DNA of 64,000 bases, taken from the NCBI GenBank assembly GCA_017522225.1, contig JAFWZR010000013.1:141419-205418 (forward strand). The letters run 5' to 3'. The stretch's first letter is position 1, and the number at the start of each line of letters is the position of its first letter. Origin of the DNA: Clostridia bacterium (lineage in GTDB: Bacteria; Bacillota; Clostridia; Oscillospirales; Acutalibacteraceae). Position numbers and translations under genes: made by a program. Below are positions 1 through 64,000 of this stretch, one piece after another. A model generated the notes under the pieces. The model had not been told where the DNA came from, searched no databases, and worked only from the letters and a program-made list of their open reading frames with translations.

Positions 1-178
1 GGTCGCGGAGGATGAGTGCCTTTTTCACCTCTTCGGATTCATTCTTGTACTTTTCCTGTAAGCTGAGCTCTGCTTCCTTGGCAATAAACCAGCCGTCAAG
101 ACGCATCTTGGCGCGTTCATTTTTAAACAGTGCCTTTGCTTTTTTAGTTAATTTTTCGGGAGTGTAAATATTCTGCAT
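1..178 (-). CDS. Probable glycyl radical enzyme, N-terminal fragment
   Basis: A 59-codon start of a gene that runs off the left edge. It begins MQNIYTPEKLTKKAKALF and is Lys/Glu-rich. The start is an ATG at 178 preceded by a good AAAGGAGA ribosome site. I do not recognise the family from this stretch alone. The gene immediately upstream in the same operon is a glycyl radical enzyme activase with only a 13-bp gap, and activases are usually encoded beside their target, so this is inferred to be the glycyl radical enzyme. The diagnostic C-terminal glycine loop lies outside the window. Order here is activase first, enzyme second. The substrate is unknown. Confidence 0.5.
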   Translation of the reverse strand, partial: MQNIYTPEKLTKKAKALFKNERAKMRLDGWFIAKEAELSLQEKYKNESEEVKKALILRD

Positions 179-191
179 AACTGTATCTCCT

Positions 192-896
192 TTAAGTTGT
201 TACAACGGTCAGACCGTTGGCAACGAATAAATTTTTAAAATTCTGAACTGTTTCATCCGACACAAAGCCGTTTTCAATCTCGTATTCCGCTGTCCATTTA
301 TCCTTGCCGAATTCGTGGTAAGGCAAAAATTCAAATACTGCGTTCGATGTATCAAACCGTGTGAAGAAATCCGCAAATCCCTGCGGGGTATCGTTAACAT
401 TATGTATAAGAGGGATTCTGATGTGAATCTGTCTGCCTGAGGTGAATATTTTTTCAAGATTCCGTATAACCGACTCATTGCCGACTCCTATCCATTTTTT
501 ATGAATATCGGAATCAAAGTGCTTGAAATCGGCTATAAGGTAATCGACAAAGGCTGCTACCTCCATCAGATGCTCACTTGAAGCGTTGGTTTCAATCGCA
601 GTTGAAATACCTGCTTCCTGAAGCTTTTTAAGTAACTCTATAAGCTCAGTATACTGCAGCGTACATTCACCGCCCGTAAAAGTGACGCCGCCACCGTCAA
701 AAAACATCATCCTGCTGCGTTTCGCCTCGTCAAACAGCTCGTCAACGGTGTAGTTTCCGGCCTCGTTTTCTGTCACGGACATACTCTCGGGATTTGAACA
801 CCATTTACAGCGGAAGTTGCATCCCTGCAGATGATATACAAGTCTGTTGCCGGGTCCGTCCTGTGAATAATTGAAGCCCTTCTGCAAAATTTTCAT
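192..896 (-). CDS. Radical SAM glycyl radical enzyme activase
   Basis: A 234-aa radical SAM protein that would use a [4Fe-4S] cluster and S-adenosylmethionine to place a glycyl radical on a partner enzyme under anaerobic conditions. Visible: the cluster motif CNFRCKWC near residues 26-33, preceded by DGPGNRLVYHLQGC as in PFL-activase relatives, then the FTGGECTLQ glycine-rich SAM-binding motif near residues 73-81. There is no ferredoxin-like insert with extra cysteine motifs after the first cluster, so this is a short PflA-like activase, not the longer type with two extra clusters. It starts with ATG at 896 and is followed after 13 bp by the probable target enzyme. A consensus promoter with a palindrome lies upstream. 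Confidence 0.88.
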   Translation of the reverse strand: MKILQKGFNYSQDGPGNRLVYHLQGCNFRCKWCSNPESMSVTENEAGNYTVDELFDEAKRSRMMFFDGGGVTFTGGECTLQYTELIELLKKLQEAGISTAIETNASSEHLMEVAAFVDYLIADFKHFDSDIHKKWIGVGNESVIRNLEKIFTSGRQIHIRIPLIHNVNDTPQGFADFFTRFDTSNAVFEFLPYHEFGKDKWTAEYEIENGFVSDETVQNFKNLFVANGLTVVTT

Positions 897-935
897 CGAT
901 TTACCCCTTATATATACATTTAAAATGCTAGTTTG

Positions 936-964
936 ATTGTATACTTTGACAAACCATTTGTCAA
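936..964 (-). promoter_or_regulatory. Promoter and palindromic operator of the activase operon
   Basis: On the minus strand TTGACA (959-964) and TACAAT (936-941) are separated by 17 bp. The perfect palindrome TTGACAAACCATTTGTCAA (946-964; 8+3+8) covers the -35 box and much of the spacer. That placement suits a repressor site. The half-sites do not match Rex or FNR consensus as I know them, so the regulator is unknown. Confidence 0.75.
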
Positions 965-1019
965 GAAATTAAATAAATTGTATATATGCAATAAATTTAA
1001 GAATATTCGTCTGTTTTGC

Positions 1020-1065
1020 TTGACATTTTCTGAATTAATTGTATAATTATTCATTATCAATGAAT
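1020..1065 (+). promoter_or_regulatory. argC promoter with ArgR (ARG) box
   Basis: TTGACA (1020-1025) and TATAAT (1042-1047) with a 16-bp spacer form a near-perfect SigA promoter. The sequence TGTATAATTATTCA (1040-1053) matches the ARG box core TGAATWWWWATTCA at all but one position and covers the -10 box. A second TGAAT half-site at 1061-1065 starts a box centred exactly 21 bp downstream, the usual spacing of paired ARG boxes, although its other half is degenerate. Arginine-dependent repression by ArgR is the expected control; argR itself is not in the window. Confidence 0.8.
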
Positions 1066-1078
1066 ATAGGGTGATTAG

Positions 1079-2014
1079 GTGAAAAAGATTTTTATTGACG
1101 GTAAAGCAGGTACCACGGGACTGCGCATATACGAAAGATTAAGCGAGAGAAAAGACATCGAGCTGATGCTCATCTCCGACGAATTGCGTAAGGATGTGAA
1201 AGCAAGAAGAGAGATGCTCAACTCGTGTGATATCGCTTTTCTCTGTCTGCCTGATGCAGCAGCGATGGAGTCGGTTTCACTTATCGAAAATCCCGATGTA
1301 AAGGTTCTTGACACATCAACGGCACACCGTACAAATCCCGCATGGGCTTACGGCTTTCCCGAGCTTTCCGATGCACACAGGCAGAAGATTATCGGCTCAA
1401 ACAGAATTGCCGTGCCGGGTTGCCACGCAAGCGGCTTTATCGCTCTTGTTTATCCGCTTATTGAAAAGGGTGTTATCTCCCCCGACGCACTTCTTGCCTG
1501 TCATTCGCTTACAGGCTACAGCGGCGGCGGAAACAAAATGATCGGTGAGTATGAGGCTGACGAGGTCGACAAGACATACGGCTCTCCCCGTCAGTACGGT
1601 CTCGCACAGAGCCATAAGCATCTGCCTGAAATGACAGCAATTACAGGCATAAACAACGCTCCCGCATTCACTCCGATTGTTGCGGACTACTACAGCGGTA
1701 TGCTTGTAACCGTTCCTATCTTCAAATCGCAGATAAACGGTGCAAATTTAGATGAAATTCGTAAAATTTATAGTGCAAAATACCACGGACCTGTGGTACA
1801 ATATAAGTCTGACATCGGTGAGGGCGGATTTATCTGCTCCAACAAGCTTTCCTTTAACGACGGTATGGAAATTTTCGTTGAGGGTAACGAAGACAGAATT
1901 ATGCTGATGGCACGTTACGACAATCTCGGAAAGGGTGCTTCGGGCGCAGCTATTCAGAATATGAATATCATTCTCGGTGTCGATGAAACTACAGGACTTA
2001 ATTTTGAGGTGTAA
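1079..2014 (+). CDS. argC: N-acetyl-gamma-glutamyl-phosphate reductase, type 2
   Basis: Reduces N-acetyl-glutamyl-5-phosphate to the semialdehyde with NADPH, the third step of arginine (ornithine) synthesis. At 311 aa it matches the shorter type 2 ArgC class. Visible: an N-terminal FIDGKAGTTGLRIYERL nucleotide-binding turn, STAHRTNPAWAYGFPE around residues 80-95, and the active-site cysteine in VPGCHASG (C115). The start is GTG at 1079; no better in-frame start exists upstream. It is the first gene of argC-argJ-argB-argD, with argJ starting 3 bp after its stop, and lies under the ARG box promoter. Confidence 0.95.
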   Translation: MKKIFIDGKAGTTGLRIYERLSERKDIELMLISDELRKDVKARREMLNSCDIAFLCLPDAAAMESVSLIENPDVKVLDTSTAHRTNPAWAYGFPELSDAHRQKIIGSNRIAVPGCHASGFIALVYPLIEKGVISPDALLACHSLTGYSGGGNKMIGEYEADEVDKTYGSPRQYGLAQSHKHLPEMTAITGINNAPAFTPIVADYYSGMLVTVPIFKSQINGANLDEIRKIYSAKYHGPVVQYKSDIGEGGFICSNKLSFNDGMEIFVEGNEDRIMLMARYDNLGKGASGAAIQNMNIILGVDETTGLNFEV

Positions 2015-2017
2015 ACG

Positions 2018-3229
2018 ATGAAAGAAATTATGGGCGGTATCTGTGCCGCAAAGGGATTCAAGGCAAACGGTATACATTGCGGAATCAGAAAGAACAAGAC
2101 AAAAAGAGACCTCTCTCTTATCACAAGTGAAGTCAAGGCTGCAGCTGCAGCTGTATATACAACAAACCTTGTTAAGGGTGCTCCCCTTACAGTTACAAAG
2201 TCCCACATTGCTGATGGCTATGCTCAGGCAGTTATCTGCAACAGCGGTAACGCAAACACCTGTAACGCAAACGGTATTGAAATTGCAGAGCAGATGAGTG
2301 AGCTTGTCGAAAAGGCAACAGGCATCAGCAAGAACGATGTTGTTATCGCGTCAACGGGCGTTATCGGTCAGGTGCTTGACATCACACCGATTGCAAACGG
2401 TATGGACGAGCTTGCAGCAGGTCTCGGTGACCACAGTGACTTTGCCGCTGAGGGTATTATGACAACCGACACAGTCAAAAAGGAAATTGCAATCAGCTTT
2501 GACATCGGCGGTGTCGAGTGTAAAATCGGCGGTATCGCTAAAGGAAGCGGTATGATTCATCCGAATCTGGCAACAATGCTTGTTTTTATCACAACTGACG
2601 TTGCTATCGCTCCCGAACTTCTGCAGAAGGCACTCAGCACAGACATCGCATCAACCTTCAATATGGTAAGCGTTGACGGTGACACATCAACTAACGATAT
2701 GGTAACAGTGCTTGCAAACGGTATGGCAGGCAATGTGATTATCGATAAAGAGGACGAGAATTTTGCTGAGTTCTGTAAGGCTCTCAACAGTGTTACAGTT
2801 TACCTTTGCAGAAAAATTGCCGGTGACGGTGAGGGCGCAACAAAGCTCCTCGAGTGTAAGGTAACAGGTGCTGCAGATGAAAAGACTGCAAAAACTGTTG
2901 CAAAGTCAGTTATCTGCTCTTCACTTCTTAAGGCTGCCATGTTCGGTGCTGACGCTAACTGGGGACGCGTTCTTTGTGCTATCGGTTACAGCGGAGCAGA
3001 CGTTGATGTTAACAAAATCGACGTAAGCTTTGAATCGGCAAAGGGCAGACTTGACGTGTGCGTAAACGGTGCAGGCATTGAGTTCTCTGAAGAGAAGGCA
3101 AAGGAAATCCTGCTCGAAAAAGAAATAGACATCCTCGTTGAGCTTAACTCAGGTAATGCGGATGCAACCGCTTGGGGCTGCGACCTTACTTATGATTATG
3201 TTAAAATCAACGGCGATTACAGAACTTAA
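2018..3229 (+). CDS. argJ: Bifunctional glutamate N-acetyltransferase / ornithine acetyltransferase
   Basis: Transfers the acetyl group from N-acetylornithine to glutamate, making the arginine route cyclic; many homologues can also use acetyl-CoA. The 403-aa precursor is expected to cleave itself into alpha and beta chains at Ala185-Thr186 in the motif HPNLATMLVF, Thr186 then being the nucleophile. KGSGMIHPNLATM and the C-terminal NSGNADATAWGCDLTYDYV ending are typical of the family. Its ribosome site GAGGTG overlaps the end of argC, which suggests translational coupling. No separate argA or argE was seen in the window, consistent with the cyclic pathway. Confidence 0.96.
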   Translation: MKEIMGGICAAKGFKANGIHCGIRKNKTKRDLSLITSEVKAAAAAVYTTNLVKGAPLTVTKSHIADGYAQAVICNSGNANTCNANGIEIAEQMSELVEKATGISKNDVVIASTGVIGQVLDITPIANGMDELAAGLGDHSDFAAEGIMTTDTVKKEIAISFDIGGVECKIGGIAKGSGMIHPNLATMLVFITTDVAIAPELLQKALSTDIASTFNMVSVDGDTSTNDMVTVLANGMAGNVIIDKEDENFAEFCKALNSVTVYLCRKIAGDGEGATKLLECKVTGAADEKTAKTVAKSVICSSLLKAAMFGADANWGRVLCAIGYSGADVDVNKIDVSFESAKGRLDVCVNGAGIEFSEEKAKEILLEKEIDILVELNSGNADATAWGCDLTYDYVKINGDYRT

Positions 3230-3241
3230 GAGGTAACCGTA

Positions 3242-4132
3242 ATGAGAATTTCAAATCCTGACAGAGCACACGTGCTGACACACGCTCTGCCCTACATACA
3301 GAAATATGCAAACAAAATACTCGTTGTCAAATACGGCGGCAACGCTATGATTAACGAGGACCTCAAGCAGTCCGTAATGAGCGACATCATTCTTCTTTCC
3401 ACAGTCGGAATCAAGGTTGTGCTTGTTCACGGCGGCGGTCCCGAAATCACAGATATGCTTGCAAAAATCGGCAAGGAAACAAAGTTCGTAAACGGACTTC
3501 GTGTTACAGATAAGGAAACTGCAGATGTTGTACAGATGGTGCTTGCAGGTAAAATCAACAAGAGTCTCGTAAGCCTTATTCAGTCAAAGGGCGGCAAGGC
3601 AATCGGTCTCAGCGGTGCTGACGGTCATATGATTATCGCAAAGCCCCGTTGTGCTGAGCTTGGTTTTGTAGGTGATATTGAGAAGGTTGATGTTACGCCA
3701 ATTCTTGACACACTTTCAATGGGATACATCCCCGTTGTTTCAACAGTCGGCTGTGATAAGGACGGCAATGTTTACAACATCAATGCAGACACCGTTGCAG
3801 CTAAAATTGCAGGCGAGCTTAAGGCAGAGAGCCTTATTTCAATGACTGATATCGAGGGTATTCTCCGCGATAAGGATGACCCGTCTTCACTCATTTCAAG
3901 AATCTTTATCGAAGATGCACCCAAGCTTACAGAAGAAGGCATTATTTCGGGCGGTATGATTCCGAAGGTGCAGTGCTGTGTTGATGCTATCAACTGGGGT
4001 GTGCGCAAGGTTTTTGTTATTGACGGCAGAGTTAAGCACTCAATCATCATCGAAATCCTTACTGACGAAGGTATCGGCACGATGTTCGTCAACGGTGAAG
4101 AATACAAGAAAAGACACCCGGAGGCAAAATAA
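3242..4132 (+). CDS. argB: Acetylglutamate kinase
   Basis: Phosphorylates N-acetylglutamate with ATP, the second and often arginine-inhibited step of the pathway. At 296 aa it has the usual length. Visible: the VVKYGGNAM phosphate-binding segment near residues 28-36, LVHGGGPEITD near 60-70, and SISMTDIEGI/ISGGMIPKV segments of the amino-acid kinase fold. The N-terminal helix before the kinase core (ALPYIQKYANK) is of the sort found in arginine-sensitive hexameric enzymes; that sensitivity is an inference. It follows argJ by 12 bp with an AGAGGT ribosome site, and its stop codon directly abuts the argD start. Confidence 0.96.
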   Translation: MRISNPDRAHVLTHALPYIQKYANKILVVKYGGNAMINEDLKQSVMSDIILLSTVGIKVVLVHGGGPEITDMLAKIGKETKFVNGLRVTDKETADVVQMVLAGKINKSLVSLIQSKGGKAIGLSGADGHMIIAKPRCAELGFVGDIEKVDVTPILDTLSMGYIPVVSTVGCDKDGNVYNINADTVAAKIAGELKAESLISMTDIEGILRDKDDPSSLISRIFIEDAPKLTEEGIISGGMIPKVQCCVDAINWGVRKVFVIDGRVKHSIIIEILTDEGIGTMFVNGEEYKKRHPEAK

Positions 4133-5299
4133 ATGAGCATTACAGAAATTGATAAACAATATATAGCCAACACATATGCACGTTTCCCCGTTGAGCTTGT
4201 CAGCGGCAAGGGTGCAATCCTCAAGGACTCTGACGGCAAGGAATACATCGACCTCGGTGCCGGTATTGCCGTTAACGTGTTCGGTGTTGCAGACGATGAA
4301 TGGCTTGAGGCTGTTACAAAACAGCTCAACACTCTTACACATACATCAAACCTTTATTTCTCTGAGCCTTGCTCAACACTTGCAAAGATGCTCTGTGAGA
4401 GAACAGGTATGAAGAAGGCTTTCTTCGGCAACAGCGGTGCTGAGGCTAACGAGTGCGCAATCAAGGTTGCACGCCGTTACGCTTTTGACAAGTACGGTGA
4501 TGAGAGCCACTCAACAATAATCACACTTAAAAACAGCTTCCACGGCAGAACAATCGCCACTCTTACAGCAACCGGTCAGGACGGTTATCACACACACTTC
4601 GGTCCGTTTGTTGAGGGCTTTGTTTACGCTGAAGCAAACAATCTTGACGATGTAAAGCGTCTTGCAGAAGAAAACAACTGCGTTGCCGTTATGATGGAGC
4701 TCGTTCAGGGCGAGGGCGGTGTATGCAAGCTTGACGAGGATTTTGTCAAGGGAGTCAAGGCTCTTGCTGACGAAAAAGAGATGCTTATCATCATCGACGA
4801 GGTGCAGACAGGTAACGGCAGAACAGGCAGTCTCTACGCTTTCCAGCAGTACGGACTTATGCCCGATATCGTTACAACCGCAAAGGGCATCGGCGGCGGT
4901 CTTCCGATCGGTATTGCAATGCTTGGCGAAAAGGTGCAGGATGTTCTTGTGCCCGGCTCACACGGTACAACCTTTGGCGGAAACCCTGTTTGCTGTGCAG
5001 GTGCCTGCAATATTCTTTCACGAATTGACGACGAGCTTCTCAGCGAGGTCAAGGCAAAGTCACAGTATATTTTTGATGAGCTCTCAGATGCAAAGGGCGT
5101 CAAGAGTGTCAGCGGACTCGGCCTTATGATCGGTGTCGAAACCGAAAAGAGTGCAAAGGACATCGTTAACGCTTGTCTTGAGAAGGGTGTGCTTGTGCTT
5201 ACCGCAAAAACTAAGGTAAGACTTCTTCCTCCGCTCAACATCGGCTGGGATGACCTTAAGAAAGCAATTGCAATCCTTAAGGAAGCAATCGCTGAATAA
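4133..5299 (+). CDS. argD: Acetylornithine aminotransferase
   Basis: A PLP-dependent class III aminotransferase that converts N-acetylglutamate semialdehyde to N-acetylornithine. Visible in 388 aa: FFGNSGAEANECAIK (around 97-111), the IIIDEVQTGNGRTG loop (219-232), the PLP lysine K251 in TTAKGIGGGLPIG, and HGTTFGGNP. The ATG lies immediately after the argB stop, with CCGGAGG inside the end of argB as its ribosome site. It is the last gene of the arg operon and is followed by a strong hairpin terminator. A related gabT or rocD function is less likely given the operon. Confidence 0.95.
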   Translation: MSITEIDKQYIANTYARFPVELVSGKGAILKDSDGKEYIDLGAGIAVNVFGVADDEWLEAVTKQLNTLTHTSNLYFSEPCSTLAKMLCERTGMKKAFFGNSGAEANECAIKVARRYAFDKYGDESHSTIITLKNSFHGRTIATLTATGQDGYHTHFGPFVEGFVYAEANNLDDVKRLAEENNCVAVMMELVQGEGGVCKLDEDFVKGVKALADEKEMLIIIDEVQTGNGRTGSLYAFQQYGLMPDIVTTAKGIGGGLPIGIAMLGEKVQDVLVPGSHGTTFGGNPVCCAGACNILSRIDDELLSEVKAKSQYIFDELSDAKGVKSVSGLGLMIGVETEKSAKDIVNACLEKGVLVLTAKTKVRLLPPLNIGWDDLKKAIAILKEAIAE

Positions 5300-5322
5300 A
5301 AATAAATTTTCAAACAAAAATA

Positions 5323-5348
5323 AAAAGGACGGAAAATTCCGTCCTTTT
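5323..5348 (+). terminator. Terminator of the arg operon
   Basis: A 10-bp perfect stem AAAAGGACGG / CCGTCCTTTT with loop AAAATT, ending in TTTT. Confidence 0.85.
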
Positions 5349-5369
5349 GCGTATTAAAGAGGTGTTTAT

Positions 5370-6344
5370 ATGTGTACTGCAATCAGCTTTAATTCAAAGG
5401 ATCATTATTTCGGAAGAACGCTTGACCTTGAATATCATTATAACGAGAGTGTTGTTATAACGCCGAGAAGCTACTGCTTTGATTTCAGCAACGGCAACCG
5501 ACTCTGCAACCACTATGCCATAATCGGTATGGCTACGGTTGTAAACGACTACCCTCTTTATTATGAGGCAACAAACGAAAAAGGTCTGAGCATGGCAGGT
5601 CTTAATTTTCCGCACAATGCACAGTATTTCCCTGTCAGCGAGGATAAGGAAAATATTGCACCGTTCGAGTTTATTCCGTTTGTGCTTTCCCAATTTGAAA
5701 GCGTTGATGAGGCAACGCAAAGAATCAAAGATATCAACCTTGCGGACATTGATTTCAGTGAGGAGTTCAGGAATTCACCGCTTCATTGGATAATTTCTGA
5801 CCGTGAGAAAAGCATCACCGTAGAATGCACCTGTGACGGTATTGAAATTTTCGGCAATCCCAACGGTGTGCTTACAAACAATCCGCCCTTTGAATGGCAG
5901 ATGAAAAATCTTTCGCGTTATATGAGAAAAATCTTCAGCAGACCTGATCCGTATGTCCTTAACGAGGAAAATCCGGGTATGCTGTCAAAGGGGCTCGAGT
6001 TCTTCGGTCTGCCGGGTGATTTTTCGTCACCGTCAAGATTCGTCAAGACCGTTTTTGTAAAAAACAACTCGCATTGCGGCGAGAGTGAAAACGAAAGCGT
6101 AACTCTGTTTTTTCACATTTTGGGTTGTGTCAGCACTCCGTCAGGCTTTATAAGGGTTGAGGGTGACAAGCAATACAAAACGGTTTACACATCCTGCTGT
6201 AACACGGACAAGGGTATTTTTTATTACACCACATACGGCAATTCGCAGATAAGCGCCGTTGATATGCATAAAGAAAATCTCGACAGCGACTCTCTTACGG
6301 TATTTCCCTTAATAACAGAACAGCAGATAAACAGAATAAACTGA
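5370..6344 (+). CDS. Choloylglycine hydrolase family (bile salt hydrolase type)
   Basis: An Ntn-hydrolase of 324 aa expected to cut the amide bond of glycine- or taurine-conjugated bile salts, in the cytoplasm (no signal peptide). The initiator Met is followed by Cys2, the nucleophile after Met removal. All active-site residues of the bile salt hydrolase group can be placed: C2, R16, D19, N79 (GLNFP), N170 (GVLTNNP) and R223 (PSRF). FFHILG and the YTSCCNTDKGIFYYTTY segment also match clostridial enzymes. Penicillin V acylase is the alternative within the family, but the segments above resemble bile salt hydrolases more. The ribosome site is AGAGGTG. It lies alone between the arg operon terminator and a convergent operon. 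Confidence 0.88.
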   Translation: MCTAISFNSKDHYFGRTLDLEYHYNESVVITPRSYCFDFSNGNRLCNHYAIIGMATVVNDYPLYYEATNEKGLSMAGLNFPHNAQYFPVSEDKENIAPFEFIPFVLSQFESVDEATQRIKDINLADIDFSEEFRNSPLHWIISDREKSITVECTCDGIEIFGNPNGVLTNNPPFEWQMKNLSRYMRKIFSRPDPYVLNEENPGMLSKGLEFFGLPGDFSSPSRFVKTVFVKNNSHCGESENESVTLFFHILGCVSTPSGFIRVEGDKQYKTVYTSCCNTDKGIFYYTTYGNSQISAVDMHKENLDSDSLTVFPLITEQQINRIN

Positions 6345-6345
6345 A

Positions 6346-6377
6346 AAATGCAAGGTAGTGTTTGCTACCTTGCATTT
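6346..6377. terminator. Bidirectional terminator between convergent genes
   Basis: A 13-bp perfect stem AAATGCAAGGTAG / CTACCTTGCATTT with a 6-nt loop and T/A tracts on both sides. It serves the choloylglycine hydrolase gene on the plus strand and the end of the polC operon on the minus strand. Confidence 0.88.
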
Positions 6378-6381
6378 ATTT

Positions 6382-7851
6382 TTAGTCTTTATCCGAAACC
6401 TTGATTATGTACTCTCTGAAGAACACAACTGCTTCCTTAAGTGAGCTTATGGGAATACGCTCGTTTGTTGCGTGAGTTGTGAAGAAGAGTGAAAGCGGAA
6501 CATTGAACGGTGCAAAACGAAGAATGTTATCGCAGATTTCACCGTAGCGATAAGCATCGGTACCGCCCATTACAAGGTAAGGAGCAACTGCAACTCCCTC
6601 GGGATGAATGCTGTTTTCAACGCTCTCAATTGCCTTGAAGGCTCTTGAGGAGGTTGAGGAGAACGGTGTTGCCTCTTTACCGTTGAAATACTCAATGTCA
6701 ATGTCCTTGTATCTGATTACCTTGCGCACGTGCTTTTCAACATCTGCAAGGCTGTCGCCCGGAAGCGGACGGAAGTTGACGGTAATGCTCGGTCTCTGCG
6801 GAAGAACATTTGCCGCGGGACTTCCCTCGCACATTGAAACGCTGGTGATCGTTCTTACCATACTTGCACCCTGCGGAATTATCTTAAGAATAAATGTAAG
6901 CAGAGGCTTGAAGATAGGATAGTTACAGATGAGGATTTTGCCGAGATATGTTGCTCTGCCGCCGACAGCGTGAATAAGCTCATCAAGGAACGGCAGCCAA
7001 TGTGACCTGAACTGATGAGTCTCAAGGTCGCGGACGGCATTCGCAAGCTTCCACATACCGCTGTGCTTGGGTGCTGCTGAAGTATGGCCTCCCTTGTCGT
7101 GGAGAGTGATTTTCATATCTACATATCCCTTTTCTGCAGTGCCGACTGCGGCAAGGCGGGTATTGATTATACCCGGCAGATTAAGGTCGATAAGCGCACT
7201 GCCCTCGTCAAGCACGCTGTCGAGACGAACGCCTCTTTCCTTAAGCGTTTTAACGATTGTGCCTGCGCCTGAATAAACAGTTGAAACAGTCTCCTCGTTA
7301 TGACCGAAGCAGAGATAAACATCACGGTCAGGCTGAAAGCCCTCTGCCATAAGTGACTCAACCGCTTCCATAACGCAGATGAGGTGGTTTTTCATATCAA
7401 GAGCACCGCGTCCCCAGATAAATTCACCGTCATTGTATCCGCTGAATGCTTCGTGCTTCCAGTCTTTTTCCGTACCCTCAGAAACAGGAACAACGTCCTG
7501 ATGCGCCAGCATTGCCATAGGCTCAAGGTCAGGGTTCTTACCCTTCCAGAGATAAAGCAGGCTTGCCTTGTCGATGATTTCCTTGGTTGTGTTTTTTGCA
7601 ACGAGAGGATAAGTTTCGTCAAGGTATTTGTGGAACTTTTCAAATTCCTCCCAGTCAACACCTTCGTCTCTTACCTTGGAAATTGTCTTGAACTTAATCG
7701 CATCGGAAAGATGCTCAGCTACCTTGTCTGTATCAATTTTTGCATCTCTGATGTTTACCTTTTCAATTTTCTTCGGCTTAAAAAAAGCTGCACGGATAAG
7801 TGTTACAAGAACAAAAACCGCCAGAACCGCCAACAAAATTTTCCACCACAT
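6382..7851 (-). CDS. M20 family zinc metallopeptidase, membrane-anchored
   Basis: A 489-aa M20 peptidase (aminoacylase/carboxypeptidase group, similar in layout to PM20D1/CPS1). One hydrophobic segment at the N terminus (WWKILLAVLAVFVLVTLIRA) would anchor it, with the catalytic part probably outside. Metal-site motifs are visible: AHQDVVPV, GRGALDMKNH, GHNEETVS, VLDEGSALID and a late THATNERIP histidine. I chose ATG at 7851, because the GGCGG ribosome site is 9 nt upstream; a TTG three codons earlier would overlap that site. It is the last gene of the polC operon, 14 bp after the HisI-like gene. The substrate cannot be told from sequence. Confidence 0.87.
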   Translation of the reverse strand: MWWKILLAVLAVFVLVTLIRAAFFKPKKIEKVNIRDAKIDTDKVAEHLSDAIKFKTISKVRDEGVDWEEFEKFHKYLDETYPLVAKNTTKEIIDKASLLYLWKGKNPDLEPMAMLAHQDVVPVSEGTEKDWKHEAFSGYNDGEFIWGRGALDMKNHLICVMEAVESLMAEGFQPDRDVYLCFGHNEETVSTVYSGAGTIVKTLKERGVRLDSVLDEGSALIDLNLPGIINTRLAAVGTAEKGYVDMKITLHDKGGHTSAAPKHSGMWKLANAVRDLETHQFRSHWLPFLDELIHAVGGRATYLGKILICNYPIFKPLLTFILKIIPQGASMVRTITSVSMCEGSPAANVLPQRPSITVNFRPLPGDSLADVEKHVRKVIRYKDIDIEYFNGKEATPFSSTSSRAFKAIESVENSIHPEGVAVAPYLVMGGTDAYRYGEICDNILRFAPFNVPLSLFFTTHATNERIPISSLKEAVVFFREYIIKVSDKD

Positions 7852-7865
7852 AAATATCAACCGCC

Positions 7866-8291
7866 TTATTCGTAATCGTCTTCGTAGTCTTCCTTGGAGT
7901 AGTCGAAGTTTTCATCAACCTCAACCTTGCCGAACTTTCTGCGCTTAGAAACACCGCCGTGATTTCTTGTATATATCTCGTGAATATAGCAGGTCTTATA
8001 TCCCTTATCTTTATGAAGTACAAATCCGACCTGATCAACGTAAATCAGTAAGGACTCATAATTGCTGTCCGCCTTCATCTGAATGAGCTTCTGTACCTCG
8101 CCCGATTCTTTGCCGAACATTTCAACAGTCTTTTCCTCAAGGTCATAATACCATACACGGTGAGTTTTGAGTGTATAAGCGAATGCTTCCTTGTTCATAT
8201 AGCCATGGTTGATAACCTTACCTGTAAGATTATCGACTACAATAACTGGCAGAATATCTCTCATCTGCCAGAGCTTTGACAAATCTATCAT
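7866..8291 (-). CDS. Degenerate HisI-like protein (phosphoribosyl-AMP cyclohydrolase fold)
   Basis: 141 aa, with residues 14-102 resembling HisI: LPVIVVDNLTGKVINHGYMNKEAF, then GEVQ, SLLIYVDQVG and CYIHE. The catalytic metal sites are eroded. The DCDxD magnesium motif reads D75-S-N-Y-E79, so two of three aspartates are replaced, and of the three zinc cysteines only C101 remains (S76 and L92 replace the others). Histidine synthesis through this protein is therefore unlikely. The C-terminal 25 residues are very acidic (DYSKEDYEDDYE). It lies 16 bp after polC with its own AGAGGGG ribosome site and no other his gene nearby. It may be a ligand-binding or partner protein; the function is unknown. 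Confidence 0.7.
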   Translation of the reverse strand: MIDLSKLWQMRDILPVIVVDNLTGKVINHGYMNKEAFAYTLKTHRVWYYDLEEKTVEMFGKESGEVQKLIQMKADSNYESLLIYVDQVGFVLHKDKGYKTCYIHEIYTRNHGGVSKRRKFGKVEVDENFDYSKEDYEDDYE

Positions 8292-8307
8292 TTCTATTAC
8301 CCCTCTT

Positions 8308-11300
8308 TTAAAATCCGAAAAAGCTTATCTGTGTACTCTCGGGCAAGCCCTCAAGCGCACCGCAAGCCGCAAGTGTTTCCATAACGGACTTACTGATGCC
8401 TGCACGCTGCTGCAAATCTTCGCGTGACATATATTCGCCCTCTCCGTCGTCACGTGCTTTCATAAGTGCAATTGCAGCAGATTCACCCGTACCTGACATT
8501 GACGAGAACGGAAGTCGGATTTTGCCGTCCTCAATTTTATAAATGGTTGCGTGTGATTTATAAAGGTCAACGGGCAGGAATTCCACGCCGCGTGCCATCA
8601 TTTCATTCACAACCTGCATTGAAGTGAAGATGCCCTCCTCCTTTGCCGTTGCTTCGTGTGCCTGCATCTTCATCTTTATCTGACGCATACATTCCTTAAC
8701 AGCATCTCTGCCCTTCATTATAGCAACCGTGTCAAGGTCCTCGCCTCGTACCGACATATACGTTGCATAATATTCAAGCGGATGATAAACCTTGTACCAC
8801 GCAAGACGCATAGCCGCAATAACATAAGCCGCCGCGTGAGCCTTCGGGAACATATACTTGATTTTCATACACGAATCGATATACCACTGCGGAACATTAT
8901 GGTCACGCATCGCCTGCATATGCTCCTCTGTCAGAAGCTTTGTTGCGTTACCCTTACGCACAATTTCCATAATCTTGAACGCCATATCAGGCTCAAGTCC
9001 CTTATGCATAAGGTAAACCATAATGTTATCTCGCGTACCGATAACCTCCGCAATCGTACACGTGCCGTTTTTGATAAGCTCCTGCGCATTGCCGAGCCAA
9101 ACGTCGGTACCGTGAGAAAGTCCTGAAATCTGAAGCATTTCAGAGAAGTTCTTCGGCTTTGCTTCCATAAGCATCTGACGGACAAACGGTGTGCCGAGCT
9201 CGGGAAGAGACAGCGTACCTGTCTCGCAATCGATATCCTCGGGTGTTACACCGAGAGGCTCGGGAGTTGTGAAAAGCTTATAGAGCTCAGGGTCACAGAC
9301 ATCTGCCTCAAACACCTTGATGCCCGTTGAGTCTTCAAGGTGTTTGTACAGCGTGGGAACATCGTGGCCGAGGTTATCAAGCTTAAGAATTGTATCGTGA
9401 AGTGAGTGGAAGTCAAAGTGCGTCGTACGAAGACCACCGCTGACATCGTCTGCGGGGTGCTGAATGGGAGTGAAGTCCTCCGCATCGTTAACGGCAGGAA
9501 CAACAACCATTCCGCCCGGATGCTGACCTGTTGTCCGTTTAACACCGACGCAACCCTTTGTCAGTCTCTCCTCTTCTGCTTTATTGATTGTAACACCCTT
9601 GATTTCTGCCCATTTTTTAACAAAGCCGTAGGCAGTTTTATCGGCAACCGTACCGATTGTACCTGCCTTGAAGGTATGGTCAATACCGAAAAGCTCTTCC
9701 GTATAGCGGTGAGCGTAGAACTGATATTCACCGCTGAAGTTAAGGTCGATATCGGGCTGCTTGTCACCCTTGAAGCCAAGGAAGGTTTCAAACGGAATAT
9801 CGTGGCCATCACGGTGCATCGGTGTTCCGCACACGGGACAATCCTTCGGCGGCATATCAAAGCCTGAGCCGACAGAGCCGTCCTCAAAGAATTCGCTGTG
9901 CTTACACTGTCTGCACACATAGTGCGGAGGCAACGGGTTAACCTCAGAAATACCTGCCGCGTGAGCAACGAACGATGAGCCGACAGAGCCTCGTGAGCCG
10001 ACATAATATCCGTGCTCTTCAGAGTTATAAACGAGCTTCTGCGCAATCATATAAAGAACACCGAAGCCGTTGGAAATAATCGACTTTAGCTCCTTATCAA
10101 GACGCTTTGCAACATTCTCGGGTACGGGGTCGCCGTAATCTCGCTTTGTTCTTTCCCAACAGATTCTTGTAAGGTCCTCGTCTGCACCCTCAAGGCTGGG
10201 CGGGAATGTGCCTCTGGGGAACGGAGTCATTCCATTTTCGCACATATCGGCAATCTTGTTTGTATTGGTAATAACGATTTCTCGTGCAGTTTCCTCACCG
10301 AGGTAGGAAAACTCCTCGAGCATATCGTTGGTTGTTCTTAAGTAAAGCGGAGCCTGCTCTGCCGCATCCTTGAAGCCCATTGTGGTCATAAGGATTTCAC
10401 GGTAAATCGAGTCACCTTTTTTCATAAAGTGAACGTCACCCGTTGCCACAACAAGCTTGCCGAGTCTGTCTGCAATGCCGATAAGACGGCGGTTATGATC
10501 CTGCAGGTCATAGACCGTACGGACATCGGCATATTTTTCGTCATCCGAACGCACCATAAACGAGTTATTGCCCGTCGGCTGAACTTCAATATAGTCGTAG
10601 AATGAAGCAACCTTTATAAGCTCCTCGTCCGGTTTACCGTCCATCATTGCACGGTAAAGCTCACCTGCCTCACACGCACTGCCGATGATAAGACCTTCAC
10701 GCAGCTGCATAAGTCTGTGGCGAGGAATACGCGGACGCTTTTTGAAAAACTTAAGGTTTGATTCTGTAATATGCTTATAAAGATTCTTGAGTCCCTGAGT
10801 ATTCTTGACAAGGAGAATGATATGGTATGTTCCCTTTGTCTCCTTTACCTCGTTCATATACCCTGCAGGGATTTCCTCACCGTCTTTAAAGCCGTAGCTG
10901 TCGTAAAATTCATCGTCATCCACAAGGTAGCCTTCCATACCGTAGATGATTTTGATACCGAGCTTTGCGGCAGTGTTACAAGCCTCGGGGAAAGACTGAA
11001 CACAGCCGTGGTCGGTGATTGCAATTGCCTTATGTCCCCATTTTGCAGCACGGGTTACAAGGTCCTTTGCACTTGCCATACCGTCCATAGCAGACATATT
11101 TGTATGAAGATGAAGTTCAACTCGCTTTTCGTCGCAAGTGTCCTTCTCCTCTATTTTTTCAATTTCAGTAATCGCTCTTGCCGTGATGATGTATGTGTGC
11201 TGGTATGTATCCATAGTGATTGCACCGCGTACAAGAACAGTCATGCCCTCTTTAAGTGAGCTGACGATATCACCGCACTTTTTCTTTTCGCCGAAAACCT

Positions 11301-12123
11301 TTACGATATAGGACGATGTATAGTCCGTAAGGCTGAAATTAATAATGCTGTATTTACCGTCTTTTGATTCGCGTGTATCAACGCTGAAGATATCACCCCA
11401 GATTACAACCTCACCGTCTTCGGGGAAGCATTCTGCAATAGGCTTCGGCTTCACCTTGATAACCGTACCGTAGAGTGCCTTTGCATTTGAAAGAGAAATA
11501 GGCAGATCCTCAAAGGTCTGCACAGTGGGATTCTTTGGTGCAGGTTCACCTGCCGAAGGCTTGACAACAACCTTTTTGGGCTGTGCATCAAGCAGTTTTT
11601 TATTCTCCTTCTGCTGAAAAGTCTTTAATTTTTCTATATCCTCCTCAACGGATTCCGTGCTGACAAAATCAACACGGACAAGCCGCTCAAAGCGACTGTC
11701 GAGCGTGTCACGGATAAACTTGTCGCATCCGAGATTTATGAGTGTGTCCTTGCCGTTCTTCGCAAGAAAAACGGTCAGCTTATCCTCGTTGAGGTTGTAT
11801 TGGGCTCCGTCAAGAATTGACTTTGCCGCGGGGAAGTTTTCGCAGATTTCTTTAACAAATCCGCTCAGATAATTTATATCGAGACTCTCCGGAGGAAATC
11901 GATAGTCCATTTTTATGGTGCGTAAATCCATCAGTCGCCTGATTTCATCCTTTGCCTGTATGATAACGGAATTATCAACAGGCGTGTCAAAACGGACAAC
12001 CATACTGACTGCACGGTCAGCAAGAGTTGCCTCTATGCTTTCGACGGTTGCTCCGCCGAAATAAGCCAATATACTGCTGTCAAGATAGTTGCCGAAAAGT
12101 TCTGAAAAGCTTACCGACTTCAC
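8308..12123 (-). CDS. polC: DNA polymerase III alpha subunit, PolC type, without exonuclease domain
   Basis: Replicative polymerase of 1271 aa, against about 1437 aa for Bacillus subtilis PolC. Visible in order: an N-terminal domain with a linker to about 200, an OB fold around 215-325, PHP part 1 (333-401, RVELHLHTNMSAMDG, ITDHG), PHP part 2 from 432 (YHIILLVKNTQGLKNL, RPRIPRHRL), a zinc finger (C737, C740, C762, C765), and the palm motif PDIDLNF (D791, D793). In PolC the DEDDh proofreading exonuclease sits between the two PHP parts. Here a linker of about 30 residues (402-431) joins them and no FDVETTG-like motif exists. The start is GTG at 12123. It sits in the conserved ispG-polC order. 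Confidence 0.95.
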   Translation of the reverse strand: MKSVSFSELFGNYLDSSILAYFGGATVESIEATLADRAVSMVVRFDTPVDNSVIIQAKDEIRRLMDLRTIKMDYRFPPESLDINYLSGFVKEICENFPAAKSILDGAQYNLNEDKLTVFLAKNGKDTLINLGCDKFIRDTLDSRFERLVRVDFVSTESVEEDIEKLKTFQQKENKKLLDAQPKKVVVKPSAGEPAPKNPTVQTFEDLPISLSNAKALYGTVIKVKPKPIAECFPEDGEVVIWGDIFSVDTRESKDGKYSIINFSLTDYTSSYIVKVFGEKKKCGDIVSSLKEGMTVLVRGAITMDTYQHTYIITARAITEIEKIEEKDTCDEKRVELHLHTNMSAMDGMASAKDLVTRAAKWGHKAIAITDHGCVQSFPEACNTAAKLGIKIIYGMEGYLVDDDEFYDSYGFKDGEEIPAGYMNEVKETKGTYHIILLVKNTQGLKNLYKHITESNLKFFKKRPRIPRHRLMQLREGLIIGSACEAGELYRAMMDGKPDEELIKVASFYDYIEVQPTGNNSFMVRSDDEKYADVRTVYDLQDHNRRLIGIADRLGKLVVATGDVHFMKKGDSIYREILMTTMGFKDAAEQAPLYLRTTNDMLEEFSYLGEETAREIVITNTNKIADMCENGMTPFPRGTFPPSLEGADEDLTRICWERTKRDYGDPVPENVAKRLDKELKSIISNGFGVLYMIAQKLVYNSEEHGYYVGSRGSVGSSFVAHAAGISEVNPLPPHYVCRQCKHSEFFEDGSVGSGFDMPPKDCPVCGTPMHRDGHDIPFETFLGFKGDKQPDIDLNFSGEYQFYAHRYTEELFGIDHTFKAGTIGTVADKTAYGFVKKWAEIKGVTINKAEEERLTKGCVGVKRTTGQHPGGMVVVPAVNDAEDFTPIQHPADDVSGGLRTTHFDFHSLHDTILKLDNLGHDVPTLYKHLEDSTGIKVFEADVCDPELYKLFTTPEPLGVTPEDIDCETGTLSLPELGTPFVRQMLMEAKPKNFSEMLQISGLSHGTDVWLGNAQELIKNGTCTIAEVIGTRDNIMVYLMHKGLEPDMAFKIMEIVRKGNATKLLTEEHMQAMRDHNVPQWYIDSCMKIKYMFPKAHAAAYVIAAMRLAWYKVYHPLEYYATYMSVRGEDLDTVAIMKGRDAVKECMRQIKMKMQAHEATAKEEGIFTSMQVVNEMMARGVEFLPVDLYKSHATIYKIEDGKIRLPFSSMSGTGESAAIALMKARDDGEGEYMSREDLQQRAGISKSVMETLAACGALEGLPESTQISFFGF

Positions 12124-12146
12124 TTTGTCACATCCTGTTATAATAT

Positions 12147-12169
12147 CCCTCTGCCGTAACGACAGAGGG
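12147..12169 (-). other. Hairpin between ispG and polC
   Basis: A 7-bp stem CCCTCTG / CAGAGGG with a 9-nt loop. On the minus strand ATATTATAA follows, not a U-run, so this is a weak terminator at best and may be a processing or attenuation hairpin just ahead of the polC ribosome site. Confidence 0.4.
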
Positions 12170-12181
12170 TAATCGGTTAAT

Positions 12182-13231
12182 TTATAATTTTTCTATTTCT
12201 GCCAATAATTCTTTGACGATGTCTTTCTCGTCAATTTTTCTTAAGATTTCGCCCTTCCTGAAGAGCATTGCACAGCCGTCTCCGCCTGCAATACCGATAT
12301 CCGCCTCGCGGGCTTCACCCGGTCCGTTAACAACGCAGCCCATTACGGCTACCTTGATTTTCTTTGTGCAGTCACGAAGAGCGTTTTCAACCTCATTCGC
12401 AACGCTAATAAGGTCAATTTTTGTTCTTCCGCATGTAGGACACGAAACAATCTGCACACTATCAGACTTAAGTCCGAGTGCCTTGAGTATGTCGTGACCT
12501 GCATAAACCTCGTTCACAGGATCATCCGTAAGCGAAACGCGGATTGTGTCGCCGATACCGTGCATAAGAAGACTGCCGATACCTGCACTTGATTTGATAA
12601 GTCCCATACGCGCCGTACCTGCTTCGGTTACACCAAGGTGCAACGGATAACTGCATCTCTCTGCCACGGTTTCGTATGCTTTAATCATATTTTCAACATT
12701 TGACGATTTGATTGAAATTACAATATCGTCAAAATCAAATTTTTCGAGTAAGGATGCGTGATACATTGCACTCTCTGCCATTGCTTCGGGAGTAGGTGCA
12801 CCGTACTTTGCAAGAATTTCTTTCTCAACCGAGCCTGAATTGACACCGATTCGGATAGGAATATTCTTCGATCTGCAAGCATCAACAACGGCCTTTACCC
12901 TGTCATCCGAGCCGATGTTGCCGGGATTTATGCGCACCTTGTCAACACCTGCCGCAACCGCTTCAATTGCAAGACGGTAGTCGAAATGAATGTCTGCGAC
13001 AATTGGAACCCTGACAGCCTCTTTGAGTGCAGGAATAAGACCGACGGCATCCATATCGGGAATTGCTCCGCGGATAACCTGACAGCCTGCTTTTTCAAGC
13101 TCGATAGCCTGTTTTACACTCGCTTCAAAATCGTGAGCAGGCTTATTGAGCATTGACTGCACACTGACGGGTGCGTCACCGCCGATGAAGATATTGCCGA
13201 CCTTAACTTTTTTAGTCATTCTGCGTTCCAT
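12182..13231 (-). CDS. ispG: 4-hydroxy-3-methylbut-2-enyl diphosphate synthase
   Basis: Iron-sulfur enzyme of the MEP isoprenoid pathway, converting MEcPP to HMBPP. Visible in 349 aa: VSVQSMLNKPAHDF near the start, VADIHFDYRLAI, VRINPGNIGS, the RIGVNSGSVE segment, and cluster cysteines in SCPTCGRT plus VMGCVVNGPGEA. I chose ATG at 13231, 8 nt after a GGAGG; the longer TTG frame would start inside that ribosome site. Together with dxr four kilobases upstream in the same operon, this gives two MEP-pathway steps next to uppS, which uses the product. Confidence 0.95.
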   Translation of the reverse strand: MERRMTKKVKVGNIFIGGDAPVSVQSMLNKPAHDFEASVKQAIELEKAGCQVIRGAIPDMDAVGLIPALKEAVRVPIVADIHFDYRLAIEAVAAGVDKVRINPGNIGSDDRVKAVVDACRSKNIPIRIGVNSGSVEKEILAKYGAPTPEAMAESAMYHASLLEKFDFDDIVISIKSSNVENMIKAYETVAERCSYPLHLGVTEAGTARMGLIKSSAGIGSLLMHGIGDTIRVSLTDDPVNEVYAGHDILKALGLKSDSVQIVSCPTCGRTKIDLISVANEVENALRDCTKKIKVAVMGCVVNGPGEAREADIGIAGGDGCAMLFRKGEILRKIDEKDIVKELLAEIEKL

Positions 13232-13253
13232 TGTCCAGACCTCCAAAGAAAGT

Positions 13254-14297
13254 TTATTTTATAAACAACGTGTAGATATCTTTAAATGTGATAGCAACCA
13301 TAAACAACAGCAGAAGCACCATTCCGATGCCGTGCACCCAAGCCTCGTATTTCTGATTTATCGGCTTGCGTCTGATAAGCTCGATAAAGAGGAAAAGAAG
13401 TCTGCCGCCGTCAAGTGCGGGTACAGGTAAGAGGTTGAATATACCTATGTTTATTGTGATGAGTGCCATCATTGTGAGAAGTCCCGTGTAATCCGATGTT
13501 TTAACGGATTCCTGTGTTGCGTCCGAAACAAAGTCAACAACGCCTACAGGGCCCGAAACATCCTTAACCGAGTATTTGCCCGTTATAAGGTCAAAGAGAC
13601 TCAGCCATACCATGCGGCAGATACTTGCTGACTGCTTGAAGGTATCCTTAAAAACAGTGCCTGCGGTTTTATCCACACCGAGGATTACAACCTGTGACGC
13701 ATTGAGTTCAACGTCTGTGAGTTCGATTTTTTCGCCCTCACGCTCGATCGTCATATCAGCCTTACCGTCTGTACGGCTGAGAAGATATGCAACATCCGTA
13801 TAATAAAGAACCCGTCTGCCGTCAATTGTCAGCACCTTATCTTTTGATTTAAGACCGTTGTATTCAGCAACCTGCTTTGAGTCAACATTGAAGCTGTGGA
13901 TATGGTTTGTACCTGCGTATCCGTCGGAGATGCCGAGCGTGATTGCAACAAGGATAAGACCGAGAAAGATGTTGACAAGCGCACCTGCAACAACAATGAC
14001 TATCCTCTGCCAACACGGTTTTTTATTGAACGCGCGTTCATCGTCGCTCTCTTCATCCTCGCCCTCCATACTGACAAATCCGCCAATAGGAAAAAGACGT
14101 ACGGAATACTGCGTTTCACCCTTCTTCTTGCCGAAAAGCTTCGGCCCCATTCCCATCGAAAACTCGTTGACCTTAACCTTAAAGAGCTTTGCAAAAGTGA
14201 AATGACCAAGCTCGTGCACCATAACGATGATGCCGAAGAAAAGTATCGCAACAAGTATTGTCCATTTGCTTGCGATAAAAGATAAAATTTCTGCCAT
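13254..14297 (-). CDS. rseP: Site-2 protease, RseP/RasP family (M50)
   Basis: Intramembrane zinc metalloprotease that cuts anti-sigma factors and remnant signal peptides inside the membrane. Visible in 347 aa: HELGH (H28, E29, H32) in the first membrane segment, GMGPKLFGKKKGETQYSVRL after it, a single PDZ-like region about 125-200, the PALDGGRLLF aspartate motif near residue 293, and a C-terminal membrane helix. One PDZ domain is the Gram-positive arrangement. The dxr-rseP order is conserved in many bacteria. A possible client is the sigma/anti-sigma pair at 59754-61251, which is only an inference. Confidence 0.93.
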   Translation of the reverse strand: MAEILSFIASKWTILVAILFFGIIVMVHELGHFTFAKLFKVKVNEFSMGMGPKLFGKKKGETQYSVRLFPIGGFVSMEGEDEESDDERAFNKKPCWQRIVIVVAGALVNIFLGLILVAITLGISDGYAGTNHIHSFNVDSKQVAEYNGLKSKDKVLTIDGRRVLYYTDVAYLLSRTDGKADMTIEREGEKIELTDVELNASQVVILGVDKTAGTVFKDTFKQSASICRMVWLSLFDLITGKYSVKDVSGPVGVVDFVSDATQESVKTSDYTGLLTMMALITINIGIFNLLPVPALDGGRLLFLFIELIRRKPINQKYEAWVHGIGMVLLLLFMVAITFKDIYTLFIK

Positions 14298-14306
14298 AGT
14301 TACCTC

Positions 14307-15449
14307 TTAGATTTTATTCTTAACATAATCTCTTGCCCAATCGTACATTCCGTACACATCGTCAAGAGTATAAGCTTCAAAGTGCTGTGAAGCCTCAACC
14401 GCTGAGCGGACAAGCTCTTCGATCTGAAGGAATTTGATTTTACCCTGACGGAAAGCAAGGTTTGCTTCCTCGTTCGCAGCATTTGCACACGCAGGGTAAA
14501 GTCCACCGTCATCTATCGCCTTACGGCAGACATTGATAAGTCCGAATGTCTCGTAATCAGGCTCAAAGAAGGTAAGTGTACCGTACTCGGTCAGAGAAAG
14601 CTGTCTGACGGGAGACGGAATTCTGTTCGGGTAAGTGAGTGCGTACTGAATCGGAATACGCATATCGGGTACACCGAGCTGTGCAATAACTGAGTTGTCA
14701 CAGTATTCAACGAGAGAATGGATAACACTCTGACGGTGAACAACGATGTCGATATCGTTCGGATTCATATCAAACAGCCATACGGCCTCAATGAGTTCAA
14801 GTCCCTTGTTCATCATTGAAGCAGAATCAATGGTTATTTTTGCACCCATACTCCAGTTCGGGTGATTGAGTGCTTCCTTGACCGTTACGTCACCGAGCTC
14901 CTCACGCTTTTTGCCGAAGAACGGGCCGCCCGATGCAGTAAGAATAAGGCGTTTAACCTCTTTTTTATCTGCACAGCCCTGAAGCGACTGAAAAATTGCA
15001 GAGTGCTCACTGTCCACAGGAAGGATGCTGACACCCTTTTCCTTTGCAAGGTTCATAACAAGCTGACCGCCCGCAACAAGTGTTTCCTTGTTTGCAAGGG
15101 CAATTTCGCTGCCTGCGTTTATTGCGGCAACAGTGGGCTTAAGTCCTGCCATACCCACGATACTGTTAAGAACATAATCAGCACCGAGTGCGGCACATTC
15201 GCACACTCCGTCCATACCCGAAAGCACCTTCGTATCCGTATCTGCAACACGGATTTTAAGGTCTGCGGCAGAGTTTTCATCAACCATTGCGGCATACTTC
15301 GGTCTGAATTTTCTTATCTGCTGTTCGATAACATCAGTATTTGTACTCGCAGTCAGTGCAACGACCTCGTAGCCCTGCATCTCGATAACCTCGAGCGCCT
15401 GTGTGCCGATTGAGCCTGTTGAGCCGAGCAGTGTTACTTTTTTACTCAT
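14307..15449 (-). CDS. dxr: 1-deoxy-D-xylulose 5-phosphate reductoisomerase
   Basis: First committed MEP-pathway enzyme, turning DXP into MEP with NADPH. Visible in 380 aa: GSTGSIGTQALEV (9-21) for NADPH, PVDSEHSAIFQ, LTASGGPFFG with the adjacent NHPNWSMGAKITIDSASMMN metal/substrate segment, and a C-terminal helical domain ending DYVKNKI. AGGGTGAT serves as ribosome site. It overlaps no neighbour: rseP follows after 9 bp and cdsA precedes by 30 bp. Confidence 0.96.
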   Translation of the reverse strand: MSKKVTLLGSTGSIGTQALEVIEMQGYEVVALTASTNTDVIEQQIRKFRPKYAAMVDENSAADLKIRVADTDTKVLSGMDGVCECAALGADYVLNSIVGMAGLKPTVAAINAGSEIALANKETLVAGGQLVMNLAKEKGVSILPVDSEHSAIFQSLQGCADKKEVKRLILTASGGPFFGKKREELGDVTVKEALNHPNWSMGAKITIDSASMMNKGLELIEAVWLFDMNPNDIDIVVHRQSVIHSLVEYCDNSVIAQLGVPDMRIPIQYALTYPNRIPSPVRQLSLTEYGTLTFFEPDYETFGLINVCRKAIDDGGLYPACANAANEEANLAFRQGKIKFLQIEELVRSAVEASQHFEAYTLDDVYGMYDWARDYVKNKI

Positions 15450-15479
15450 AGTATCACCCTGATTACAACTTTAATTATA

Positions 15480-16340
15480 TCACCTGATTACATTGATTAT
15501 GCTGACAATCACATACATTGCAGGTAAAACAAAGAGTGCACTGTCAACTCTGTCCATCAATCCGCCATGACCGGGGATAAGATTGCCGTAATCCTTAATT
15601 CCGTAATTACGCTTAATAACTGATGCTGAAAGGTCTCCGAAAATACTGATAATTGAAAGAACGACCGAAATCGGAACAACCTCATACCATGTCCAACCAT
15701 TGAACGGAACACTGAAAAACCACTTATCAAAAACGAAATACATTATAATATTTGCAACCGCTGTAAGAAGTACACCACCGATTGCACCCTCCCAGGTCTT
15801 TTTCGGACTGATGACGGGTGACATCTTATGCTTGCCGAGATATACGCCTGCAAAATAAGCTCCCGTATCTGTAAGCCATGCGCAGAACGCAAAGAAAAGA
15901 CTTATATAAACTGCGTGTGATTCAACGTATCCTGTATCGCCCGGGAACTGCCAGTCATAAAATCTTGCCCAGCAGGCAATTGCATTCGGCACAGCCAGTG
16001 AAGCAATAAGACACATTGATACCTGATCAAACCTAACCTTGGAATTCCATTTTATCATCATTATGAGCAACGTGATAAAATAAACTGAAAGCGCCGCCAT
16101 CGGAGTAACACCCATTTTCCCGAGAATGTCATACGAAACATTGAACGGGATAAACATACCGGCCGCTATTGAAACAAGCTTCATCGGTAAATTTACTTTT
16201 ACCACATTACACAGCTCATAAACGCAGATACCGCTCGCAATTGAGAGTATAATCGGCAACGCGGGTGTATCCATAAAGCAAAGCAAAGCAATAACCAGTC
16301 CGCCACAGATCAAGCCTGCAATAATTCGAGTTTTCATCAT
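15480..16340 (-). CDS. cdsA: Phosphatidate cytidylyltransferase
   Basis: Integral membrane enzyme making CDP-diacylglycerol from phosphatidate and CTP, the branch point of phospholipid synthesis. At 286 aa it shows multiple hydrophobic helices, SPKKTWEGAIGG, and the signature KRNYGIKDYGNLIPGHGG followed by LMDRVDS. The start region is ATGATG: the first ATG overlaps the uppS stop (ATGA) and the second, three bases on, has the better distance from GGAGG, so the true start may be 16337. Coupled translation with uppS is likely. Confidence 0.94.
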   Translation of the reverse strand: MMKTRIIAGLICGGLVIALLCFMDTPALPIILSIASGICVYELCNVVKVNLPMKLVSIAAGMFIPFNVSYDILGKMGVTPMAALSVYFITLLIMMIKWNSKVRFDQVSMCLIASLAVPNAIACWARFYDWQFPGDTGYVESHAVYISLFFAFCAWLTDTGAYFAGVYLGKHKMSPVISPKKTWEGAIGGVLLTAVANIIMYFVFDKWFFSVPFNGWTWYEVVPISVVLSIISIFGDLSASVIKRNYGIKDYGNLIPGHGGLMDRVDSALFVLPAMYVIVSIINVIR

Positions 16341-17050
16341 ACACCTCCGAAACGTCTGTTACGGTTATTGAAGTCATCAATGGCTCTGTCAAGGTCAGCC
16401 TCTGTGAAATCCGGCCAGAGAATATCTGAAAACCAGAATTCGGAATAAGCTGACTGCCAGATAAGGAAATTGGAGAGTCTGTACTCTCCGCTCGGACGGA
16501 TAATAAGGTCGGGGTCAGCCTGACCTGCCGTATAGAGATTCTGAGAAATATCGTCCTCTGTGATGTCTTCAGGATTCATTTCGCCGTCTTTGACCTTCTG
16601 TGCAATCTTTTTGACAGCATCAACAATTTCAAGTCTTCCGCCATAGTTGATTGCGATGTTTACATCAATCCGATCTGCGTCCTTTGAGTCACGCTCGGTT
16701 GTGTCAAACCTGTCAATGATATCGGCAGGAACACCTTCACGGTGACCGAGGAAATGAATACGCATACCCTTTTGCTTGTTTTCTTCCTGACGCTCCTCCG
16801 CCTCGTCAAGATAGTCGCGGAAAAGGTTCATCAGAGCACTTACCTCCTCGGGAGGTCTGCGCCAGTTTTCGGTTGAAAAAGCGTAGAACGTAATGTACTT
16901 TACGCCGATTTCGTTGGCATATTCACAGATTCTGCGGAAAACATTAGCTCCTGCCTTATGCCCTTCTGAACGTGCAAGACCGCGTTGCTTTGCCCAACGG
17001 CCGTTACCGTCCATAATAATACCTATGTGTTCAGGAATTTTTCTTTCCAT
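16337..17050 (-). CDS. uppS: Undecaprenyl diphosphate synthase
   Basis: Cis-prenyltransferase that builds the C55 lipid carrier for the cell wall. Visible in 237 aa: HIGIIMDGNGRWAKQRGL with the catalytic aspartate, FYAFSTENWRRP, and the C-terminal RPSGEYRLSNFLIWQSAYSE plus FWSDILWPDF-like end. ATG at 17050 follows GAGG by 7 nt; a TTG six codons upstream would overlap the terminator tail, so I rejected it. The gene starts just 20 bp past an intrinsic terminator that follows frr. Confidence 0.95.
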   Translation of the reverse strand: MERKIPEHIGIIMDGNGRWAKQRGLARSEGHKAGANVFRRICEYANEIGVKYITFYAFSTENWRRPPEEVSALMNLFRDYLDEAEERQEENKQKGMRIHFLGHREGVPADIIDRFDTTERDSKDADRIDVNIAINYGGRLEIVDAVKKIAQKVKDGEMNPEDITEDDISQNLYTAGQADPDLIIRPSGEYRLSNFLIWQSAYSEFWFSDILWPDFTEADLDRAIDDFNNRNRRFGGV

Positions 17051-17066
17051 AATCCTACCTCGAAAC

Positions 17067-17092
17067 AAAAGGGCAGACTGTGTAGTCTGCCC
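17067..17092 (-). terminator. Terminator between frr and uppS
   Basis: A 9-bp perfect stem GGGCAGACT / AGTCTGCCC, loop of 4, followed on the minus strand by TTTTGTTT. It lies inside an otherwise conserved operon and may cut readthrough into uppS and the downstream genes. Confidence 0.8.
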
Positions 17093-17138
17093 TGATTTTC
17101 AAATTGTCAGACTGCTTGAATCAGTTTTGCGTGCCGAC

Positions 17139-17693
17139 TCAGATTTCCATAACTTCTTTTTCTTTTGAAGCTGCGATTTCGTCAATCTTCTTAACGAACT
17201 CATCTGTAATCTTCTGAAGCTCGTTTTCACCGTTTTTAAGATCGTCCTCTGTAATCTCTGATGCCTTCTGCATCTTCTTGATCTTGTCGATTGAATCACG
17301 GCGGATAGAACGTACCGCTACCTTTGAATCCTCAGCAAGCTTCTTGATATCCTTAACGATTTCCTTACGTCTGTCCTCTGTAAGAGCAGGGAACATAAGA
17401 CGGATTACCGTACCGTCGTTCTGAGGATTGATACCGATGTCTGATGCCTGGATTGCCTTGTAAATCGGCTCAAGAGAAGACTTGTCCCACGGCTGAATAA
17501 CAAGGATTCTTGCCTCAGCAACAGAGATTGCAGCCATCTGATTGATAGGTGTGGGAACTCCCCAGTAATCAACCTGAATCTTGTCAAGCACTGCAGCGTT
17601 TGCACGGCCTGCACGGATTGCAGCATACTCGTCCTTGAGCACGTTTGTTGTTTTGGTCATTTTTTCTCTTGTTAAACTGTAAACTTCTTTCAT
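17139..17693 (-). CDS. frr: Ribosome recycling factor
   Basis: Splits the post-termination ribosome together with EF-G. 184 aa, standard length. Visible: an all-helical stem with IRAGRANAAVLDKIQVDYWG, PINQMAAISVAEARILVIQPWD, and the C-terminal EDRRKEIVKDIKKLAEDSKVAVR-type helix. The start has AAGGAGA 8 nt upstream. It is cotranscribed with pyrH and followed by a terminator. Confidence 0.96.
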   Translation of the reverse strand: MKEVYSLTREKMTKTTNVLKDEYAAIRAGRANAAVLDKIQVDYWGVPTPINQMAAISVAEARILVIQPWDKSSLEPIYKAIQASDIGINPQNDGTVIRLMFPALTEDRRKEIVKDIKKLAEDSKVAVRSIRRDSIDKIKKMQKASEITEDDLKNGENELQKITDEFVKKIDEIAASKEKEVMEI

Positions 17694-17727
17694 AACAATA
17701 TCTCCTTAAAGCTATTTAGTATTTGAA

Positions 17728-18426
17728 TTATTCTTTTACAAGTGTGCCGATGTTTTCGCCCTTGACTGCACGGATGATGTTCTCCGGATCCTCAAGATTA
17801 AAAACAAGGATTGCGATTGAGTTATCTCTGCAAAGTGATGCTGCTGTGCTGTCCATAACCTTGAGTCCCTTTGCAAGAACCTCGGAATGTGTAAGCACAT
17901 CGTACTTGACAGCGTCATCAAACTTGTTCGGGTCCTTATCATAAACACCGTCAACATTTGTTGCCTTGAAGATAACATCTGCTTCAATCTCAGCTGCACG
18001 GAGAGCTGCCGTTGTATCTGTTGAGAAGAACGGACAACCTGTACCGCAGCCGAAAATAACAACCTCACCGTCTTCAAGGTGCTTGACTGCATCGCGTGCA
18101 ACAAACGGCTCTGCGATAGGCTGCATTGCCACCGCTGACATAACGCGTGCCCTGACGCCCAGCTGCTCAAGTGCTTCGCACAGTGCAAGTGAGTTCATAA
18201 CTGTTGCAAGCATACCCATATTGTCTGCTCTTGTTCTGTTCATTGAGCCTGAGCTTCTGCCTCTCCAGAAGTTACCGCCGCCGACAACAAGGCCGACCTG
18301 AACACCCATGTCCGCAACCTTTTTGACATAAGTACAGACATTGGTGACCATATCAAAATCAATACCGTGACCCTGCTCACCTGCAAGGACTTCACCGCTT
18401 AATTTAAGTAAGATTCTTTTAAACAT
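17728..18426 (-). CDS. pyrH: Uridylate kinase
   Basis: Bacterial UMP kinase of the amino-acid kinase fold, making UDP from UMP. Visible in 232 aa: [65 protein letters not shown] chose ATG at 18426, 6 nt after GGAGGG, rather than the TTG one codon earlier. It is the first gene of the long minus-strand run. rpsB and tsf, which precede pyrH in many genomes, are not upstream here; a divergent GH89-like gene is. Confidence 0.96.
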
Positions 18427-18467
18427 CAATAACCCTCCATCATCTGTGATGTGATTAATAATATTTT

Positions 18468-18496
18468 ACTTTAAAACGCCGTTTATGTAAAGTCAA
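18468..18496 (-). promoter_or_regulatory. Promoter of pyrH-frr
   Basis: Minus strand TTGACT (18491-18496), 17-bp spacer, TAAAGT (18468-18473). The -10 matches at four of six positions. Confidence 0.55.
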
Positions 18497-18555
18497 AAAC
18501 GAAAATTTTCACAGTTTTTTTAAATTTTTATCTTTATTTATTGCTCCGTTCAATG

Positions 18556-18561
18556 TATAAT
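18556..18561 (+). promoter_or_regulatory. -10 box of the GH89-like gene
   Basis: A perfect TATAAT 30 bp before the ATG, placed as expected for transcription of the divergent glycosidase-like gene. No good -35 box is present, so an activator may be needed. Confidence 0.4.
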
Positions 18562-18590
18562 ATCTGTTAGTAAAAAACGGAGGCAGAATT

Positions 18591-20678
18591 ATGCTCAATT
18601 TCATTGCTCGCAACACCCCGAAGGTAAAGGATAATTTTATAATAAAGCTTATCGAATCCGATAACGGCCGCGACTGCTACGAGGTATATGCCGAGGACAA
18701 AAAAATTGTTCTTGCGGGTAACAGTAACTTAAGTCTTTGCATGGCTTTTTACCGTTATCTCAATGAGTGCTGCAACGTAGTTATCACAGACGGTGATTAT
18801 GATATATCTTACATTGCGACCACTCCCCTGCCGACGAAGAAATTCACGCGCACCGTAAAGCAGAAAATCCGTGCGCGTACAAGCTACGAGATGTTCTCAC
18901 TTGAGGGCAACTACTGGGGCTTTGACCGTTGGGAAAAAGAGATTGACTTTATGGCAATGCACGGCATCAACACAGCCTTTCAGCCTGTAGGCTTTGACGG
19001 TGTGCTTTACCGTACCTTGCGTGAAATCGGCTTTGCCGAAGATGCCGCCATTGATTTTATGAGCGGTCCCGCATTCCTTATGCGTCAGCTGACAGGCAAT
19101 GTTGCCGCTATGAACTCCGTTCACAGCAAGGAATATCTTGAAAGAAAAATATACATCGGTAAAAAAATTACCGAGCGTGAAAAAGAACTCGGCATAACTC
19201 CCGTTTTGCCTGCACTTATCCCGAGCGTACCGTTCAATCTGCGCCGTAAGTATATGAAAATGGATATTTTCAAGGCTCCGATGTGGTACAATTTCCCGCC
19301 TATTTTTTATATCAAGGCAGAGAACGCCTTCTTTGAGATTTTTAACAGAAAATTCCTCGAGATTCAGCGTGATTCACTCGGTGAGACTGATGCATTCCTT
19401 TTTGAGCCTCTTTATGATGTTGACAAAAAGGGTTATAATTCGCACCTTGTTTCAATCGGTCAGGCTCTCACGGATTCACTGGCACAGCATAATCCTGATG
19501 CGGTTTGCTATACACATCTGAGTTCAATCAGCGAAGACTTTTTCAAGAAGGCTTCACCTGAGAAATTTATAATTATCAACGACTCCAAGGAGGAAAGGCC
19601 GCAGTTCCTTCAGGATAAAAAGCATCTTGTTGCAATCAAGGGTAACTCCTACGGAAGAACAGGTCTTTGCGGTGACATTGACACCGTCAGCCGTTGCCCG
19701 TATGCAGTTTCAAAGAGTGAAAATCTGCTGGGTACGGCACTCGAAATTGATACATTCTCCGAAAATCCGATGTACTGTGCCGTTGCACTTCACGCAACAA
19801 CGGCAAACGAGGCATTTGATGCAGATGAGTTTGTAAAGGACTATGCCTGCAAGCGTTACCGCACGGAGGATTTTGCCGACGAGATTATCAGGCTTAAAAA
19901 CCTCTGCTATAACACCGACGAATGTTCGGGCTCGATTATCTGTGCAAGACCCTCCACAAGGCTCAAGCATACCGCTCCGTATGACACGCTCGAGAGAAAA
20001 TACGAGTGCAGTGAGCTTTTTGAAATTGCAAGAGATATTGTGGAAAGCGATACAAGAAAGAATGACAAGATGCGTCTTGACATAGTGTGCATTATCCGTC
20101 AGCTTCTCGGTGAGCTTGCCTACCCGATTTACCTGAAGGCCACAGAATTTTTCAAGGCGGAAAATGTACGCAACTATGAGCAGGCGAGTAACCTCTTCCT
20201 TGAAATATGTCAGGATATGGACAGGCTTCTCAAAACACAGGAAAGCCTTAACCTTTCATCAAAGTTTGAGGAAGCTCACGCGCTAGGAAACAATAAGGAC
20301 GAGCAGCAGTCAATCGACCTGAACTTCCTTATGTACCACACCATCTGGGGACCGATTGACCGCAGTATTCTCTATGATACCGCATGGTGTGAGCTCGGAG
20401 GATTGGTCAAGGATTTCTACGCACAGCGTTGGTTTATGTATTTCCGCGCACTTGCGGCATACTTTGACAACCCGAAGAAGCTCAAGGACTTTTCACGAAA
20501 ACAGCCTCTTGACAGACACGAGTACAAAAAATCGTATCAGCACAAGAGACTGGCGTTATTCGAGAACAATTTCCTTGAAAACTACATTCCGCGAAAAGAC
20601 GGAATCGGTGAAGAGGACACTCTCGAGGTTGCAAAGGAAATTCTCGAAAAATATTCAGAGGTTGTTTATCAGTTCTGA
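18591..20678 (+). CDS. GH89-like protein (alpha-N-acetylglucosaminidase family, divergent)
   Basis: A 695-aa cytoplasmic protein (no signal peptide) with the layout of GH89: a small N-terminal alpha/beta domain, then a barrel starting RARTSYEMFSLEGNYWGFDRW and WEKEIDFMAMHGIN (about 114-127), and an all-helical C-terminal part from about 440. The family removes terminal alpha-GlcNAc, for example from mucin. By eye, E272 fits the acid/base glutamate, but the usual nucleophile segment reads GTALEID, placing D387 where glutamate is expected, and the HNFGGN segment is replaced by GNSYGRTG. Activity may therefore differ. GGAGG lies 8 nt before ATG. It ends at a shared terminator with lacZ. Confidence 0.72.
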   Translation: MLNFIARNTPKVKDNFIIKLIESDNGRDCYEVYAEDKKIVLAGNSNLSLCMAFYRYLNECCNVVITDGDYDISYIATTPLPTKKFTRTVKQKIRARTSYEMFSLEGNYWGFDRWEKEIDFMAMHGINTAFQPVGFDGVLYRTLREIGFAEDAAIDFMSGPAFLMRQLTGNVAAMNSVHSKEYLERKIYIGKKITEREKELGITPVLPALIPSVPFNLRRKYMKMDIFKAPMWYNFPPIFYIKAENAFFEIFNRKFLEIQRDSLGETDAFLFEPLYDVDKKGYNSHLVSIGQALTDSLAQHNPDAVCYTHLSSISEDFFKKASPEKFIIINDSKEERPQFLQDKKHLVAIKGNSYGRTGLCGDIDTVSRCPYAVSKSENLLGTALEIDTFSENPMYCAVALHATTANEAFDADEFVKDYACKRYRTEDFADEIIRLKNLCYNTDECSGSIICARPSTRLKHTAPYDTLERKYECSELFEIARDIVESDTRKNDKMRLDIVCIIRQLLGELAYPIYLKATEFFKAENVRNYEQASNLFLEICQDMDRLLKTQESLNLSSKFEEAHALGNNKDEQQSIDLNFLMYHTIWGPIDRSILYDTAWCELGGLVKDFYAQRWFMYFRALAAYFDNPKKLKDFSRKQPLDRHEYKKSYQHKRLALFENNFLENYIPRKDGIGEEDTLEVAKEILEKYSEVVYQF

Positions 20679-20693
20679 TTATACGCAAAAATT

Positions 20694-20718
20694 AAAGGAC
20701 GGCTGAGCCGTCCTTTTT
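20694..20718. terminator. Bidirectional terminator between GH89-like gene and lacZ
   Basis: A 10-bp stem AAAGGACGGC / GCCGTCCTTT with loop TGA and flanking T/A runs, between two convergent genes. Confidence 0.85.
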
Positions 20719-20722
20719 GTTT

Positions 20723-23700
20723 TTATTTTACACCCTTAAGCTTTACGCTGTAGCCGTACGAGCCGCTCTTGAGCTTATACGGGTCATGGAGACATGCGTT
20801 ACCCGGCATATCGCCGCCGACACCTCTCTGACGGTGGTCGATATTAAGTGTGAGGAAGTTATCCTTCTTAAGCTCATAAAGATGCTTTGCACTTTCAAGC
20901 TGTTCCTGTGAATATTCACGAAGGCTGAAGTCGAAGGTCTGATCGGAATAAATCTCAAATCCGTAGCCCTCGTCATTTGTAACGGTTACGCTTCGTGTAT
21001 CTGTACGGTTACCGTTCTCCTGCGGACGCATATATCTGTGCTCGAGAGTCTCGGGAGTTGCGGAATAGATACCGATTTTCTGACCTGTCTTACGGTCAAT
21101 ATATGCCTCGTGCGGTCCTCTGCCGTACCAGTTGACGTTGCAGAATTCCTTGTTGATGCCGAGTCTTGCACCGGCTTTGACCATCGGCAGAACAAGACCT
21201 GTCATATTAATGCTGAGCTCGACAGTTCCGTCAACATTAAAAATGAACTGTGACTGAACATCCTTTGCAAGCGGCGCTGACCACTTGACACATACAAAGA
21301 CGGAGCCGTTAAGTGTTGAAACGTGTGTATGCTTCACCTTAACCATACGGCTGACGCAATCCCATGTGTAAAGCGGATTGATGCGCTTGAACATCGGAGC
21401 AAAGTTGAAATAGTTTGTGTCGTTATCCGTAAGCGGACGGAAGAAGTTCGGACGGAAGGTAAGAGCCGTATCGAGAACATTGCCCTTGCCGAAATCAAGG
21501 TAAACAAGGTTGCCGTCAAAGAATCTCGCAGTTGTGTCCCCTGCCTTGATGTTGTAAACACCGTCAATAAATCTGCAGGAAACAACACCCGGCTTTGCCT
21601 TGTCTTCAGGTTTTATATTGCTTACAACAAACTGTGAGAAGCTGATTTCCTCATCCTTAAGATGCCACTCGTTCTTTGACTTGTAGCGGTAAGAAAGAGT
21701 GAGGATGTATTCACCGTCTTTGAAGTTTGTTTTGTAAGGAATCTCAAATTCCTTCTGTGTCTGCGGCTCGATACCGTCAAGACTCAGCTTGCCGCTTTCA
21801 ACTTTTTTTCCGTTGCGTGTAATTGTCCACACTGCATAAGCATAGTCAAGCGGTACAAAATAGTTTTTATTTTTAACTGCAAAGGTCTGCTTTTTAAGGT
21901 CGATTTCAACTGCACTGATGTTGGAATAAACCTGCTTGACCTCGTAATATGCGGGATGCGGAACACGGTCTGCACCGATGATGCCGTTAGCACAGAAGTA
22001 GAAGCTTGAGTTACCTTCCTTGAAGTCACCGCCGTAGAGCCACTTTTCCTGTCCGTTTTCAACAACACGGATTGACTGGTCAACATAGTCCCAGATAAAT
22101 CCGCCCGTCATATGGTCGTAGTTTTCAAAATCATCCACATATTCCTTGAAGTTACCAAGGCTGTTTTCCATTGCGTGGGCAAATTCACAGTAAATAACGG
22201 GATGTGTCTTATATATTTCTGCAGGAACAGGCTTGTTGTCCGCTGCAAGAGCATTTGCAACGTTATCAAAGAGAGTTGTCTTGATCTCTTCCTGATTTAC
22301 GAGCAATTTAACAATACGCTCTGTCGGGTACATACGGCTGATAAAGTCAGACTTTGTAAAGTCAAAGTCACCCTCATAATGAATCGGGTACATGTCGCAA
22401 AGCTCGAGCATAGCTTCCTTCATTCGTGAGAAGTTTGTGCCGTCGCCTGCCTCATTACCGAGTGACCAGAAGCAGATACAAGCGTGGCTTCTGTCACGAA
22501 GAATCATACGCTGTGCTCTGTCAACAACCGCCGCTGTCCATAAGGGATTGTCACCGGGTACATTCTTTCTTCTTACGCCGTGTGTCTCAACGTCACACTC
22601 GTCCATAACATAGAAGCCGAGCTCATCGCAAAGCTCATAGAGGAACGGGTCATCGGGATAATGACTTGTTCTGATAGCGTTGATATTTGCCTGCTTCATA
22701 AGATACAGGTCCTTATAGAAGGTTTCACGGGGTACTGCCCAGCCGTGGTCAGGGTGGAAATCGTGACGGTTAACACCCTTGATAATAACCTTCTGACCGT
22801 TGACATAATAAACATTGCCGATAATTTCGACACGCTTGAAGCCGATTCTTATCTGCTTTTTAACAATGCACTTTCTGTTTTCGTACAGTGCAACCTCGAG
22901 CTTGTAAAGCTCGGGAGTTTCTGCCGACCACTTGCGTACATTCTTTTCGATATGCTTTATGTTGATGATCTTTTTGTCTGTCTTTTTCTCATAGACAGTC
23001 TTGCCGTCAAGGCTTACCTTGCAGGTAACCTCTGCCTCACGGCTGAGTGTTACTGTAAGGTCAAGAACACCGTCAACGCACTTTTCGTCAAGAGTAGCTG
23101 CGGCATAGATATCCTCAATTGTAGTCTCGGGCTCAGCTACGATATAAACATCGCGGTAGATACCTGACAGCTGCCACATATCCTGATTTTCAAGATAAGT
23201 CGCATCGCTGAAGCGCATAATCTTAACAGCAAGAAGGTTTTCACCGTCGATAACAAAATCGGTAACATCAAACTCAGAGGGAGTCATAGAGCCCTGAGAG
23301 TAGCCGACATACCTGCCATTGAGGTAAACATACATTGCAGACTTTGCCGCACCGAAATGCAGAATAAGGCGTCTGCCGTCAAAATTTTCAGGCAGAGTAA
23401 AGGTCTTACGGTAGAGACCGATTTCATTTCTTGCGTGGCTTACCTTCGGAATTTCACACTCAACAGTTGAAACCTGGGGCGGCATATATGAGCAAAGGTA
23501 AATAGGCTTACCGTAGCCGAAGCTCTGCCATACTGACGGAACGGGAATTTCGTCCCACTCACAATCATAGAAGCCCGGCTGCTCAAAGCATGCAGGCTCA
23601 TCCTTGATGCCCATCTGCCAGTAGAACTTCCAAATACCGTTAAGGCTTAACTTATACTTTGACTCGTCGGGGTTAGCCTTGTCCTTCAGATCAAAAGGAA

Positions 23701-23776
23701 GTGCAAGATTTCTGCCGTCGAGTTTGTTCTCTTTAAAGAATAAAGGGTTTTCCCATTTGTGCATATTTGCGTTCAT
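20723..23776 (-). CDS. lacZ: Beta-galactosidase, GH2
   Basis: A 1017-aa LacZ-type enzyme hydrolysing terminal beta-galactosides; cytoplasmic, no signal peptide. Domains in order: N-terminal jelly roll (RNEIGLYRKTFTLPENFDG), two Ig-like domains, the barrel with GVNRHDFHPDHG, acid/base E442 in SLGNEAGDG and nucleophile E531 in YCEFAHAMENS, GGFIWDYVDQ, then the C-terminal beta-sandwich (NWYGRGPHEAYIDRK, YMRPQENGNRTDTR). I chose ATG at 23776, 7 nt after GGAGG; the longer TTG reading would begin in the ribosome site. It has its own consensus promoter. A lactose permease is not adjacent. Confidence 0.96.
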   Translation of the reverse strand: MNANMHKWENPLFFKENKLDGRNLALPFDLKDKANPDESKYKLSLNGIWKFYWQMGIKDEPACFEQPGFYDCEWDEIPVPSVWQSFGYGKPIYLCSYMPPQVSTVECEIPKVSHARNEIGLYRKTFTLPENFDGRRLILHFGAAKSAMYVYLNGRYVGYSQGSMTPSEFDVTDFVIDGENLLAVKIMRFSDATYLENQDMWQLSGIYRDVYIVAEPETTIEDIYAAATLDEKCVDGVLDLTVTLSREAEVTCKVSLDGKTVYEKKTDKKIINIKHIEKNVRKWSAETPELYKLEVALYENRKCIVKKQIRIGFKRVEIIGNVYYVNGQKVIIKGVNRHDFHPDHGWAVPRETFYKDLYLMKQANINAIRTSHYPDDPFLYELCDELGFYVMDECDVETHGVRRKNVPGDNPLWTAAVVDRAQRMILRDRSHACICFWSLGNEAGDGTNFSRMKEAMLELCDMYPIHYEGDFDFTKSDFISRMYPTERIVKLLVNQEEIKTTLFDNVANALAADNKPVPAEIYKTHPVIYCEFAHAMENSLGNFKEYVDDFENYDHMTGGFIWDYVDQSIRVVENGQEKWLYGGDFKEGNSSFYFCANGIIGADRVPHPAYYEVKQVYSNISAVEIDLKKQTFAVKNKNYFVPLDYAYAVWTITRNGKKVESGKLSLDGIEPQTQKEFEIPYKTNFKDGEYILTLSYRYKSKNEWHLKDEEISFSQFVVSNIKPEDKAKPGVVSCRFIDGVYNIKAGDTTARFFDGNLVYLDFGKGNVLDTALTFRPNFFRPLTDNDTNYFNFAPMFKRINPLYTWDCVSRMVKVKHTHVSTLNGSVFVCVKWSAPLAKDVQSQFIFNVDGTVELSINMTGLVLPMVKAGARLGINKEFCNVNWYGRGPHEAYIDRKTGQKIGIYSATPETLEHRYMRPQENGNRTDTRSVTVTNDEGYGFEIYSDQTFDFSLREYSQEQLESAKHLYELKKDNFLTLNIDHRQRGVGGDMPGNACLHDPYKLKSGSYGYSVKLKGVK

Positions 23777-23805
23777 AGTAAATCCTCCCAAGCGTAGTTA
23801 TACTT

Positions 23806-23834
23806 ATTATACCTTGTATGTGCTTTTTAGTCAA
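23806..23834 (-). promoter_or_regulatory. lacZ promoter
   Basis: Minus strand TTGACT (23829-23834), 17-bp spacer, TATAAT (23806-23811). No clear catabolite-responsive element was seen next to it. Confidence 0.8.
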
Positions 23835-23868
23835 ATAAAAAACAGTATAAAAATTTTGCTTTATGGTG

Positions 23869-23897
23869 TTGTAAAATTTTCATATTCATATTATAAT
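23869..23897 (+). promoter_or_regulatory. Promoter of the DUF1846 gene
   Basis: TTGTAA (23869-23874), 17-bp spacer, TATAAT (23892-23897), divergent from the lacZ promoter. Confidence 0.65.
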
Positions 23898-23928
23898 AAA
23901 ATGTATTTTGAAATTGAGGGTGTTTCAA

Positions 23929-25413
23929 ATGACAAGAATAGGCTTCGACAACGAAAAATATCTGCAGATGCAGTCCGAACACATTAAAGAAAGAATCAAC
24001 AAATTCGGCGGTAAGCTCTACCTCGAATTCGGCGGTAAGCTCTTTGATGATTTTCACGCGTCACGCGTTCTGCCCGGCTTTGCACCTGACAGTAAAATCA
24101 AAATGCTTGAACAGCTCAAGGATCAGGCAGAGGTTGTTATCGTCATCAATGCGGCTGATATCGAAAAGAATAAAATACGCGGCGACCTCGGTATAACATA
24201 CGACCTCGATGTGCTTCGTCTTATTGACGCTTTCAGAAATATCGACCTTTATGTCGGCAGTGTTGTTATGACACGTTATCAGAATCAGCCTGCAGCAGAT
24301 GCTTTCTGCCAGAGACTTTCTTCTCTCGGAATCAAGGTTTACAAGCATTTCACTATCGAAGGTTATCCGTCTGACATTGAAAAAATTGTCAGCGACGAGG
24401 GCTTCGGCAGAAACGAGTTTATCGAAACAACCCGTTCTCTTGTTGTTGTGACTGCTCCGGGTCCCGGCAGCGGTAAAATGGCAACCTGTCTTTCACAGCT
24501 TTACCACGAGCATAAGCGCGGTGTCAGTGCAGGTTACGCAAAGTTTGAAACCTTCCCCATCTGGAATCTTCCCCTCAAGCATCCCGTAAACCTCGCTTAC
24601 GAGGCAGCAACCGCTGACCTTAACGATGTCAATATGATTGACCCGTTCCACCTTGAGGCATACGGTGAAACAACAGTTAACTATAACCGTGATGTTGAGA
24701 TTTTCCCTGTACTTGCAGCTACATTCGATCAGATTTACGGTGAATGTCCGTACAAGTCCCCCACAGATATGGGCGTTAATATGGTCGGCAACTGTATCTT
24801 TGACGACGAGGCTTGCTGTGAGGCATCAAGGCAGGAGATTATCCGCCGCTACTATACCGAGCTTTGCGCAGTCAAGAAGGGTCTCGGCAGCAACGAAACC
24901 GTCAACAAGATAAAGCTTATTATGAAGCAGACAGGCATCACAACGGACGAGCGTCCCGTTATTGCAAAGGCTTTGCAGAAGGCAGAGGAAACAGGCGGAC
25001 CCGCAGTTGCAATCGAGATTGGTGAAAACGACATCATCACAGGCAAAACCTCACTTCTTATGGGTGCAAGTGCTGCGGCGGTGCTTAACGCGCTCAAAAA
25101 GCTTGCAGGCATTGATGAGGATGCACTGCTTATCTCACCCGAGGTTATCGAGCCCGTTCAGGAACTTAAGGTAAAATATATGGGTAACCACAACCCGAGA
25201 CTTCACGTGGACGAGGCGCTTATTGCACTTTCAGTTTCTGCGGCACACGATCCGCGCGCACAGCTTGCAATCGAGCAGATTCCGAAGCTCCGCGGTATGC
25301 AGGCACACGCAACGGTTATCCTTACAAGCGGTGACGAATCAATGTTCAAAAAATTCGGTGTGAACCTCACCTGCGAACCGCAGTATCAGACTAAAAAACT
25401 TTATCACAAATAA
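23929..25413 (+). CDS. DUF1846 family protein
   Basis: 494 aa, recognised as the DUF1846 (UPF0371) family from KLYLEFGGKLFDDFHASRVL, IEKNKIRGDLGITYDLDV and the glycine-rich VVTAPGPGSGKMATC near residue 180, which looks like a nucleotide or phosphate loop. The biochemical role is not known to me. The tandem FGGKL repeat near residues 24-36 is a normal family feature. ATG at 23929 follows TTGAGGGTG by about 8 nt; the TTG seven codons earlier overlaps no ribosome site. It is probably a single-gene unit, since the next gene has its own promoter. Confidence 0.88.
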   Translation: MTRIGFDNEKYLQMQSEHIKERINKFGGKLYLEFGGKLFDDFHASRVLPGFAPDSKIKMLEQLKDQAEVVIVINAADIEKNKIRGDLGITYDLDVLRLIDAFRNIDLYVGSVVMTRYQNQPAADAFCQRLSSLGIKVYKHFTIEGYPSDIEKIVSDEGFGRNEFIETTRSLVVVTAPGPGSGKMATCLSQLYHEHKRGVSAGYAKFETFPIWNLPLKHPVNLAYEAATADLNDVNMIDPFHLEAYGETTVNYNRDVEIFPVLAATFDQIYGECPYKSPTDMGVNMVGNCIFDDEACCEASRQEIIRRYYTELCAVKKGLGSNETVNKIKLIMKQTGITTDERPVIAKALQKAEETGGPAVAIEIGENDIITGKTSLLMGASAAAVLNALKKLAGIDEDALLISPEVIEPVQELKVKYMGNHNPRLHVDEALIALSVSAAHDPRAQLAIEQIPKLRGMQAHATVILTSGDESMFKKFGVNLTCEPQYQTKKLYHK

Positions 25414-25425
25414 CCAAACCTCCCC

Positions 25426-25455
25426 TTGCCAAAGGGTTGCGGTTTTTGGTACAAT
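25426..25455 (+). promoter_or_regulatory. Promoter of the iron alcohol dehydrogenase gene
   Basis: TTGCCA (25426-25431), 18-bp spacer, TACAAT (25450-25455), just downstream of the previous stop codon. Confidence 0.5.
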
Positions 25456-25485
25456 ATAAACATCAAATGTAAAGGGGTTTTATTT

Positions 25486-26691
25486 ATGTCAAGCCTTAAA
25501 AACGCATATTGCAGAGTTTATCAGAAGGCATTCAAGGTTGTTATGCCCGTTTTTAACTGGGACGAGCCTGAGCTTCTCAAGGGACCCGGTGCAATCAAGG
25601 ATTTGCCCGCGCTTGTAAAGTCAAAGGGCGTTACCAATGTCCTTATCGTTACAGATAAAGGTCTTATGAGCCTTAATCTTCTTGACAGTCTTTTTGAAAA
25701 TCTTGACAAGCAGAACATCAAGTACACAGTTTACGACGGTGTTCAGCCCAACCCGTCTATTGAAAACATAGAAGAGGCAAGAAGAATTTATCTTAAAAAC
25801 AACTGTGAAGGCATTATCGCATTCGGCGGCGGTTCACCGATGGACTGTGCAAAGGTTGCAGGTGCACGAGTTTCTAACCCGAACACAAGCGTTTCACAAA
25901 TGCGCGGTCTTCTTAAGGTTTTCAAGAAGCTTCCCCCGTTCTTTGCAGTTCCCACAACAGCAGGTACAGGCTCAGAGACTACTCTTGCAGCTGTTGTTTC
26001 AAATATGCAGACTCACGAAAAGTATGCTATCAATGACCCGAAGCTCCGTCCGAAGTACGCTGTTCTCGACCCCGAGCTTACAACAGGTCTTCCCAAGAAA
26101 ATCACATCCACAACAGGTATGGATGCCCTCACTCACGCAGTTGAGGCATATATCGGTCAGAGCGGCGTAAAGAGCACTGACGACTACGCAGAAAAGGCAA
26201 CAAAGCTCATCTTCGACAACCTTGAAAAGGCTTACGAGGATGGCAAGGACATCGAAGCAAGAGAGAATATGCTTGTTGCTTCCTTCTATGCAGGCATGGC
26301 TTTCACAAGAGCTTATGTCGGTTATGTTCACGCAATCGCTCATAACCTCGGCGGTCTTTACGGCACACCTCACGGCCTTGCAAACGCTGTTATTCTTCCC
26401 CACGTGCTTGAGTACTACGGCGAGGCTGCACACGAGAAGCTTGCAAAGCTTGCCGACATCGTAGGCATTGACGGTGACAGCGACAAGGAAAAGGCTGAAA
26501 AGTTCATCGAAGAAATCAAAGAAATGAACGAAGAGATGGATATCCCCGAGCATTTCGATTTCATCAAGGACGAAGATATTCCGACAATCGTTGCACGTGC
26601 ACTTAAGGAAGGCAATCCCCTCTATCCCGTTCCGAAGATTATGGACGAAGAGGACTGCACAAAGGTTGTTAAAGCAATCCGCGGTTTCTGA
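25486..26691 (+). CDS. Iron-containing alcohol dehydrogenase
   Basis: A 401-aa group III (Fe-dependent) alcohol dehydrogenase using NAD(P)H. Visible: AFGGGSPMDCAKVAGA for the nucleotide, PTTAGTGSE, and metal-site segments MDALTHAVEAYIG, YVHAIAHNLGG and GTPHGLANAV containing the conserved histidines. I chose ATG at 25486 (M21 of the longest frame), which has AAAGGGG upstream; earlier codons overlap the promoter. A role in butanol/ethanol or 1,3-propanediol-type aldehyde reduction is possible; the substrate is not determined by the sequence. Confidence 0.92.
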   Translation: MSSLKNAYCRVYQKAFKVVMPVFNWDEPELLKGPGAIKDLPALVKSKGVTNVLIVTDKGLMSLNLLDSLFENLDKQNIKYTVYDGVQPNPSIENIEEARRIYLKNNCEGIIAFGGGSPMDCAKVAGARVSNPNTSVSQMRGLLKVFKKLPPFFAVPTTAGTGSETTLAAVVSNMQTHEKYAINDPKLRPKYAVLDPELTTGLPKKITSTTGMDALTHAVEAYIGQSGVKSTDDYAEKATKLIFDNLEKAYEDGKDIEARENMLVASFYAGMAFTRAYVGYVHAIAHNLGGLYGTPHGLANAVILPHVLEYYGEAAHEKLAKLADIVGIDGDSDKEKAEKFIEEIKEMNEEMDIPEHFDFIKDEDIPTIVARALKEGNPLYPVPKIMDEEDCTKVVKAIRGF

Positions 26692-26705
26692 TAACATTAA
26701 ATCCG

Positions 26706-26740
26706 ATCACCCTGAGGCTGTGTGCTTCAGGGTGATTTTT
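26706..26740 (+). terminator. Terminator of the alcohol dehydrogenase gene
   Basis: A 10-bp stem ATCACCCTGA / TCAGGGTGAT followed by TTTTT. Confidence 0.85.
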
Positions 26741-26763
26741 ATACATTTTTCAATTTTGAGTGA

Positions 26764-26792
26764 TTGACGAAAAAAGAAACTCAAAGTATAAT
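26764..26792 (+). promoter_or_regulatory. Promoter of the ABC exporter gene
   Basis: TTGACG (26764-26769), 17-bp spacer, TATAAT (26787-26792). It lies inside the longest possible reading frame and so excludes starts upstream of about 26800. Confidence 0.8.
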
Positions 26793-26822
26793 ATAAAACT
26801 GTTAAATAAAGGGAGTGATATG

Positions 26823-28556
26823 ATGCTTAAGAGGTTTTTAAGCTACTACAAACCGCACAAAAAGATGTTCATACTCGATATGGTTGCGTCGTTGCTCATA
26901 TCCGTTATCGGTATGGTTTACCCGGTTGTAACCAACAAGATGCTCAACGAATACATTCCCCGGAAGATGTATACAACAATCGTAATTGCGGGTATCATCG
27001 TGCTTGTGCTCTATGTCATAAGAATGCTTCTGCGTTACTTTGTTCAGTACTACGGTCACGTTATAGGTGTCCATATGCAGTCGCAGATGCGAAAGGATTT
27101 GTTCGCTCATCTTGAGAAGCTGCCGTTCCGCTTTTTTGACAACAACGAAACGGGTAAGATTATGACGCGACTCACCAGTGACCTGTTTGAGGTTGTTGAG
27201 CTTGCTCATCACGGCCCCGAAAATCTGCTTATCAGCTCTGTGATGATTATTCTTTCGTTCGCTTATCTTATTACAATCAACTGGGTACTGACACTTATTG
27301 TTTTCACCTGTGTGCCGATTCTTGTTGTTGTAACCGTTCATTTCAGAAAAGCTATGCGTGAGGCTTTCAATGACCGCCGCAAGAGCAACGCAGTTATAAA
27401 CGCAGCAATTGAAAGCAGTGTTACAGGCATCCGTGTTACCAAGGCATATACTAACGCAGATAACGAAATCAAAAAGTTTGCAAAGGGTGACGAAGAATTT
27501 GTAAACTCCTCATACCGCGCATACAATGCAATGGCAAAGTTCCACTCTTCAACATCCTTTGTGACAGATGTTTTCAACGTATTTATCCTTATTGCAGGTG
27601 GACTTTTCCTTTATGCAGGTGAGATTTCTTTCGGTGATTACTCCACATTCATCGTTTCGGTCAACCTTTTCATCAACCCTGTCAATACGCTTATCGGCTT
27701 TATGGAGCAGTATCAGAACGGTGTCAGCGGTTTCAAGCGTTTTTGTGAAATTATGGAGGAAGATCCCGAGGAAGAAAAGCCCGATGCAAAAGAGCTTAAA
27801 AATGTTCAGGGCGTTATCGAATTTAAAAATGTTGACTATTCCTACGACACAACAAAGGAAGTTCTTCACGACGTTAACCTGAGGATTGAAAAAGGCAGAA
27901 AGGTTGCATTGGTCGGTCCGTCGGGCGGAGGCAAAACAACACTATGTCACCTTCTTCCGAACTTCTATAAGCTTGAAAAAGGCAGCGGTGAAATTCTGAT
28001 TGACGGCACGGATATCCGCGACCTCACACTCGATTCACTTCGCAGAAACATCGGTATTGTTCAGCAAGATGTTTTTCTCTTTGCAGGTACAATCCGTGAA
28101 AACATTATTTACGGCAGACCCGATGCAACTGAGGAAGAAATATATGAAGCTGCAAAGCGTGCCAATATTCACGATTACATTATGACTCTTGAAAATGGCT
28201 ACGATACGGAAATCGGTGAACGCGGAGTCAAGCTTTCGGGCGGTCAGAAGCAAAGACTGAGTATTGCGAGAGTTTTCCTTAAGGATCCTGCAATCCTTAT
28301 TCTTGACGAGGCAACAAGCGCACTCGATAACACAACAGAGGTTCTTATCCAGCACGCACTTGACGAGCTTTGCGAGGGCAGAACAACTCTTGTGGTTGCA
28401 CACAGACTTTCAACCATCCGCAACGCTGATGAAATTGCCGTTGTTATTGACGGTGAAATCAAGGAGCGCGGCTCACACGAAGAACTGATTGAAGCAGACG
28501 GTACATACAAAAAGCTCTACTCCCTCCAGTTCCGCGAAAACGATATATTTGAATAA
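26823..28556 (+). CDS. ABC transporter, fused permease and ATPase
   Basis: A type IV exporter half-transporter of about 577 aa. An N-terminal membrane domain with six predicted helices spans roughly residues 15-310. The ATPase domain has Walker A GPSGGGKTTL, signature LSGGQKQRLSIAR, Walker B ILILDEATSAL and the H-loop VVAHRLST. It probably acts as a homodimer, as no partner half-transporter is adjacent. The start is ATG at 26823 (or 26820), 7 (or 4) nt after GGGAG. The substrate (drug, lipid or peptide) cannot be inferred. Confidence 0.93.
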   Translation: MLKRFLSYYKPHKKMFILDMVASLLISVIGMVYPVVTNKMLNEYIPRKMYTTIVIAGIIVLVLYVIRMLLRYFVQYYGHVIGVHMQSQMRKDLFAHLEKLPFRFFDNNETGKIMTRLTSDLFEVVELAHHGPENLLISSVMIILSFAYLITINWVLTLIVFTCVPILVVVTVHFRKAMREAFNDRRKSNAVINAAIESSVTGIRVTKAYTNADNEIKKFAKGDEEFVNSSYRAYNAMAKFHSSTSFVTDVFNVFILIAGGLFLYAGEISFGDYSTFIVSVNLFINPVNTLIGFMEQYQNGVSGFKRFCEIMEEDPEEEKPDAKELKNVQGVIEFKNVDYSYDTTKEVLHDVNLRIEKGRKVALVGPSGGGKTTLCHLLPNFYKLEKGSGEILIDGTDIRDLTLDSLRRNIGIVQQDVFLFAGTIRENIIYGRPDATEEEIYEAAKRANIHDYIMTLENGYDTEIGERGVKLSGGQKQRLSIARVFLKDPAILILDEATSALDNTTEVLIQHALDELCEGRTTLVVAHRLSTIRNADEIAVVIDGEIKERGSHEELIEADGTYKKLYSLQFRENDIFE

Positions 28557-28560
28557 AAAT

Positions 28561-28594
28561 AACACCTTGGAACAGAAATTCCAAGGTGTTTTGT
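28561..28594. terminator. Bidirectional terminator after the ABC exporter gene
   Basis: A 12-bp perfect stem AACACCTTGGAA / TTCCAAGGTGTT followed by TTGTTTT; it also serves the convergent small membrane protein gene. Confidence 0.88.
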
Positions 28595-28603
28595 TTTAGG
28601 TTT

Positions 28604-28930
28604 TTACTGATTCTCTGTTGCCTCGTCGGTGATTTCGTCTACGATTATGTCAAGTACATTTTCCGCACTGACATCGCTTGAATCTGCGATTGAAGTGCTT
28701 ATCTTACCGTTTTCGTCTGTTGTGAAAACTATCGTCTGACCCACACCGTTCATCTTAAGAATAATGATGAGTAAAATAACAAAGATGAAAACAGACGCAC
28801 CGATCAGAGACAAAACCGTAGCCTTGCCCTTTTTCTCGCTTTCACAAGCCTTATAATATTTTTCCATACGCTTCTGCGCATCGTTAAGGTTGAGTTCGCC
28901 TTCTTTTTGCTTCTTTTCTTTTTTTGCCAT
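28604..28930 (-). CDS. Small single-pass membrane protein, unknown function
   Basis: 108 aa. A charged N terminus (MAKKEKKQKEGELNLNDAQ) is followed by one hydrophobic helix at about residues 41-60 (VLSLIGASVFIFVILLIIIL) and an acidic, Ser/Asp-rich C-terminal tail probably outside. No family recognised. It has its own strong promoter, so it is a real gene. Confidence 0.7.
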   Translation of the reverse strand: MAKKEKKQKEGELNLNDAQKRMEKYYKACESEKKGKATVLSLIGASVFIFVILLIIILKMNGVGQTIVFTTDENGKISTSIADSSDVSAENVLDIIVDEITDEATENQ

Positions 28931-28950
28931 TTTTCATCAACTCCGACTCG

Positions 28951-28979
28951 ATTATATATTAACCAATTATTTTTGTCAA
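28951..28979 (-). promoter_or_regulatory. Promoter of the small membrane protein gene
   Basis: Minus strand TTGACA (28974-28979), 17-bp spacer, TATAAT (28951-28956). The -35 box touches the stop codon of the upstream phosphatase gene. Confidence 0.82.
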
Positions 28980-30596
28980 TTACGGCTGTACAGTGATGGG
29001 CTTATCCTCGCTCTCGTGCTCAAAGGAAATAAAGTTGTTTCTCTTTGCGTATGCCCAACGCATATCAAAAACTTCACACGCACTTGCAGGCATATAAAGC
29101 TGATCTTGGTTAAGACGCTTTACGGCACATTCAAGCTTAATCTCACCGCGGTCGGTTACGGCAATGTCGCTGTTCTCAAAAAACTCTGCTTTTCTGCCGT
29201 AAACTTCAAGCGTGATTTTACCCTTTTCCTTGATAACCGAGCCGCCTATGTAACCGATAAGCACACCCAGAGGTGCATACCACACACCGTCGATTTCGCG
29301 ACACGGTGTTTCGTACTGGCATAATCCGAGCTGTGCGCCCTTGTACATCATTCGTGTTCGGTTATACTTCGGCACAACTGCGTAGGGGGTGATTTCGTCC
29401 TTATCTTTGTCAATTGTGCATTTATCGACAATTCTGCCATCCTCAAAAATTGTGGAGGTAAGTGTCATTTTTCCGCCCTCAATTTCCACAACCGCTATAA
29501 CGGAAACGTCCTCCTCCTGAGTGTAAAACGCTGAATGCCACACCTTGGCAAGTGCGCGTGTACCCGGAGGATTTTTGTTTGAGTTGCCGAGCATATAATG
29601 AACAGTACCCTTTGACGGCTGTTCAAAAAGCTCCTCATTTTTCATCGGGAAACTGCGTGAGAAGTTATGCTCATGACCTGAGAAAACAAGGTCGAGCATC
29701 TCGAAGCCTTCACGCATAACGGGATAAGCATCGTAATTCTGACAATCCGAGCCTGAATAACAAATCGGGAAATGATATGAACCGATTTTCCACTGCTTGT
29801 CGCAGTTTTTAAGGTCATTTATCATCCACTCGTTAACCTCTTCCGGTCCGTTGACACCAATGACCATAAAATGAGCGTTACCGTAATCGAAGGTATAGTT
29901 TTCAGTCTTCCAGTTTTCGGGTCCGTTGTCAGCATAAGAGCCCTTGAACTGCTTGCCGAAGAACTCCGCAGGCTCGGAATAATATCTGCCGATACCGTTG
30001 CGATAATCTTGGAAGCCTCTGTTATCGTGGTTGCCGAGAGTCATCATAAACGGAATATGCTCCACAACGCCCGTAAGTCCGCTGAACGCACCGTTCCACT
30101 GCACCTCGTGCTGACCGCAGTCGGTGTTATCACCGCCCGTGAGAATAAAGCGTGCATCGGGATGCTTCTTGAGAGTTTCTTTTAAAACATAATTGAAGTA
30201 TGAATAATCGGGACAATCGTGCGGCTGACCCTGCTGCTGGTCGGAAACACAGATAAATTTGAATTTCTGAAGGTTTTCGGGCTCAGTTTCAAAGTAAAAT
30301 TCTTCGCTTCGGTTTTCGTCATCTCCGCAGGTATAGTAATACTTTGTGCCTGCCTTAAGTCCCGTAAGCTTTGCCCAGAACATATTGCTGATATCGATAT
30401 CGCTTTCAAAAACATCAGTCCGCGCGTCACAACGCAGAACCTCATACGTACCATCCTCACGGTAGAGAACATAGCCTTTTTCGATATCCGTACAGGTACG
30501 CCAGGAAACATTCATTGTGGTTTTGGCATCGTCTGCAATGCTGATAAAGATATGGTCAGGTTGCTTCTGTGAGCCGCGAATCGGTTTTTCTTTCAC
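28980..30596 (-). CDS. Purple-acid-phosphatase-like metallophosphoesterase
   Basis: 538 aa. An N-terminal fibronectin-like domain (about 10-105: TTMNVSWRTCTD, YYTCGDDENRSEEFYF) precedes a calcineurin-type phosphoesterase domain with GGDNTDCG, LGNHDNRG and FSGHEHNFSR metal motifs. After about residue 410 comes a domain resembling the copper amine oxidase N-terminal (stalk) repeat, VWYAPLGVLIGYIGG. No signal peptide or membrane helix is visible, which is unusual for a protein of this architecture. GTG at 30596 has AAGGGGGA 8 nt upstream. It is the last gene of a tight four-gene operon, 12 bp after the LCP-like gene. Confidence 0.85.
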   Translation of the reverse strand: MKEKPIRGSQKQPDHIFISIADDAKTTMNVSWRTCTDIEKGYVLYREDGTYEVLRCDARTDVFESDIDISNMFWAKLTGLKAGTKYYYTCGDDENRSEEFYFETEPENLQKFKFICVSDQQQGQPHDCPDYSYFNYVLKETLKKHPDARFILTGGDNTDCGQHEVQWNGAFSGLTGVVEHIPFMMTLGNHDNRGFQDYRNGIGRYYSEPAEFFGKQFKGSYADNGPENWKTENYTFDYGNAHFMVIGVNGPEEVNEWMINDLKNCDKQWKIGSYHFPICYSGSDCQNYDAYPVMREGFEMLDLVFSGHEHNFSRSFPMKNEELFEQPSKGTVHYMLGNSNKNPPGTRALAKVWHSAFYTQEEDVSVIAVVEIEGGKMTLTSTIFEDGRIVDKCTIDKDKDEITPYAVVPKYNRTRMMYKGAQLGLCQYETPCREIDGVWYAPLGVLIGYIGGSVIKEKGKITLEVYGRKAEFFENSDIAVTDRGEIKLECAVKRLNQDQLYMPASACEVFDMRWAYAKRNNFISFEHESEDKPITVQP

Positions 30597-30608
30597 AAGA
30601 TTTCCCCC

Positions 30609-31481
30609 TTACTGTGAAATGCTTTCAAGACTTAAAATAACTGTTGCAGGCTGTCTCTCCTCAGATGCGCACAGAAGCCTTAACATCTGCAGAGCCGATG
30701 ACATTTCTACATAAGAAACGTCACTTGCAGAGTTGATTTTTGAAAGCACCTTCTGATATATTGTAATGCCCTTTTCAACATTTTCTGCCGTAATATAATT
30801 GTCAAGCATCGCGCAGACAATCTTACCCTGCTGACGCATTCCGTCAGTGCCAAGTGTTTTGCAGTATTTGAAATACTTAAGCAGTGTTTCGCCCTTGATT
30901 GTCTGGTCGCCCTTCGTAAGAATCAGCGTGTATTCGTCCGTACGGTATTCGACTCTTTCGTCAACCGCATACTCAAGTCCGCCCATATAGTTGATTGCAA
31001 GTGCAAATGTGTCGGGATTTGATGCAACATACTTGTCGATCTCCACGCCCTCGTGCTTCTCGACCGCTGAGATAAGCTCCTGATATCCGCCTGTTGCAAG
31101 CGCATTGAGATACTCAGGATTATCCGTTCCCAGAGGATGAACGCGGAAAATTCTGTCGTCCATATCAGCATCAACCATAATCAGAAAATGAATCCTTGAC
31201 GCGTCACTCTCTGCACAGTAAATAAGGATGTTTGCCTGACCTGTCAATTCCTTGTTAAGGTCTACAACCTCATCCCCTGTTGTCATACTGTCAGCAGTTG
31301 TGGTGGTTGATTTGTCCGAAAAAATATCCTTGAAGGAAAGGTCGTTATGCTTGAGGATAACAATACCTGAAATTGTACCGAATACAAGCGCAAAAGCAAG
31401 AAAAGCGTAGAAAAAATTCAGCAGACTGCCCATCTTATCCTGCTTTGACGTTTTGAATTTATGGTTTCTTTTAAAAAACAT
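30609..31481 (-). CDS. LCP-like (LytR-CpsA-Psr) membrane protein, degenerate
   Basis: 290 aa with one N-terminal membrane helix (FFYAFLAFALVFGTISGIVIL) and an outside domain. The region from about 85 to 250 follows the LCP plan: NILIYCAE, a NALATGGYQELI segment, EIDKYVASNPDTFALAINYMGGLEYAVDE, and GETLLKYFKYCKT...GMRQQGKIV. LCP enzymes attach polymers to peptidoglycan, but the usual R/SDT and PRD residues that hold magnesium and the prenyl phosphate are replaced here (SRIHF, HPLGTD). Catalysis is therefore doubtful. It sits between a GH13 enzyme and a phosphatase, which suggests an envelope polysaccharide role. Confidence 0.65.
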   Translation of the reverse strand: MFFKRNHKFKTSKQDKMGSLLNFFYAFLAFALVFGTISGIVILKHNDLSFKDIFSDKSTTTTADSMTTGDEVVDLNKELTGQANILIYCAESDASRIHFLIMVDADMDDRIFRVHPLGTDNPEYLNALATGGYQELISAVEKHEGVEIDKYVASNPDTFALAINYMGGLEYAVDERVEYRTDEYTLILTKGDQTIKGETLLKYFKYCKTLGTDGMRQQGKIVCAMLDNYITAENVEKGITIYQKVLSKINSASDVSYVEMSSALQMLRLLCASEERQPATVILSLESISQ

Positions 31482-31496
31482 TTTATCACATTCTTT

Positions 31497-33356
31497 TTAT
31501 TTCTTTTTTAAAACAACAGTTGACTTTGCGCCCACATCCACAAGTGTGCCGCGAACATAGCTGTTGCAAAGCAAATCCTCACTGTCCGACCATTCGTCAC
31601 GGACATAGTAGGTTATCGGGTGCGGATTGCTGTTTGCAATCACAAGCACAGCGTTGCCGTCACACCTGCGTGAATAAGCAACACAGCCTGCAACGGCAGA
31701 GAGGATTTCGAGTCTGCCGTCGATAAAGCAAGGATTCTCGATTCGGATTTTTCCGAGCTTTTTATACCATTCGATAAGCTCTGTATTCTCGTTACCCCAC
31801 GGATAACAGCAACGGTTGAACGGGTCCTTGTAGCCCTGCATTCCTGCCTCGTCACCGTAATAAATGCTCGGAACTCCCGGCAGAGTGAACTGCATTGCAC
31901 TTGCCATTTTCATAAGACCGATGCCGTTTTTATATGCTTCAGCACTGAGCGAATGTGTGCTCTGCCAGTATCTGTCACGATATTCACAGCTTTCACCCGC
32001 AAGGGCAGTAATCGCCCTCATCGTATCGTGCGTGGAAATGTGATTCATCAGCACATCAAGCACCTGCTTGGGGTAATTTTCGGTAATTGACATAACGCGG
32101 GTGTTAAAAAGCTCTGCCGAGCCTGAACGTACAAAGTCAATGACCGCATCGGCAAACGGATAATTCATAACGCTGTCAAGCTGTTCGCCGAGGAGGTATC
32201 TTCTGCGCTGACCGTAGCTGCACTTGTTTGAAGCATCTTCCCATACCTCACCCATCACAAGCGCATCTTCCTTTTCAGCCTTTACGGCTTTGCGGAAGCT
32301 GTCAAGAAAAACATCGGGCAATTCGTCGGCAACATCAAGCCGCCAACCGCTTGCACCAAGCCGCAGCCATCTGCGCGCAATTCCGTTTTCACCCGCAATG
32401 TAATCGATGAAATCGGGATTTTCCTCTATAACCTCGGGCAGAAGCTTAATACCCCACCAGCTGAGGTAATCATCAGGCCATTTTTTAAACTTGTACCAAT
32501 TATAATATTTTGAATCCTGTGACTGATACGCACCGACTGTGTCGTATCTGCCGTATTCATTGAAATACTTACTGTCGCATCCCGTATGGCTGAAAACACC
32601 GTCAAGGATTATCCTTATCCCCTCTTTTTTTGCCGAGGTGCAAAGACTTCTGAAATCATCTTCGTTGCCGAGCAGCGGATCAATCTTAGTGTAATCTCCC
32701 GTATCGTAACGGTGGTTTGAGTGTGCCTCGAAAATCGGGTTTAAATAAATACAGGTCACGCCGAGGCTTTTAAGGTACGGCAGTTTTTCTTCAATGCCCT
32801 TAAGGTCACCGCCAAAATAGTCGTTGTTGAGTACCTTGCCGTTTTCGTCAGGACGCCAATACGGTTCACCGTCACGGTCAGTACGCATAACACGGTCGCT
32901 CGGAACAGATGCTTTTTCCTTACCCGAAAAAGCAAATCTGTCGGGAAATATCTGATAAATCACTCCGCCCTTGAGCCAGTCGGGAGTGGTGAATTTTTTG
33001 TCGTAAACCGTCAGCTGCCAGCAGCTGCCGCTGTCACTGATTTTGCCGATACCGTCGCCTGCATTGAAAATCCGGCTTGTGCCCCAAGGGGTATCGTATT
33101 CAAAACGGTATTCGTAAAGTCCGCTCTCTTCGGGGCAGAATTCCACACGCCACCATTCTTCGCTGTCACCCTGCATACAGTCCCACTGCATACCTATAAA
33201 CTGTTCGGGTCTGCCGTCTTTTTTTATGACGAATCTTGCGTGATGACAGCAAAAATCACGGGGCAGAACTATTCTGAAAACCACCGTACGGGAGGTCTCC
33301 GTTGCCCCGAATATGCTCTTGTGGTATTCATATCGTGAATTATACGGTATATACAT
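31497..33356 (-). CDS. Alpha-amylase family GH13 (neopullulanase/cyclomaltodextrinase type)
   Basis: 619 aa, cytoplasmic. An N-terminal starch-binding-like domain (about 1-120) precedes the barrel, which begins PDWLKGGVIYQIFPDRF. Conserved regions: DGVFSHTG, GWRLDVADE (nucleophile D341), VMGEVWEDA (acid/base E370) and HISTHDT (D444). The NDYFGGDLKGIEEKLPYLKSLG segment is typical of enzymes that act on maltodextrins, cyclodextrins or pullulan. It follows the small membrane protein gene by 8 bp, with a poor ribosome site, so translation may be coupled. Confidence 0.92.
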   Translation of the reverse strand: MYIPYNSRYEYHKSIFGATETSRTVVFRIVLPRDFCCHHARFVIKKDGRPEQFIGMQWDCMQGDSEEWWRVEFCPEESGLYEYRFEYDTPWGTSRIFNAGDGIGKISDSGSCWQLTVYDKKFTTPDWLKGGVIYQIFPDRFAFSGKEKASVPSDRVMRTDRDGEPYWRPDENGKVLNNDYFGGDLKGIEEKLPYLKSLGVTCIYLNPIFEAHSNHRYDTGDYTKIDPLLGNEDDFRSLCTSAKKEGIRIILDGVFSHTGCDSKYFNEYGRYDTVGAYQSQDSKYYNWYKFKKWPDDYLSWWGIKLLPEVIEENPDFIDYIAGENGIARRWLRLGASGWRLDVADELPDVFLDSFRKAVKAEKEDALVMGEVWEDASNKCSYGQRRRYLLGEQLDSVMNYPFADAVIDFVRSGSAELFNTRVMSITENYPKQVLDVLMNHISTHDTMRAITALAGESCEYRDRYWQSTHSLSAEAYKNGIGLMKMASAMQFTLPGVPSIYYGDEAGMQGYKDPFNRCCYPWGNENTELIEWYKKLGKIRIENPCFIDGRLEILSAVAGCVAYSRRCDGNAVLVIANSNPHPITYYVRDEWSDSEDLLCNSYVRGTLVDVGAKSTVVLKKK

Positions 33357-33364
33357 TAAAAGGA

Positions 33365-33703
33365 CTACTCTCTTGTTTCGTTATTTTCGATATCGTCAAT
33401 TTCATCGGCAGGTATTGTCACCTGACCTTCAAAGATATCTTCGTCAGATTTCTGCGTAGTTGTCTGGGTTGTTGTTTCTTCAATAATATAGGGTGCTTCG
33501 GAAATTTCAAGTAATGCATCGGTTACAATAAAGCTTACAAAAGCTATTGCAAGAAGAATAGCGGCAATTATAAGATATTTGACTATCGGCTGCCAACGGG
33601 CAGTTTTATCCGTACTGATAAAATATCTTTTGTTGTCACTGTAAGACGTGCGGAATTCCGTTATGCTTCTGCGACGCTTATTGTATTTGTTGTTGTTTTC
33701 CAT
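33365..33703 (-). CDS. Small single-pass membrane protein, first gene of the GH13 operon
   Basis: 112 aa: a basic N terminus (MENNNKYNKRRRS), one membrane helix (YLIIAAILLAIAFVSFIVTDALL), a threonine-rich stretch and an acidic tail. No family recognised. I chose ATG at 33703, which has AGGGTGAT upstream, over a longer frame starting at 33757 without a ribosome site. The layout (short basic inside, helix, Thr-rich outside) resembles envelope-associated proteins. Confidence 0.65.
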   Translation of the reverse strand: MENNNKYNKRRRSITEFRTSYSDNKRYFISTDKTARWQPIVKYLIIAAILLAIAFVSFIVTDALLEISEAPYIIEETTTQTTTQKSDEDIFEGQVTIPADEIDDIENNETRE

Positions 33704-33733
33704 TTTATCACCCTGTTTGCCATTTTTTGATGG

Positions 33734-33762
33734 TTGAAACCCCCGACACGAGCACATATACT
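33734..33762 (+). promoter_or_regulatory. mecA-like gene promoter
   Basis: TTGAAA (33734-33739), 17-bp spacer, TATACT (33757-33762), 22 bp before the GTG start. Confidence 0.7.
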
Positions 33763-33783
33763 TTAAGATATGGAGGGATTTTT

Positions 33784-34308
33784 GTGAATATTCAACCGAT
33801 TGGCAATAATAAATTTATTGTTATATTAAGCCGTGAGGATCTGACAGACCTGGACATTACATACGATACCATGGACTATTCTGACATTGAGACACGGCGC
33901 GTTATCTGGACAATTCTTGACCGTGTGCGTTCACGCACAGGCAAGGATATTGACCCGTCAGGCAACCTTATAATTGAAGCCGCGCCCGACAGTGCGGGCG
34001 GCTGCATACTGATTTTTACCGTACCTGTCTCAAAATCGAATATCGGCACTGTAATTTCCAAAAGCAATCCGACGCAGATTTTTGAATTTGAAAACATCAA
34101 CGATCTGCTTGATGTTCTGACTGCAGCAAGAATTACCGACGGTAAAATTTATACTGACGGCAAAAAATACCGTGCAGAATTCCCGACCCGTGAAACCACA
34201 TTTTGCCGACGCATAATAGAAGAGTTCGGAAAATTTGTCGGCTGCGATTCACTCACCGCCGCCTCAACTCACGAGCATTGGCAGGAAATCAGCAAATCAA
34301 CCTCTTAA
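33784..34308 (+). CDS. mecA: MecA-like ClpC adaptor protein
   Basis: 174 aa. The N-terminal part (NIQPIGNNKFIVILSREDLTDLDITYDTMDY) and the GGCILIFTVP segment near residue 80 match MecA, which hands proteins to the ClpC-ClpP protease. A C-terminal alpha/beta domain with FEFENINDLLDVL follows. It is shorter than Bacillus MecA (about 218 aa), lacking part of the linker. The start is GTG at 33784, with GGAGGG 6 nt upstream. Its 3' end overlaps the 3' end of convergent rpe by 12 bp. Confidence 0.78.
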   Translation: MNIQPIGNNKFIVILSREDLTDLDITYDTMDYSDIETRRVIWTILDRVRSRTGKDIDPSGNLIIEAAPDSAGGCILIFTVPVSKSNIGTVISKSNPTQIFEFENINDLLDVLTAARITDGKIYTDGKKYRAEFPTRETTFCRRIIEEFGKFVGCDSLTAASTHEHWQEISKSTS

Positions 34309-34941
34309 GGTTGCAATCATTTCTGCAGGATTTTCTGCACCGAAAACGGCACTGCCCGCAACAAGTACGTTTGCACCTGCTTCGATAACAACAGGTGCTG
34401 TTTCGGGAGAAATTCCGCCGTCAACCTGAATGTCAAGCTCAAGACCGCGACTCTCAGCCTCTGCACGCAGAGCCGAAACCTTGCCCATCATATCTGACAT
34501 AAACTTCTGTCCGCCAAAGCCCGGCTCAACCGTCATAATAAGCACCATACTGAGCTTATCGAGGTAGGGATAAACCTCCTCGACAGGTGTTTTCGGCTTT
34601 ACGGTGAGACCTGCCTTACAGCCGAGAGAAAGAATTTTATCAATTGTTTCCTCTGTCGGAGAATCGCTTTCAATATGGAAATTGATTATGTCAGCACCTG
34701 CTTTTGCAAAATCTTCGGCATATTTAAGCGGATCACTTATCATAAGATGACAATCAAAAACCTTGTCTGTACACTTACGGATACACTTGACAACAGGCGC
34801 ACCGAATGTAATGTTAGGCACAAAGTGACCGTCCATAACATCAATGTGGATAAAGTCTGCACCGCATGCATCCATACGTGCAACCTCTTCACCCATTTTT
34901 GAAAAATCACAGGATAAAACCGAGGGGGCAATTTTAATCAT
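34297..34941 (-). CDS. rpe: Ribulose-phosphate 3-epimerase
   Basis: Interconverts ribulose 5-phosphate and xylulose 5-phosphate in the pentose phosphate pathway. Visible in 214 aa: KIAPSVLSCDFSKMGEE, HIDVMDGHFVPNITFG, CHLMISDP, MTVEPGFGGQKF, IQVDGGISPETA, with the metal-site histidines and aspartates in place. I chose ATG at 34941, 7 nt after AGGAG. It stands outside the usual rsgA-rpe cluster. Confidence 0.95.
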   Translation of the reverse strand: MIKIAPSVLSCDFSKMGEEVARMDACGADFIHIDVMDGHFVPNITFGAPVVKCIRKCTDKVFDCHLMISDPLKYAEDFAKAGADIINFHIESDSPTEETIDKILSLGCKAGLTVKPKTPVEEVYPYLDKLSMVLIMTVEPGFGGQKFMSDMMGKVSALRAEAESRGLELDIQVDGGISPETAPVVIEAGANVLVAGSAVFGAENPAEMIATLRG

Positions 34942-34977
34942 AAAAACACTCCTGATATTCACATTTATACAGATAAT

Positions 34978-35006
34978 ATCATACCAATTTTTTCGCTTTC
35001 GGTCAA
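34978..35006 (-). promoter_or_regulatory. rpe promoter
   Basis: Minus strand TTGACC (35001-35006), 17-bp spacer, TATGAT (34978-34983). Confidence 0.7.
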
Positions 35007-35038
35007 GATAAACGCACAAAGTATTATATATAAATTAT

Positions 35039-35067
35039 TTGACTAATTTTTTCTTAAATGATAAAAT
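35039..35067 (+). promoter_or_regulatory. Promoter of the CotH-dockerin gene
   Basis: TTGACT (35039-35044), 17-bp spacer, TAAAAT (35062-35067). Confidence 0.75.
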
Positions 35068-35098
35068 AATATAAATACAAATTTTGGAGGTGCAAGTT

Positions 35099-38000
35099 AT
35101 GAAACGCTTTTTAGCTATTCTGTTGTCGGCAGCATTAATTCTCACCTCATTCAGCACAACTATTCACGCCGCAACTGACGATTACGATTTTATAACTGTT
35201 GAAAAAGATTTCGGCGAAGTATACTTCAGCTGTGACTATGCCGAGGTCGGAAAGGAAATTTCCGTTTCGGTAAGCGGAAGAGAAAACGAAAATCTTCTCT
35301 ACAAATGGTACATAGACGGTATTCAGCTTGAAAACCACGATAATACATACACACCTACCGAGGATGATTACGAGTGTATGCTCGAGGTTGAGGTACTTAA
35401 TCTCGACGGTACTGTTGCGGGCAGAAGGAGTATGCTTATAAGTCTTTTCCCCGTCATTTATATTGAAACAGAAAACCGTGAGCCGATTGTAAGTAAAGAA
35501 AAATATCTGGATGCACACATTAGCATTCAGGGGAACGCAGAGTTTAACAGCGATAAGCACCTCTATGACGGTGATACACAAATCCGCGGCAGAGGTAATT
35601 CCACCTGGCAGGCTGACAAAAAACCATACAGATTAAAGCTTGATCAGAAGGCCGACCTTTTCGGTATGGGTAAAAATAAGCATTGGGTGCTTATTTCAAA
35701 CCCGTTTGACACAAGCCTGTTGCGAAACGCAGTTTCCTACAACCTTTCGGCTGATATGGGACTTAATTTTCAGAAAAGCGTATGGGTTGATGTTGTATTA
35801 AACGGCAAGGTTGTCGGCAACTATCAGCTTTGCGAGCATATCCGTGTGGATGACACACGAGTTGATATCACAAACTGGGAAGACCTTGCAGAAGATGCTG
35901 CAAAAGAAATATATAAAGCACACACCGACTCTCTTACCAAGGACGACCGTGACACGCTCGTTGATATAATGGCAGAAGATATGAGCTGGACAACAAGCGA
36001 CAAGGTGGTTTATAAGGGTGTTGCGTACACTGTTTCGGATTACATTGATTATCCATCCATAAACGGTGGATATCTGACAGAAATTGTTCGCAAATCCGAC
36101 GAACATACTTTCAGCACAAGCCGTGGAATGTATGTATGTGTGGATACTCCCGAATCGTTGAGTGACGATATGCTCGATTACATCCGCGGATATTATCAGG
36201 GCTTTGAGGATGCACTTTTCAGTGATGATTTCTGCACCGAGTATAACGGTAAAACCGTACGATACACCGATTTTATTGACCTTGACTCTTTCGTAAAAGG
36301 TCTTCTGATTAATGAAATTTTTGAAAATCCCGACTTTGGCAGAACAAGCACGTGGATAAGTCAGGACATCGGAGGTAAGCTCGTTTACGGTCCTGTGTGG
36401 GATATGGACTTTTCATTGGTCGCCACTTACAGTTGGACCACTGCAAAGGTTAACTGGCTTAAGAGATTGCTTTGCGATCCCGTTTTTGTCAAGGAAATGA
36501 GAGAAACCTATTTTGAATACAGATACACCGCTATAAATGATCTTATCAAGGACAACGGCGACATTGACCTTGCAATCAGAAAAATTGAATCATCTGCAAT
36601 TCACAATGATGACATCTGGAACAACGATCCGACATTTTTTGAGAATGCCACAGATCTGAAATATGTTCTTCAGCGTAAAATTTCTTGGCTTGATAAAACA
36701 CTTGCTACTCCCGAATCAACACTCAAGTCAATTGCAGGCACTGCTTTTGACGCAAAGGACATTGTCTTTGATGAAATCAGCTCACTCGAAATCACCGTAT
36801 TACCCGATAAACTCACTTATAATGCAGGTGACACACTTGACCTTACAGGTCTTTCACTTACAGCAACCTGCCGTGACGGCTCAAAGAAAAGTGTAACGCC
36901 TGACCTCGTTTACACTTACGTCAAGGATGCATTTGGCGACCAGCTTTATTCTTACGGCAAGGTTACCGAAGAAATCGGAAACACTTATGTTGTTGTCCGT
37001 TACAGAAATGCATCCGCAATGTTCCCCATCAATGTAAATCCCCGCACAAATTACGCAGAGGTTGAGGCACTTATCGAAAACCTTCCCGCAAAGACCTACG
37101 GTAACAGATTTGTCAAGGAAATGTTTGAGGCTTATATTGCCTATGACGCATTGAGTGAATCTGCAAAAGCAAAGGTCAGCAGCTACGACAAGCTTGTTTC
37201 CTTGATGGCTGAGTTTGAAAAGAATGCAGAGGCTACAGATTGCTCTGTTCTCGCCTGTTTTGCAGACGGACTTTTCAAAGCTGATGCCCGTTCACCTCTT
37301 GTGACAATTTCAAAGGATGTACCAAATAAGATTCTTTATATGAGTCCTTCCAACGGTACAAGCGCAACCTACCCGACAGACCATTTTGCATTTATGTCGC
37401 AGAAAACAGTCGGAAACTTCTCAATAACTACAATCAATCATCTTGTTTCAGGAAGCGAGGACTTTCAATATCAGGTAAAGGCTATTTATCGGGACCTCAG
37501 GAAGAGTGAAGCTTTCCCGATTACCGTCTCTCAACTCAGGGATGAAGCGAAGGTGATTAACAGTCTCGAGTATAACAAGCGTATCGATAACGGCGGCAAG
37601 CTTACCGTACGCATAGATAAAGACAGCATTGCAGATAAGGTCCGACTGCTTGAAAACGGCAAGGATCTGAAGGCTGTATCTGAAACAGACGCAAACATTA
37701 TCACCCTTACCAAGCCGTTCACCGCTTCGGGTAAGCATACAATAACGGTTGAATACCTGATCGGCTCAAGTTGGATTGAATACGGCAGCTTTGACATCAT
37801 CGTTCATGAAAAGTTGACTCTTGATGGCACAAAAATCCTCAGCAATCCGTACGGCAACGGTACAATCGAAATTCCCGAATACATAACCGAAATTGCAGAC
37901 GGTGCTTTTGACGGCTTCAGCGGAAAAATCATCTGTTACCCCGGCTCCGCTGCTGAAGCTTTTGCAAAGGCTCATAAAATCAGCTTTGAAACCTTCCGTT

Positions 38001-38443
38001 TCAGCATAAATGCTTCCGTTTTGAATATGAAGCCCGGGGAAACAATGAAACTCAGCGTAACCGCTACTCCGTTTATGCCCAAGAATTTTGTCCTTACGGC
38101 CGAAGCTGACAACAAGGTTTTAAGCTTTACAAACGGCACTATTAACGCTCTTGCTCCGGGTTATACAAGAGTTAAGCTTTCAAGCAGCTGCGGTCTTTTT
38201 GAAGAGGTAATTTCAGTCTATGTCAGCGGCGGTATAACCAAGGCGGACATTGACGGTAACGGACAAATCAACTCACTTGATGCGTTGATTATTCTTCAGG
38301 CATGTGTTGATAAAATCGCCCTCAACGCAGAGGAAAAAGCTGCGGCAGATGTTGACGGCAACGGAAGAATCAACTCGCTTGATGCATTGATTGTTCTGCA
38401 GATTGTAACGGAAAAGAGATCTATCTGGGATTTCATAAAATAA
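35099..38443 (+). CDS. Secreted CotH-domain protein with C-terminal dockerin
   Basis: 1114 aa. Signal peptide MKRFLAILLSAALILTSFSTT ending near residue 26, then an Ig-like module and a CotH kinase-like domain at about 120-530: IRGRGNSTWQADKKPYRLKL, LRNAVSYNLS, and GPVWDMDFSL with the acidic metal-site motif. Then follow Ig-like modules, a helical module (about 650-720), a short leucine-rich-like segment (IEIPEYITEIADGAF), a Big2-type domain, and a type I dockerin with two calcium loops (DIDGNGQINSLDA, DVDGNGRINSLDA). The dockerin predicts attachment to a cohesin scaffold outside the cell; no cohesin is in the window. ATG at 35099 follows GGAGG. Confidence 0.9.
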   Translation: MKRFLAILLSAALILTSFSTTIHAATDDYDFITVEKDFGEVYFSCDYAEVGKEISVSVSGRENENLLYKWYIDGIQLENHDNTYTPTEDDYECMLEVEVLNLDGTVAGRRSMLISLFPVIYIETENREPIVSKEKYLDAHISIQGNAEFNSDKHLYDGDTQIRGRGNSTWQADKKPYRLKLDQKADLFGMGKNKHWVLISNPFDTSLLRNAVSYNLSADMGLNFQKSVWVDVVLNGKVVGNYQLCEHIRVDDTRVDITNWEDLAEDAAKEIYKAHTDSLTKDDRDTLVDIMAEDMSWTTSDKVVYKGVAYTVSDYIDYPSINGGYLTEIVRKSDEHTFSTSRGMYVCVDTPESLSDDMLDYIRGYYQGFEDALFSDDFCTEYNGKTVRYTDFIDLDSFVKGLLINEIFENPDFGRTSTWISQDIGGKLVYGPVWDMDFSLVATYSWTTAKVNWLKRLLCDPVFVKEMRETYFEYRYTAINDLIKDNGDIDLAIRKIESSAIHNDDIWNNDPTFFENATDLKYVLQRKISWLDKTLATPESTLKSIAGTAFDAKDIVFDEISSLEITVLPDKLTYNAGDTLDLTGLSLTATCRDGSKKSVTPDLVYTYVKDAFGDQLYSYGKVTEEIGNTYVVVRYRNASAMFPINVNPRTNYAEVEALIENLPAKTYGNRFVKEMFEAYIAYDALSESAKAKVSSYDKLVSLMAEFEKNAEATDCSVLACFADGLFKADARSPLVTISKDVPNKILYMSPSNGTSATYPTDHFAFMSQKTVGNFSITTINHLVSGSEDFQYQVKAIYRDLRKSEAFPITVSQLRDEAKVINSLEYNKRIDNGGKLTVRIDKDSIADKVRLLENGKDLKAVSETDANIITLTKPFTASGKHTITVEYLIGSSWIEYGSFDIIVHEKLTLDGTKILSNPYGNGTIEIPEYITEIADGAFDGFSGKIICYPGSAAEAFAKAHKISFETFRFSINASVLNMKPGETMKLSVTATPFMPKNFVLTAEADNKVLSFTNGTINALAPGYTRVKLSSSCGLFEEVISVYVSGGITKADIDGNGQINSLDALIILQACVDKIALNAEEKAAADVDGNGRINSLDALIVLQIVTEKRSIWDFIK

Positions 38444-38457
38444 CATTATAATTAACA

Positions 38458-38505
38458 ATATGACGGATAATGCACATTGCTGTGATTATCCGTCATATGG
38501 ATTTT
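38458..38505 (+). terminator. Terminator of the CotH-dockerin gene
   Basis: A 14-bp perfect stem (38458-38471 with 38485-38498, core ATGACGGATAAT / ATTATCCGTCAT) followed by GGATTTTTATT. Confidence 0.8.
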
Positions 38506-38519
38506 TATTAGACACTGTG

Positions 38520-38549
38520 TTGACTTCTTAAAAGGTGGTGTGTTATAAT
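38520..38549 (+). promoter_or_regulatory. Promoter of the TetR-family gene
   Basis: TTGACT (38520-38525), 18-bp spacer, TATAAT (38544-38549). Confidence 0.7.
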
Positions 38550-38580
38550 ATTTACACATTAACAAAAGGATGTGAATTTT

Positions 38581-39147
38581 ATGCCAGTTAAATCCCTTGA
38601 CCGACGCGCACGGATGACGCGTCAGATTCTTAAGGAAAGCCTTATTGAGCTGATGAAGGATAAGCCTATCCACGAAATCAGCATCAAAAAAATCTGTGAA
38701 ACGGCAGACATTAACCGCAGCACATTCTATCACCATTACGAATCACAGTTTGAACTTTTTGAAGACATTCTTAACGATATCGGTAAAGATATTTTCGAAA
38801 TGGTAAAAGCGCACTGCACAAGTCCTAACTGGATGCAGCCTATACTTGAGGATGCACTCACTTACATCGAAGACCGCCGCGAAACCTTTCTTGTTATCCT
38901 GAGTGAAAACAGCGGCTTCAGTGTCGGCGAAAAGCTCACTCAGTATGTTGAGCGTTTTGTTAACACAACAAGTGAGGATTCAAGCGAAATTGCAAAATAC
39001 TGCGCACAGTTTGCCACAGCAGGAATGACCTCGGTTGTTTGGCAGTGGCTCAAGGAAGAGAAACGTATGCCCGCAAAAGAGCTTGCCAAAATAATTACTA
39101 ATCTGCTTGGTCCGAGCCTCGGCCGATTTACGCTTTTCCCTCAATAA
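38581..39147 (+). CDS. TetR/AcrR family transcriptional regulator
   Basis: 188 aa. N-terminal helix-turn-helix: TRQILKESLIELMKDKPIHEISIKKICETADINRSTFYHHYES, a textbook TetR DNA-binding domain. The C-terminal ligand domain has no assignable specificity. ATG at 38581 has AAAGGATG upstream. It converges on a sugar-type MFS transporter gene and may or may not control it. No clear palindromic operator was seen at its own promoter. Confidence 0.9.
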   Translation: MPVKSLDRRARMTRQILKESLIELMKDKPIHEISIKKICETADINRSTFYHHYESQFELFEDILNDIGKDIFEMVKAHCTSPNWMQPILEDALTYIEDRRETFLVILSENSGFSVGEKLTQYVERFVNTTSEDSSEIAKYCAQFATAGMTSVVWQWLKEEKRMPAKELAKIITNLLGPSLGRFTLFPQ

Positions 39148-39154
39148 AAGAATT

Positions 39155-39184
39155 ACGGAGACACATTGTGCCTCCGTTTTTTTA
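39155..39184. terminator. Terminator after the TetR-family gene
   Basis: Stem ACGGAGACAC / GTGCCTCCGT with one mismatch, loop ATT, followed by seven T. It reaches the stop codon of the convergent transporter gene. Confidence 0.8.
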
Positions 39185-40600
39185 TTTCTTGTTTTCTGCT
39201 CTGATTTCAAGCACCTTGTTGTGTACATCCTCCTTGGTTTTGCCTGTCAGCTTATAGAAGAAGAACGGCACACCTGCAAGGAACATCATAATACCGTGAA
39301 CTATTGTATAGAAGAACAGCATAAGAATCTTCGTTCTTAATGTCTGCACGGGATTTTCGACAAGGTCTGTGGGCTGAATATACTGAATGATTGAGTTTTC
39401 ACCGTAAAGAACCTGTGGTGCAAATGCATTTGCTATTGTACCGCTGATAAGTGTTCCGATTGAAATAACAAACGGTAACGATGCATCAAGACGCTTGCCT
39501 GTTTTAACCTCCATATCCTCAAGCACGTCTGCCTGAAACATTGACGGCAACAGGTTGGATGCACCGAACTGAAGACCGATAAGAAAGAGGAAAACTATAA
39601 ACACAATCTGCAGTATCGGATTGGGCTTTGTAAAGTAAATATAACCGACCGCAAATGCTGCTGTATTTGCGATAATTGAATAGATACCGCTTGCGATATA
39701 AAGAACCTTGGAGTTGAACTTCTTCAAAAGGAAGTTGATCACAAGCATACCGACTGCCGTACCGATTCCTGTCGGAAGACCGAAAAGAAGGAACTTTGAT
39801 GTAGAACCGAGAAGAGCTGCTGCAAGGAATGGTCCCATATAGGTTGCAAGGCTTCTGAAGCTCTTGAGAAACTCTGAGGTGATGATAACCCACGCATATT
39901 TATTTTTGAGAATATCACCGAAGCCTACAAGAGGATTCTTCTTTTCTTCCGTGTAAGGCACTCTTTCCTTGACTGCGCCCATACCGAGAAGTACGGTGAT
40001 TATACCGACTGCACCGCAAAGACCTGCACCGATTATGTACTGCAGACCCTCGTTATCCTTCCAGATAAGGCCGATGACAAGAACAATAACAAGCGGAGCG
40101 GAGTTGCCGACCGCAGAAGAGATACTGCGGAAAGAAAGAATGTTGTCGCGTTCTTTCATATTAGGTGTCATAACATTGGCAACCATATTGATTGATCCGC
40201 CGAAGTTACACATAACACCCCACAATACCGCAATTGTGATAATGTAAATCATAAGTGATGTTCCGACAAGACCTGCAGGTGCCCAGAATGTGAGCATCAG
40301 CAAAGCACCCATCGGCACTGCAACAAGCATTGCAAGCGGCTTGAACTTGCCGCCCTTACCCATTCTTCTGCCGTCGATGTACATAACTATGAAGAAGTTA
40401 AGAACGAAACCGACAATACTTGTAACCGTGTTGAAGGTGGTTGCCTGATCTTCGCTAAGACGAAGAACGTTTACAAGGTAAGCGTTTCTGTACGAGCCGA
40501 CCATACCTGTCATATTGGTGTAAAAGAACACTCCGACAAGGTACAGTATCATCTCTTTGATTTTAACGTATTTCTGATTTTCAGTAGCTACTGTCTGCAT
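39182..40600 (-). CDS. MFS transporter, GPH (glycoside-pentoside-hexuronide) type
   Basis: 472 aa with about 12 hydrophobic helices. The N-terminal VGVFFYTNMTGMVGSYRNAYLVNVL and the GRRMGKGGKFKPLAMLVAVPMGALL loop resemble cation-coupled GPH sugar symporters. I chose ATG at 40600, 6 nt after GGGGAG, over a start 15 codons earlier. No sugar-metabolism gene is adjacent, so the substrate is open. Confidence 0.83.
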   Translation of the reverse strand: MQTVATENQKYVKIKEMILYLVGVFFYTNMTGMVGSYRNAYLVNVLRLSEDQATTFNTVTSIVGFVLNFFIVMYIDGRRMGKGGKFKPLAMLVAVPMGALLMLTFWAPAGLVGTSLMIYIITIAVLWGVMCNFGGSINMVANVMTPNMKERDNILSFRSISSAVGNSAPLVIVLVIGLIWKDNEGLQYIIGAGLCGAVGIITVLLGMGAVKERVPYTEEKKNPLVGFGDILKNKYAWVIITSEFLKSFRSLATYMGPFLAAALLGSTSKFLLFGLPTGIGTAVGMLVINFLLKKFNSKVLYIASGIYSIIANTAAFAVGYIYFTKPNPILQIVFIVFLFLIGLQFGASNLLPSMFQADVLEDMEVKTGKRLDASLPFVISIGTLISGTIANAFAPQVLYGENSIIQYIQPTDLVENPVQTLRTKILMLFFYTIVHGIMMFLAGVPFFFYKLTGKTKEDVHNKVLEIRAENKK

Positions 40601-40628
40601 CAAATCTCCCCTTCTGCTTATTGGGTTG

Positions 40629-40658
40629 ATTATAGCATTTTGCATATATGTGTTTCAA
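40629..40658 (-). promoter_or_regulatory. Promoter of the MFS transporter gene
   Basis: Minus strand TTGAAA (40653-40658), 18-bp spacer, TATAAT (40629-40634). Confidence 0.7.
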
Positions 40659-40698
40659 TCTGTATTTTCTATAAAAAAATTATAATTTTTTTGACAAA

Positions 40699-40729
40699 AG
40701 GAGCTGTCCCGAAAATAAGGACAGCTCCT
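40699..40729 (-). terminator. Terminator of the MATE transporter gene
   Basis: An 11-bp stem AGGAGCTGTCC / GGACAGCTCCT with a 9-nt loop, followed by TTTTG on the minus strand. Confidence 0.82.
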
Positions 40730-40732
40730 GAC

Positions 40733-42091
40733 TTAGTTTTTAATTTTTGAAATAATTGTTTTATACACATATGCAAAACAAATCAGCGTAACAGCAAGTG
40801 ATGAAAGCTCTGCCAAGGGGTATGAGAACCAGACAAGATCGGGGTTGCCGATCTTCATTCCGTACTGCGCAAGAAAGTACGCTACGGGTGTCAGCACAAA
40901 AAGCTGACGAATAAGCGATACTATCATCGAAAAGATACTCTTTCCGAGTGCCTGGAACACTGCACCGAGTGAAACGCAGATACCTGCAAGAGCAAAGCTT
41001 GAGCCGATAATCCTGAGTGCAGGAACACCTATTTCAAGCATTGCGGGGGATGCACTGAAGAAGCCGAGCAGTATATGTGGGATTGTTGCAAACAGCAGCA
41101 CACCGAGAAGACTGAAAAACTCGGCATAGATAACCACGAGCTTGACGGTTTGGACAAGCCTCTGCTTCTGCTGTGCGCCGTAGTTGTAGGCGATAATCGG
41201 GATAACACCGTTATTAAGTCCGAAAATCGGCATACAGATAAAGCTGTTAAGCTTGAAAAATGCACCGAAAACAGTTGCTGCCGTCTCCTTACCCGGAGTA
41301 TACAGAATAAGAATTTTATTCATACAGAATGTCATTACAGATCCGATTGCGACCATAATAATTGACGGAACACCGATTCTGTAAATCTGTCCGATAAGCT
41401 TTATATCGGGACGGAATTTTTTGAAATTGAGCGTAATTTCGGGATTCTTCTTTGCGTTCAATATTGCTGCGATTATGAACGCTACAATCTGTCCGGCAAC
41501 AGTTGCAATAGCTGCACCCGTAACTCCCATTTTGAAAACAAAGATAAAAATCGGGTCAAAAATAATGTTGATGATAGCACCTATACCCTGTGTACACATC
41601 GTAAGGGTTGTTCGGCCTGTTGCCTGTAAAAGTCTTTCAAAAATAATTTCAAGAAAAATTCCGAACGATGCACACGCAACAATACGCAGGTATGCCGTTC
41701 CCTGTTCGATAATATATTCAACATCTGTCTGTGAACGCATAAATGGCTCCGCACCGAAGAGACCGAAAAAGAAAAACACAACAGCACTGCACAGGGCAAG
41801 GAATACACCGTTTTCCGAAAGGCGGTTTGCTTTTTCAAAGTTTCTCTCACCGAGCGAACGCGAAATCAATGCATTGACACCCACACCCGTTCCCGTTGCA
41901 ACTGCAATCATAAGATTCTGTGCAGGGAAGGACAGAGAAACCGCAGTCAGCGACTGTTCATTGACCATACCGACAAATACTGAGTCAACGATATTGTACA
42001 ATGCCTGAACAAGCATCGAAATCATCATCGGCAGGGACATATTGATAATAAGCTTGTTTATGGGCATAACACCCATTTTGTTCTGTTCCAT
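40733..42091 (-). CDS. MATE family efflux transporter
   Basis: 452 aa in two pseudo-repeated six-helix halves. Visible: PINKLIINMSLPMMISMLVQALYNIVDSVFVG at the start, typical of clostridial MATE proteins, GTGVGVNALISRSLGE, and QGIGAIINIIFDPIFIF at the midpoint. It expels cationic drugs or metabolites using a Na+ or H+ gradient; the substrate is unknown. The ribosome site is TAGGAGA. Confidence 0.92.
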   Translation of the reverse strand: MEQNKMGVMPINKLIINMSLPMMISMLVQALYNIVDSVFVGMVNEQSLTAVSLSFPAQNLMIAVATGTGVGVNALISRSLGERNFEKANRLSENGVFLALCSAVVFFFFGLFGAEPFMRSQTDVEYIIEQGTAYLRIVACASFGIFLEIIFERLLQATGRTTLTMCTQGIGAIINIIFDPIFIFVFKMGVTGAAIATVAGQIVAFIIAAILNAKKNPEITLNFKKFRPDIKLIGQIYRIGVPSIIMVAIGSVMTFCMNKILILYTPGKETAATVFGAFFKLNSFICMPIFGLNNGVIPIIAYNYGAQQKQRLVQTVKLVVIYAEFFSLLGVLLFATIPHILLGFFSASPAMLEIGVPALRIIGSSFALAGICVSLGAVFQALGKSIFSMIVSLIRQLFVLTPVAYFLAQYGMKIGNPDLVWFSYPLAELSSLAVTLICFAYVYKTIISKIKN

Positions 42092-42124
42092 ACTTTTCTC
42101 CTATAGTAAATTTCAACGACGTAA

Positions 42125-42155
42125 ATTATACCACACAATATAATTTTTGTATCAA
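42125..42155 (-). promoter_or_regulatory. Promoter of the MATE transporter gene
   Basis: Minus strand TATAAT (42125-42130) preceded by TGG, an extended -10; a TTGATA -35 (42150-42155) lies at a long 19-bp spacing. Confidence 0.55.
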
Positions 42156-42260
42156 CAAAGTTTTACTGAATATTGCGCTTATTTTTGTATATATTACATT
42201 ATACAGAAAAAATACACAGTTTTTTTCGTTTTAAGGTTGGTATATTCTAACAAATGCGAG

Positions 42261-42289
42261 TTGAAAATGCTTTTTTGATATAGTATAAT
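42261..42289 (+). promoter_or_regulatory. Promoter of the nifS-nifU-mnmA operon
   Basis: TTGAAA (42261-42266), 17-bp spacer, TATAAT (42284-42289). A leader of about 80 nt follows. I found no convincing IscR-type site. The intergenic stretch 42092-42374 is otherwise AT-rich and featureless. Confidence 0.75.
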
Positions 42290-42374
42290 TTAGAGTACCA
42301 AAATAGGATTTAGTCATTGCTTTCAACTTTGTTTAAATCCCGAGAATCAAAGATAGAAAGTCAGGCGATTTTTA

Positions 42375-43556
42375 ATGAAAACTGTTTATGCAGACAATGC
42401 TGCAACAACAGCACTCTGCCCCGAAGCTCTTGAGGTTATGGTCGAATGTCTTCGCGACAACTACGGCAACGCTTCAAGCATGCACCACTCGGGACAAGCT
42501 GCTGCCGAGGTTGTTGCACAGGCAAGAGAAGACATTGCCGCTTGTATCGGTGCTGATGCAAACGAAATTTATTTCACATCAGGCGGAACGGAAGCCGATA
42601 ACTGGGCAATCACAAACGCTGCACGTCTCGGTGCAAAAAAAGGCAAAAAGCATATTATTTCGACAACCTTTGAGCATCACGCTGTGCTTCACACGCTGAT
42701 GAAGCTCGAAAAAGAAGGCTTCGAGGTAACATATCTTGATGTCCATGAGGACGGCTACATCCGCATTGATGAGTTTGAAAAAGCTATCAAGGATGAGACC
42801 TGCCTCGTTACAATAATGTACGCAAACAACGAAATCGGTACTGTTCAGCCTGTCGAGGAAATCGGCAGAATCTGTAAGGAAAAGGGCGTTTACTTCCACA
42901 CAGATGCTGTTCAGGCTGTCGGACATCTTCCGATTGACGTTAAGGCACAGAATATCGATATGCTCTCCTTCTCGGCGCACAAATTCCACGGTCCGAAGGG
43001 TATCGGTGCTCTTTACTGCCGTAAGGGTATTCCTCTTATCGGCTTTATGCAGGGCGGTGCACAGGAAAAAAACAAGCGTCCCGGCACCACAAACACTCCA
43101 TCTATCGCAGCAACCGCTGCAGCACTTAAAAAGAGCTGTGCTGAAATGGACAAGAATATTGAGTATGTCAGCGCACTTCGTGACAGACTTATCGACGAAA
43201 TCGTGAAGATTATCCCACGCACAAGAGTCAACGGCGGCCGCGCTCCCCGTCTCCCGGGTAATGTTAGCTTCTGCTTTGAGGGTATTGAGGGCGAATCACT
43301 CCTTCTCTACCTTGACCTTAAGGGTATCTGCGGCTCATCGGGCTCTGCTTGTACATCAGGCTCACTTGATCCCAGCCACGTGCTTCTTGCACTCGGTCTT
43401 CCTCACGAAATTGCTCACGGCTCATTGAGGCTTTCCCTGAGCGAATATAACACAAATGACGAAATTGATTATATAATCGAACAGCTTCCCCTTGTTGTGG
43501 AGAGACTTCGTGATATGTCTCCCGTCTGGGAAAAGATTGTGAAAGGAGAAAACTGA
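42375..43556 (+). CDS. nifS: Cysteine desulfurase
   Basis: PLP enzyme that takes sulfur from cysteine as a persulfide for Fe-S clusters and tRNA thiolation. Visible in 393 aa: YADNAATT at the start, TSGGTEADNWAI, FEHHAV (H101-H102), the PLP lysine K203 in SFSAHKFHGPKG, and the active cysteine C326 in GSSGSACTSG. It belongs to the IscS/NifS class (long active loop). nifU starts 1 bp after its stop, and mnmA follows, so both cluster assembly and tRNA thiolation partners are in one operon. Confidence 0.95.
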   Translation: MKTVYADNAATTALCPEALEVMVECLRDNYGNASSMHHSGQAAAEVVAQAREDIAACIGADANEIYFTSGGTEADNWAITNAARLGAKKGKKHIISTTFEHHAVLHTLMKLEKEGFEVTYLDVHEDGYIRIDEFEKAIKDETCLVTIMYANNEIGTVQPVEEIGRICKEKGVYFHTDAVQAVGHLPIDVKAQNIDMLSFSAHKFHGPKGIGALYCRKGIPLIGFMQGGAQEKNKRPGTTNTPSIAATAAALKKSCAEMDKNIEYVSALRDRLIDEIVKIIPRTRVNGGRAPRLPGNVSFCFEGIEGESLLLYLDLKGICGSSGSACTSGSLDPSHVLLALGLPHEIAHGSLRLSLSEYNTNDEIDYIIEQLPLVVERLRDMSPVWEKIVKGEN

Positions 43557-43557
43557 T

Positions 43558-44010
43558 ATGGCATACAGTGCAAAGGTTATGGATCACTTTGAAAACCCGA
43601 GAAACCTCGGCAAGATGGAAAACGCTGACGGCGTCGGCGAGGTCGGTAATGCAAAGTGCGGCGATATTATGAAAATTTACCTCAAGATTGAGGACGGCAT
43701 CATTGCAGATGTTAAGTTCAACACATTCGGCTGTGCTTCTGCTATCGCAACAAGCTCAATGGCAACCGAAATGATTAAGGGACAGAAGGTAGAAGACGCT
43801 CTTAAGCTCAGCAACAAAGCAGTTGTTGAGGCTCTTGACGGACTTCCTCCGGCAAAAATCCACTGTTCAGTACTTGCTGAGCAGGCAGTAAAGGCTGCTC
43901 TTGCAGACTACTATACAAAGAACGGTATGGAGCTTGACCCTGCAATCTTCGGCAATATGTCCTGCGGCGGCCACTGTGACGGTTGTGAATCCTGCGGTCA
44001 CGAGGGCTAA
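43558..44010 (+). CDS. nifU: Fe-S cluster scaffold protein (IscU/NifU N-terminal type)
   Basis: 150 aa. Cluster ligands C34 (NAKCGD), D36, C59 (TFGCASA) and C103 (KIHCSVLAE) are present. The chaperone-binding LPPVK segment of IscU appears as LPPAK. It differs from classical IscU (about 128 aa) in a C-terminal tail, MSCGGHCDGCESCGHEG, rich in Cys and His (C136, H139, C140, C143, C146, H148). AAAGGAG inside the nifS end serves as ribosome site. Confidence 0.93.
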   Translation: MAYSAKVMDHFENPRNLGKMENADGVGEVGNAKCGDIMKIYLKIEDGIIADVKFNTFGCASAIATSSMATEMIKGQKVEDALKLSNKAVVEALDGLPPAKIHCSVLAEQAVKAALADYYTKNGMELDPAIFGNMSCGGHCDGCESCGHEG

Positions 44011-44013
44011 AAT

Positions 44014-45084
44014 ATGAAAAAGGCTATGATCGCCATGAGCGGCGGAGTGGACAGCTCCGTCGCCGCTTATTTAATAAAGCAGCAAGGATATGATGCAATC
44101 GGCGTTACGATGAATCTTCATCACGAGGAAGAAACGGACATAACTGCAGAAAATTCCTGTTGTACCACAAAAGACATCGAGGATGCACGAAGCGTTGCAG
44201 AAAGACTCGGAATGCCGTATTATGTTTTTAATTATACGGATAATTTCAGAGAGCACGTTATCACCCGCTTTGTTGATGCCTACCGCAACGGAATGACACC
44301 AAATCCCTGCATCGACTGTAACAGATACATCAAGTTTGATCAGCTTATGAAAAAAGCAGCGGAGCTTGGCTTTGACTATGTTGTTACGGGACATTACGCA
44401 ATTACGGAATATGACGGTGAAAGCGGAAGATATCTGCTGAAAAAAGCTGTTGATGAATCAAAGGATCAGAGCTATGTTCTTTATTCGCTGACACAAGAGC
44501 AGCTCAGTCACATACTTTTCCCTCTCGGCTCAATGAGCAAGAATGACGCAAGAAAAATTGCCGAGGAGCTTGATTTTATCAACGCAGACAAGCCTGACAG
44601 TCAGGACATCTGCTTTGTGCCTGACGGTGATTACGCACGTTTTATTGAGGAATGGTGCGGTGTCAAGTTTGAAAACGGCAGTTTCGTTGACCTTGACGGC
44701 AATTTCATTGCACAGCACAAGGGAATTATCAACTACACAATCGGTCAGCGTAAGGGACTCGGAATTGCGGCAAAGGCACCGTATTATGTAGTCAGCAAAA
44801 ACCTTGACAAAAACGAGGTCGTTCTCGGCTCAAACGACGACCTGTTTTCTTCAACACTGACGGCAACGGATGTGAATTTTATCTCAATTGAAAAGCTCAC
44901 CGGTCCGATGCGTGTCAGAGCAAAGGTAAGATACAAACAAAAAGAAACCGATGCGACAATCTCACCGCTTGAAAATGGTGATGTCAGCGTAGTTTTTGAC
45001 GAGCCCCAGCGTGCAATCGCACCCGGTCAGGCAGTTGTATTCTACGACGGTGACATTGTTGTCGGCGGAGGAACGATAGTATAA
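44014..45084 (+). CDS. mnmA: tRNA 2-thiouridylase
   Basis: Installs 2-thiouridine at U34 of tRNAs for Lys, Glu and Gln with ATP and persulfide sulfur. Visible in 356 aa: SGGVDSSVAA (9-18), the catalytic pair C102 (NPCIDCNRYIKF) and C200 (DSQDICFV), and the TIGQRKGLG segment. Sulfur would come from the nifS product encoded in the same operon. Confidence 0.95.
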   Translation: MKKAMIAMSGGVDSSVAAYLIKQQGYDAIGVTMNLHHEEETDITAENSCCTTKDIEDARSVAERLGMPYYVFNYTDNFREHVITRFVDAYRNGMTPNPCIDCNRYIKFDQLMKKAAELGFDYVVTGHYAITEYDGESGRYLLKKAVDESKDQSYVLYSLTQEQLSHILFPLGSMSKNDARKIAEELDFINADKPDSQDICFVPDGDYARFIEEWCGVKFENGSFVDLDGNFIAQHKGIINYTIGQRKGLGIAAKAPYYVVSKNLDKNEVVLGSNDDLFSSTLTATDVNFISIEKLTGPMRVRAKVRYKQKETDATISPLENGDVSVVFDEPQRAIAPGQAVVFYDGDIVVGGGTIV

Positions 45085-45087
45085 ATC

Positions 45088-45117
45088 AAAAAGGAGTTGG
45101 TTTACCAACTCCTTTTT
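45088..45117. terminator. Terminator after mnmA
   Basis: A 13-bp perfect stem AAAAAGGAGTTGG / CCAACTCCTTTTT with loop TTTA. Confidence 0.9.
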
Positions 45118-45126
45118 CTTTGCTTT

Positions 45127-45312
45127 TAAACTGTTAGAAAGTTTTAATTTTTTTTGTTCTTCGCTCTGTGTGTACTTACATATAAAAATGCTTTCACGGA
45201 GATGAAGAAACCGTTTTAGCCGATGCTGATGTATGTGATACTTCAAATCGGATAAAACGGTTAGAAATAAGTTTTAATTTATTTTGGTCTTCGCTCTGTG
45301 AGAGCATTTTTA
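45127..45312. repeat. Noncoding element: direct repeats plus long imperfect hairpin
   Basis: Two direct copies of a unit of about 45 nt lie at 45127-45170 and 45253-45300; their last 30 nt (from GTTTTAATTT to CGCTCTGTG) differ at two positions. The second copy is embedded in a long hairpin. Outer arms 45183-45208 and 45288-45312 pair with two wobbles and one bulge; inner arms 45209-45224 and 45247-45262 pair with one mismatch; the loop is 45225-45246, and 45263-45287 is an unpaired insert. It begins in the TAA stop of the minus-strand gene and may work as its terminator or as a 3' RNA structure. Partial duplication of a mobile repeat is another option. Confidence 0.65.
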
Positions 45313-46296
45313 CTCGCCGATCGGAGTTTCTTCTACAAATCCGTCCTTTATAATACGGAAGGTCTGGATTTCGTACGGGAGTATTTCTGCGCGGAAGCCT
45401 GCATCAAGTGCATCACACATAACTGTGATTGCCTTTTCCTTGCCTGCCGTTTCTCTGAGGCGGAAGATTACGTCACCGTTATCCTCCTCTGCGTATTTAA
45501 CGCTGATAACCTCAACCTCATCTGTGTTTAATCTGATGAAAGCTTCGTCAATCACGCTGTCACCGATGATTCTTTCGGCAACCTCCTTAGCAACATCATC
45601 TTCACCGAGGAAGAGTGAAATCCAGCAATTCTGAATATCCTCGTTCTCGTTTCTGCCCTCCTGAACACAGATTCTGTCTGCCTTTTCAAGAAGTGCTTCA
45701 GCCTCTGTTGCCTTATCTGAATATACAGGCTGCTTCACGCTCTTGAGGTCAAGCTCATTCTGGAAAACAGCCATAACCTCATCTTCAACTGACTCAAAGT
45801 CGTTTGCCTTGATAAACTCGTCGTCGATATCGTTGATATCAACCTTTTCAAGGCCGCCGTAAACAAGAGTTCTTGTGAAAGCTTCGTTGTCGAGCCAGTA
45901 TGTTTCCTTTTCGCTGTCAAGCACACAAGCGTCAAAGTTTGCATTATAAATAATCTGTGCAAACGCATCGTTGTAAATTTTTCCGCCCTGGAAAACTCTG
46001 TATTCCTTATCAAACTTATCCTTGAAATATGTTACGGAATAAAGCACGCTTCTCATAAGCTTCTGAGCAGACATATCCTTGTCGTCACTTACCCACAAGC
46101 CTACTGACGGGTACCATCTTTCTTTTTTGATCTGCTTTGCAACGGCATCAAAAAGCACGGGATCGATTTTCTCAAGCTCGTTGAGTTCAAAAGCAGTAAG
46201 GCCGTTGACGATAAGCTTTTTAAAATCGTCAAGCTTCTGCAAAGCATCTCTTACAGCCTCGATGCTGAATTCATTTAAAACTGCAATCTTACTCAT
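45310..46296 (-). CDS. GH38 alpha-mannosidase-like protein lacking catalytic residues
   Basis: 328 aa. Residues from about 33 to 140 follow the GH38 pattern: ELNELEKIDPVLFDAVAKQIKKERWYPSVGLWVS, DMSAQKLMRSVLYSVTYFKDKF, then IYNDAFAQIIYNANFDA where active enzymes have WxPDxFG and PQI. The zinc-binding HxD near the N terminus and the nucleophile aspartate are missing. The C-terminal part (VIFRLRETAGKEKAITV, ILPYEIQTFRI) resembles the end of a mannosidase, so the middle of the normal protein is deleted. ATG at 46296 has GGAGG 9 nt upstream. It is the last gene of a three-gene operon. A regulatory or binding role is possible. Confidence 0.6.
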   Translation of the reverse strand: MSKIAVLNEFSIEAVRDALQKLDDFKKLIVNGLTAFELNELEKIDPVLFDAVAKQIKKERWYPSVGLWVSDDKDMSAQKLMRSVLYSVTYFKDKFDKEYRVFQGGKIYNDAFAQIIYNANFDACVLDSEKETYWLDNEAFTRTLVYGGLEKVDINDIDDEFIKANDFESVEDEVMAVFQNELDLKSVKQPVYSDKATEAEALLEKADRICVQEGRNENEDIQNCWISLFLGEDDVAKEVAERIIGDSVIDEAFIRLNTDEVEVISVKYAEEDNGDVIFRLRETAGKEKAITVMCDALDAGFRAEILPYEIQTFRIIKDGFVEETPIGE

Positions 46297-46300
46297 TTTT

Positions 46301-48097
46301 TTACGCCTCCTCTGCAATAAAGCCGTAATATCTGCCTACCCAATAAGCAAATGTGTACGGGTAGCATCCCTCGAAGTGAGAGTTTCTTCCGTCATTTCTT
46401 TCAAGAAGCTGGAACGGATTACGGTCAAATTTTTCAACTGAACGCTCGTCAGGCATAAGAAGAACCGAAATTTCTCTGTCAACATCTGCACCGTGACGGA
46501 GTCTCTTTATGGGAACATCGTGACGCTCAAGGTTAACGAGAGCGGCGTGTCTTGTAATTTCGTGACGGTAGAACCAGTCAGCCATACGCTCAAAATCAAG
46601 CTCGATATCGGGACAGCCTGCAAGCATCGGGAATGCATAGCCCGGCTGCATCTCGCGAAGAAGTGTGCCTGACCAGGACTTGAATGCCTTGCGGTATGTT
46701 GCAAGAAGCTCTTCGTCCTCTTCAAGAGTACAAAGCATCCAGAATGTTGCAAGTGCAAGTAAATTATCACCGTACATAAGGTCCTCCTCAGGTGAAGCGC
46801 CTACACCCATTGCCCCCTGGAAGAAACGGTCAAAATGCTTTGTTGAAAGCTCTGCATATCCGTCAGCGATGAGAGCATCGTAAGTCTCCTTCCAGAGGCC
46901 CTCCTCACCTGTAACGTGCATTGTGACCTTGAGATACATAAGAAGCTCTGCAGCATTAAGCGGTGCATCAACATAGCCTGAGCCTGCCTGTGCAAAATAG
47001 CTCTTGCTCCACTTTGCCCATGTTGTCGGCTTGCCTGAATGTTCAAGAAACTCAAACTTACCGTTGATGATATGAGTCATTGTTCTGCGGCAGGAATCCT
47101 TGATAAGCTCGTCAAGCTCAGGATCACCTTCACCGAGGAAATCGTGTGCAAGACGGTAGTGCAGGAAGTGGTTTGTTACCTCGTCACTGCTTGTATCTGC
47201 CTTGTAGCAAAGGTCATCCTCTGTGTAACCAAGGTCGCGGTAAAGCTTCGCAAGACGGTCAGGAATGGGATGTGTACAGGGCACTTCCTCACCGACTCTG
47301 CCTGTGTGCAGTGATTCTGAGGTTTCAGCACAGGTTGCCACGTCGTCTTTACGCTGATAAAAATGTCCGTCATCGGGAAGCGGCTCGCCTGTTACGTGAT
47401 ATGAACGGGCAATAAAGCCTTCTTCTCTGCCGTGAACGTATGTAAGAAGAAGCATTGCCTCAGATGTAAGGGTTGCAAACTTTCTTGCTTCAACGGTCTT
47501 CGGATGATCTTCACCGAGTTCACGCTTAAGAGTAGCGTATCTGTAAACCTCACCGACAAAATGATCGGCAGTAAATGTGCCGTCATTGTCACAGGAGGTA
47601 TAACCGATAGCTGTTTTGATGTTCTTCGGCTCAGTTGTGTTCATATGGCAGATCATACCGCGGCGCATAACGTAGTTATGTGATTCTTCACGGAGAAGGT
47701 CACCGCGCTCTTCTGATGTGAGCATAATCATTTCGATATAAGAAACGCTGTCCTCACCGTTGAGCACCCAGATATTGTCGCCTTCGGGAAGAATTGCAAC
47801 AACATTATCGTAATCAAGATGCTTGTGTGCACTGAAGTACATAATGATGTCCTCTGCACGCTCGGCATTCGGGTCATAACGTGTAAGACCGGTTGTTGCA
47901 CCGTACCAGATAACACCGTTGCTACCCTCAGCAAAGCAGGTGTAATCGCTCTTCTTTGACGGAAGAGGATATGGGAAGTTTTTAAGGTCGGGAGCTGTGT
48001 TCACAGTCTCAAAAAGAGCCTGAGGCACACGGGCATCGTCCTTTTTCATAAATGTAATTTTTCTTGTAAGGTGTGGTTTTAAGATATACGGTTTCAA
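46301..48097 (-). CDS. 598-aa protein of unknown function, propeller-like N terminus
   Basis: No family firmly recognised. Residues about 60-115 (GVIWYGATTGLTRYDP, NIWVLNGEDSVSYIEM) resemble one or two blades of a regulator-type beta-propeller. The rest, about 120-598, is helix-rich with many Trp, Tyr and His residues (YVHGREEGFIARSYHVTGEP, DDGHFYQRKDD), as in alpha/alpha-toroid glycan enzymes or lyases; that fold is an inference. No signal peptide. The start is a TTG at 48097 with AAAGGTG just upstream; the next ATG (48049) has no ribosome site. It lies between a phosphoesterase and the GH38-like gene, 4 and 17 bp away. Confidence 0.7.
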   Translation of the reverse strand: MKPYILKPHLTRKITFMKKDDARVPQALFETVNTAPDLKNFPYPLPSKKSDYTCFAEGSNGVIWYGATTGLTRYDPNAERAEDIIMYFSAHKHLDYDNVVAILPEGDNIWVLNGEDSVSYIEMIMLTSEERGDLLREESHNYVMRRGMICHMNTTEPKNIKTAIGYTSCDNDGTFTADHFVGEVYRYATLKRELGEDHPKTVEARKFATLTSEAMLLLTYVHGREEGFIARSYHVTGEPLPDDGHFYQRKDDVATCAETSESLHTGRVGEEVPCTHPIPDRLAKLYRDLGYTEDDLCYKADTSSDEVTNHFLHYRLAHDFLGEGDPELDELIKDSCRRTMTHIINGKFEFLEHSGKPTTWAKWSKSYFAQAGSGYVDAPLNAAELLMYLKVTMHVTGEEGLWKETYDALIADGYAELSTKHFDRFFQGAMGVGASPEEDLMYGDNLLALATFWMLCTLEEDEELLATYRKAFKSWSGTLLREMQPGYAFPMLAGCPDIELDFERMADWFYRHEITRHAALVNLERHDVPIKRLRHGADVDREISVLLMPDERSVEKFDRNPFQLLERNDGRNSHFEGCYPYTFAYWVGRYYGFIAEEA

Positions 48098-48114
48098 GTC
48101 GCACCTTTCCTTTC

Positions 48115-49266
48115 TCAGAGATAATCTCTGTTAAATCTTTGTCTGAATGTGAGTGATCCATCCTTTGTAACGTTAACCATTGTAACGCCCTGAATCCAGT
48201 CCTTTTCGGGCCAGCCGAACTTTTCACCCATTGTGTATGTATTATATCCGTTACACTGTGCATAAACGAGGTAAACGCCCTTGTACAGTGCACAGAAATC
48301 GTTAACGTGATCGTGTCCCGAGAACACGGCATTTGTGCTGCCGAGCTCAAGGATTGCATCAAACAGTCCGCTGTTGTACGGTGATGAGCCTACAGACTCA
48401 TACATTCCGCCATAAAGCACCTCTGCCTTACCTGTCGGCACATATCTGCCGTTTGCATCAAGCTCCATAACCTCCTCATATTCCTTGATCGGAATATGCA
48501 TAAGAACCATGGACTTGAATTTTCCGTGCTCAGCTTCAAGCTCCTTTATGCTGTTTTTGTACCAATCGATCTGACCCTGCTTGATAAAGTCGTAGCCTTT
48601 CATATCTGCAGGAAGTCCGTGTGCCTCGTTATGCTCAGGCTCCATATCACGGCCTGAGTCAAACATAAAGATGCTCTGTCGGATTGTGTTGTCCGCATTC
48701 ATTATGTTGATTTTGAAATTGCCGAAGCCGAAGAGTGACGGGTCACCGAATTTTGAAAGGCAGTGAGGAAAGCTCTCGATATTCTTGAGCATAAAGTATT
48801 TGTGAAATTCCTTCTCTGCACGTGCCTCGTGATTGCCGAAGCAGTATGCCCAATAGATTCCCGCCTTTTCCATAAATCTGCCGAACTGAATACAGTCAAG
48901 CTGCTGGTAATCCGTAAGAATTGCATCACCCGTGATAAGAAGCAGATCGGGCTTTTCTGCCGCAAGATGCTTTGCGAGCATATCAAGAGATTTGTTGATA
49001 AGCTCCTTTTCATCCCAGAGATGCAGGTCAGTTGTGACCATAATCTTGAAATCCTTGGCAACTCTGCCCTTTGCATCGTACTTTGCAATGTAGGTCGCAT
49101 CATCTGTTTCCTTCAGTATTCTGACGCTGCTGCCGACATACTTCGGCTCAACATCAAAAATATTGCTTACAATCTTGCCTCCGCCCATTTTCTTGACGGC
49201 CGTTTCGACTGAAATGAAAGCTTTGAAAGTGTTGTGAAGAACAAAAGATTTTATCTCTCTGAACAT
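48115..49266 (-). CDS. Calcineurin-like metallophosphoesterase
   Basis: 383 aa. Metal motifs in order: TTDLHLWDE (DxH), LITGDAILTD (GD), CFGNHEARAE (GNHE), VLMHIP and FSGHDHVNDF (GHDH). An N-terminal extension of about 75 residues precedes the domain. The late YAQCNGYNTYTMGEKFGW segment is shared in kind with the other phosphoesterase at 58419. ATG at 49266 follows AGGAGG by 7 nt. It is the first gene of the operon with the 598-aa protein and the GH38-like protein; a role in handling phosphorylated glycans or lipids is only a guess. Confidence 0.87.
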   Translation of the reverse strand: MFREIKSFVLHNTFKAFISVETAVKKMGGGKIVSNIFDVEPKYVGSSVRILKETDDATYIAKYDAKGRVAKDFKIMVTTDLHLWDEKELINKSLDMLAKHLAAEKPDLLLITGDAILTDYQQLDCIQFGRFMEKAGIYWAYCFGNHEARAEKEFHKYFMLKNIESFPHCLSKFGDPSLFGFGNFKINIMNADNTIRQSIFMFDSGRDMEPEHNEAHGLPADMKGYDFIKQGQIDWYKNSIKELEAEHGKFKSMVLMHIPIKEYEEVMELDANGRYVPTGKAEVLYGGMYESVGSSPYNSGLFDAILELGSTNAVFSGHDHVNDFCALYKGVYLVYAQCNGYNTYTMGEKFGWPEKDWIQGVTMVNVTKDGSLTFRQRFNRDYL

Positions 49267-49295
49267 AGAACATCCTCCTGAGCACATATACAATT

Positions 49296-49324
49296 ATTAT
49301 ACAATTTTAATAAATTCGAGTCAA
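49296..49324 (-). promoter_or_regulatory. Promoter of the phosphoesterase/GH38-like operon
   Basis: Minus strand TTGACT (49319-49324), 17-bp spacer, TATAAT (49296-49301). Confidence 0.8.
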
Positions 49325-49335
49325 TGATTTTTGCA

Positions 49336-49362
49336 TAAAAAAGAACCGCCATGCGGCAGTTC
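49336..49362 (-). terminator. Terminator of the GT4 gene
   Basis: On the minus strand GAACTGCC-GCAT-GGCGGTTC pairs over 8 bp with one G-U, followed by a run of T. Confidence 0.75.
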
Positions 49363-49367
49363 CTTTA

Positions 49368-50486
49368 TCATATGTTATCAATAAAACTCTCAAACGCTTT
49401 AATTCTTGAAGAAATATTAAGCTCCTTTGCACGGATTTGTTCAGCAGCTCTGAATTTTTCAAGCATTGCAGGCTCATCAAGCACTCTCTTCATTGCGTTT
49501 AAAAGACCTTCTTCGCTGTTTTCGCAGATTATACCGCACTCCTCATTGCCGAAAATTTCTCTCATTCCCGAGCATTCGGTTGTTATCACAGGTACACCTA
49601 GTATGACTGCCTCGCTGACCGCAGTACTGTAGCCCTCCGCGTACGACGAGCATACAAAAACATCAGCAGCGGCAATATATTTCTGTGGATTCTCCTGAAA
49701 TCCCAGAAGACTTATTCTGTCGGAAAGTCCGTTTTCTTCAATCATTTTTCTTATGTTTTCCTCTTCCTCACCCTTGCCGAGGATTGCAACCGAAAAATCA
49801 TATCCCATATCACGCAGCCTTGCACATACCCGCACAAGCCGGTCATATCCCTTGACTGCCGTAAGTCTGCCGGCAAGAGCAAACAACGGTCGTTTAAACT
49901 GAAGTGAAACCTTTTCTTTCGATTTATTTATGATATCTGCATCGTTAATCACATTGTAAATTACGTGTACCTTTTCAGCCATACCGTATTTTTTTATAAA
50001 GGACTCTTTCATTGTCTCAGATACACAGACAACGGCATCAAAATTCTCATAGCACTTTTTCTCGTTTTCAGCACCGCCAAAAACAGACTCACTCCACGGA
50101 TGATTGATAACATCGGTATGCACCCAGGCAATTTTTTTTGTATTCTTTTTACCCGAATTACCGATGATTTTTGTGGCATAGCCCTCACAGAATGCAATTT
50201 CAATATCGTAATTGCCTCTGATAAGCGTTTTTCTGACAAGGCTTTCAGGCGCAAGCAGAGAGTATTTTATAACAGCTTTATTCAAAAGAGATGAGCCGTC
50301 TTTTTTTGTAAAGCTTCGGTGGAGTACGTTTCGACGGACTTCCTCGGTATATCTTTCACCGTCGGTTTCGGTAACGACAGTCAGCCTGAATTTTGATTTA
50401 TCAACAGCTGCAGCTATGTTGTTGATAATAGCTTCAGCGCCGCCTCCGTCAAGAGATTCAATAAAAACAAGTACTTCTTTCACCAT
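49368..50486 (-). CDS. Glycosyltransferase family 4
   Basis: 372 aa, GT-B fold. The N-terminal domain starts VKEVLVFIESLDGGGAEAII (the GGAE acceptor motif); the C-terminal domain has PLFALAGRLTAVKGYDRLVR, ILGKGEEEENIRKMIEE, LLGFQENPQKYIAAADVFVCSS and the E-x7-E motif EGYSTAVSEAVILGVPVIT. It probably uses a nucleotide sugar to make an envelope glycan. It stands as a single gene with its own promoter and terminator, so the product is unknown. ATG or the next GTG codon may be the start; GGGGG is 4 or 7 nt upstream. Confidence 0.92.
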   Translation of the reverse strand: MVKEVLVFIESLDGGGAEAIINNIAAAVDKSKFRLTVVTETDGERYTEEVRRNVLHRSFTKKDGSSLLNKAVIKYSLLAPESLVRKTLIRGNYDIEIAFCEGYATKIIGNSGKKNTKKIAWVHTDVINHPWSESVFGGAENEKKCYENFDAVVCVSETMKESFIKKYGMAEKVHVIYNVINDADIINKSKEKVSLQFKRPLFALAGRLTAVKGYDRLVRVCARLRDMGYDFSVAILGKGEEEENIRKMIEENGLSDRISLLGFQENPQKYIAAADVFVCSSYAEGYSTAVSEAVILGVPVITTECSGMREIFGNEECGIICENSEEGLLNAMKRVLDEPAMLEKFRAAEQIRAKELNISSRIKAFESFIDNI

Positions 50487-50512
50487 TCTGCCCCCTTTCT
50501 TACCTGACTTGA

Positions 50513-50541
50513 ATTATATCATCACGCTGGCCTTTTTTCAA
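50513..50541 (-). promoter_or_regulatory. Promoter of the GT4 gene
   Basis: Minus strand TTGAAA (50536-50541), 17-bp spacer, TGA-TATAAT extended -10 (50513-50518). Confidence 0.8.
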
Positions 50542-50542
50542 T

Positions 50543-50573
50543 AAAAAACCGCAGGCTTTGTTCAAACCTGCGG
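50543..50573 (-). terminator. Terminator of the fucose operon
   Basis: Minus strand stem CCGCAGG / CCTGCGG (50549-50555 with 50567-50573), extended by TTTG/CAAA with a bulge, followed by TTTTTT. Confidence 0.82.
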
Positions 50574-50591
50574 ATAAAATTATACTATTGC

Positions 50592-52391
50592 TTATTTGTA
50601 AAGAGGACCGTAAACCTCACAAGCCTTAACGTCTGCTGCTTCGAGATTCTTTGTGCCGAATGCATTCCAGCAAGCCGGACGGAAGATCTTCTCGTCAGGA
50701 ACGTTGTGGAGTGTTACGGGGATACGGAGCATTGAGCAGAGTGTGATGATGTCTGCACCGATGTGGCCGTAAGAGATAGCACCGTGGTTAGCGCCCCAAT
50801 GATTCATAAGGTCATAAGCTGACTTGAACGGGCCTTCGCCTGTGCAAATCGGAGCGAACCATGTGCAGGGCCATGTGTAGTCTGTTCTCTTCCAGATTGT
50901 GTCTGAAACCTCATCGGGAAGATTTACTGTGTAACCCTCAGCGATCTGAACAACGGGACCGAGACCCTTAACGAGGTTGAGTCTGATCATTGTTGCGGGC
51001 ATCTCTGCTCTTGTGAGGAAGCGTGAAGAGTAACCCGCACCGCGGAAGTAACCGTTATCTGCAGGACACCACTCTGTAGCCTTGTTGCAAGCATCGATAT
51101 CAGCCTGAGTCATTTCGTACCACGGCTTGATAACACCGTTGCCGTTCTCGTCCTTAACCTCACCGCAAGCATCAAGACAGCAAGCGCCTGAGTTGATAAG
51201 GTGAATGAAGCCGTCTGCTTCCTTAGCCTTGCCTTCAAGATCGTAGCCTGTTACACGCTTAACAGCGTCTGTTGACCAGTATGTACGAACGTCTGCAAAC
51301 ATCTGTGCTCTGTTTGTAAGCAGCTTCATAAAGAGCATTGAAATGCCGTTGAGAACGTCATTCTCTGTTGCGAGGATGTATGGCTCACGAGCGCCGTTCC
51401 AGTCGAAGGATGTGTTGCAAAGAGCCTCTGCAAAGTCTGCATTCGGATAGAAGTCTGTCCACTGACGCTGACCCTGGAAGCCTGCTGCGATAGCGTTATG
51501 ACCAACCATCTCTTCTTCACAGCCTGCAGGAAGATTCTTGTTGCCGTTCATAAGATCCTTGATGATAACCATCATCTTAACAACAAATTCCCAATCCTTT
51601 TCCTTCTGCTCGTCTGACTTTCTTACGAACTCGGGGTTCTTGTCGAAGCCTTCCTTGCAGTTTTCCTTTGTCCACTTGAGAGCCTTCCGGAATTCAGCCT
51701 CATCGTAGATGCCTTCTGTCATTCGTCTGATGATTTCTACCTCGTCAACTGACTCAACACGAAGTCCGAGATACTCTTCAAGGAAGTTCGGGTCGATTGA
51801 TGAGCCTGCGATACCCATACAGATTGAACCGATCTGAAGATATGACTTGCCCTTCATTGTTGCAACTGCAACTGCAGCACGTGCAAAGCGGAGAAGCTTT
51901 TCTTCAACGTCGGCAGGAATGTTCTCTGACTCGTCAGCTTCCTGAACGTCGTGACCGTAAATGCCGAATGCGGGAAGACCCTTCTGTGCATGAGCAGCAA
52001 GAACTGATGCAAGATAAACTGCACCGGGACGCTCTGTTGCGTTGAAGCCCCATACACCCTTGATTGTCATCGGGTCCATATCCATTGTTTCTGAGCCGTA
52101 GCACCAGCAGGGAGTAACGGAAAGAGTAATCATAACGCCCTCTTTCTTGAACTTTTCTGCACAAGCAGCAGCTTCTGCTACACGGCCGATTGTTGTGTCA
52201 GCGATAACAACCTTTACAGGCTCGCCGTTTGAGTACTTAAGGTTTTCTTCAAAGAGCTTCTTTGCAGCCTTAGCCATACCCATTGTCTGGTCCTCAAGAC
52301 CTTCTCTTACCTTAAGAGGTCCTCTTCTGCCGTCAATAACGGGACGAATACCAATCACGGGATAATCGCCGACAAATCTGTTTTCTGCCAT
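50592..52391 (-). CDS. fucI: L-fucose isomerase
   Basis: Converts L-fucose to L-fuculose (also D-arabinose to D-ribulose in many homologues). 599 aa, standard length. Visible: [27 protein letters not shown] at the N terminus, [15 protein letters not shown], the Mn-site glutamate/aspartate segments [22 protein letters not shown] and [13 protein letters not shown], and the C-terminal [13 protein letters not shown]. It is the last gene of fucU-kinase-fucI. A small GAAA-loop hairpin lies in the 60 bp between the kinase gene and fucI. Confidence 0.96.
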
Positions 52392-52451
52392 TATAATATC
52401 ATCCTTTCAGAATAATTTACTGTATTTCCAACCTTTCGGTTTGGGTGCGTT

Positions 52452-53917
52452 TTATTTTGCGATTTTGAGGAAATTCTTATAAGCCTCTTCCCACTTGTCC
52501 ACTTCTGCAGGTACATAGGTTTTAAGCTCGGATGAATCCGCAACAATCTTTCTTGCCTCACTTATGGAAGCAACAGCATCTGCTGACATAAGCTGAACTG
52601 CAACGTTGCCCATAACGGTAGCCTCAATCGGACCTGCCTTAACAGTACGGTTACAGGAGTTTGCGGTAAGCTGACAAAGGAGTGTATCCTTTGTACCGCC
52701 GCCGATAACGTGTATTACGGGGTAATCACGCTCAGTGCATTCGCAAAGCTTTTCGAATGTGAGCTTATACTTCATTGCAAGACTTTCGTAGATGCAGCGC
52801 ATAATCTCGCCGACTGTCTGCGGAACATACTGTCCTGTCTTCTCGCAGAACTCCTGAACGCGCTTCGGAATGTTACCGTGAGGTACAAACTCGGGTGCAT
52901 CGGGATCGATGAAGCATTTGAACGGCTCAGCCGCAAGAGCTATTTTTTCAAGATCGGCGTAAGAATAATCCTCACCCTGTCTCTGCCAATGACGGCGGCT
53001 TTCCTGAATGAGCCAGAGTCCGATGATGTTCTTAAGGAAGCCGACAGTATCACCAAAACCGCCCTCGTTTGTTATGTTGATGTTGAGTGAGGTTTCGTTG
53101 ACAATCGGTTTTTCGAGCTCTGTGCCGAACAGCGACCATGTGCCGCTTGAAAGGAATGCAAAGTTGCCGCTTTCACACGGTACGGATGTGATTGCCGATT
53201 GTGTGTCGTGACCGCATACGGAGATGACGGGAACAGGATCAACACCGCATTCCTCGCAGATTTCGGAAGTGAGTGTACCAAGCACGGTGCCCGGCTTTAC
53301 AAGGGGTGCAAAGATGTCTTCCTTGATACCGAAGGCCTCAAGAAGTTCCTTTGACCAGCTGCCTGTCTGAAGATCGATAATCTGTGATGTGGATGCAATT
53401 GAATACTCGGCACACATCTTGCCGGTAAGCATATATGCAAAAAGGTCGGGCATAAAGAGCATTTTATCTGCACGCTCGAGCATCCACGGTCTGTATTTTT
53501 TGAGTGAAATAAGCTGGAACAAGGTATTGAGCTCCATAAACTGAATACCTGTAATACCGTAGATTTTTTCCTTCGGCAATGTCTTGAAGGACTCTTCAAC
53601 AAGACCTGCCGTTCTTGTATCACGGTAGTGGATGGGGTTTCCATAAGCTTGCCCTCAGCATCAATAAGGCCGAAGTCAACACCCCAAGTATCTATACCGA
53701 TGCTGTCAAAGCCACCTGCCATACGGGCCTTGATGATGCCCTGCTTGATCTCGTGGAAAAGACGAAGGACATCCCAATAAACCGTACCGCCGACACTTAC
53801 GGGATCGTTAGAGAAGCGGTGAACCTCTTCAAGAGTGATTTTCTCACCGTCGAAGCAACCGATAATCGCACGTCCGCTTGAAGCACCGAAGTCAAAAGCG
53901 AGAACTCTTTTAGTCAT
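52452..53917 (-). pseudogene. Rhamnulokinase/fuculokinase (FGGY family) with a frameshift
   Basis: The N-terminal part reads LAFDFGASSGRAIIG, SIGIDTWGVDFGLIDAEGKLME, then the frame fails at 53638-53641. One missing base in a run (GAAACCCC where GAAAACCCC would restore the frame) explains it. The other frame continues NPIHYRDTRTAGLVEESF, GIQFMELNTLFQL, NITNEGGFGDT, HVIGGGTKDTLLCQ to a normal end, giving an intact kinase of about 488 aa if corrected. The sequence is RhaB-like, but the fucose operon suggests L-fuculose phosphorylation. It overlaps fucU by 8 nt (ATGACTAA). Either a recent mutation or a sequencing error; the rest is undamaged. Confidence 0.9.
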
Positions 53918-54338
53918 TGATTACAACACCTTTTTGAAGAATAATGTTTGCGTAAATTGCTGTTTCGCCTGTTGCAATGATTGCAAAAGCACCCTTTGCC
54001 TTATCGTAGAAATCGAAACGCTCAACGAGCTCGATGCCCTTGTCGCCTTCGTTCTTTTCGATGATGTCCTTGTAAACTGCCCAGATTTCGGGACGGTTGT
54101 CCGGATCACCGTTATCCATAAGGCCGACGGGATTCTCAACATAGGTGTCAAGCGGCATAAGCTTGAGGATAGCGTCAAGAATTTCGGGTACACCGTGACC
54201 GTCGCAACGGATAAGACGCTTTGCGTTTGTTGCTGCAGGGAAATTGCCGTCACCGATTACGAGGTAATCACCGTGACCCATTTCCATAAGAGTTTTTAAA
54301 AGCTCGGGTGAAAGCACCGAGGGAATGTTTTTAAGCAT
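53910..54338 (-). CDS. fucU: L-fucose mutarotase
   Basis: 142 aa of the RbsD/FucU family, interconverting alpha and beta anomers of L-fucose so the isomerase is supplied. Visible: LLKTLMEMGHGDYLVIGDGNFPA with the catalytic histidine, RCDGHGVPEILDAIL, and AVYKDIIEK. It is the first gene of the fucose operon and overlaps the kinase gene by 8 nt. A TATAAT lies upstream on the minus strand (near 54391-54401), but no convincing -35 box. Confidence 0.93.
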   Translation of the reverse strand: MLKNIPSVLSPELLKTLMEMGHGDYLVIGDGNFPAATNAKRLIRCDGHGVPEILDAILKLMPLDTYVENPVGLMDNGDPDNRPEIWAVYKDIIEKNEGDKGIELVERFDFYDKAKGAFAIIATGETAIYANIILQKGVVIND

Positions 54339-54489
54339 AACAATTCTCCTTATTTCAAGATTTTAAATGGCTAAAAATCACCTATTCTATGATATTATAC
54401 AATATCAGATTATAAAAATAAAGTAAATTACTTGAAAAACTTGCATAAATTTGCTTTAATGTTTTTATAAGATTTTCGAGGTGATAACA

Positions 54490-56019
54490 TTGTTTGCAAG
54501 GGTTAACAGTTTAGGAATATACGGTATGGAGGTTTTCCCCGTAACCGTTGAAGCTGACATCTCAGGCGGTCTGCCGAGATTTGATGTTGTCGGTCTCCCC
54601 GACTCTGCCGTCAGCGAATCGCGGGACAGAGTTCATTCGGCAATCAAAAACTGCGGTTTTACCTTCCCTGTCAGCCGTATCACCGTCAACCTTGCCCCTG
54701 CCGACAGGCGGAAAGAGGGACCAATTTACGACCTTGCAATGTTTATCACTCTGTTGCTTGCATCCGAGCAGCTTGACGCAGACACAAACGGCTATGCCTT
54801 TCTCGGTGAGCTTTCTCTTGACGGTAAAATCCGTCACGTCAACGGTGTTCTGCCGATGGTTATAAGTGCATGTCAGAACGGATTTCACAGTATTTTTGTC
54901 CCTGCCGTCAACGCCAATGAGGCGGCCGTTGTTGAGGGTATCAAAGTGCTTCCGGCAGACAGTGTTACGCAGGTTATTGACCACCTGAAGAGCCTTTATA
55001 AAATCGAGCCTGCAGTACCCAATAACGAGAATGATGATGACACATTTCTTTATATGCCCGACTTTGCCGATGTCAAAGGACAGTTTGAGGCAAAGCGCGC
55101 ACTCGAGGTTGCTGCTGCAGGCGGTCACAACACGCTGATGATAGGCAGTCCGGGTACAGGCAAAAGTATGCTTGCAAAAAGAATTCCGTCAATACTTCCC
55201 TCAATGACATTCGAGGAAAGCCTTGAAACAACAAAGATTTATTCAATCGCAGGAGCGCTCAAGGGTAAGTCACAACTGATCACATCGCGTCCGTTCCGCT
55301 CCCCTCATCACACGGTTTCGACCGTAGGACTTTCGGGCGGCGGAGCAATACCGAAGCCGGGTGAGCTTTCACTTGCGCACAACGGTGTGCTTTTCCTTGA
55401 TGAATTGCCCGAATTTTCAAGACAGTCAATGGAAATCATGCGTCAGCCCCTTGAAGACGGAAAAATTACAATTTCCCGTGCATCGGGTACGTCGAGCTAT
55501 CCGTGTTCGGTTATGCTCGTTTGTGCAATGAATCCCTGCCCGTGCGGATATTACGGTCATCCCGTCAGGGAATGCACCTGCCGTGACGGGGCGGCATCAA
55601 GATATCTTTCAAAGGTCAGCGGACCGTTGCTTGACCGTATTGACATTCACATTGAAGTGCCTTCCGTGGATTTTGAAAAGCTCGCAGATGTTAAAAAGGG
55701 TGAGCCGTCGGCAAAAATTAAGGAAAGAATTGAAGCTGCAAGAAAAATTCAGCAGGAAAGACTCAGGGGTACAGCCGCCAACTGCAACGCACAGATGAAT
55801 TCTGCAATGACACGGGAGTTCTGCGTTGCAACCGATGATGCAATGAAAATGCTTCAGATGGCTTTTGACAAGCTCGGACTTTCTGCCCGTGCCTATGATA
55901 AAATTCTGCGTGTGGCAAGGACAATTGCTGACCTCGGCAATTCCGAAATCATTCAAGCGACACACATCGCAGAGGCAATCCAGTACCGTTCGCTCGACAG
56001 AAAATTCTGGAATAAATAA
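54490..56019 (+). CDS. comM: ComM/YifB family Mg-chelatase-like AAA+ ATPase
   Basis: 509 aa. N-terminal Lon-protease-like domain (ARVNSLGIYGMEVFPVTVEADI, GLPRFDVVGLPDSAVSESRDRV), then an AAA+ domain with Walker A IGSPGTGKSMLAKR, PFRSPHHTVS, Walker B GVLFLDELPEFSR, and the ACNPCPCGYYGHP-type cysteine segment (MNPCPCGYYGH), and a C-terminal chelatase domain. In naturally competent bacteria ComM is a branch-migration helicase. I prefer TTG at 54490, with GAGGTG 6 nt upstream, over GTG at 54481, which is itself part of that ribosome site. Confidence 0.92.
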   Translation: MFARVNSLGIYGMEVFPVTVEADISGGLPRFDVVGLPDSAVSESRDRVHSAIKNCGFTFPVSRITVNLAPADRRKEGPIYDLAMFITLLLASEQLDADTNGYAFLGELSLDGKIRHVNGVLPMVISACQNGFHSIFVPAVNANEAAVVEGIKVLPADSVTQVIDHLKSLYKIEPAVPNNENDDDTFLYMPDFADVKGQFEAKRALEVAAAGGHNTLMIGSPGTGKSMLAKRIPSILPSMTFEESLETTKIYSIAGALKGKSQLITSRPFRSPHHTVSTVGLSGGGAIPKPGELSLAHNGVLFLDELPEFSRQSMEIMRQPLEDGKITISRASGTSSYPCSVMLVCAMNPCPCGYYGHPVRECTCRDGAASRYLSKVSGPLLDRIDIHIEVPSVDFEKLADVKKGEPSAKIKERIEAARKIQQERLRGTAANCNAQMNSAMTREFCVATDDAMKMLQMAFDKLGLSARAYDKILRVARTIADLGNSEIIQATHIAEAIQYRSLDRKFWNK

Positions 56020-56029
56020 AAAATTACTG

Positions 56030-56058
56030 TTGACAAACACTTTTTCGGGGTGTATCAT
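56030..56058 (+). promoter_or_regulatory. Promoter of the TPP riboswitch-thiT unit
   Basis: TTGACA (56030-56035), 17-bp spacer, TATCAT (56053-56058), 11 bp after the comM stop. Confidence 0.8.
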
Positions 56059-56069
56059 AAGACAAAATC

Positions 56070-56147
56070 AAATACAGGGGTGCTGTGCAAACGGCTGAGA
56101 TTATACCCTATAACCTGATGCGGATAATGCCGACGTAGGAAGATATT
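56070..56147 (+). ncRNA. TPP riboswitch (THI element) aptamer
   Basis: The conserved pieces appear in order: AGGGGTGC, GGCTGAGATTATACCC, AACCTGATGCGGATAATGCC, GACGTAGGAA. This is the thiamine pyrophosphate aptamer. It precedes a hairpin terminator and thiT, so ligand binding should lower transporter expression by termination. Confidence 0.96.
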
Positions 56148-56163
56148 GTTATACAAAAACTTT

Positions 56164-56200
56164 AACGCTCGGTTTAGCTGACCGAGCGTTTTCCGTTTTT
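56164..56200 (+). terminator. Riboswitch-controlled terminator
   Basis: A 10-bp perfect stem AACGCTCGGT / ACCGAGCGTT followed by TTCCGTTTTT, between the TPP aptamer and thiT. Confidence 0.85.
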
Positions 56201-56301
56201 CTGACAATCCCGGGAATGTCAGAAGCGATTTGTGTTTTCGTTTCGGGTATGGGTTAATTACGCCTGAAGCAGACCCTCTGTTGACTGATATAAGCAGTCA
56301 G
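56201..56301 (+). other. Leader hairpins ahead of thiT
   Basis: Two further inverted repeats lie in the leader. 56201-56222 is a 22-nt near-palindrome with arms CTGACA / TGTCAG around TCCCGGGA. 56282-56300 has TGACTG / CAGTCA just before the GGAAAGGAG ribosome site of thiT. Their roles are unknown; the second could affect translation. Confidence 0.5.
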
Positions 56302-56320
56302 GAAAGGAGTTTTAAAAGTT

Positions 56321-56968
56321 ATGAATAATACAAACAAGCTGAATGGCAACACATTCAGACTTACTGTCAGCGCAATTATGGTTGCGATGTCAACCGTGCT
56401 GTCCTTTATCAAGTTCAGCGAACTGCCGTACGGTGGTTCGGTCACACTTTTCAGCTTTGTGCCGATTCTTTTTGTCGGCTATGCTTACGGTTTTAAATGG
56501 GGCATAAGTGCAGGTATCGTTTACGGAATACTGCAGACCGTTTTCGGCATTTCGGGTGCAGTTGCGGGTGCAGGCTTTGCGTGGTATCAGGTGCTTTTAT
56601 GTGCCATGCTTGACTACATCGTTGCGGGTGCAATGCTCGGTTTAGGCGGTGTTTTCAAAAAAGCTATCAGAAATCCTCAGATTTCATTCGGTGCAGGTGC
56701 ATTGTTCGCCTGTGTGCTCAAGTATATTTCGCATTTTCTTTCGGGTTACATCCTTTTCGGAACTTATGCTGAATGGTTTTTCACCGAGGGCGGCGGTATG
56801 GACTACGGCGCAGGTATTCTTTCAGCGTATTCTGGCAACACTTTGAGTGTTGTATATTCGCTGATTTACAATGCTTCGTTTATGCTTCCCGAAACGGTTA
56901 TAACGGTCATTATGGCTTGTATCATCATATCCGTTAAGCCGCTCAGAAGCGCGTGCGGAATCAAATAA
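56321..56968 (+). CDS. thiT: ECF-type thiamine transporter S component
   Basis: 215 aa with about six membrane helices. The family motif area is recognisable: LSFIKFSELPYGGSVTLFSFVPILFVGYAYGFKWGI, then GAGFAWYQVLLCAMLDYIVA and the tryptophan-rich YAEWFFTEGGG loop. ThiT binds thiamine and works with the shared EcfA/A'/T energy module, encoded elsewhere. The TPP riboswitch supports the assignment. The ribosome site is AAAGGAG. Confidence 0.95.
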   Translation: MNNTNKLNGNTFRLTVSAIMVAMSTVLSFIKFSELPYGGSVTLFSFVPILFVGYAYGFKWGISAGIVYGILQTVFGISGAVAGAGFAWYQVLLCAMLDYIVAGAMLGLGGVFKKAIRNPQISFGAGALFACVLKYISHFLSGYILFGTYAEWFFTEGGGMDYGAGILSAYSGNTLSVVYSLIYNASFMLPETVITVIMACIIISVKPLRSACGIK

Positions 56969-56974
56969 AAATCT

Positions 56975-57010
56975 AAGGGACTGAATTTACTGCGAATTCA
57001 GTCCCTTTTT
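56975..57010. terminator. Terminator after thiT
   Basis: A 13-bp perfect stem AAGGGACTGAATT / AATTCAGTCCCTT followed by TTT; shared with the convergent DUF4177 gene. Confidence 0.87.
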
Positions 57011-57011
57011 C

Positions 57012-57218
57012 TTATTCTTCTTTTTCAAAAATCAGATCAAGCTCCTGGATATGTCCGGTGCCTCTTTGTCTTGTCGGGATATAGCCTACATATCGCCAAC
57101 CGTCCTTTGCTCTTTTTTCGATGATGGACTTGTAGTCAGCAATGCCGTAGGAGTTGCCGTTAAACATTCCCCAGCCGTCCATTTCACAGCTTACGGATTC
57201 ATATTCATATCTGAACAT
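57012..57218 (-). CDS. DUF4177-like small protein
   Basis: 68 aa: FRYEYESVSCEMDG, then YKSIIEKRAKDGWRYVGYIPTRQ, ending ELDLIFEKE. The pattern of a short strand, a helix ending in DGWxxVG and a final strand with IFE is that of DUF4177. Function unknown. ATG at 57218 has AAGGAG 8 nt upstream. It is the last gene of the run starting at 59669. Confidence 0.7.
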   Translation of the reverse strand: MFRYEYESVSCEMDGWGMFNGNSYGIADYKSIIEKRAKDGWRYVGYIPTRQRGTGHIQELDLIFEKEE

Positions 57219-57265
57219 AGAAAAGTCTCCTTTTTGAAGTAACACTATGCTTCGTTTTCTGTCAC

Positions 57266-57823
57266 TTATTCCACATATCCTATTCCGTCTTCAAGCTCCT
57301 GCACCATTTGATTCTTCTTTTGCGAATCTATGTTCCCGCCGAGAGTATATGAATAATCATATACGGGATGACTTTCCATAAGCTTTCGGTTCTTTTCCAG
57401 ATAATCCTCCAGTGTGCAGATAAATCTTGCAGGATTTCCTGCATAAACCGTATTGTCAGGAACATCTTTAGTAACAACACTGCCTGTGCCGATGATACAG
57501 TTATCTCCTATTTTTACATTCGGCATAACAGTTACATCCGCGCCTAAAAATGTGTTGTTGCCTATGCTGATTCTTCCGATTTTGGTATATCCCAGATGAT
57601 TCTTTGTGCTTGCATCATGTGCCAACAGGTATACATTCGGAGCAAAAACAACATTATCACCGATTGATATAAGCCAACAGTGAGATACATCTATTCTGGG
57701 TTTTTCTGCACGGAAATTTTTTCCGACCTTCATTCCCATATCAACCATATCTGAAATTGTCGGCCCGTAATCTACACCAAGCCACGAACGGATGATATTC
57801 CGAATTTTTCTCAGCAGATTCAT
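57266..57823 (-). CDS. Hexapeptide-repeat (LbH) acyltransferase
   Basis: 185 aa. A left-handed beta-helix is visible as hexapeptide repeats: ISIGDNVVFAPNVYL, RISIGNNTFLGADVTVMPNVKIGDNCIIGTGSVVTKDVPDNTVYAGNPAR. The catalytic histidine lies in LLAHDAST. It resembles maltose/galactoside O-acetyltransferases and capsule acetyltransferases; the acceptor is unknown. ATG at 57823 is 8 nt after GGAGG. It lies 47 bp after the nitroreductase gene. Confidence 0.9.
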   Translation of the reverse strand: MNLLRKIRNIIRSWLGVDYGPTISDMVDMGMKVGKNFRAEKPRIDVSHCWLISIGDNVVFAPNVYLLAHDASTKNHLGYTKIGRISIGNNTFLGADVTVMPNVKIGDNCIIGTGSVVTKDVPDNTVYAGNPARFICTLEDYLEKNRKLMESHPVYDYSYTLGGNIDSQKKNQMVQELEDGIGYVE

Positions 57824-57870
57824 TTGTTTTTCCTCCAAAAACTAAAATACAGTTATATCTCGCGGAGTGA

Positions 57871-58413
57871 TTATTTTATAACCTTGATTCTGTCATCAAA
57901 TCTCGGCTTCATTTCGGGTTTTTCGTCAGGATATCCGACTGCAATTGCGATAAGGAATTTATACTCCTCGGGAATATCCCAGGCACGCTTCCACTTGTTG
58001 CCCTGCTCGTTGCCGTCTGCAAAAAGTGCGCCTACGCTTGCGATGATACAGGTACCGAGTCCCATACCCTCCGCCGCGATACAGATATTCTCACACATAA
58101 TACCGCCGTCCATATAGCTTTCACCCTCGGCAAAAAGCACAATAAAGGTCGGTGCATTGTGATAAACGGGATTTGTATCCCAACGAGTGTATGCTGGTGT
58201 GTCGTAGCCGACAAGCTCCTTGAAATCTGTGTTCATTTGCTTGAGCATACCGGCATTCTGAACAAAACGCACGTGGCATGGCTGACCGTTTCTTCCGCTC
58301 GGAGCACGGAGTGCCGCCTGCATAAGCGCATCCAGCTGCTCATCCGTAATCTGCTCGGGTTTATATTCGCGGATTGTCTGTCTTTTAAGAATAGTTTTCA
58401 TTACCTCGTTCAT
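57871..58413 (-). CDS. Nitroreductase family protein
   Basis: 180 aa FMN-dependent oxidoreductase. Visible: ILKRQTIREYKPEQI at the start (RxxR FMN-binding), ALRAPSGRNGQPCHVRFV, DGGIMCENICIAAEGMGLGTC, and the C-terminal AIAVGYPDEKP. It reduces quinones, nitro compounds or other substrates with NAD(P)H; the physiological one is unknown. ATG at 58413 has GAGGTG 6 nt upstream. It starts 5 bp after the membrane-tailed phosphoesterase gene. Confidence 0.92.
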   Translation of the reverse strand: MNEVMKTILKRQTIREYKPEQITDEQLDALMQAALRAPSGRNGQPCHVRFVQNAGMLKQMNTDFKELVGYDTPAYTRWDTNPVYHNAPTFIVLFAEGESYMDGGIMCENICIAAEGMGLGTCIIASVGALFADGNEQGNKWKRAWDIPEEYKFLIAIAVGYPDEKPEMKPRFDDRIKVIK

Positions 58414-58418
58414 TGCGC

Positions 58419-59669
58419 TCACCTCATATTAGTTTTTATGATTTTATCTCTTAATATTTTATTATAAATAAGTCCTGCAGGAATATAAATTGCCGTTGCA
58501 ACGGCAATTGCCGTAAGCAGGCCTGTTACAAAAGCCGCACTCACAAAGTTGTATATAAGCACAAGTGCAACTATAACGGGAACAACCACAGCAAGAATCT
58601 TTGCCGCAAACGGGCCTGCCGCTGACGGATTGCACGGTGACCAATAGGAAAATGCATTTTTGAACGGTGCGGTTTTTATCTTGCTGCAGCAATCCTTATA
58701 GTTGAGAGAATATGTTTTGTAATTCTTCACATCATTCTCATCGAACTCAAACACACGGAAAGCTCTGTGCTTTGTGCCGTAGGAGTTATAACCCATACCG
58801 GGACAATAGCCAAGGTCGATGCCGTCCACCTTACCTGCAAAGGAATTGTAGTGGTCATGACCGAAGTACATAGCAAAGACATCACCCTGAGCCATTATAG
58901 CATCAAACTGCTTTGTGCCGAGTGTCATTGACGGAGTCTCGCCGTATGTATAGTTATGGAAAAGCTTTTCTTCATCAAGAATCCAGTATCTGCTGTTATC
59001 CTTTACAAAGTCACATTCCGCTCCCTTTGTTCCCTTCGGCACTTCCTTGAAAAGTCCCATAATATTGCTGACGGGAATATGCTGAAAAACCATTGACGGC
59101 ACAAACTCACCGCCGTTTTCAGCCTTGAGCTGTTCACCGACTTTTCTGTACCAGTCAAGCTGTTTGTCGTTCACTCCCTCAAAGCCGACATTTTTCGTTT
59201 TTGAATGGGTATCCATAACATAAAAATTGAGAGCTGTTCTTTTTCCGTCAGATGAACGTACAGGCACATTGAACGTACCGACATCGGGTCTGCCGTCGTT
59301 GATATCGTCAAAGCAGATGCAGTTTTTAAGAGTAGCGTAAATCTTTGCCTGCTCCTCATTCGGAACGCCTGTCTCACGGTCGTGATTGCCGAATGTGAGA
59401 ACATACGGAATGTTATGCTTTTCGATAACGCTGAAAAGACCGCGGATTGCTTTTTCAACATTTGCCTTTGCTTTGTCACCCTTGCCCCACGCTCCGACAA
59501 CATCAAGCTGGTCACCCGTAATAATTATGAAATCGGGCTTGACCTTTTCGATTGCCGCATCAACGAAGCGGAGTGTGTCAACACTTGTATTTTTAGTATC
59601 CTGCAGATCCGAAATCTGCATAACCTTCAATTGGCCGTTTTTGAATCTGATTTTATCCTTAAGGCTCAT
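58419..59669 (-). CDS. Metallophosphoesterase with C-terminal membrane helices
   Basis: 416 aa. Metal motifs: MQISDLQD (a D-x-Q instead of the usual DxH), IITGDQLD, LTFGNHDRE, VFQHIPVSN, YFGHDHYNSF. The last 70 residues hold two hydrophobic helices (ILAVVVPVIVALVLIYNFV and VTGLLTAIAVATAIYIPAGLIY), tethering it to the membrane by its tail. No signal peptide, so the enzyme domain is probably cytoplasmic. ATG at 59669 has AGAGGTG 6 nt upstream. It heads the run to nitroreductase, acyltransferase and DUF4177. Confidence 0.87.
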   Translation of the reverse strand: MSLKDKIRFKNGQLKVMQISDLQDTKNTSVDTLRFVDAAIEKVKPDFIIITGDQLDVVGAWGKGDKAKANVEKAIRGLFSVIEKHNIPYVLTFGNHDRETGVPNEEQAKIYATLKNCICFDDINDGRPDVGTFNVPVRSSDGKRTALNFYVMDTHSKTKNVGFEGVNDKQLDWYRKVGEQLKAENGGEFVPSMVFQHIPVSNIMGLFKEVPKGTKGAECDFVKDNSRYWILDEEKLFHNYTYGETPSMTLGTKQFDAIMAQGDVFAMYFGHDHYNSFAGKVDGIDLGYCPGMGYNSYGTKHRAFRVFEFDENDVKNYKTYSLNYKDCCSKIKTAPFKNAFSYWSPCNPSAAGPFAAKILAVVVPVIVALVLIYNFVSAAFVTGLLTAIAVATAIYIPAGLIYNKILRDKIIKTNMR

Positions 59670-59721
59670 CGGTATCACCTCTTACAGGAAGTTTATCATA
59701 ATTCTGTTTTAAAAGCAATAA

Positions 59722-59747
59722 AAAACGCTTCCCGCGGGAAGCGTTTT
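59722..59747 (-). terminator. Terminator of the sigma/anti-sigma operon
   Basis: A 12-bp perfect stem AAAACGCTTCCC / GGGAAGCGTTTT with a 2-nt loop (closing pairs open in practice), followed by T on the minus strand. Confidence 0.82.
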
Positions 59748-59753
59748 ACTGTT

Positions 59754-60707
59754 TTATTCAATTACTTTCCCTGTGCTGTCGGTTTTCTCAACAGCGAATA
59801 CTCCTAAAATCTGCGGCGGATAAGACTCAGCTACCACCCCGTCAAATTCAATCCTAAGATAATCCCCCGCCTTGTAATCGGGACATTTGCCAATATCCGT
59901 GTTCACAACCACCTTATCGGACGACATAAAACGCTGATTGCCGGTGTCAGTCACTAAAAGAAGACTGCTCTTCTCGTATTTTTCGATAACCTTACCGACA
60001 AAATAAGAATGTTCTATAGGTGCTGTCGGCCACCAGTCACCAAGGCCGTCGTTTTCTTCATAAAGGAAGAAGAAGTATCCGTGTTCATTATCAGCTTTAA
60101 ATTTTTTAAGCTCATCTTCTTTTACAAGCATTGTAAACACTGCAAAATTCCATTGATCATTAGCAACTTCAAGTGCCGAAGAATATCCCCAATCAAAAAA
60201 TTTATCCGCAATTTTTGCAAGCTCATCTTTTCCCTGAAGCATTTTCCCGTCTTCAAACACGCGGACAACGATTCTGTAAATCACCTTGTCATCGTATTCT
60301 TCAAGAGCCGCATTCAAAGGGATTGAAAAGTAATACTTCCCGTTTTCCGGCAACGCATAACAAGCAGAAGCGGATACTTCTTCGTATGACGAAATCAATG
60401 TAAGCCTTTCACCGTTTTCCATTGTCACCGTGTCTGAACCTGCCGGCTGAAAAACACCGTTTTCCTCCTGTGTCGGCTCTTCCTCGCCCGGTCCGTATGT
60501 GTCCTTAATTCCCGGGTATATCGCATCTTCTGCCTGTTGCACCTGAGGTGTGAACAACCCACTCTGCCATAAACCGACACCGACAAGAACTGCCATACAC
60601 AGGCACAGCAGACTGATTGCAATTCTTTTTCTCTTTCTTTTTTGCTCTTTTGCAAATTCGTCTCGACGGCGGAAAACATCGTCTGCCATTTCGTTATAAT
60701 TCTTCAT
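59754..60707 (-). CDS. Putative membrane anti-sigma factor with DUF3221-like C terminus
   Basis: 317 aa. A basic cytoplasmic N terminus (MKNYNEMADDVFRRRDEFAKEQKRKRKR), one membrane helix (AISLLCLCMAVLVGVGLW, about 32-50) and a large outside domain. The last 80 residues (YFVGKVIEKYEKSSLLLVTD, YKAGDYLRIEFDG) resemble DUF3221. Its start lies 14 nt inside the sigma gene, so the two are translationally coupled; this position and the topology support an anti-sigma role, though no zinc-binding or canonical anti-sigma motif is seen. ATG at 60707 is 8 nt after GGAGG. Confidence 0.75.
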   Translation of the reverse strand: MKNYNEMADDVFRRRDEFAKEQKRKRKRIAISLLCLCMAVLVGVGLWQSGLFTPQVQQAEDAIYPGIKDTYGPGEEEPTQEENGVFQPAGSDTVTMENGERLTLISSYEEVSASACYALPENGKYYFSIPLNAALEEYDDKVIYRIVVRVFEDGKMLQGKDELAKIADKFFDWGYSSALEVANDQWNFAVFTMLVKEDELKKFKADNEHGYFFFLYEENDGLGDWWPTAPIEHSYFVGKVIEKYEKSSLLLVTDTGNQRFMSSDKVVVNTDIGKCPDYKAGDYLRIEFDGVVAESYPPQILGVFAVEKTDSTGKVIE

Positions 60708-61251
60708 AAACAAAATCCTCCTTCTCAAGTTCTTCTTTGAGAGCCTGTCTTGCCCTCGAAACAAGAGTTTCAATGTTGTGGACTTTTTTCTTCATCACGG
60801 TCGCCGTTTCTTTGTTGCTGAAATCTTCAAAATAAGTCAGCCACAAAACCTGTCTGTATTCAGGTTTAAGTCTGCACATTGCACGGTGTACCGTTATCTT
60901 GCGTTCTTCACGAAGAAATTTATTTTCAAAAATTGCTTCTTCATCCGTCATTTCCCTAATTTCATCAATCGGAAATTCCTTTTGTTTTGAACGTTTTTTC
61001 AGATAATCAACCGCAACATTCCTGCCGATTGTATAAAGCCATGTTTTGAAGCTTGATTTGCCCGAAAGCCTCGGCTTACGGATCACGATTTTAACAAAAG
61101 TATCTTCTACAAGCTCTTCGGCGATATATAAGTCACAGACAAAGCCGTTCAGATAAAAAATCAGTCCGTCTTTGTAGTCGCGTATAATTTCCACAAATCC
61201 GCTCTCGTCACCGTCAAGAAAACGGTAGTAGCTACTTACACCGTTATCCAT
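60694..61251 (-). CDS. RNA polymerase sigma factor, ECF type
   Basis: 185 aa. Region 2 (ELVEDTFVKIVIRKPRLSGKSSFKTWLYTIGRNVAVDYLKKR) and region 4 (HRAMCRLKPEYRQVLWLTYFEDFSNKETATVMKKKVHNIETLVSRARQAL) are clear, with no region 1.1 or 3. ATG at 61251 is 7 nt after AAGGAG; the ATG two codons earlier is too close. It is followed by the overlapping putative anti-sigma gene. The promoter that fits is a SigA one, so autoregulation is not evident. Confidence 0.93.
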   Translation of the reverse strand: MDNGVSSYYRFLDGDESGFVEIIRDYKDGLIFYLNGFVCDLYIAEELVEDTFVKIVIRKPRLSGKSSFKTWLYTIGRNVAVDYLKKRSKQKEFPIDEIREMTDEEAIFENKFLREERKITVHRAMCRLKPEYRQVLWLTYFEDFSNKETATVMKKKVHNIETLVSRARQALKEELEKEDFVYEEL

Positions 61252-61322
61252 CGGCATTCTCCTTTCCGAAAGAATTATCCTTTCACTTATTAGACTGATA
61301 TGAAACTAAAAACCTCACAGTA

Positions 61323-61351
61323 ATTATACCGACTTTTTCAATAAACTTCAA
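61323..61351 (-). promoter_or_regulatory. Promoter of the sigma/anti-sigma operon
   Basis: Minus strand TTGAAG (61346-61351), 17-bp spacer, TATAAT (61323-61328), leaving a leader of about 65 nt. Confidence 0.7.
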
Positions 61352-61378
61352 TTTTAATCTTATCTCTTTCACTACAAC

Positions 61379-61404
61379 AAAAAAGCACCCGAAGGTGCTT
61401 TTTT
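61379..61404 (-). terminator. Terminator of the esterase gene
   Basis: An 11-bp stem AAAAAAGCACC / GGTGCTTTTTT with loop CGAA; both sides carry A/T runs. Confidence 0.85.
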
Positions 61405-61431
61405 GAGTATTCGGTTTTAAACCAATTAAAA

Positions 61432-62493
61432 TCACACAAACCCGAGGAGTCTCTGGAATATGTTTGCAATTTTAAACAACAAATTCTTCAAAGGTATAAA
61501 AATCATTTCCAATATGCTCACCTGAGCGTTATCGTCGGCACTTGTGCCGTCAAAGTCCGAATGTGTATTGCACATCCAGGAAATCATACCGTTCTCACCC
61601 TCGATTTTTACGGTTTTGCCCTTACCGTTAACCGTTGTCACATTGGGGTAAACCGAGCCGTCTACCGTAAAGAAATCATACATTATCGTTGTGTACAGAC
61701 GGTGGTTGGAGTCGCCCTTAGTGCCGTCGGGGTTGAGAACCTCATCAAAGGTCGAAAGACGGCAGTTTTCAGGTATGAAGCTGTAGTCACAGATTTTTTC
61801 CCACTGAGGCATCGTATTCAAAGGGTAGCTTATAATCGGGTCAAGTCTGCTTGCAAACACCCAGACAGAAACATCCGCCACTCTCGCAATATCTTCATTG
61901 CTTCGTGTTCCTGTTGCGGCGAGAGGGTAAATTCCTGCAAAGTATTCGGGATAAGCAATTGCAAGATCCCAGGTCATTTCACCGCCTGCCGAAGAGCCGC
62001 CGACGAAAATTCTTGTTGTGTCAACATTAGCTGAATGCTCCTCGATAAAGCAATCAATAAGCGTACGCAAAGGGTCAACAAAGGATGAGTTCCAATACTG
62101 CAGCTCGTCCTCGGGACATCGGGGCAGAAGAATGTATGCACCGCCCGTGTCCTTCCATCTTGTCTGAAGCTCATTGGATGCCCAGGTTGCCATTGTGCTG
62201 TCTGCAAGCTGTGAGCCTTCATAAGAGCCGTGACCGATGCCGTGCAGATAAATTACAACAGGATATTTTTCGCTGTCATTTTTACCTGCAGGTGAATAGT
62301 AGCAATAATCAAGAGCATAACCGTCACATTCATCTGCAACTCCGCTCTCAAACTGTCCGCGCAGAGCCTCAAGACCTGCTGACAGCGGTAAAGCCTTCTT
62401 TGTTTTGTCTGCCGCATTCACATTCATTGCGAGCGGTACAAGAAAAACACACAAAGCCATAAGGATGCAAAAAGCTTTTTTCATAATGTTCAT
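61432..62493 (-). CDS. Secreted alpha/beta-hydrolase (esterase, PHB-depolymerase-like)
   Basis: 353 aa. Signal peptide IMKKAFCILMALCVFLVPLA ending near NVNAA. The hydrolase domain has PVVIYLHGIGHGSYEG (oxyanion), RIFVGGSSAGGEMTWDLAIAYPEYFAGI with the nucleophile serine in GSSAGG, a late aspartate in FASRLDP and histidine in SNHRLY. It resembles polyhydroxybutyrate depolymerase-like and carbohydrate esterases such as feruloyl esterases. The substrate is unknown; an acylated polysaccharide would fit the window. The C-terminal hydrophobic helix (about 330-350) may hold it at the surface. ATG at 62493 follows GAGGTG. Confidence 0.85.
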   Translation of the reverse strand: MNIMKKAFCILMALCVFLVPLAMNVNAADKTKKALPLSAGLEALRGQFESGVADECDGYALDYCYYSPAGKNDSEKYPVVIYLHGIGHGSYEGSQLADSTMATWASNELQTRWKDTGGAYILLPRCPEDELQYWNSSFVDPLRTLIDCFIEEHSANVDTTRIFVGGSSAGGEMTWDLAIAYPEYFAGIYPLAATGTRSNEDIARVADVSVWVFASRLDPIISYPLNTMPQWEKICDYSFIPENCRLSTFDEVLNPDGTKGDSNHRLYTTIMYDFFTVDGSVYPNVTTVNGKGKTVKIEGENGMISWMCNTHSDFDGTSADDNAQVSILEMIFIPLKNLLFKIANIFQRLLGFV

Positions 62494-62677
62494 ATCAATC
62501 ACCTCGTTTTTTCAGTATCATTCTACCTCATATCTGTTATTTTTCAATCGACAATTTTTCAATTATGTGTTGTTTTTGTTCCATTCACAGACAAGATAAC
62601 CATATTGTAAAGAGCATCTTTCGTCATTTTGTCAAAAAAACGACTAAAAAAAGTGTTGCATTTTACCATTAAAAACA

Positions 62678-62706
62678 TTGATATTCAAATTTCGATGTGA
62701 TATAAT
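62678..62706 (+). promoter_or_regulatory. guaA promoter
   Basis: TTGATA (62678-62683), 17-bp spacer, TATAAT (62701-62706) preceded by TGA, a full extended -10. A small hairpin CGAGCT / AGCTCG (62729-62744) lies in the leader. No purine riboswitch pattern was seen. Confidence 0.85.
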
Positions 62707-62772
62707 TCTCTTTAATTTAAAACAGTTCCGAGCTTAAAAGCTCGACAAATTATATTACAGGAGGTCAGTATT

Positions 62773-63774
62773 ATGGATCAGAACAAAAGACCGGACAGCA
62801 TGGAAAGAATCACCACCCTCGCACTTGCTCAGACATTTATCGACGAGCAGGTAAAGGCTGTGCAGGAGCAGGTCGGCGACAAGAAGGTTCTTCTTGCACT
62901 TTCAGGCGGCGTTGACTCATCAGTCGTTGCAGCATTGCTTATCAAGGCAATCGGCAAGCAGCTTGTTTGCGTTCACGTTAACCACGGACTTATGCGTAAG
63001 GGTGAAAGTGAAAATGTTATCGAAGTTTTCAAAAACGGACTTGATGCTAACCTTATTTATGTTGATGCAACAGACCGTTTCCTTGACCTTCTTGCAGGTG
63101 TAAGCGATCCCGAGAAAAAGCGTAAGATAATCGGTGCAGAATTCATCAAGGTTTTCGATGAAGAATCAGCAAAACTTGACGGAATTTCATTTCTCGCTCA
63201 GGGTACAATTTACCCCGACATCCTCGAAAGCATCAAGCAGGCAAAGGGCAAAAAGGCTGTTAAGTCACACCACAATGTAGGCGGACTCCCCGAGGATATG
63301 GAAATGCAGCTTGTTGAGCCGATCAAACTCCTCTTCAAGGACGAAGTCAGAGTTGTCGGTGAAGCACTCGGTCTTCCCCACGCTATGGTATACCGTCAGC
63401 CGTTCCCGGGTCCCGGACTTGGTGTACGTTGCCTCGGTGCTATCACACGCGACAGACTCCACGCTCTCCGCGAGGCAGACGCAATTCTCCGTGAGGAGTT
63501 TGACAACTGCGGTCTTGCTGAGAAGGTATGGCAGTATTTCGTAGCAATCCCCGATGTCAAGAGCGTTGGCGTTAAGGACGAAAGCCGTTACGAGGGTTGG
63601 CCCGCAATCATCCGTGCTGTTAACACAACAGATGCTATGACCGCAACAATCGAAGAAATCCCCTACCCCGTACTCCACAAGATTACAGCAAGAATCACAA
63701 ACGAGGTAGATGGCATCAACCGTGTCCTCTTCGACCTCACTCCCAAGCCGACAGGCACGATTGAGTGGGAATGA
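62773..63774 (+). CDS. guaA: GMP synthase, stand-alone ATP-pyrophosphatase subunit
   Basis: 333 aa, covering only the second part of ordinary GuaA: the PP-loop ATPase domain (LLALSGGVDSSVVAALL, VCVHVNHGLMRKGES, LAQGTIYPDILES, HHNVGGLPEDM) and the dimerisation domain (RQPFPGPGLGVRCLG, VNEVDGINRVLFDLT-type end, PTGTIEWE). It adenylates XMP and aminates it to GMP. The glutamine amidotransferase half, fused in most bacteria (about 510 aa), is absent upstream. The ATG has a strong AGGAGGT ribosome site and its own promoter, so it is not a truncated gene. It may use a separate amidotransferase subunit, as in archaea, or free ammonia. Confidence 0.94.
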   Translation: MDQNKRPDSMERITTLALAQTFIDEQVKAVQEQVGDKKVLLALSGGVDSSVVAALLIKAIGKQLVCVHVNHGLMRKGESENVIEVFKNGLDANLIYVDATDRFLDLLAGVSDPEKKRKIIGAEFIKVFDEESAKLDGISFLAQGTIYPDILESIKQAKGKKAVKSHHNVGGLPEDMEMQLVEPIKLLFKDEVRVVGEALGLPHAMVYRQPFPGPGLGVRCLGAITRDRLHALREADAILREEFDNCGLAEKVWQYFVAIPDVKSVGVKDESRYEGWPAIIRAVNTTDAMTATIEEIPYPVLHKITARITNEVDGINRVLFDLTPKPTGTIEWE

Positions 63775-63784
63775 CCCACGGTAT

Positions 63785-63817
63785 CCGAAAAAGCTTTGAT
63801 ATATAAGGGTTTTTCGG
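63785..63817 (+). other. Hairpin just after guaA
   Basis: An 8-bp stem CCGAAAAA / TTTTTCGG with a 17-nt loop. It has no T-run and is not the main terminator. Confidence 0.4.
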
Positions 63818-63888
63818 CTCTCCAAAGGCTTCCTGCGGACAAATTGAGGACATGGCTCCTTTAGGGAGAATAATGTCAAAGCGTTATT

Positions 63889-63937
63889 CGCTCTCAAATC
63901 TAACTGTTTTTGGTTGGATTTGAGAGCGTTTTTTATT
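63889..63937 (+). terminator. Terminator downstream of guaA
   Basis: A 12-bp stem CGCTCTCAAATC / GATTTGAGAGCG followed by TTTTTT. Between the guaA stop and the window end no gene is visible on either strand. Confidence 0.82.
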
Positions 63938-64000
63938 CTTTATCCACCCATTTCTCTCACGTCTCTGGCAAGCGCCAAAATAAAAAAATTCTCATTGAGG

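Follow-up and report, generated by a model that had tools for sequence, protein, structure and literature searches.

The window, a stretch of 64,000 nucleotides from a gut Clostridia bacterium of the Ruminococcaceae/Oscillospiraceae type, encodes a PolC that lacks the DnaQ-type exonuclease insert in its PHP domain. This PolC would be a functional replicase from which the DnaQ-like exonuclease has been deleted at the PHP loop that normally houses it. The PHP nucleases of PolC and DnaE1 probably make the DnaQ domain redundant, which would explain its repeated loss.

The polC gene and its missing insert

The open reading frame at 8308-12123 begins with a GTG start codon and encodes 1271 amino acids; it lies on the minus strand, which the initial annotation had not specified. 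The product was identified as PolC by NCBIfam models NF001688 (PRK00448; 1482.6 bits, cut-off 873) and TIGR01405 (1344.7 bits, cut-off 1043.45). Pfam recognized the PHP, DNA_pol3_alpha, finger and HHH_6 domains, a marginal N-terminal NTD-II domain (PF11490 at residues 85-177, 26.4 bits against a cut-off of 26.3) and a sub-cut-off OB match (residues 256-320, E 0.00072) preceding the PHP match, which starts at residue 336. Features of the locus are as follows.

8308..12123, minus strand: polC coding sequence, 1271 aa, without a DnaQ-type exonuclease insert (ORF, NCBIfam PolC equivalogs, Pfam)
11149..11421, minus strand: OB-fold region, approximately residues 235-325 (Pfam tRNA_anti-codon 256-320, under the curated cut-off; the start of Geobacillus PolC 3f2b aligns from residue 233)
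10921..11127, minus strand: first part of PHP, residues 333-401, with ligands H338, H340, D347, H372 and E397 (Pfam PHP 336-506; aligned motif)
10825..10932, minus strand: 36-residue linker (398-433) at the DEDDh exonuclease site of exonuclease-bearing relatives (alignment)
10423..10824, minus strand: second part of PHP, residues 434-567, with ligands H434, C484, D563 and H565 (alignment)
9829..9915, minus strand: PolC-type zinc finger, C737, C740, C762 and C765 (kept in 142/142 aligned PolCs)
9745..9753, minus strand: palm aspartates D791 and D793 (kept in 142/142 aligned PolCs)
9376..9378, minus strand: third palm aspartate D916 (kept in 142/142 aligned PolCs)
8341..8589, minus strand: helix-hairpin-helix region, residues 1179-1261 (Pfam HHH_6)
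12182..13246, minus strand: ispG/gcpE, directly upstream of polC (Pfam GcpE)
13254..14297, minus strand: RseP-like site-2 protease, upstream of polC (Pfam Peptidase_M50)

The palm and zinc-finger motifs are intact, as the initial annotation had described. D791 and D793 are taken here to be the catalytic palm aspartates and D916 the third, as in C-family polymerases. The sequence QISFF follows the helix-hairpin-helix region at the C-terminus and is probably a clamp-binding motif.

The stretch separating E397 from H434 is 36 residues long in the window PolC, compared to 210-217 residues in 51 exonuclease-bearing relatives and 185 residues in a single relative whose insert has decayed; linkers of the exonuclease-less family members span 19-43 residues. 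The initial annotation was correct about the short linker and the deficit in length, while its values are revised from about 30 to 36 residues for the linker and from some 170 to approximately 175 for the missing portion. Across its whole length, the protein gave no Pfam match to RNase_T or any other exonuclease family at E ≤ 1, which confirms a PolC without an inserted exonuclease and also speaks against relocation of the domain within it. Likewise, searching the 90 aligned exonuclease-less PolCs with a PolC-exonuclease profile listed none of them at E ≤ 1.

The window genome is a draft, 69% complete in 35 contigs, so absences from it mean little, and its draft state is what an assembly deletion or a misread domain in a single metagenome-assembled genome would have in its favor. 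The chance of such an artifact is negligible, and relatives have already refuted it. Of 18 genomes of the genus, that of the window among them, 17 yielded a PolC (none was found in G010, 77% complete), and all 17 matches run through the junction without an insert. Fifteen of these cover the entire protein in a single match; the PolC of G017 is split across two contigs, and that of G002 has an in-frame break close to residue 717, at a distance from the junction. The insert is likewise absent from the RGIG150 and UBA1767 PolCs, and the 90 aligned exonuclease-less sequences are distinct. Relatives carry the labels Clostridia, Ruminococcaceae or Oscillospiraceae.

Distribution of the domain within the family

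A total of 142 family PolCs were aligned, 90 of them exonuclease-less. Exact duplicates, partial or repeated loci and DnaE hits were left out, as were the PolC fragments L017, L018, L020, L021, L072, L082 and L185-L189, and L169, in which PolC is broken by an in-frame stop. Exonuclease-bearing and exonuclease-less PolCs interleave in a 66-row PolC tree, with 10 changes of state, 7 of which are forced by starred branches. In a tree of DnaE1, a separate gene, 12 changes were counted; this tree covers 73 of 79 genomes, with no match for G022, G026, G043, G050 and G070, and G038 not included. A single exonuclease-less clade was rejected (p-AU 4.6e-7). These results suggest that the exonuclease domain was lost many times among the relatives, although the trees give changes of state and not their direction, and it is loss rather than gain that we infer.

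In eight of 80 family genomes the best PolC matches are only DnaE-level, and none of the eight reaches the PolC model cut-off. Six of the eight form one clade within a 14-row group whose other eight rows are exonuclease-less (SH-aLRT 89, not starred), and the other two, G047 and G054, adjoin exonuclease-bearing rows in the DnaE1 tree. The PolC-less genomes and the nesting of six of them speak for an explanation in which DnaE1 is the main replicase and PolC is secondary, so that exonuclease loss matters little and PolC is finally lost, a possibility raised for Clostridia by Timinskas et al. (PMC3919608). This explanation is considered unlikely, if not remotely so. Every checked catalytic residue is kept in 90/90 exonuclease-less PolCs (and in all 142 aligned), G047 and G054 are placed next to exonuclease-bearing rows, and the exonuclease-less PolCs are not clearly faster evolving. 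The ratio of PolC to DnaE1 distance was 1.07 in 25 exonuclease-less genomes and 1.00 in 33 exonuclease-bearing genomes (p = 0.076, phylogeny uncorrected), from 59 genomes that include one with the decayed insert and leave out G034 for its long branch. The ratio leans slightly toward faster PolC in exonuclease-less genomes. Relaxed selection on these PolCs is weak at most by this measure, and judged from their sequences they still look constrained.

Under the preferred reading, in which PHP sites make the DnaQ domain redundant, the same distribution may reflect a stepwise erosion of the replicase: the DnaQ domain is lost since PHP already proofreads, and whole lineages then lose PolC and retain DnaE1 alone. 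This order of events is put forward tentatively, as somewhat less probable than not. If true, exonuclease-less lineages would be a living intermediate between two- and one-polymerase replisomes, and it would be PHP that actually proofreads for clostridial PolC during replication.

Candidate proofreaders after loss

The initial annotation had offered three options for a PolC without its exonuclease, namely a DnaQ-like protein acting in trans, use of the PHP domain, or replication with lower fidelity. As a general answer, the first of these is not supported, because 24 of 30 exonuclease-less family genomes have either no RNase_T match (9) or only a protein of the ~300-aa kind (15). Presence of the ~300-aa protein does not track loss, since it occurs in 35/40 exonuclease-bearing but 20/30 exonuclease-less genomes; eight such proteins were placed in the exonuclease tree (group 98/92), while length and score served to assign the others. 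The window genome yielded a single RNase_T protein (L001, 294 aa), which was rejected as a substitute on the same ground, such lengths being commoner in exonuclease-bearing genomes. Release of the PolC exonuclease as a separate gene was also rejected: in a tree where some placements rest on long branches, none of 25 standalone DEDDh proteins belongs to the clade of PolC exonucleases (support 96/98, 16 PolC domains), and they are thus not freed PolC domains. At least one of the standalones, L191, looks to us like a Cas2-DnaQ fusion. What speaks for proofreading in trans is an additional RNase_T protein, distinct from the ~300-aa kind, in 6/30 exonuclease-less, 3/8 PolC-less, 3/40 exonuclease-bearing and 4/18 same-genus genomes; with the PolC exonuclease profile, those of G016 and G017 in the window's genus score ~124 bits. 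Overall, a separate DnaQ-like exonuclease serving PolC is judged quite improbable.

Use of the PHP domain is the best fit of the three. The nine-ligand pattern HHDHEH[C/H]DH (PMC12926913) is matched by the window PolC, in which all nine metal residues are intact (HHDHEHCDH). The same motif was found in 142/142 family PolCs, and the nine positions are intact in 7/7 exonuclease-less PolCs from other families. Nuclease activity of the site is a prediction. Because the ligands are equally universal in exonuclease-bearing PolCs (52/52), conservation is no proof of a PHP takeover after loss. In DnaE1 the motif is intact in 69/73 sequences, and two of the other four were only partly readable in the stretch fetched. 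A search for DnaE1 in the window genome (69% complete) gave none, but G016, a member of that genus, has one. The DnaE1 PHP of PolC-less G065 reads HHDYEHCDH and that of G034 is broken beside an exonuclease-less PolC with intact PHP; given these exceptions, a perfect PHP is not universal. Under stepwise erosion, G034 would depend on the PolC PHP site alone.

A full set of nine PHP metal ligands is kept by clostridial PolC and by its partner DnaE1 alike, making up the type of site responsible for proofreading in Mycobacterium DnaE1. On this reading the DnaQ domain would be one of approximately three proofreaders, redundant because the PHP sites of PolC and DnaE1 are proposed to proofread as well, and so free to be lost many times. 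After loss, mismatched primer ends would most likely be excised by PolC's own PHP site, predicted to be an active 3'-5' exonuclease supplying replicative proofreading, with help from the DnaE1 PHP and MutS mismatch repair. The proofreader could instead be DnaE1, or else a DEDD protein so divergent that the search missed it.

The remaining option, that exonuclease-less bacteria simply replicate with lower fidelity, is considered improbable. Exonuclease-less genomes are smaller (median 1.8 Mb, n = 30) than exonuclease-bearing ones (2.25 Mb, n = 40; p = 0.0066, phylogeny uncorrected), in line with this option. In B. subtilis, induction of mutant mutL, of proofreading-deficient polC or of both gave mutation rates of 3.66e-7 to 5.78e-6 compared to 9.74e-10 for the reference (PMC11890065); with proofreading-deficient polC among the reported mutator strains, redundancy of the DnaQ domain does not hold in every organism. 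However, PHP sites are intact in the PolCs and DnaE1s, and a MutS1 match was obtained in 78/80 family genomes, including that of the window (77 over the cut-off; not found in exonuclease-bearing G043 and exonuclease-less G085). Loss of mismatch repair as a companion change was accordingly not seen.

Comparison with known systems

Exonuclease-less PolC was described in 2013 by Timinskas et al. (PMC3919608) as 6% of PolCs, nearly all from Clostridia and Negativicutes, and the remark in the initial annotation that such proteins may have been noted in some lineages is borne out by that report. There, the DEDDh insert is a variable feature of clostridial PolC, the same classes pair PolC with DnaE1, and the role of PolC beside DnaE1 in Clostridia is left open. 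The window PolC, with a PHP domain lacking the exonuclease insertion, shows no difference in kind. Additions to the known architecture are the interleaving of both forms in one family, the decayed insert, the PolC-less clade nested in exonuclease-less lineages and the nine-residue PHP site intact in every aligned family PolC. One family with the domain present, decayed or deleted, or with PolC gone, offers a natural series in which PHP proofreading can be tested, and the name PolC does not guarantee DnaQ-type proofreading.

The window protein matches canonical E. faecium PolC (9qpc) over the polymerase half, residues 432-1270, but in 9qpc PHP strands 3 and 4 are separated by an exonuclease domain (PMC12592400). 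Geobacillus PolC 3f2b (Gka-PolC) is short at the same PHP place in the alignment, its exonuclease having been removed for crystallization (PMC12592400), and a truncated S. aureus PolC polymerizes rapidly in vitro (kpol 330/s; PMC3656037). Both constructs lack the N-terminal domains as well as the exonuclease at the same site, and the S. aureus protein is active, but they are laboratory deletions. Geobacillus PolC is reported to have one mutated PHP residue and no exonuclease activity (PMC5636811); 3f2b aligns an Asn with D563 of the window PolC. According to the same report, the DEDD insertion of PolC sits in the loop whose counterpart in Mtb DnaE1 has 29 residues and lines the PHP groove; the exonuclease-less linkers of the family measure 19-43 residues. 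The PHP-exonuclease of Mycobacterium DnaE1 (PMC5636811) has the same nine-ligand site, and there too replicative proofreading does not fall to the canonical DEDD exonuclease; it differs in being DnaE1 and not PolC, and in that activity was shown there, whereas for the window PolC we only infer it.

PolC of the window and its relatives

The gene under study and its neighbors are arranged as follows:

8308..12123, minus strand: polC, a 1271-aa open reading frame
Upstream of polC, same strand: ispG
Upstream of polC, same strand: RseP-like protease
Downstream of polC, same strand: PRA-CH protein

The reading frame was identified as PolC by two NCBIfam equivalog models. A Pfam search returned the PHP, polymerase, finger and HhH domains with a marginal N-terminal domain, and no exonuclease family at E ≤ 1. 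All nine PHP metal ligands (H338, H340, D347, H372, E397, H434, C484, D563 and H565) are present, with 36 residues between E397 and H434, where exo+ PolCs carry a DEDDh (DnaQ-type, RNase_T) exonuclease insert. The initial annotation had reported a PolC without its proofreading exonuclease domain; the observation is real and was correctly described. The window genome is a draft (1.58 Mb, 69% complete). Of 18 genomes of the same genus, with that of the window counted, 17 gave a PolC match, and each match crosses the junction without an insert, so an artefact was rejected.

The family draw comprised 80 genomes including the window's own. The remaining 79 were sorted into 40 exo+, 30 exo-less, 8 without PolC and 1 with a decayed insert, the class being assigned from fragments for exo-less G031, G035 and G080 and exo+ G038 and G088. 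Relatives that could be named are MAGs with titles such as Clostridia, Ruminococcaceae or Oscillospiraceae bacterium, and many come from the gut of ruminants or horses. In a class-wide draw (n = 147), a PolC match at E ≤ 1e-60 was obtained in 138 genomes and not in 9. Continuous matches across the junction, tallied by eye from the match list, occurred in 20 of 137 genomes (window's own aside) from seven other families. Direct reading of the junction in 7 of these 20 PolCs, one per family, showed no insert and an intact HHDHEHCDH PHP motif in all seven. Five genomes of family f9 (G099, G132, G180, G201 and G239; 0.8–1.1 Mb, 98–100% complete) had no PolC match at 1e-60. L187 (G074) and G224:C11:7213-9411 are second, shorter PolC-like frames of 794 and 751 aa (37–38% identical), each in addition to a longer PolC.

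Repeated changes of state

The alignment of 142 distinct PolCs longer than 1000 aa contained 52 with the insert and 90 exo-less (ligand spacing 19–43 residues), and trees were computed with the insert columns left out. The exo label required 14 changes on the 142-row FastTree tree, 12 of them forced by starred branches, and 10 on a 66-row IQ-TREE tree (7 forced); a single clade of the 28 exo-less rows was rejected (p-AU 4.6e-7). On the latter tree the window genus clusters with exo+ L140, L144 and L147 and exo-less L032 (SH-aLRT 99). The tree of a different gene, DnaE1 (73 genomes), needs 12 exo+/exo-less changes, which makes the spread of a single exo-less polC gene an unlikely explanation. 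The trees alone do not distinguish loss from gain; loss appears likelier because the exonuclease domain of E. faecium PolC, from outside Clostridia, lies within the PHP domain too (PMC12592400).

The DEDDh pattern was kept in 51 of 52 inserts and lost in L170, the PolC of G030, whose 185-residue insert has no RNase_T match and scores 59 bits against the PolC-exonuclease profile. This insert is a decayed intermediate. L170 lies among exo+ rows on the 66-row tree and adjoins an exo-less clade on the 142-row tree.

Substitute exonucleases and the fate of PolC

The initial annotation had offered proofreading in trans by a DnaQ-like protein as one of three possibilities. No general DnaQ-type substitute was found in the family: RNase_T matches were absent from 9 of 80 genomes (85–99% complete; as a control, the same search gave matches in 10 of 14 known genomes), all exo-less. 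Of the 30 exo-less genomes, these 9 had none, 15 had only one protein of ~280–320 aa (the ~300-aa kind), and an extra protein was present in 6. Further proteins also occurred in three of the 40 exo+ genomes and in three of the 8 that lack PolC. The ~300-aa kind, assigned by length and score, was found in 35/40 exo+ versus 20/30 exo-less genomes; within the genus (n = 18), 12 had only this kind, 4 had further proteins and 2 had none. In a tree, 25 standalone DEDDh proteins were separate from the PolC exonuclease clade. L191 (G056) is a 321-aa DEDDh protein with an N-terminal part resembling Cas2, and is presumably a Cas2-DnaQ fusion of a CRISPR system, not a subunit of the replication machinery. 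MutS1 was matched in 78 of 80 family genomes (77 above cut-off).

PolC in exo-less lineages might alternatively be a relic. Six of the eight PolC-less genomes (G025, G052, G053, G065, G077 and G081; the others are G047 and G054) form one clade in a group of 14 rows, the remaining 8 of which are exo-less (DnaE1 tree, SH-aLRT 89). In these eight (87–99% complete) DnaE1 was the only replicase seen, and the PolC model gave nothing above cut-off, the lesser matches being DnaE-sized frames or short frames spanning the PHP or exonuclease part. Speaking weakly against a relic, all 142 PolCs, the window's included, keep D791, D793 and D916 as well as four cysteines of the zinc finger, in agreement with the intact palm and zinc-finger motifs first reported, and the PolC/DnaE1 distance ratio was 1.07 (25 exo-less) versus 1.00 (33 exo+; p = 0.076, kinship ignored). 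Median genome size was 1.8 Mb for exo-less versus 2.25 Mb for exo+ genomes (p = 0.0066, kinship ignored).

The PHP site and comparison with known systems

The PHP motif was intact in 142/142 family PolCs and in 69 of 73 DnaE1 proteins. For G023 and G053 the retrieved stretch did not give a full reading; G065 has HHDYEHCDH, and G034 has HHNDERYNY, which is broken. G034 (1.1 Mb; loci L049 and L314) pairs an exo-less PolC with intact PHP with a divergent DnaE (48% identical), its sole DnaE above the model's cut-off. Because that DnaE PHP is broken and the one RNase_T protein (283 aa) is of the ~300-aa kind, the PolC PHP would be the only recognised replicative proofreader of this genome. The DnaQ-type domain may be a redundant third proofreader, which would explain how repeated loss is possible. 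Counting against such redundancy, B. subtilis strains in which mutL and proofreading-deficient polC alleles are induced are strong mutators (PMC11890065).

No study testing PHP proofreading in exo-less PolC was found among literature titles and abstract openings. According to PMC5636811, the loop lining the PHP groove of Mtb DnaE1 is the insertion place of the PolC DEDD domain, and Geobacillus PolC has one altered PHP residue and lacks exonuclease activity; in our alignment it differs from the window PolC by Asn at the position matching D563. PMC3656037 and PMC3774996 served as background. Exo-less PolC is an already known kind, as the initial annotation had tentatively suggested: PMC3919608 gives 6% of PolCs without Exo, only in Clostridia and Negativicutes except for one extra Thermotogae copy, reports DnaE1 alone in some Clostridia, and asks whether clostridial PolC works only in specific situations. 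New relative to this are the number of state changes within one family, the decayed intermediate insert of L170, and a PolC-less clade nested among exo-less lineages.
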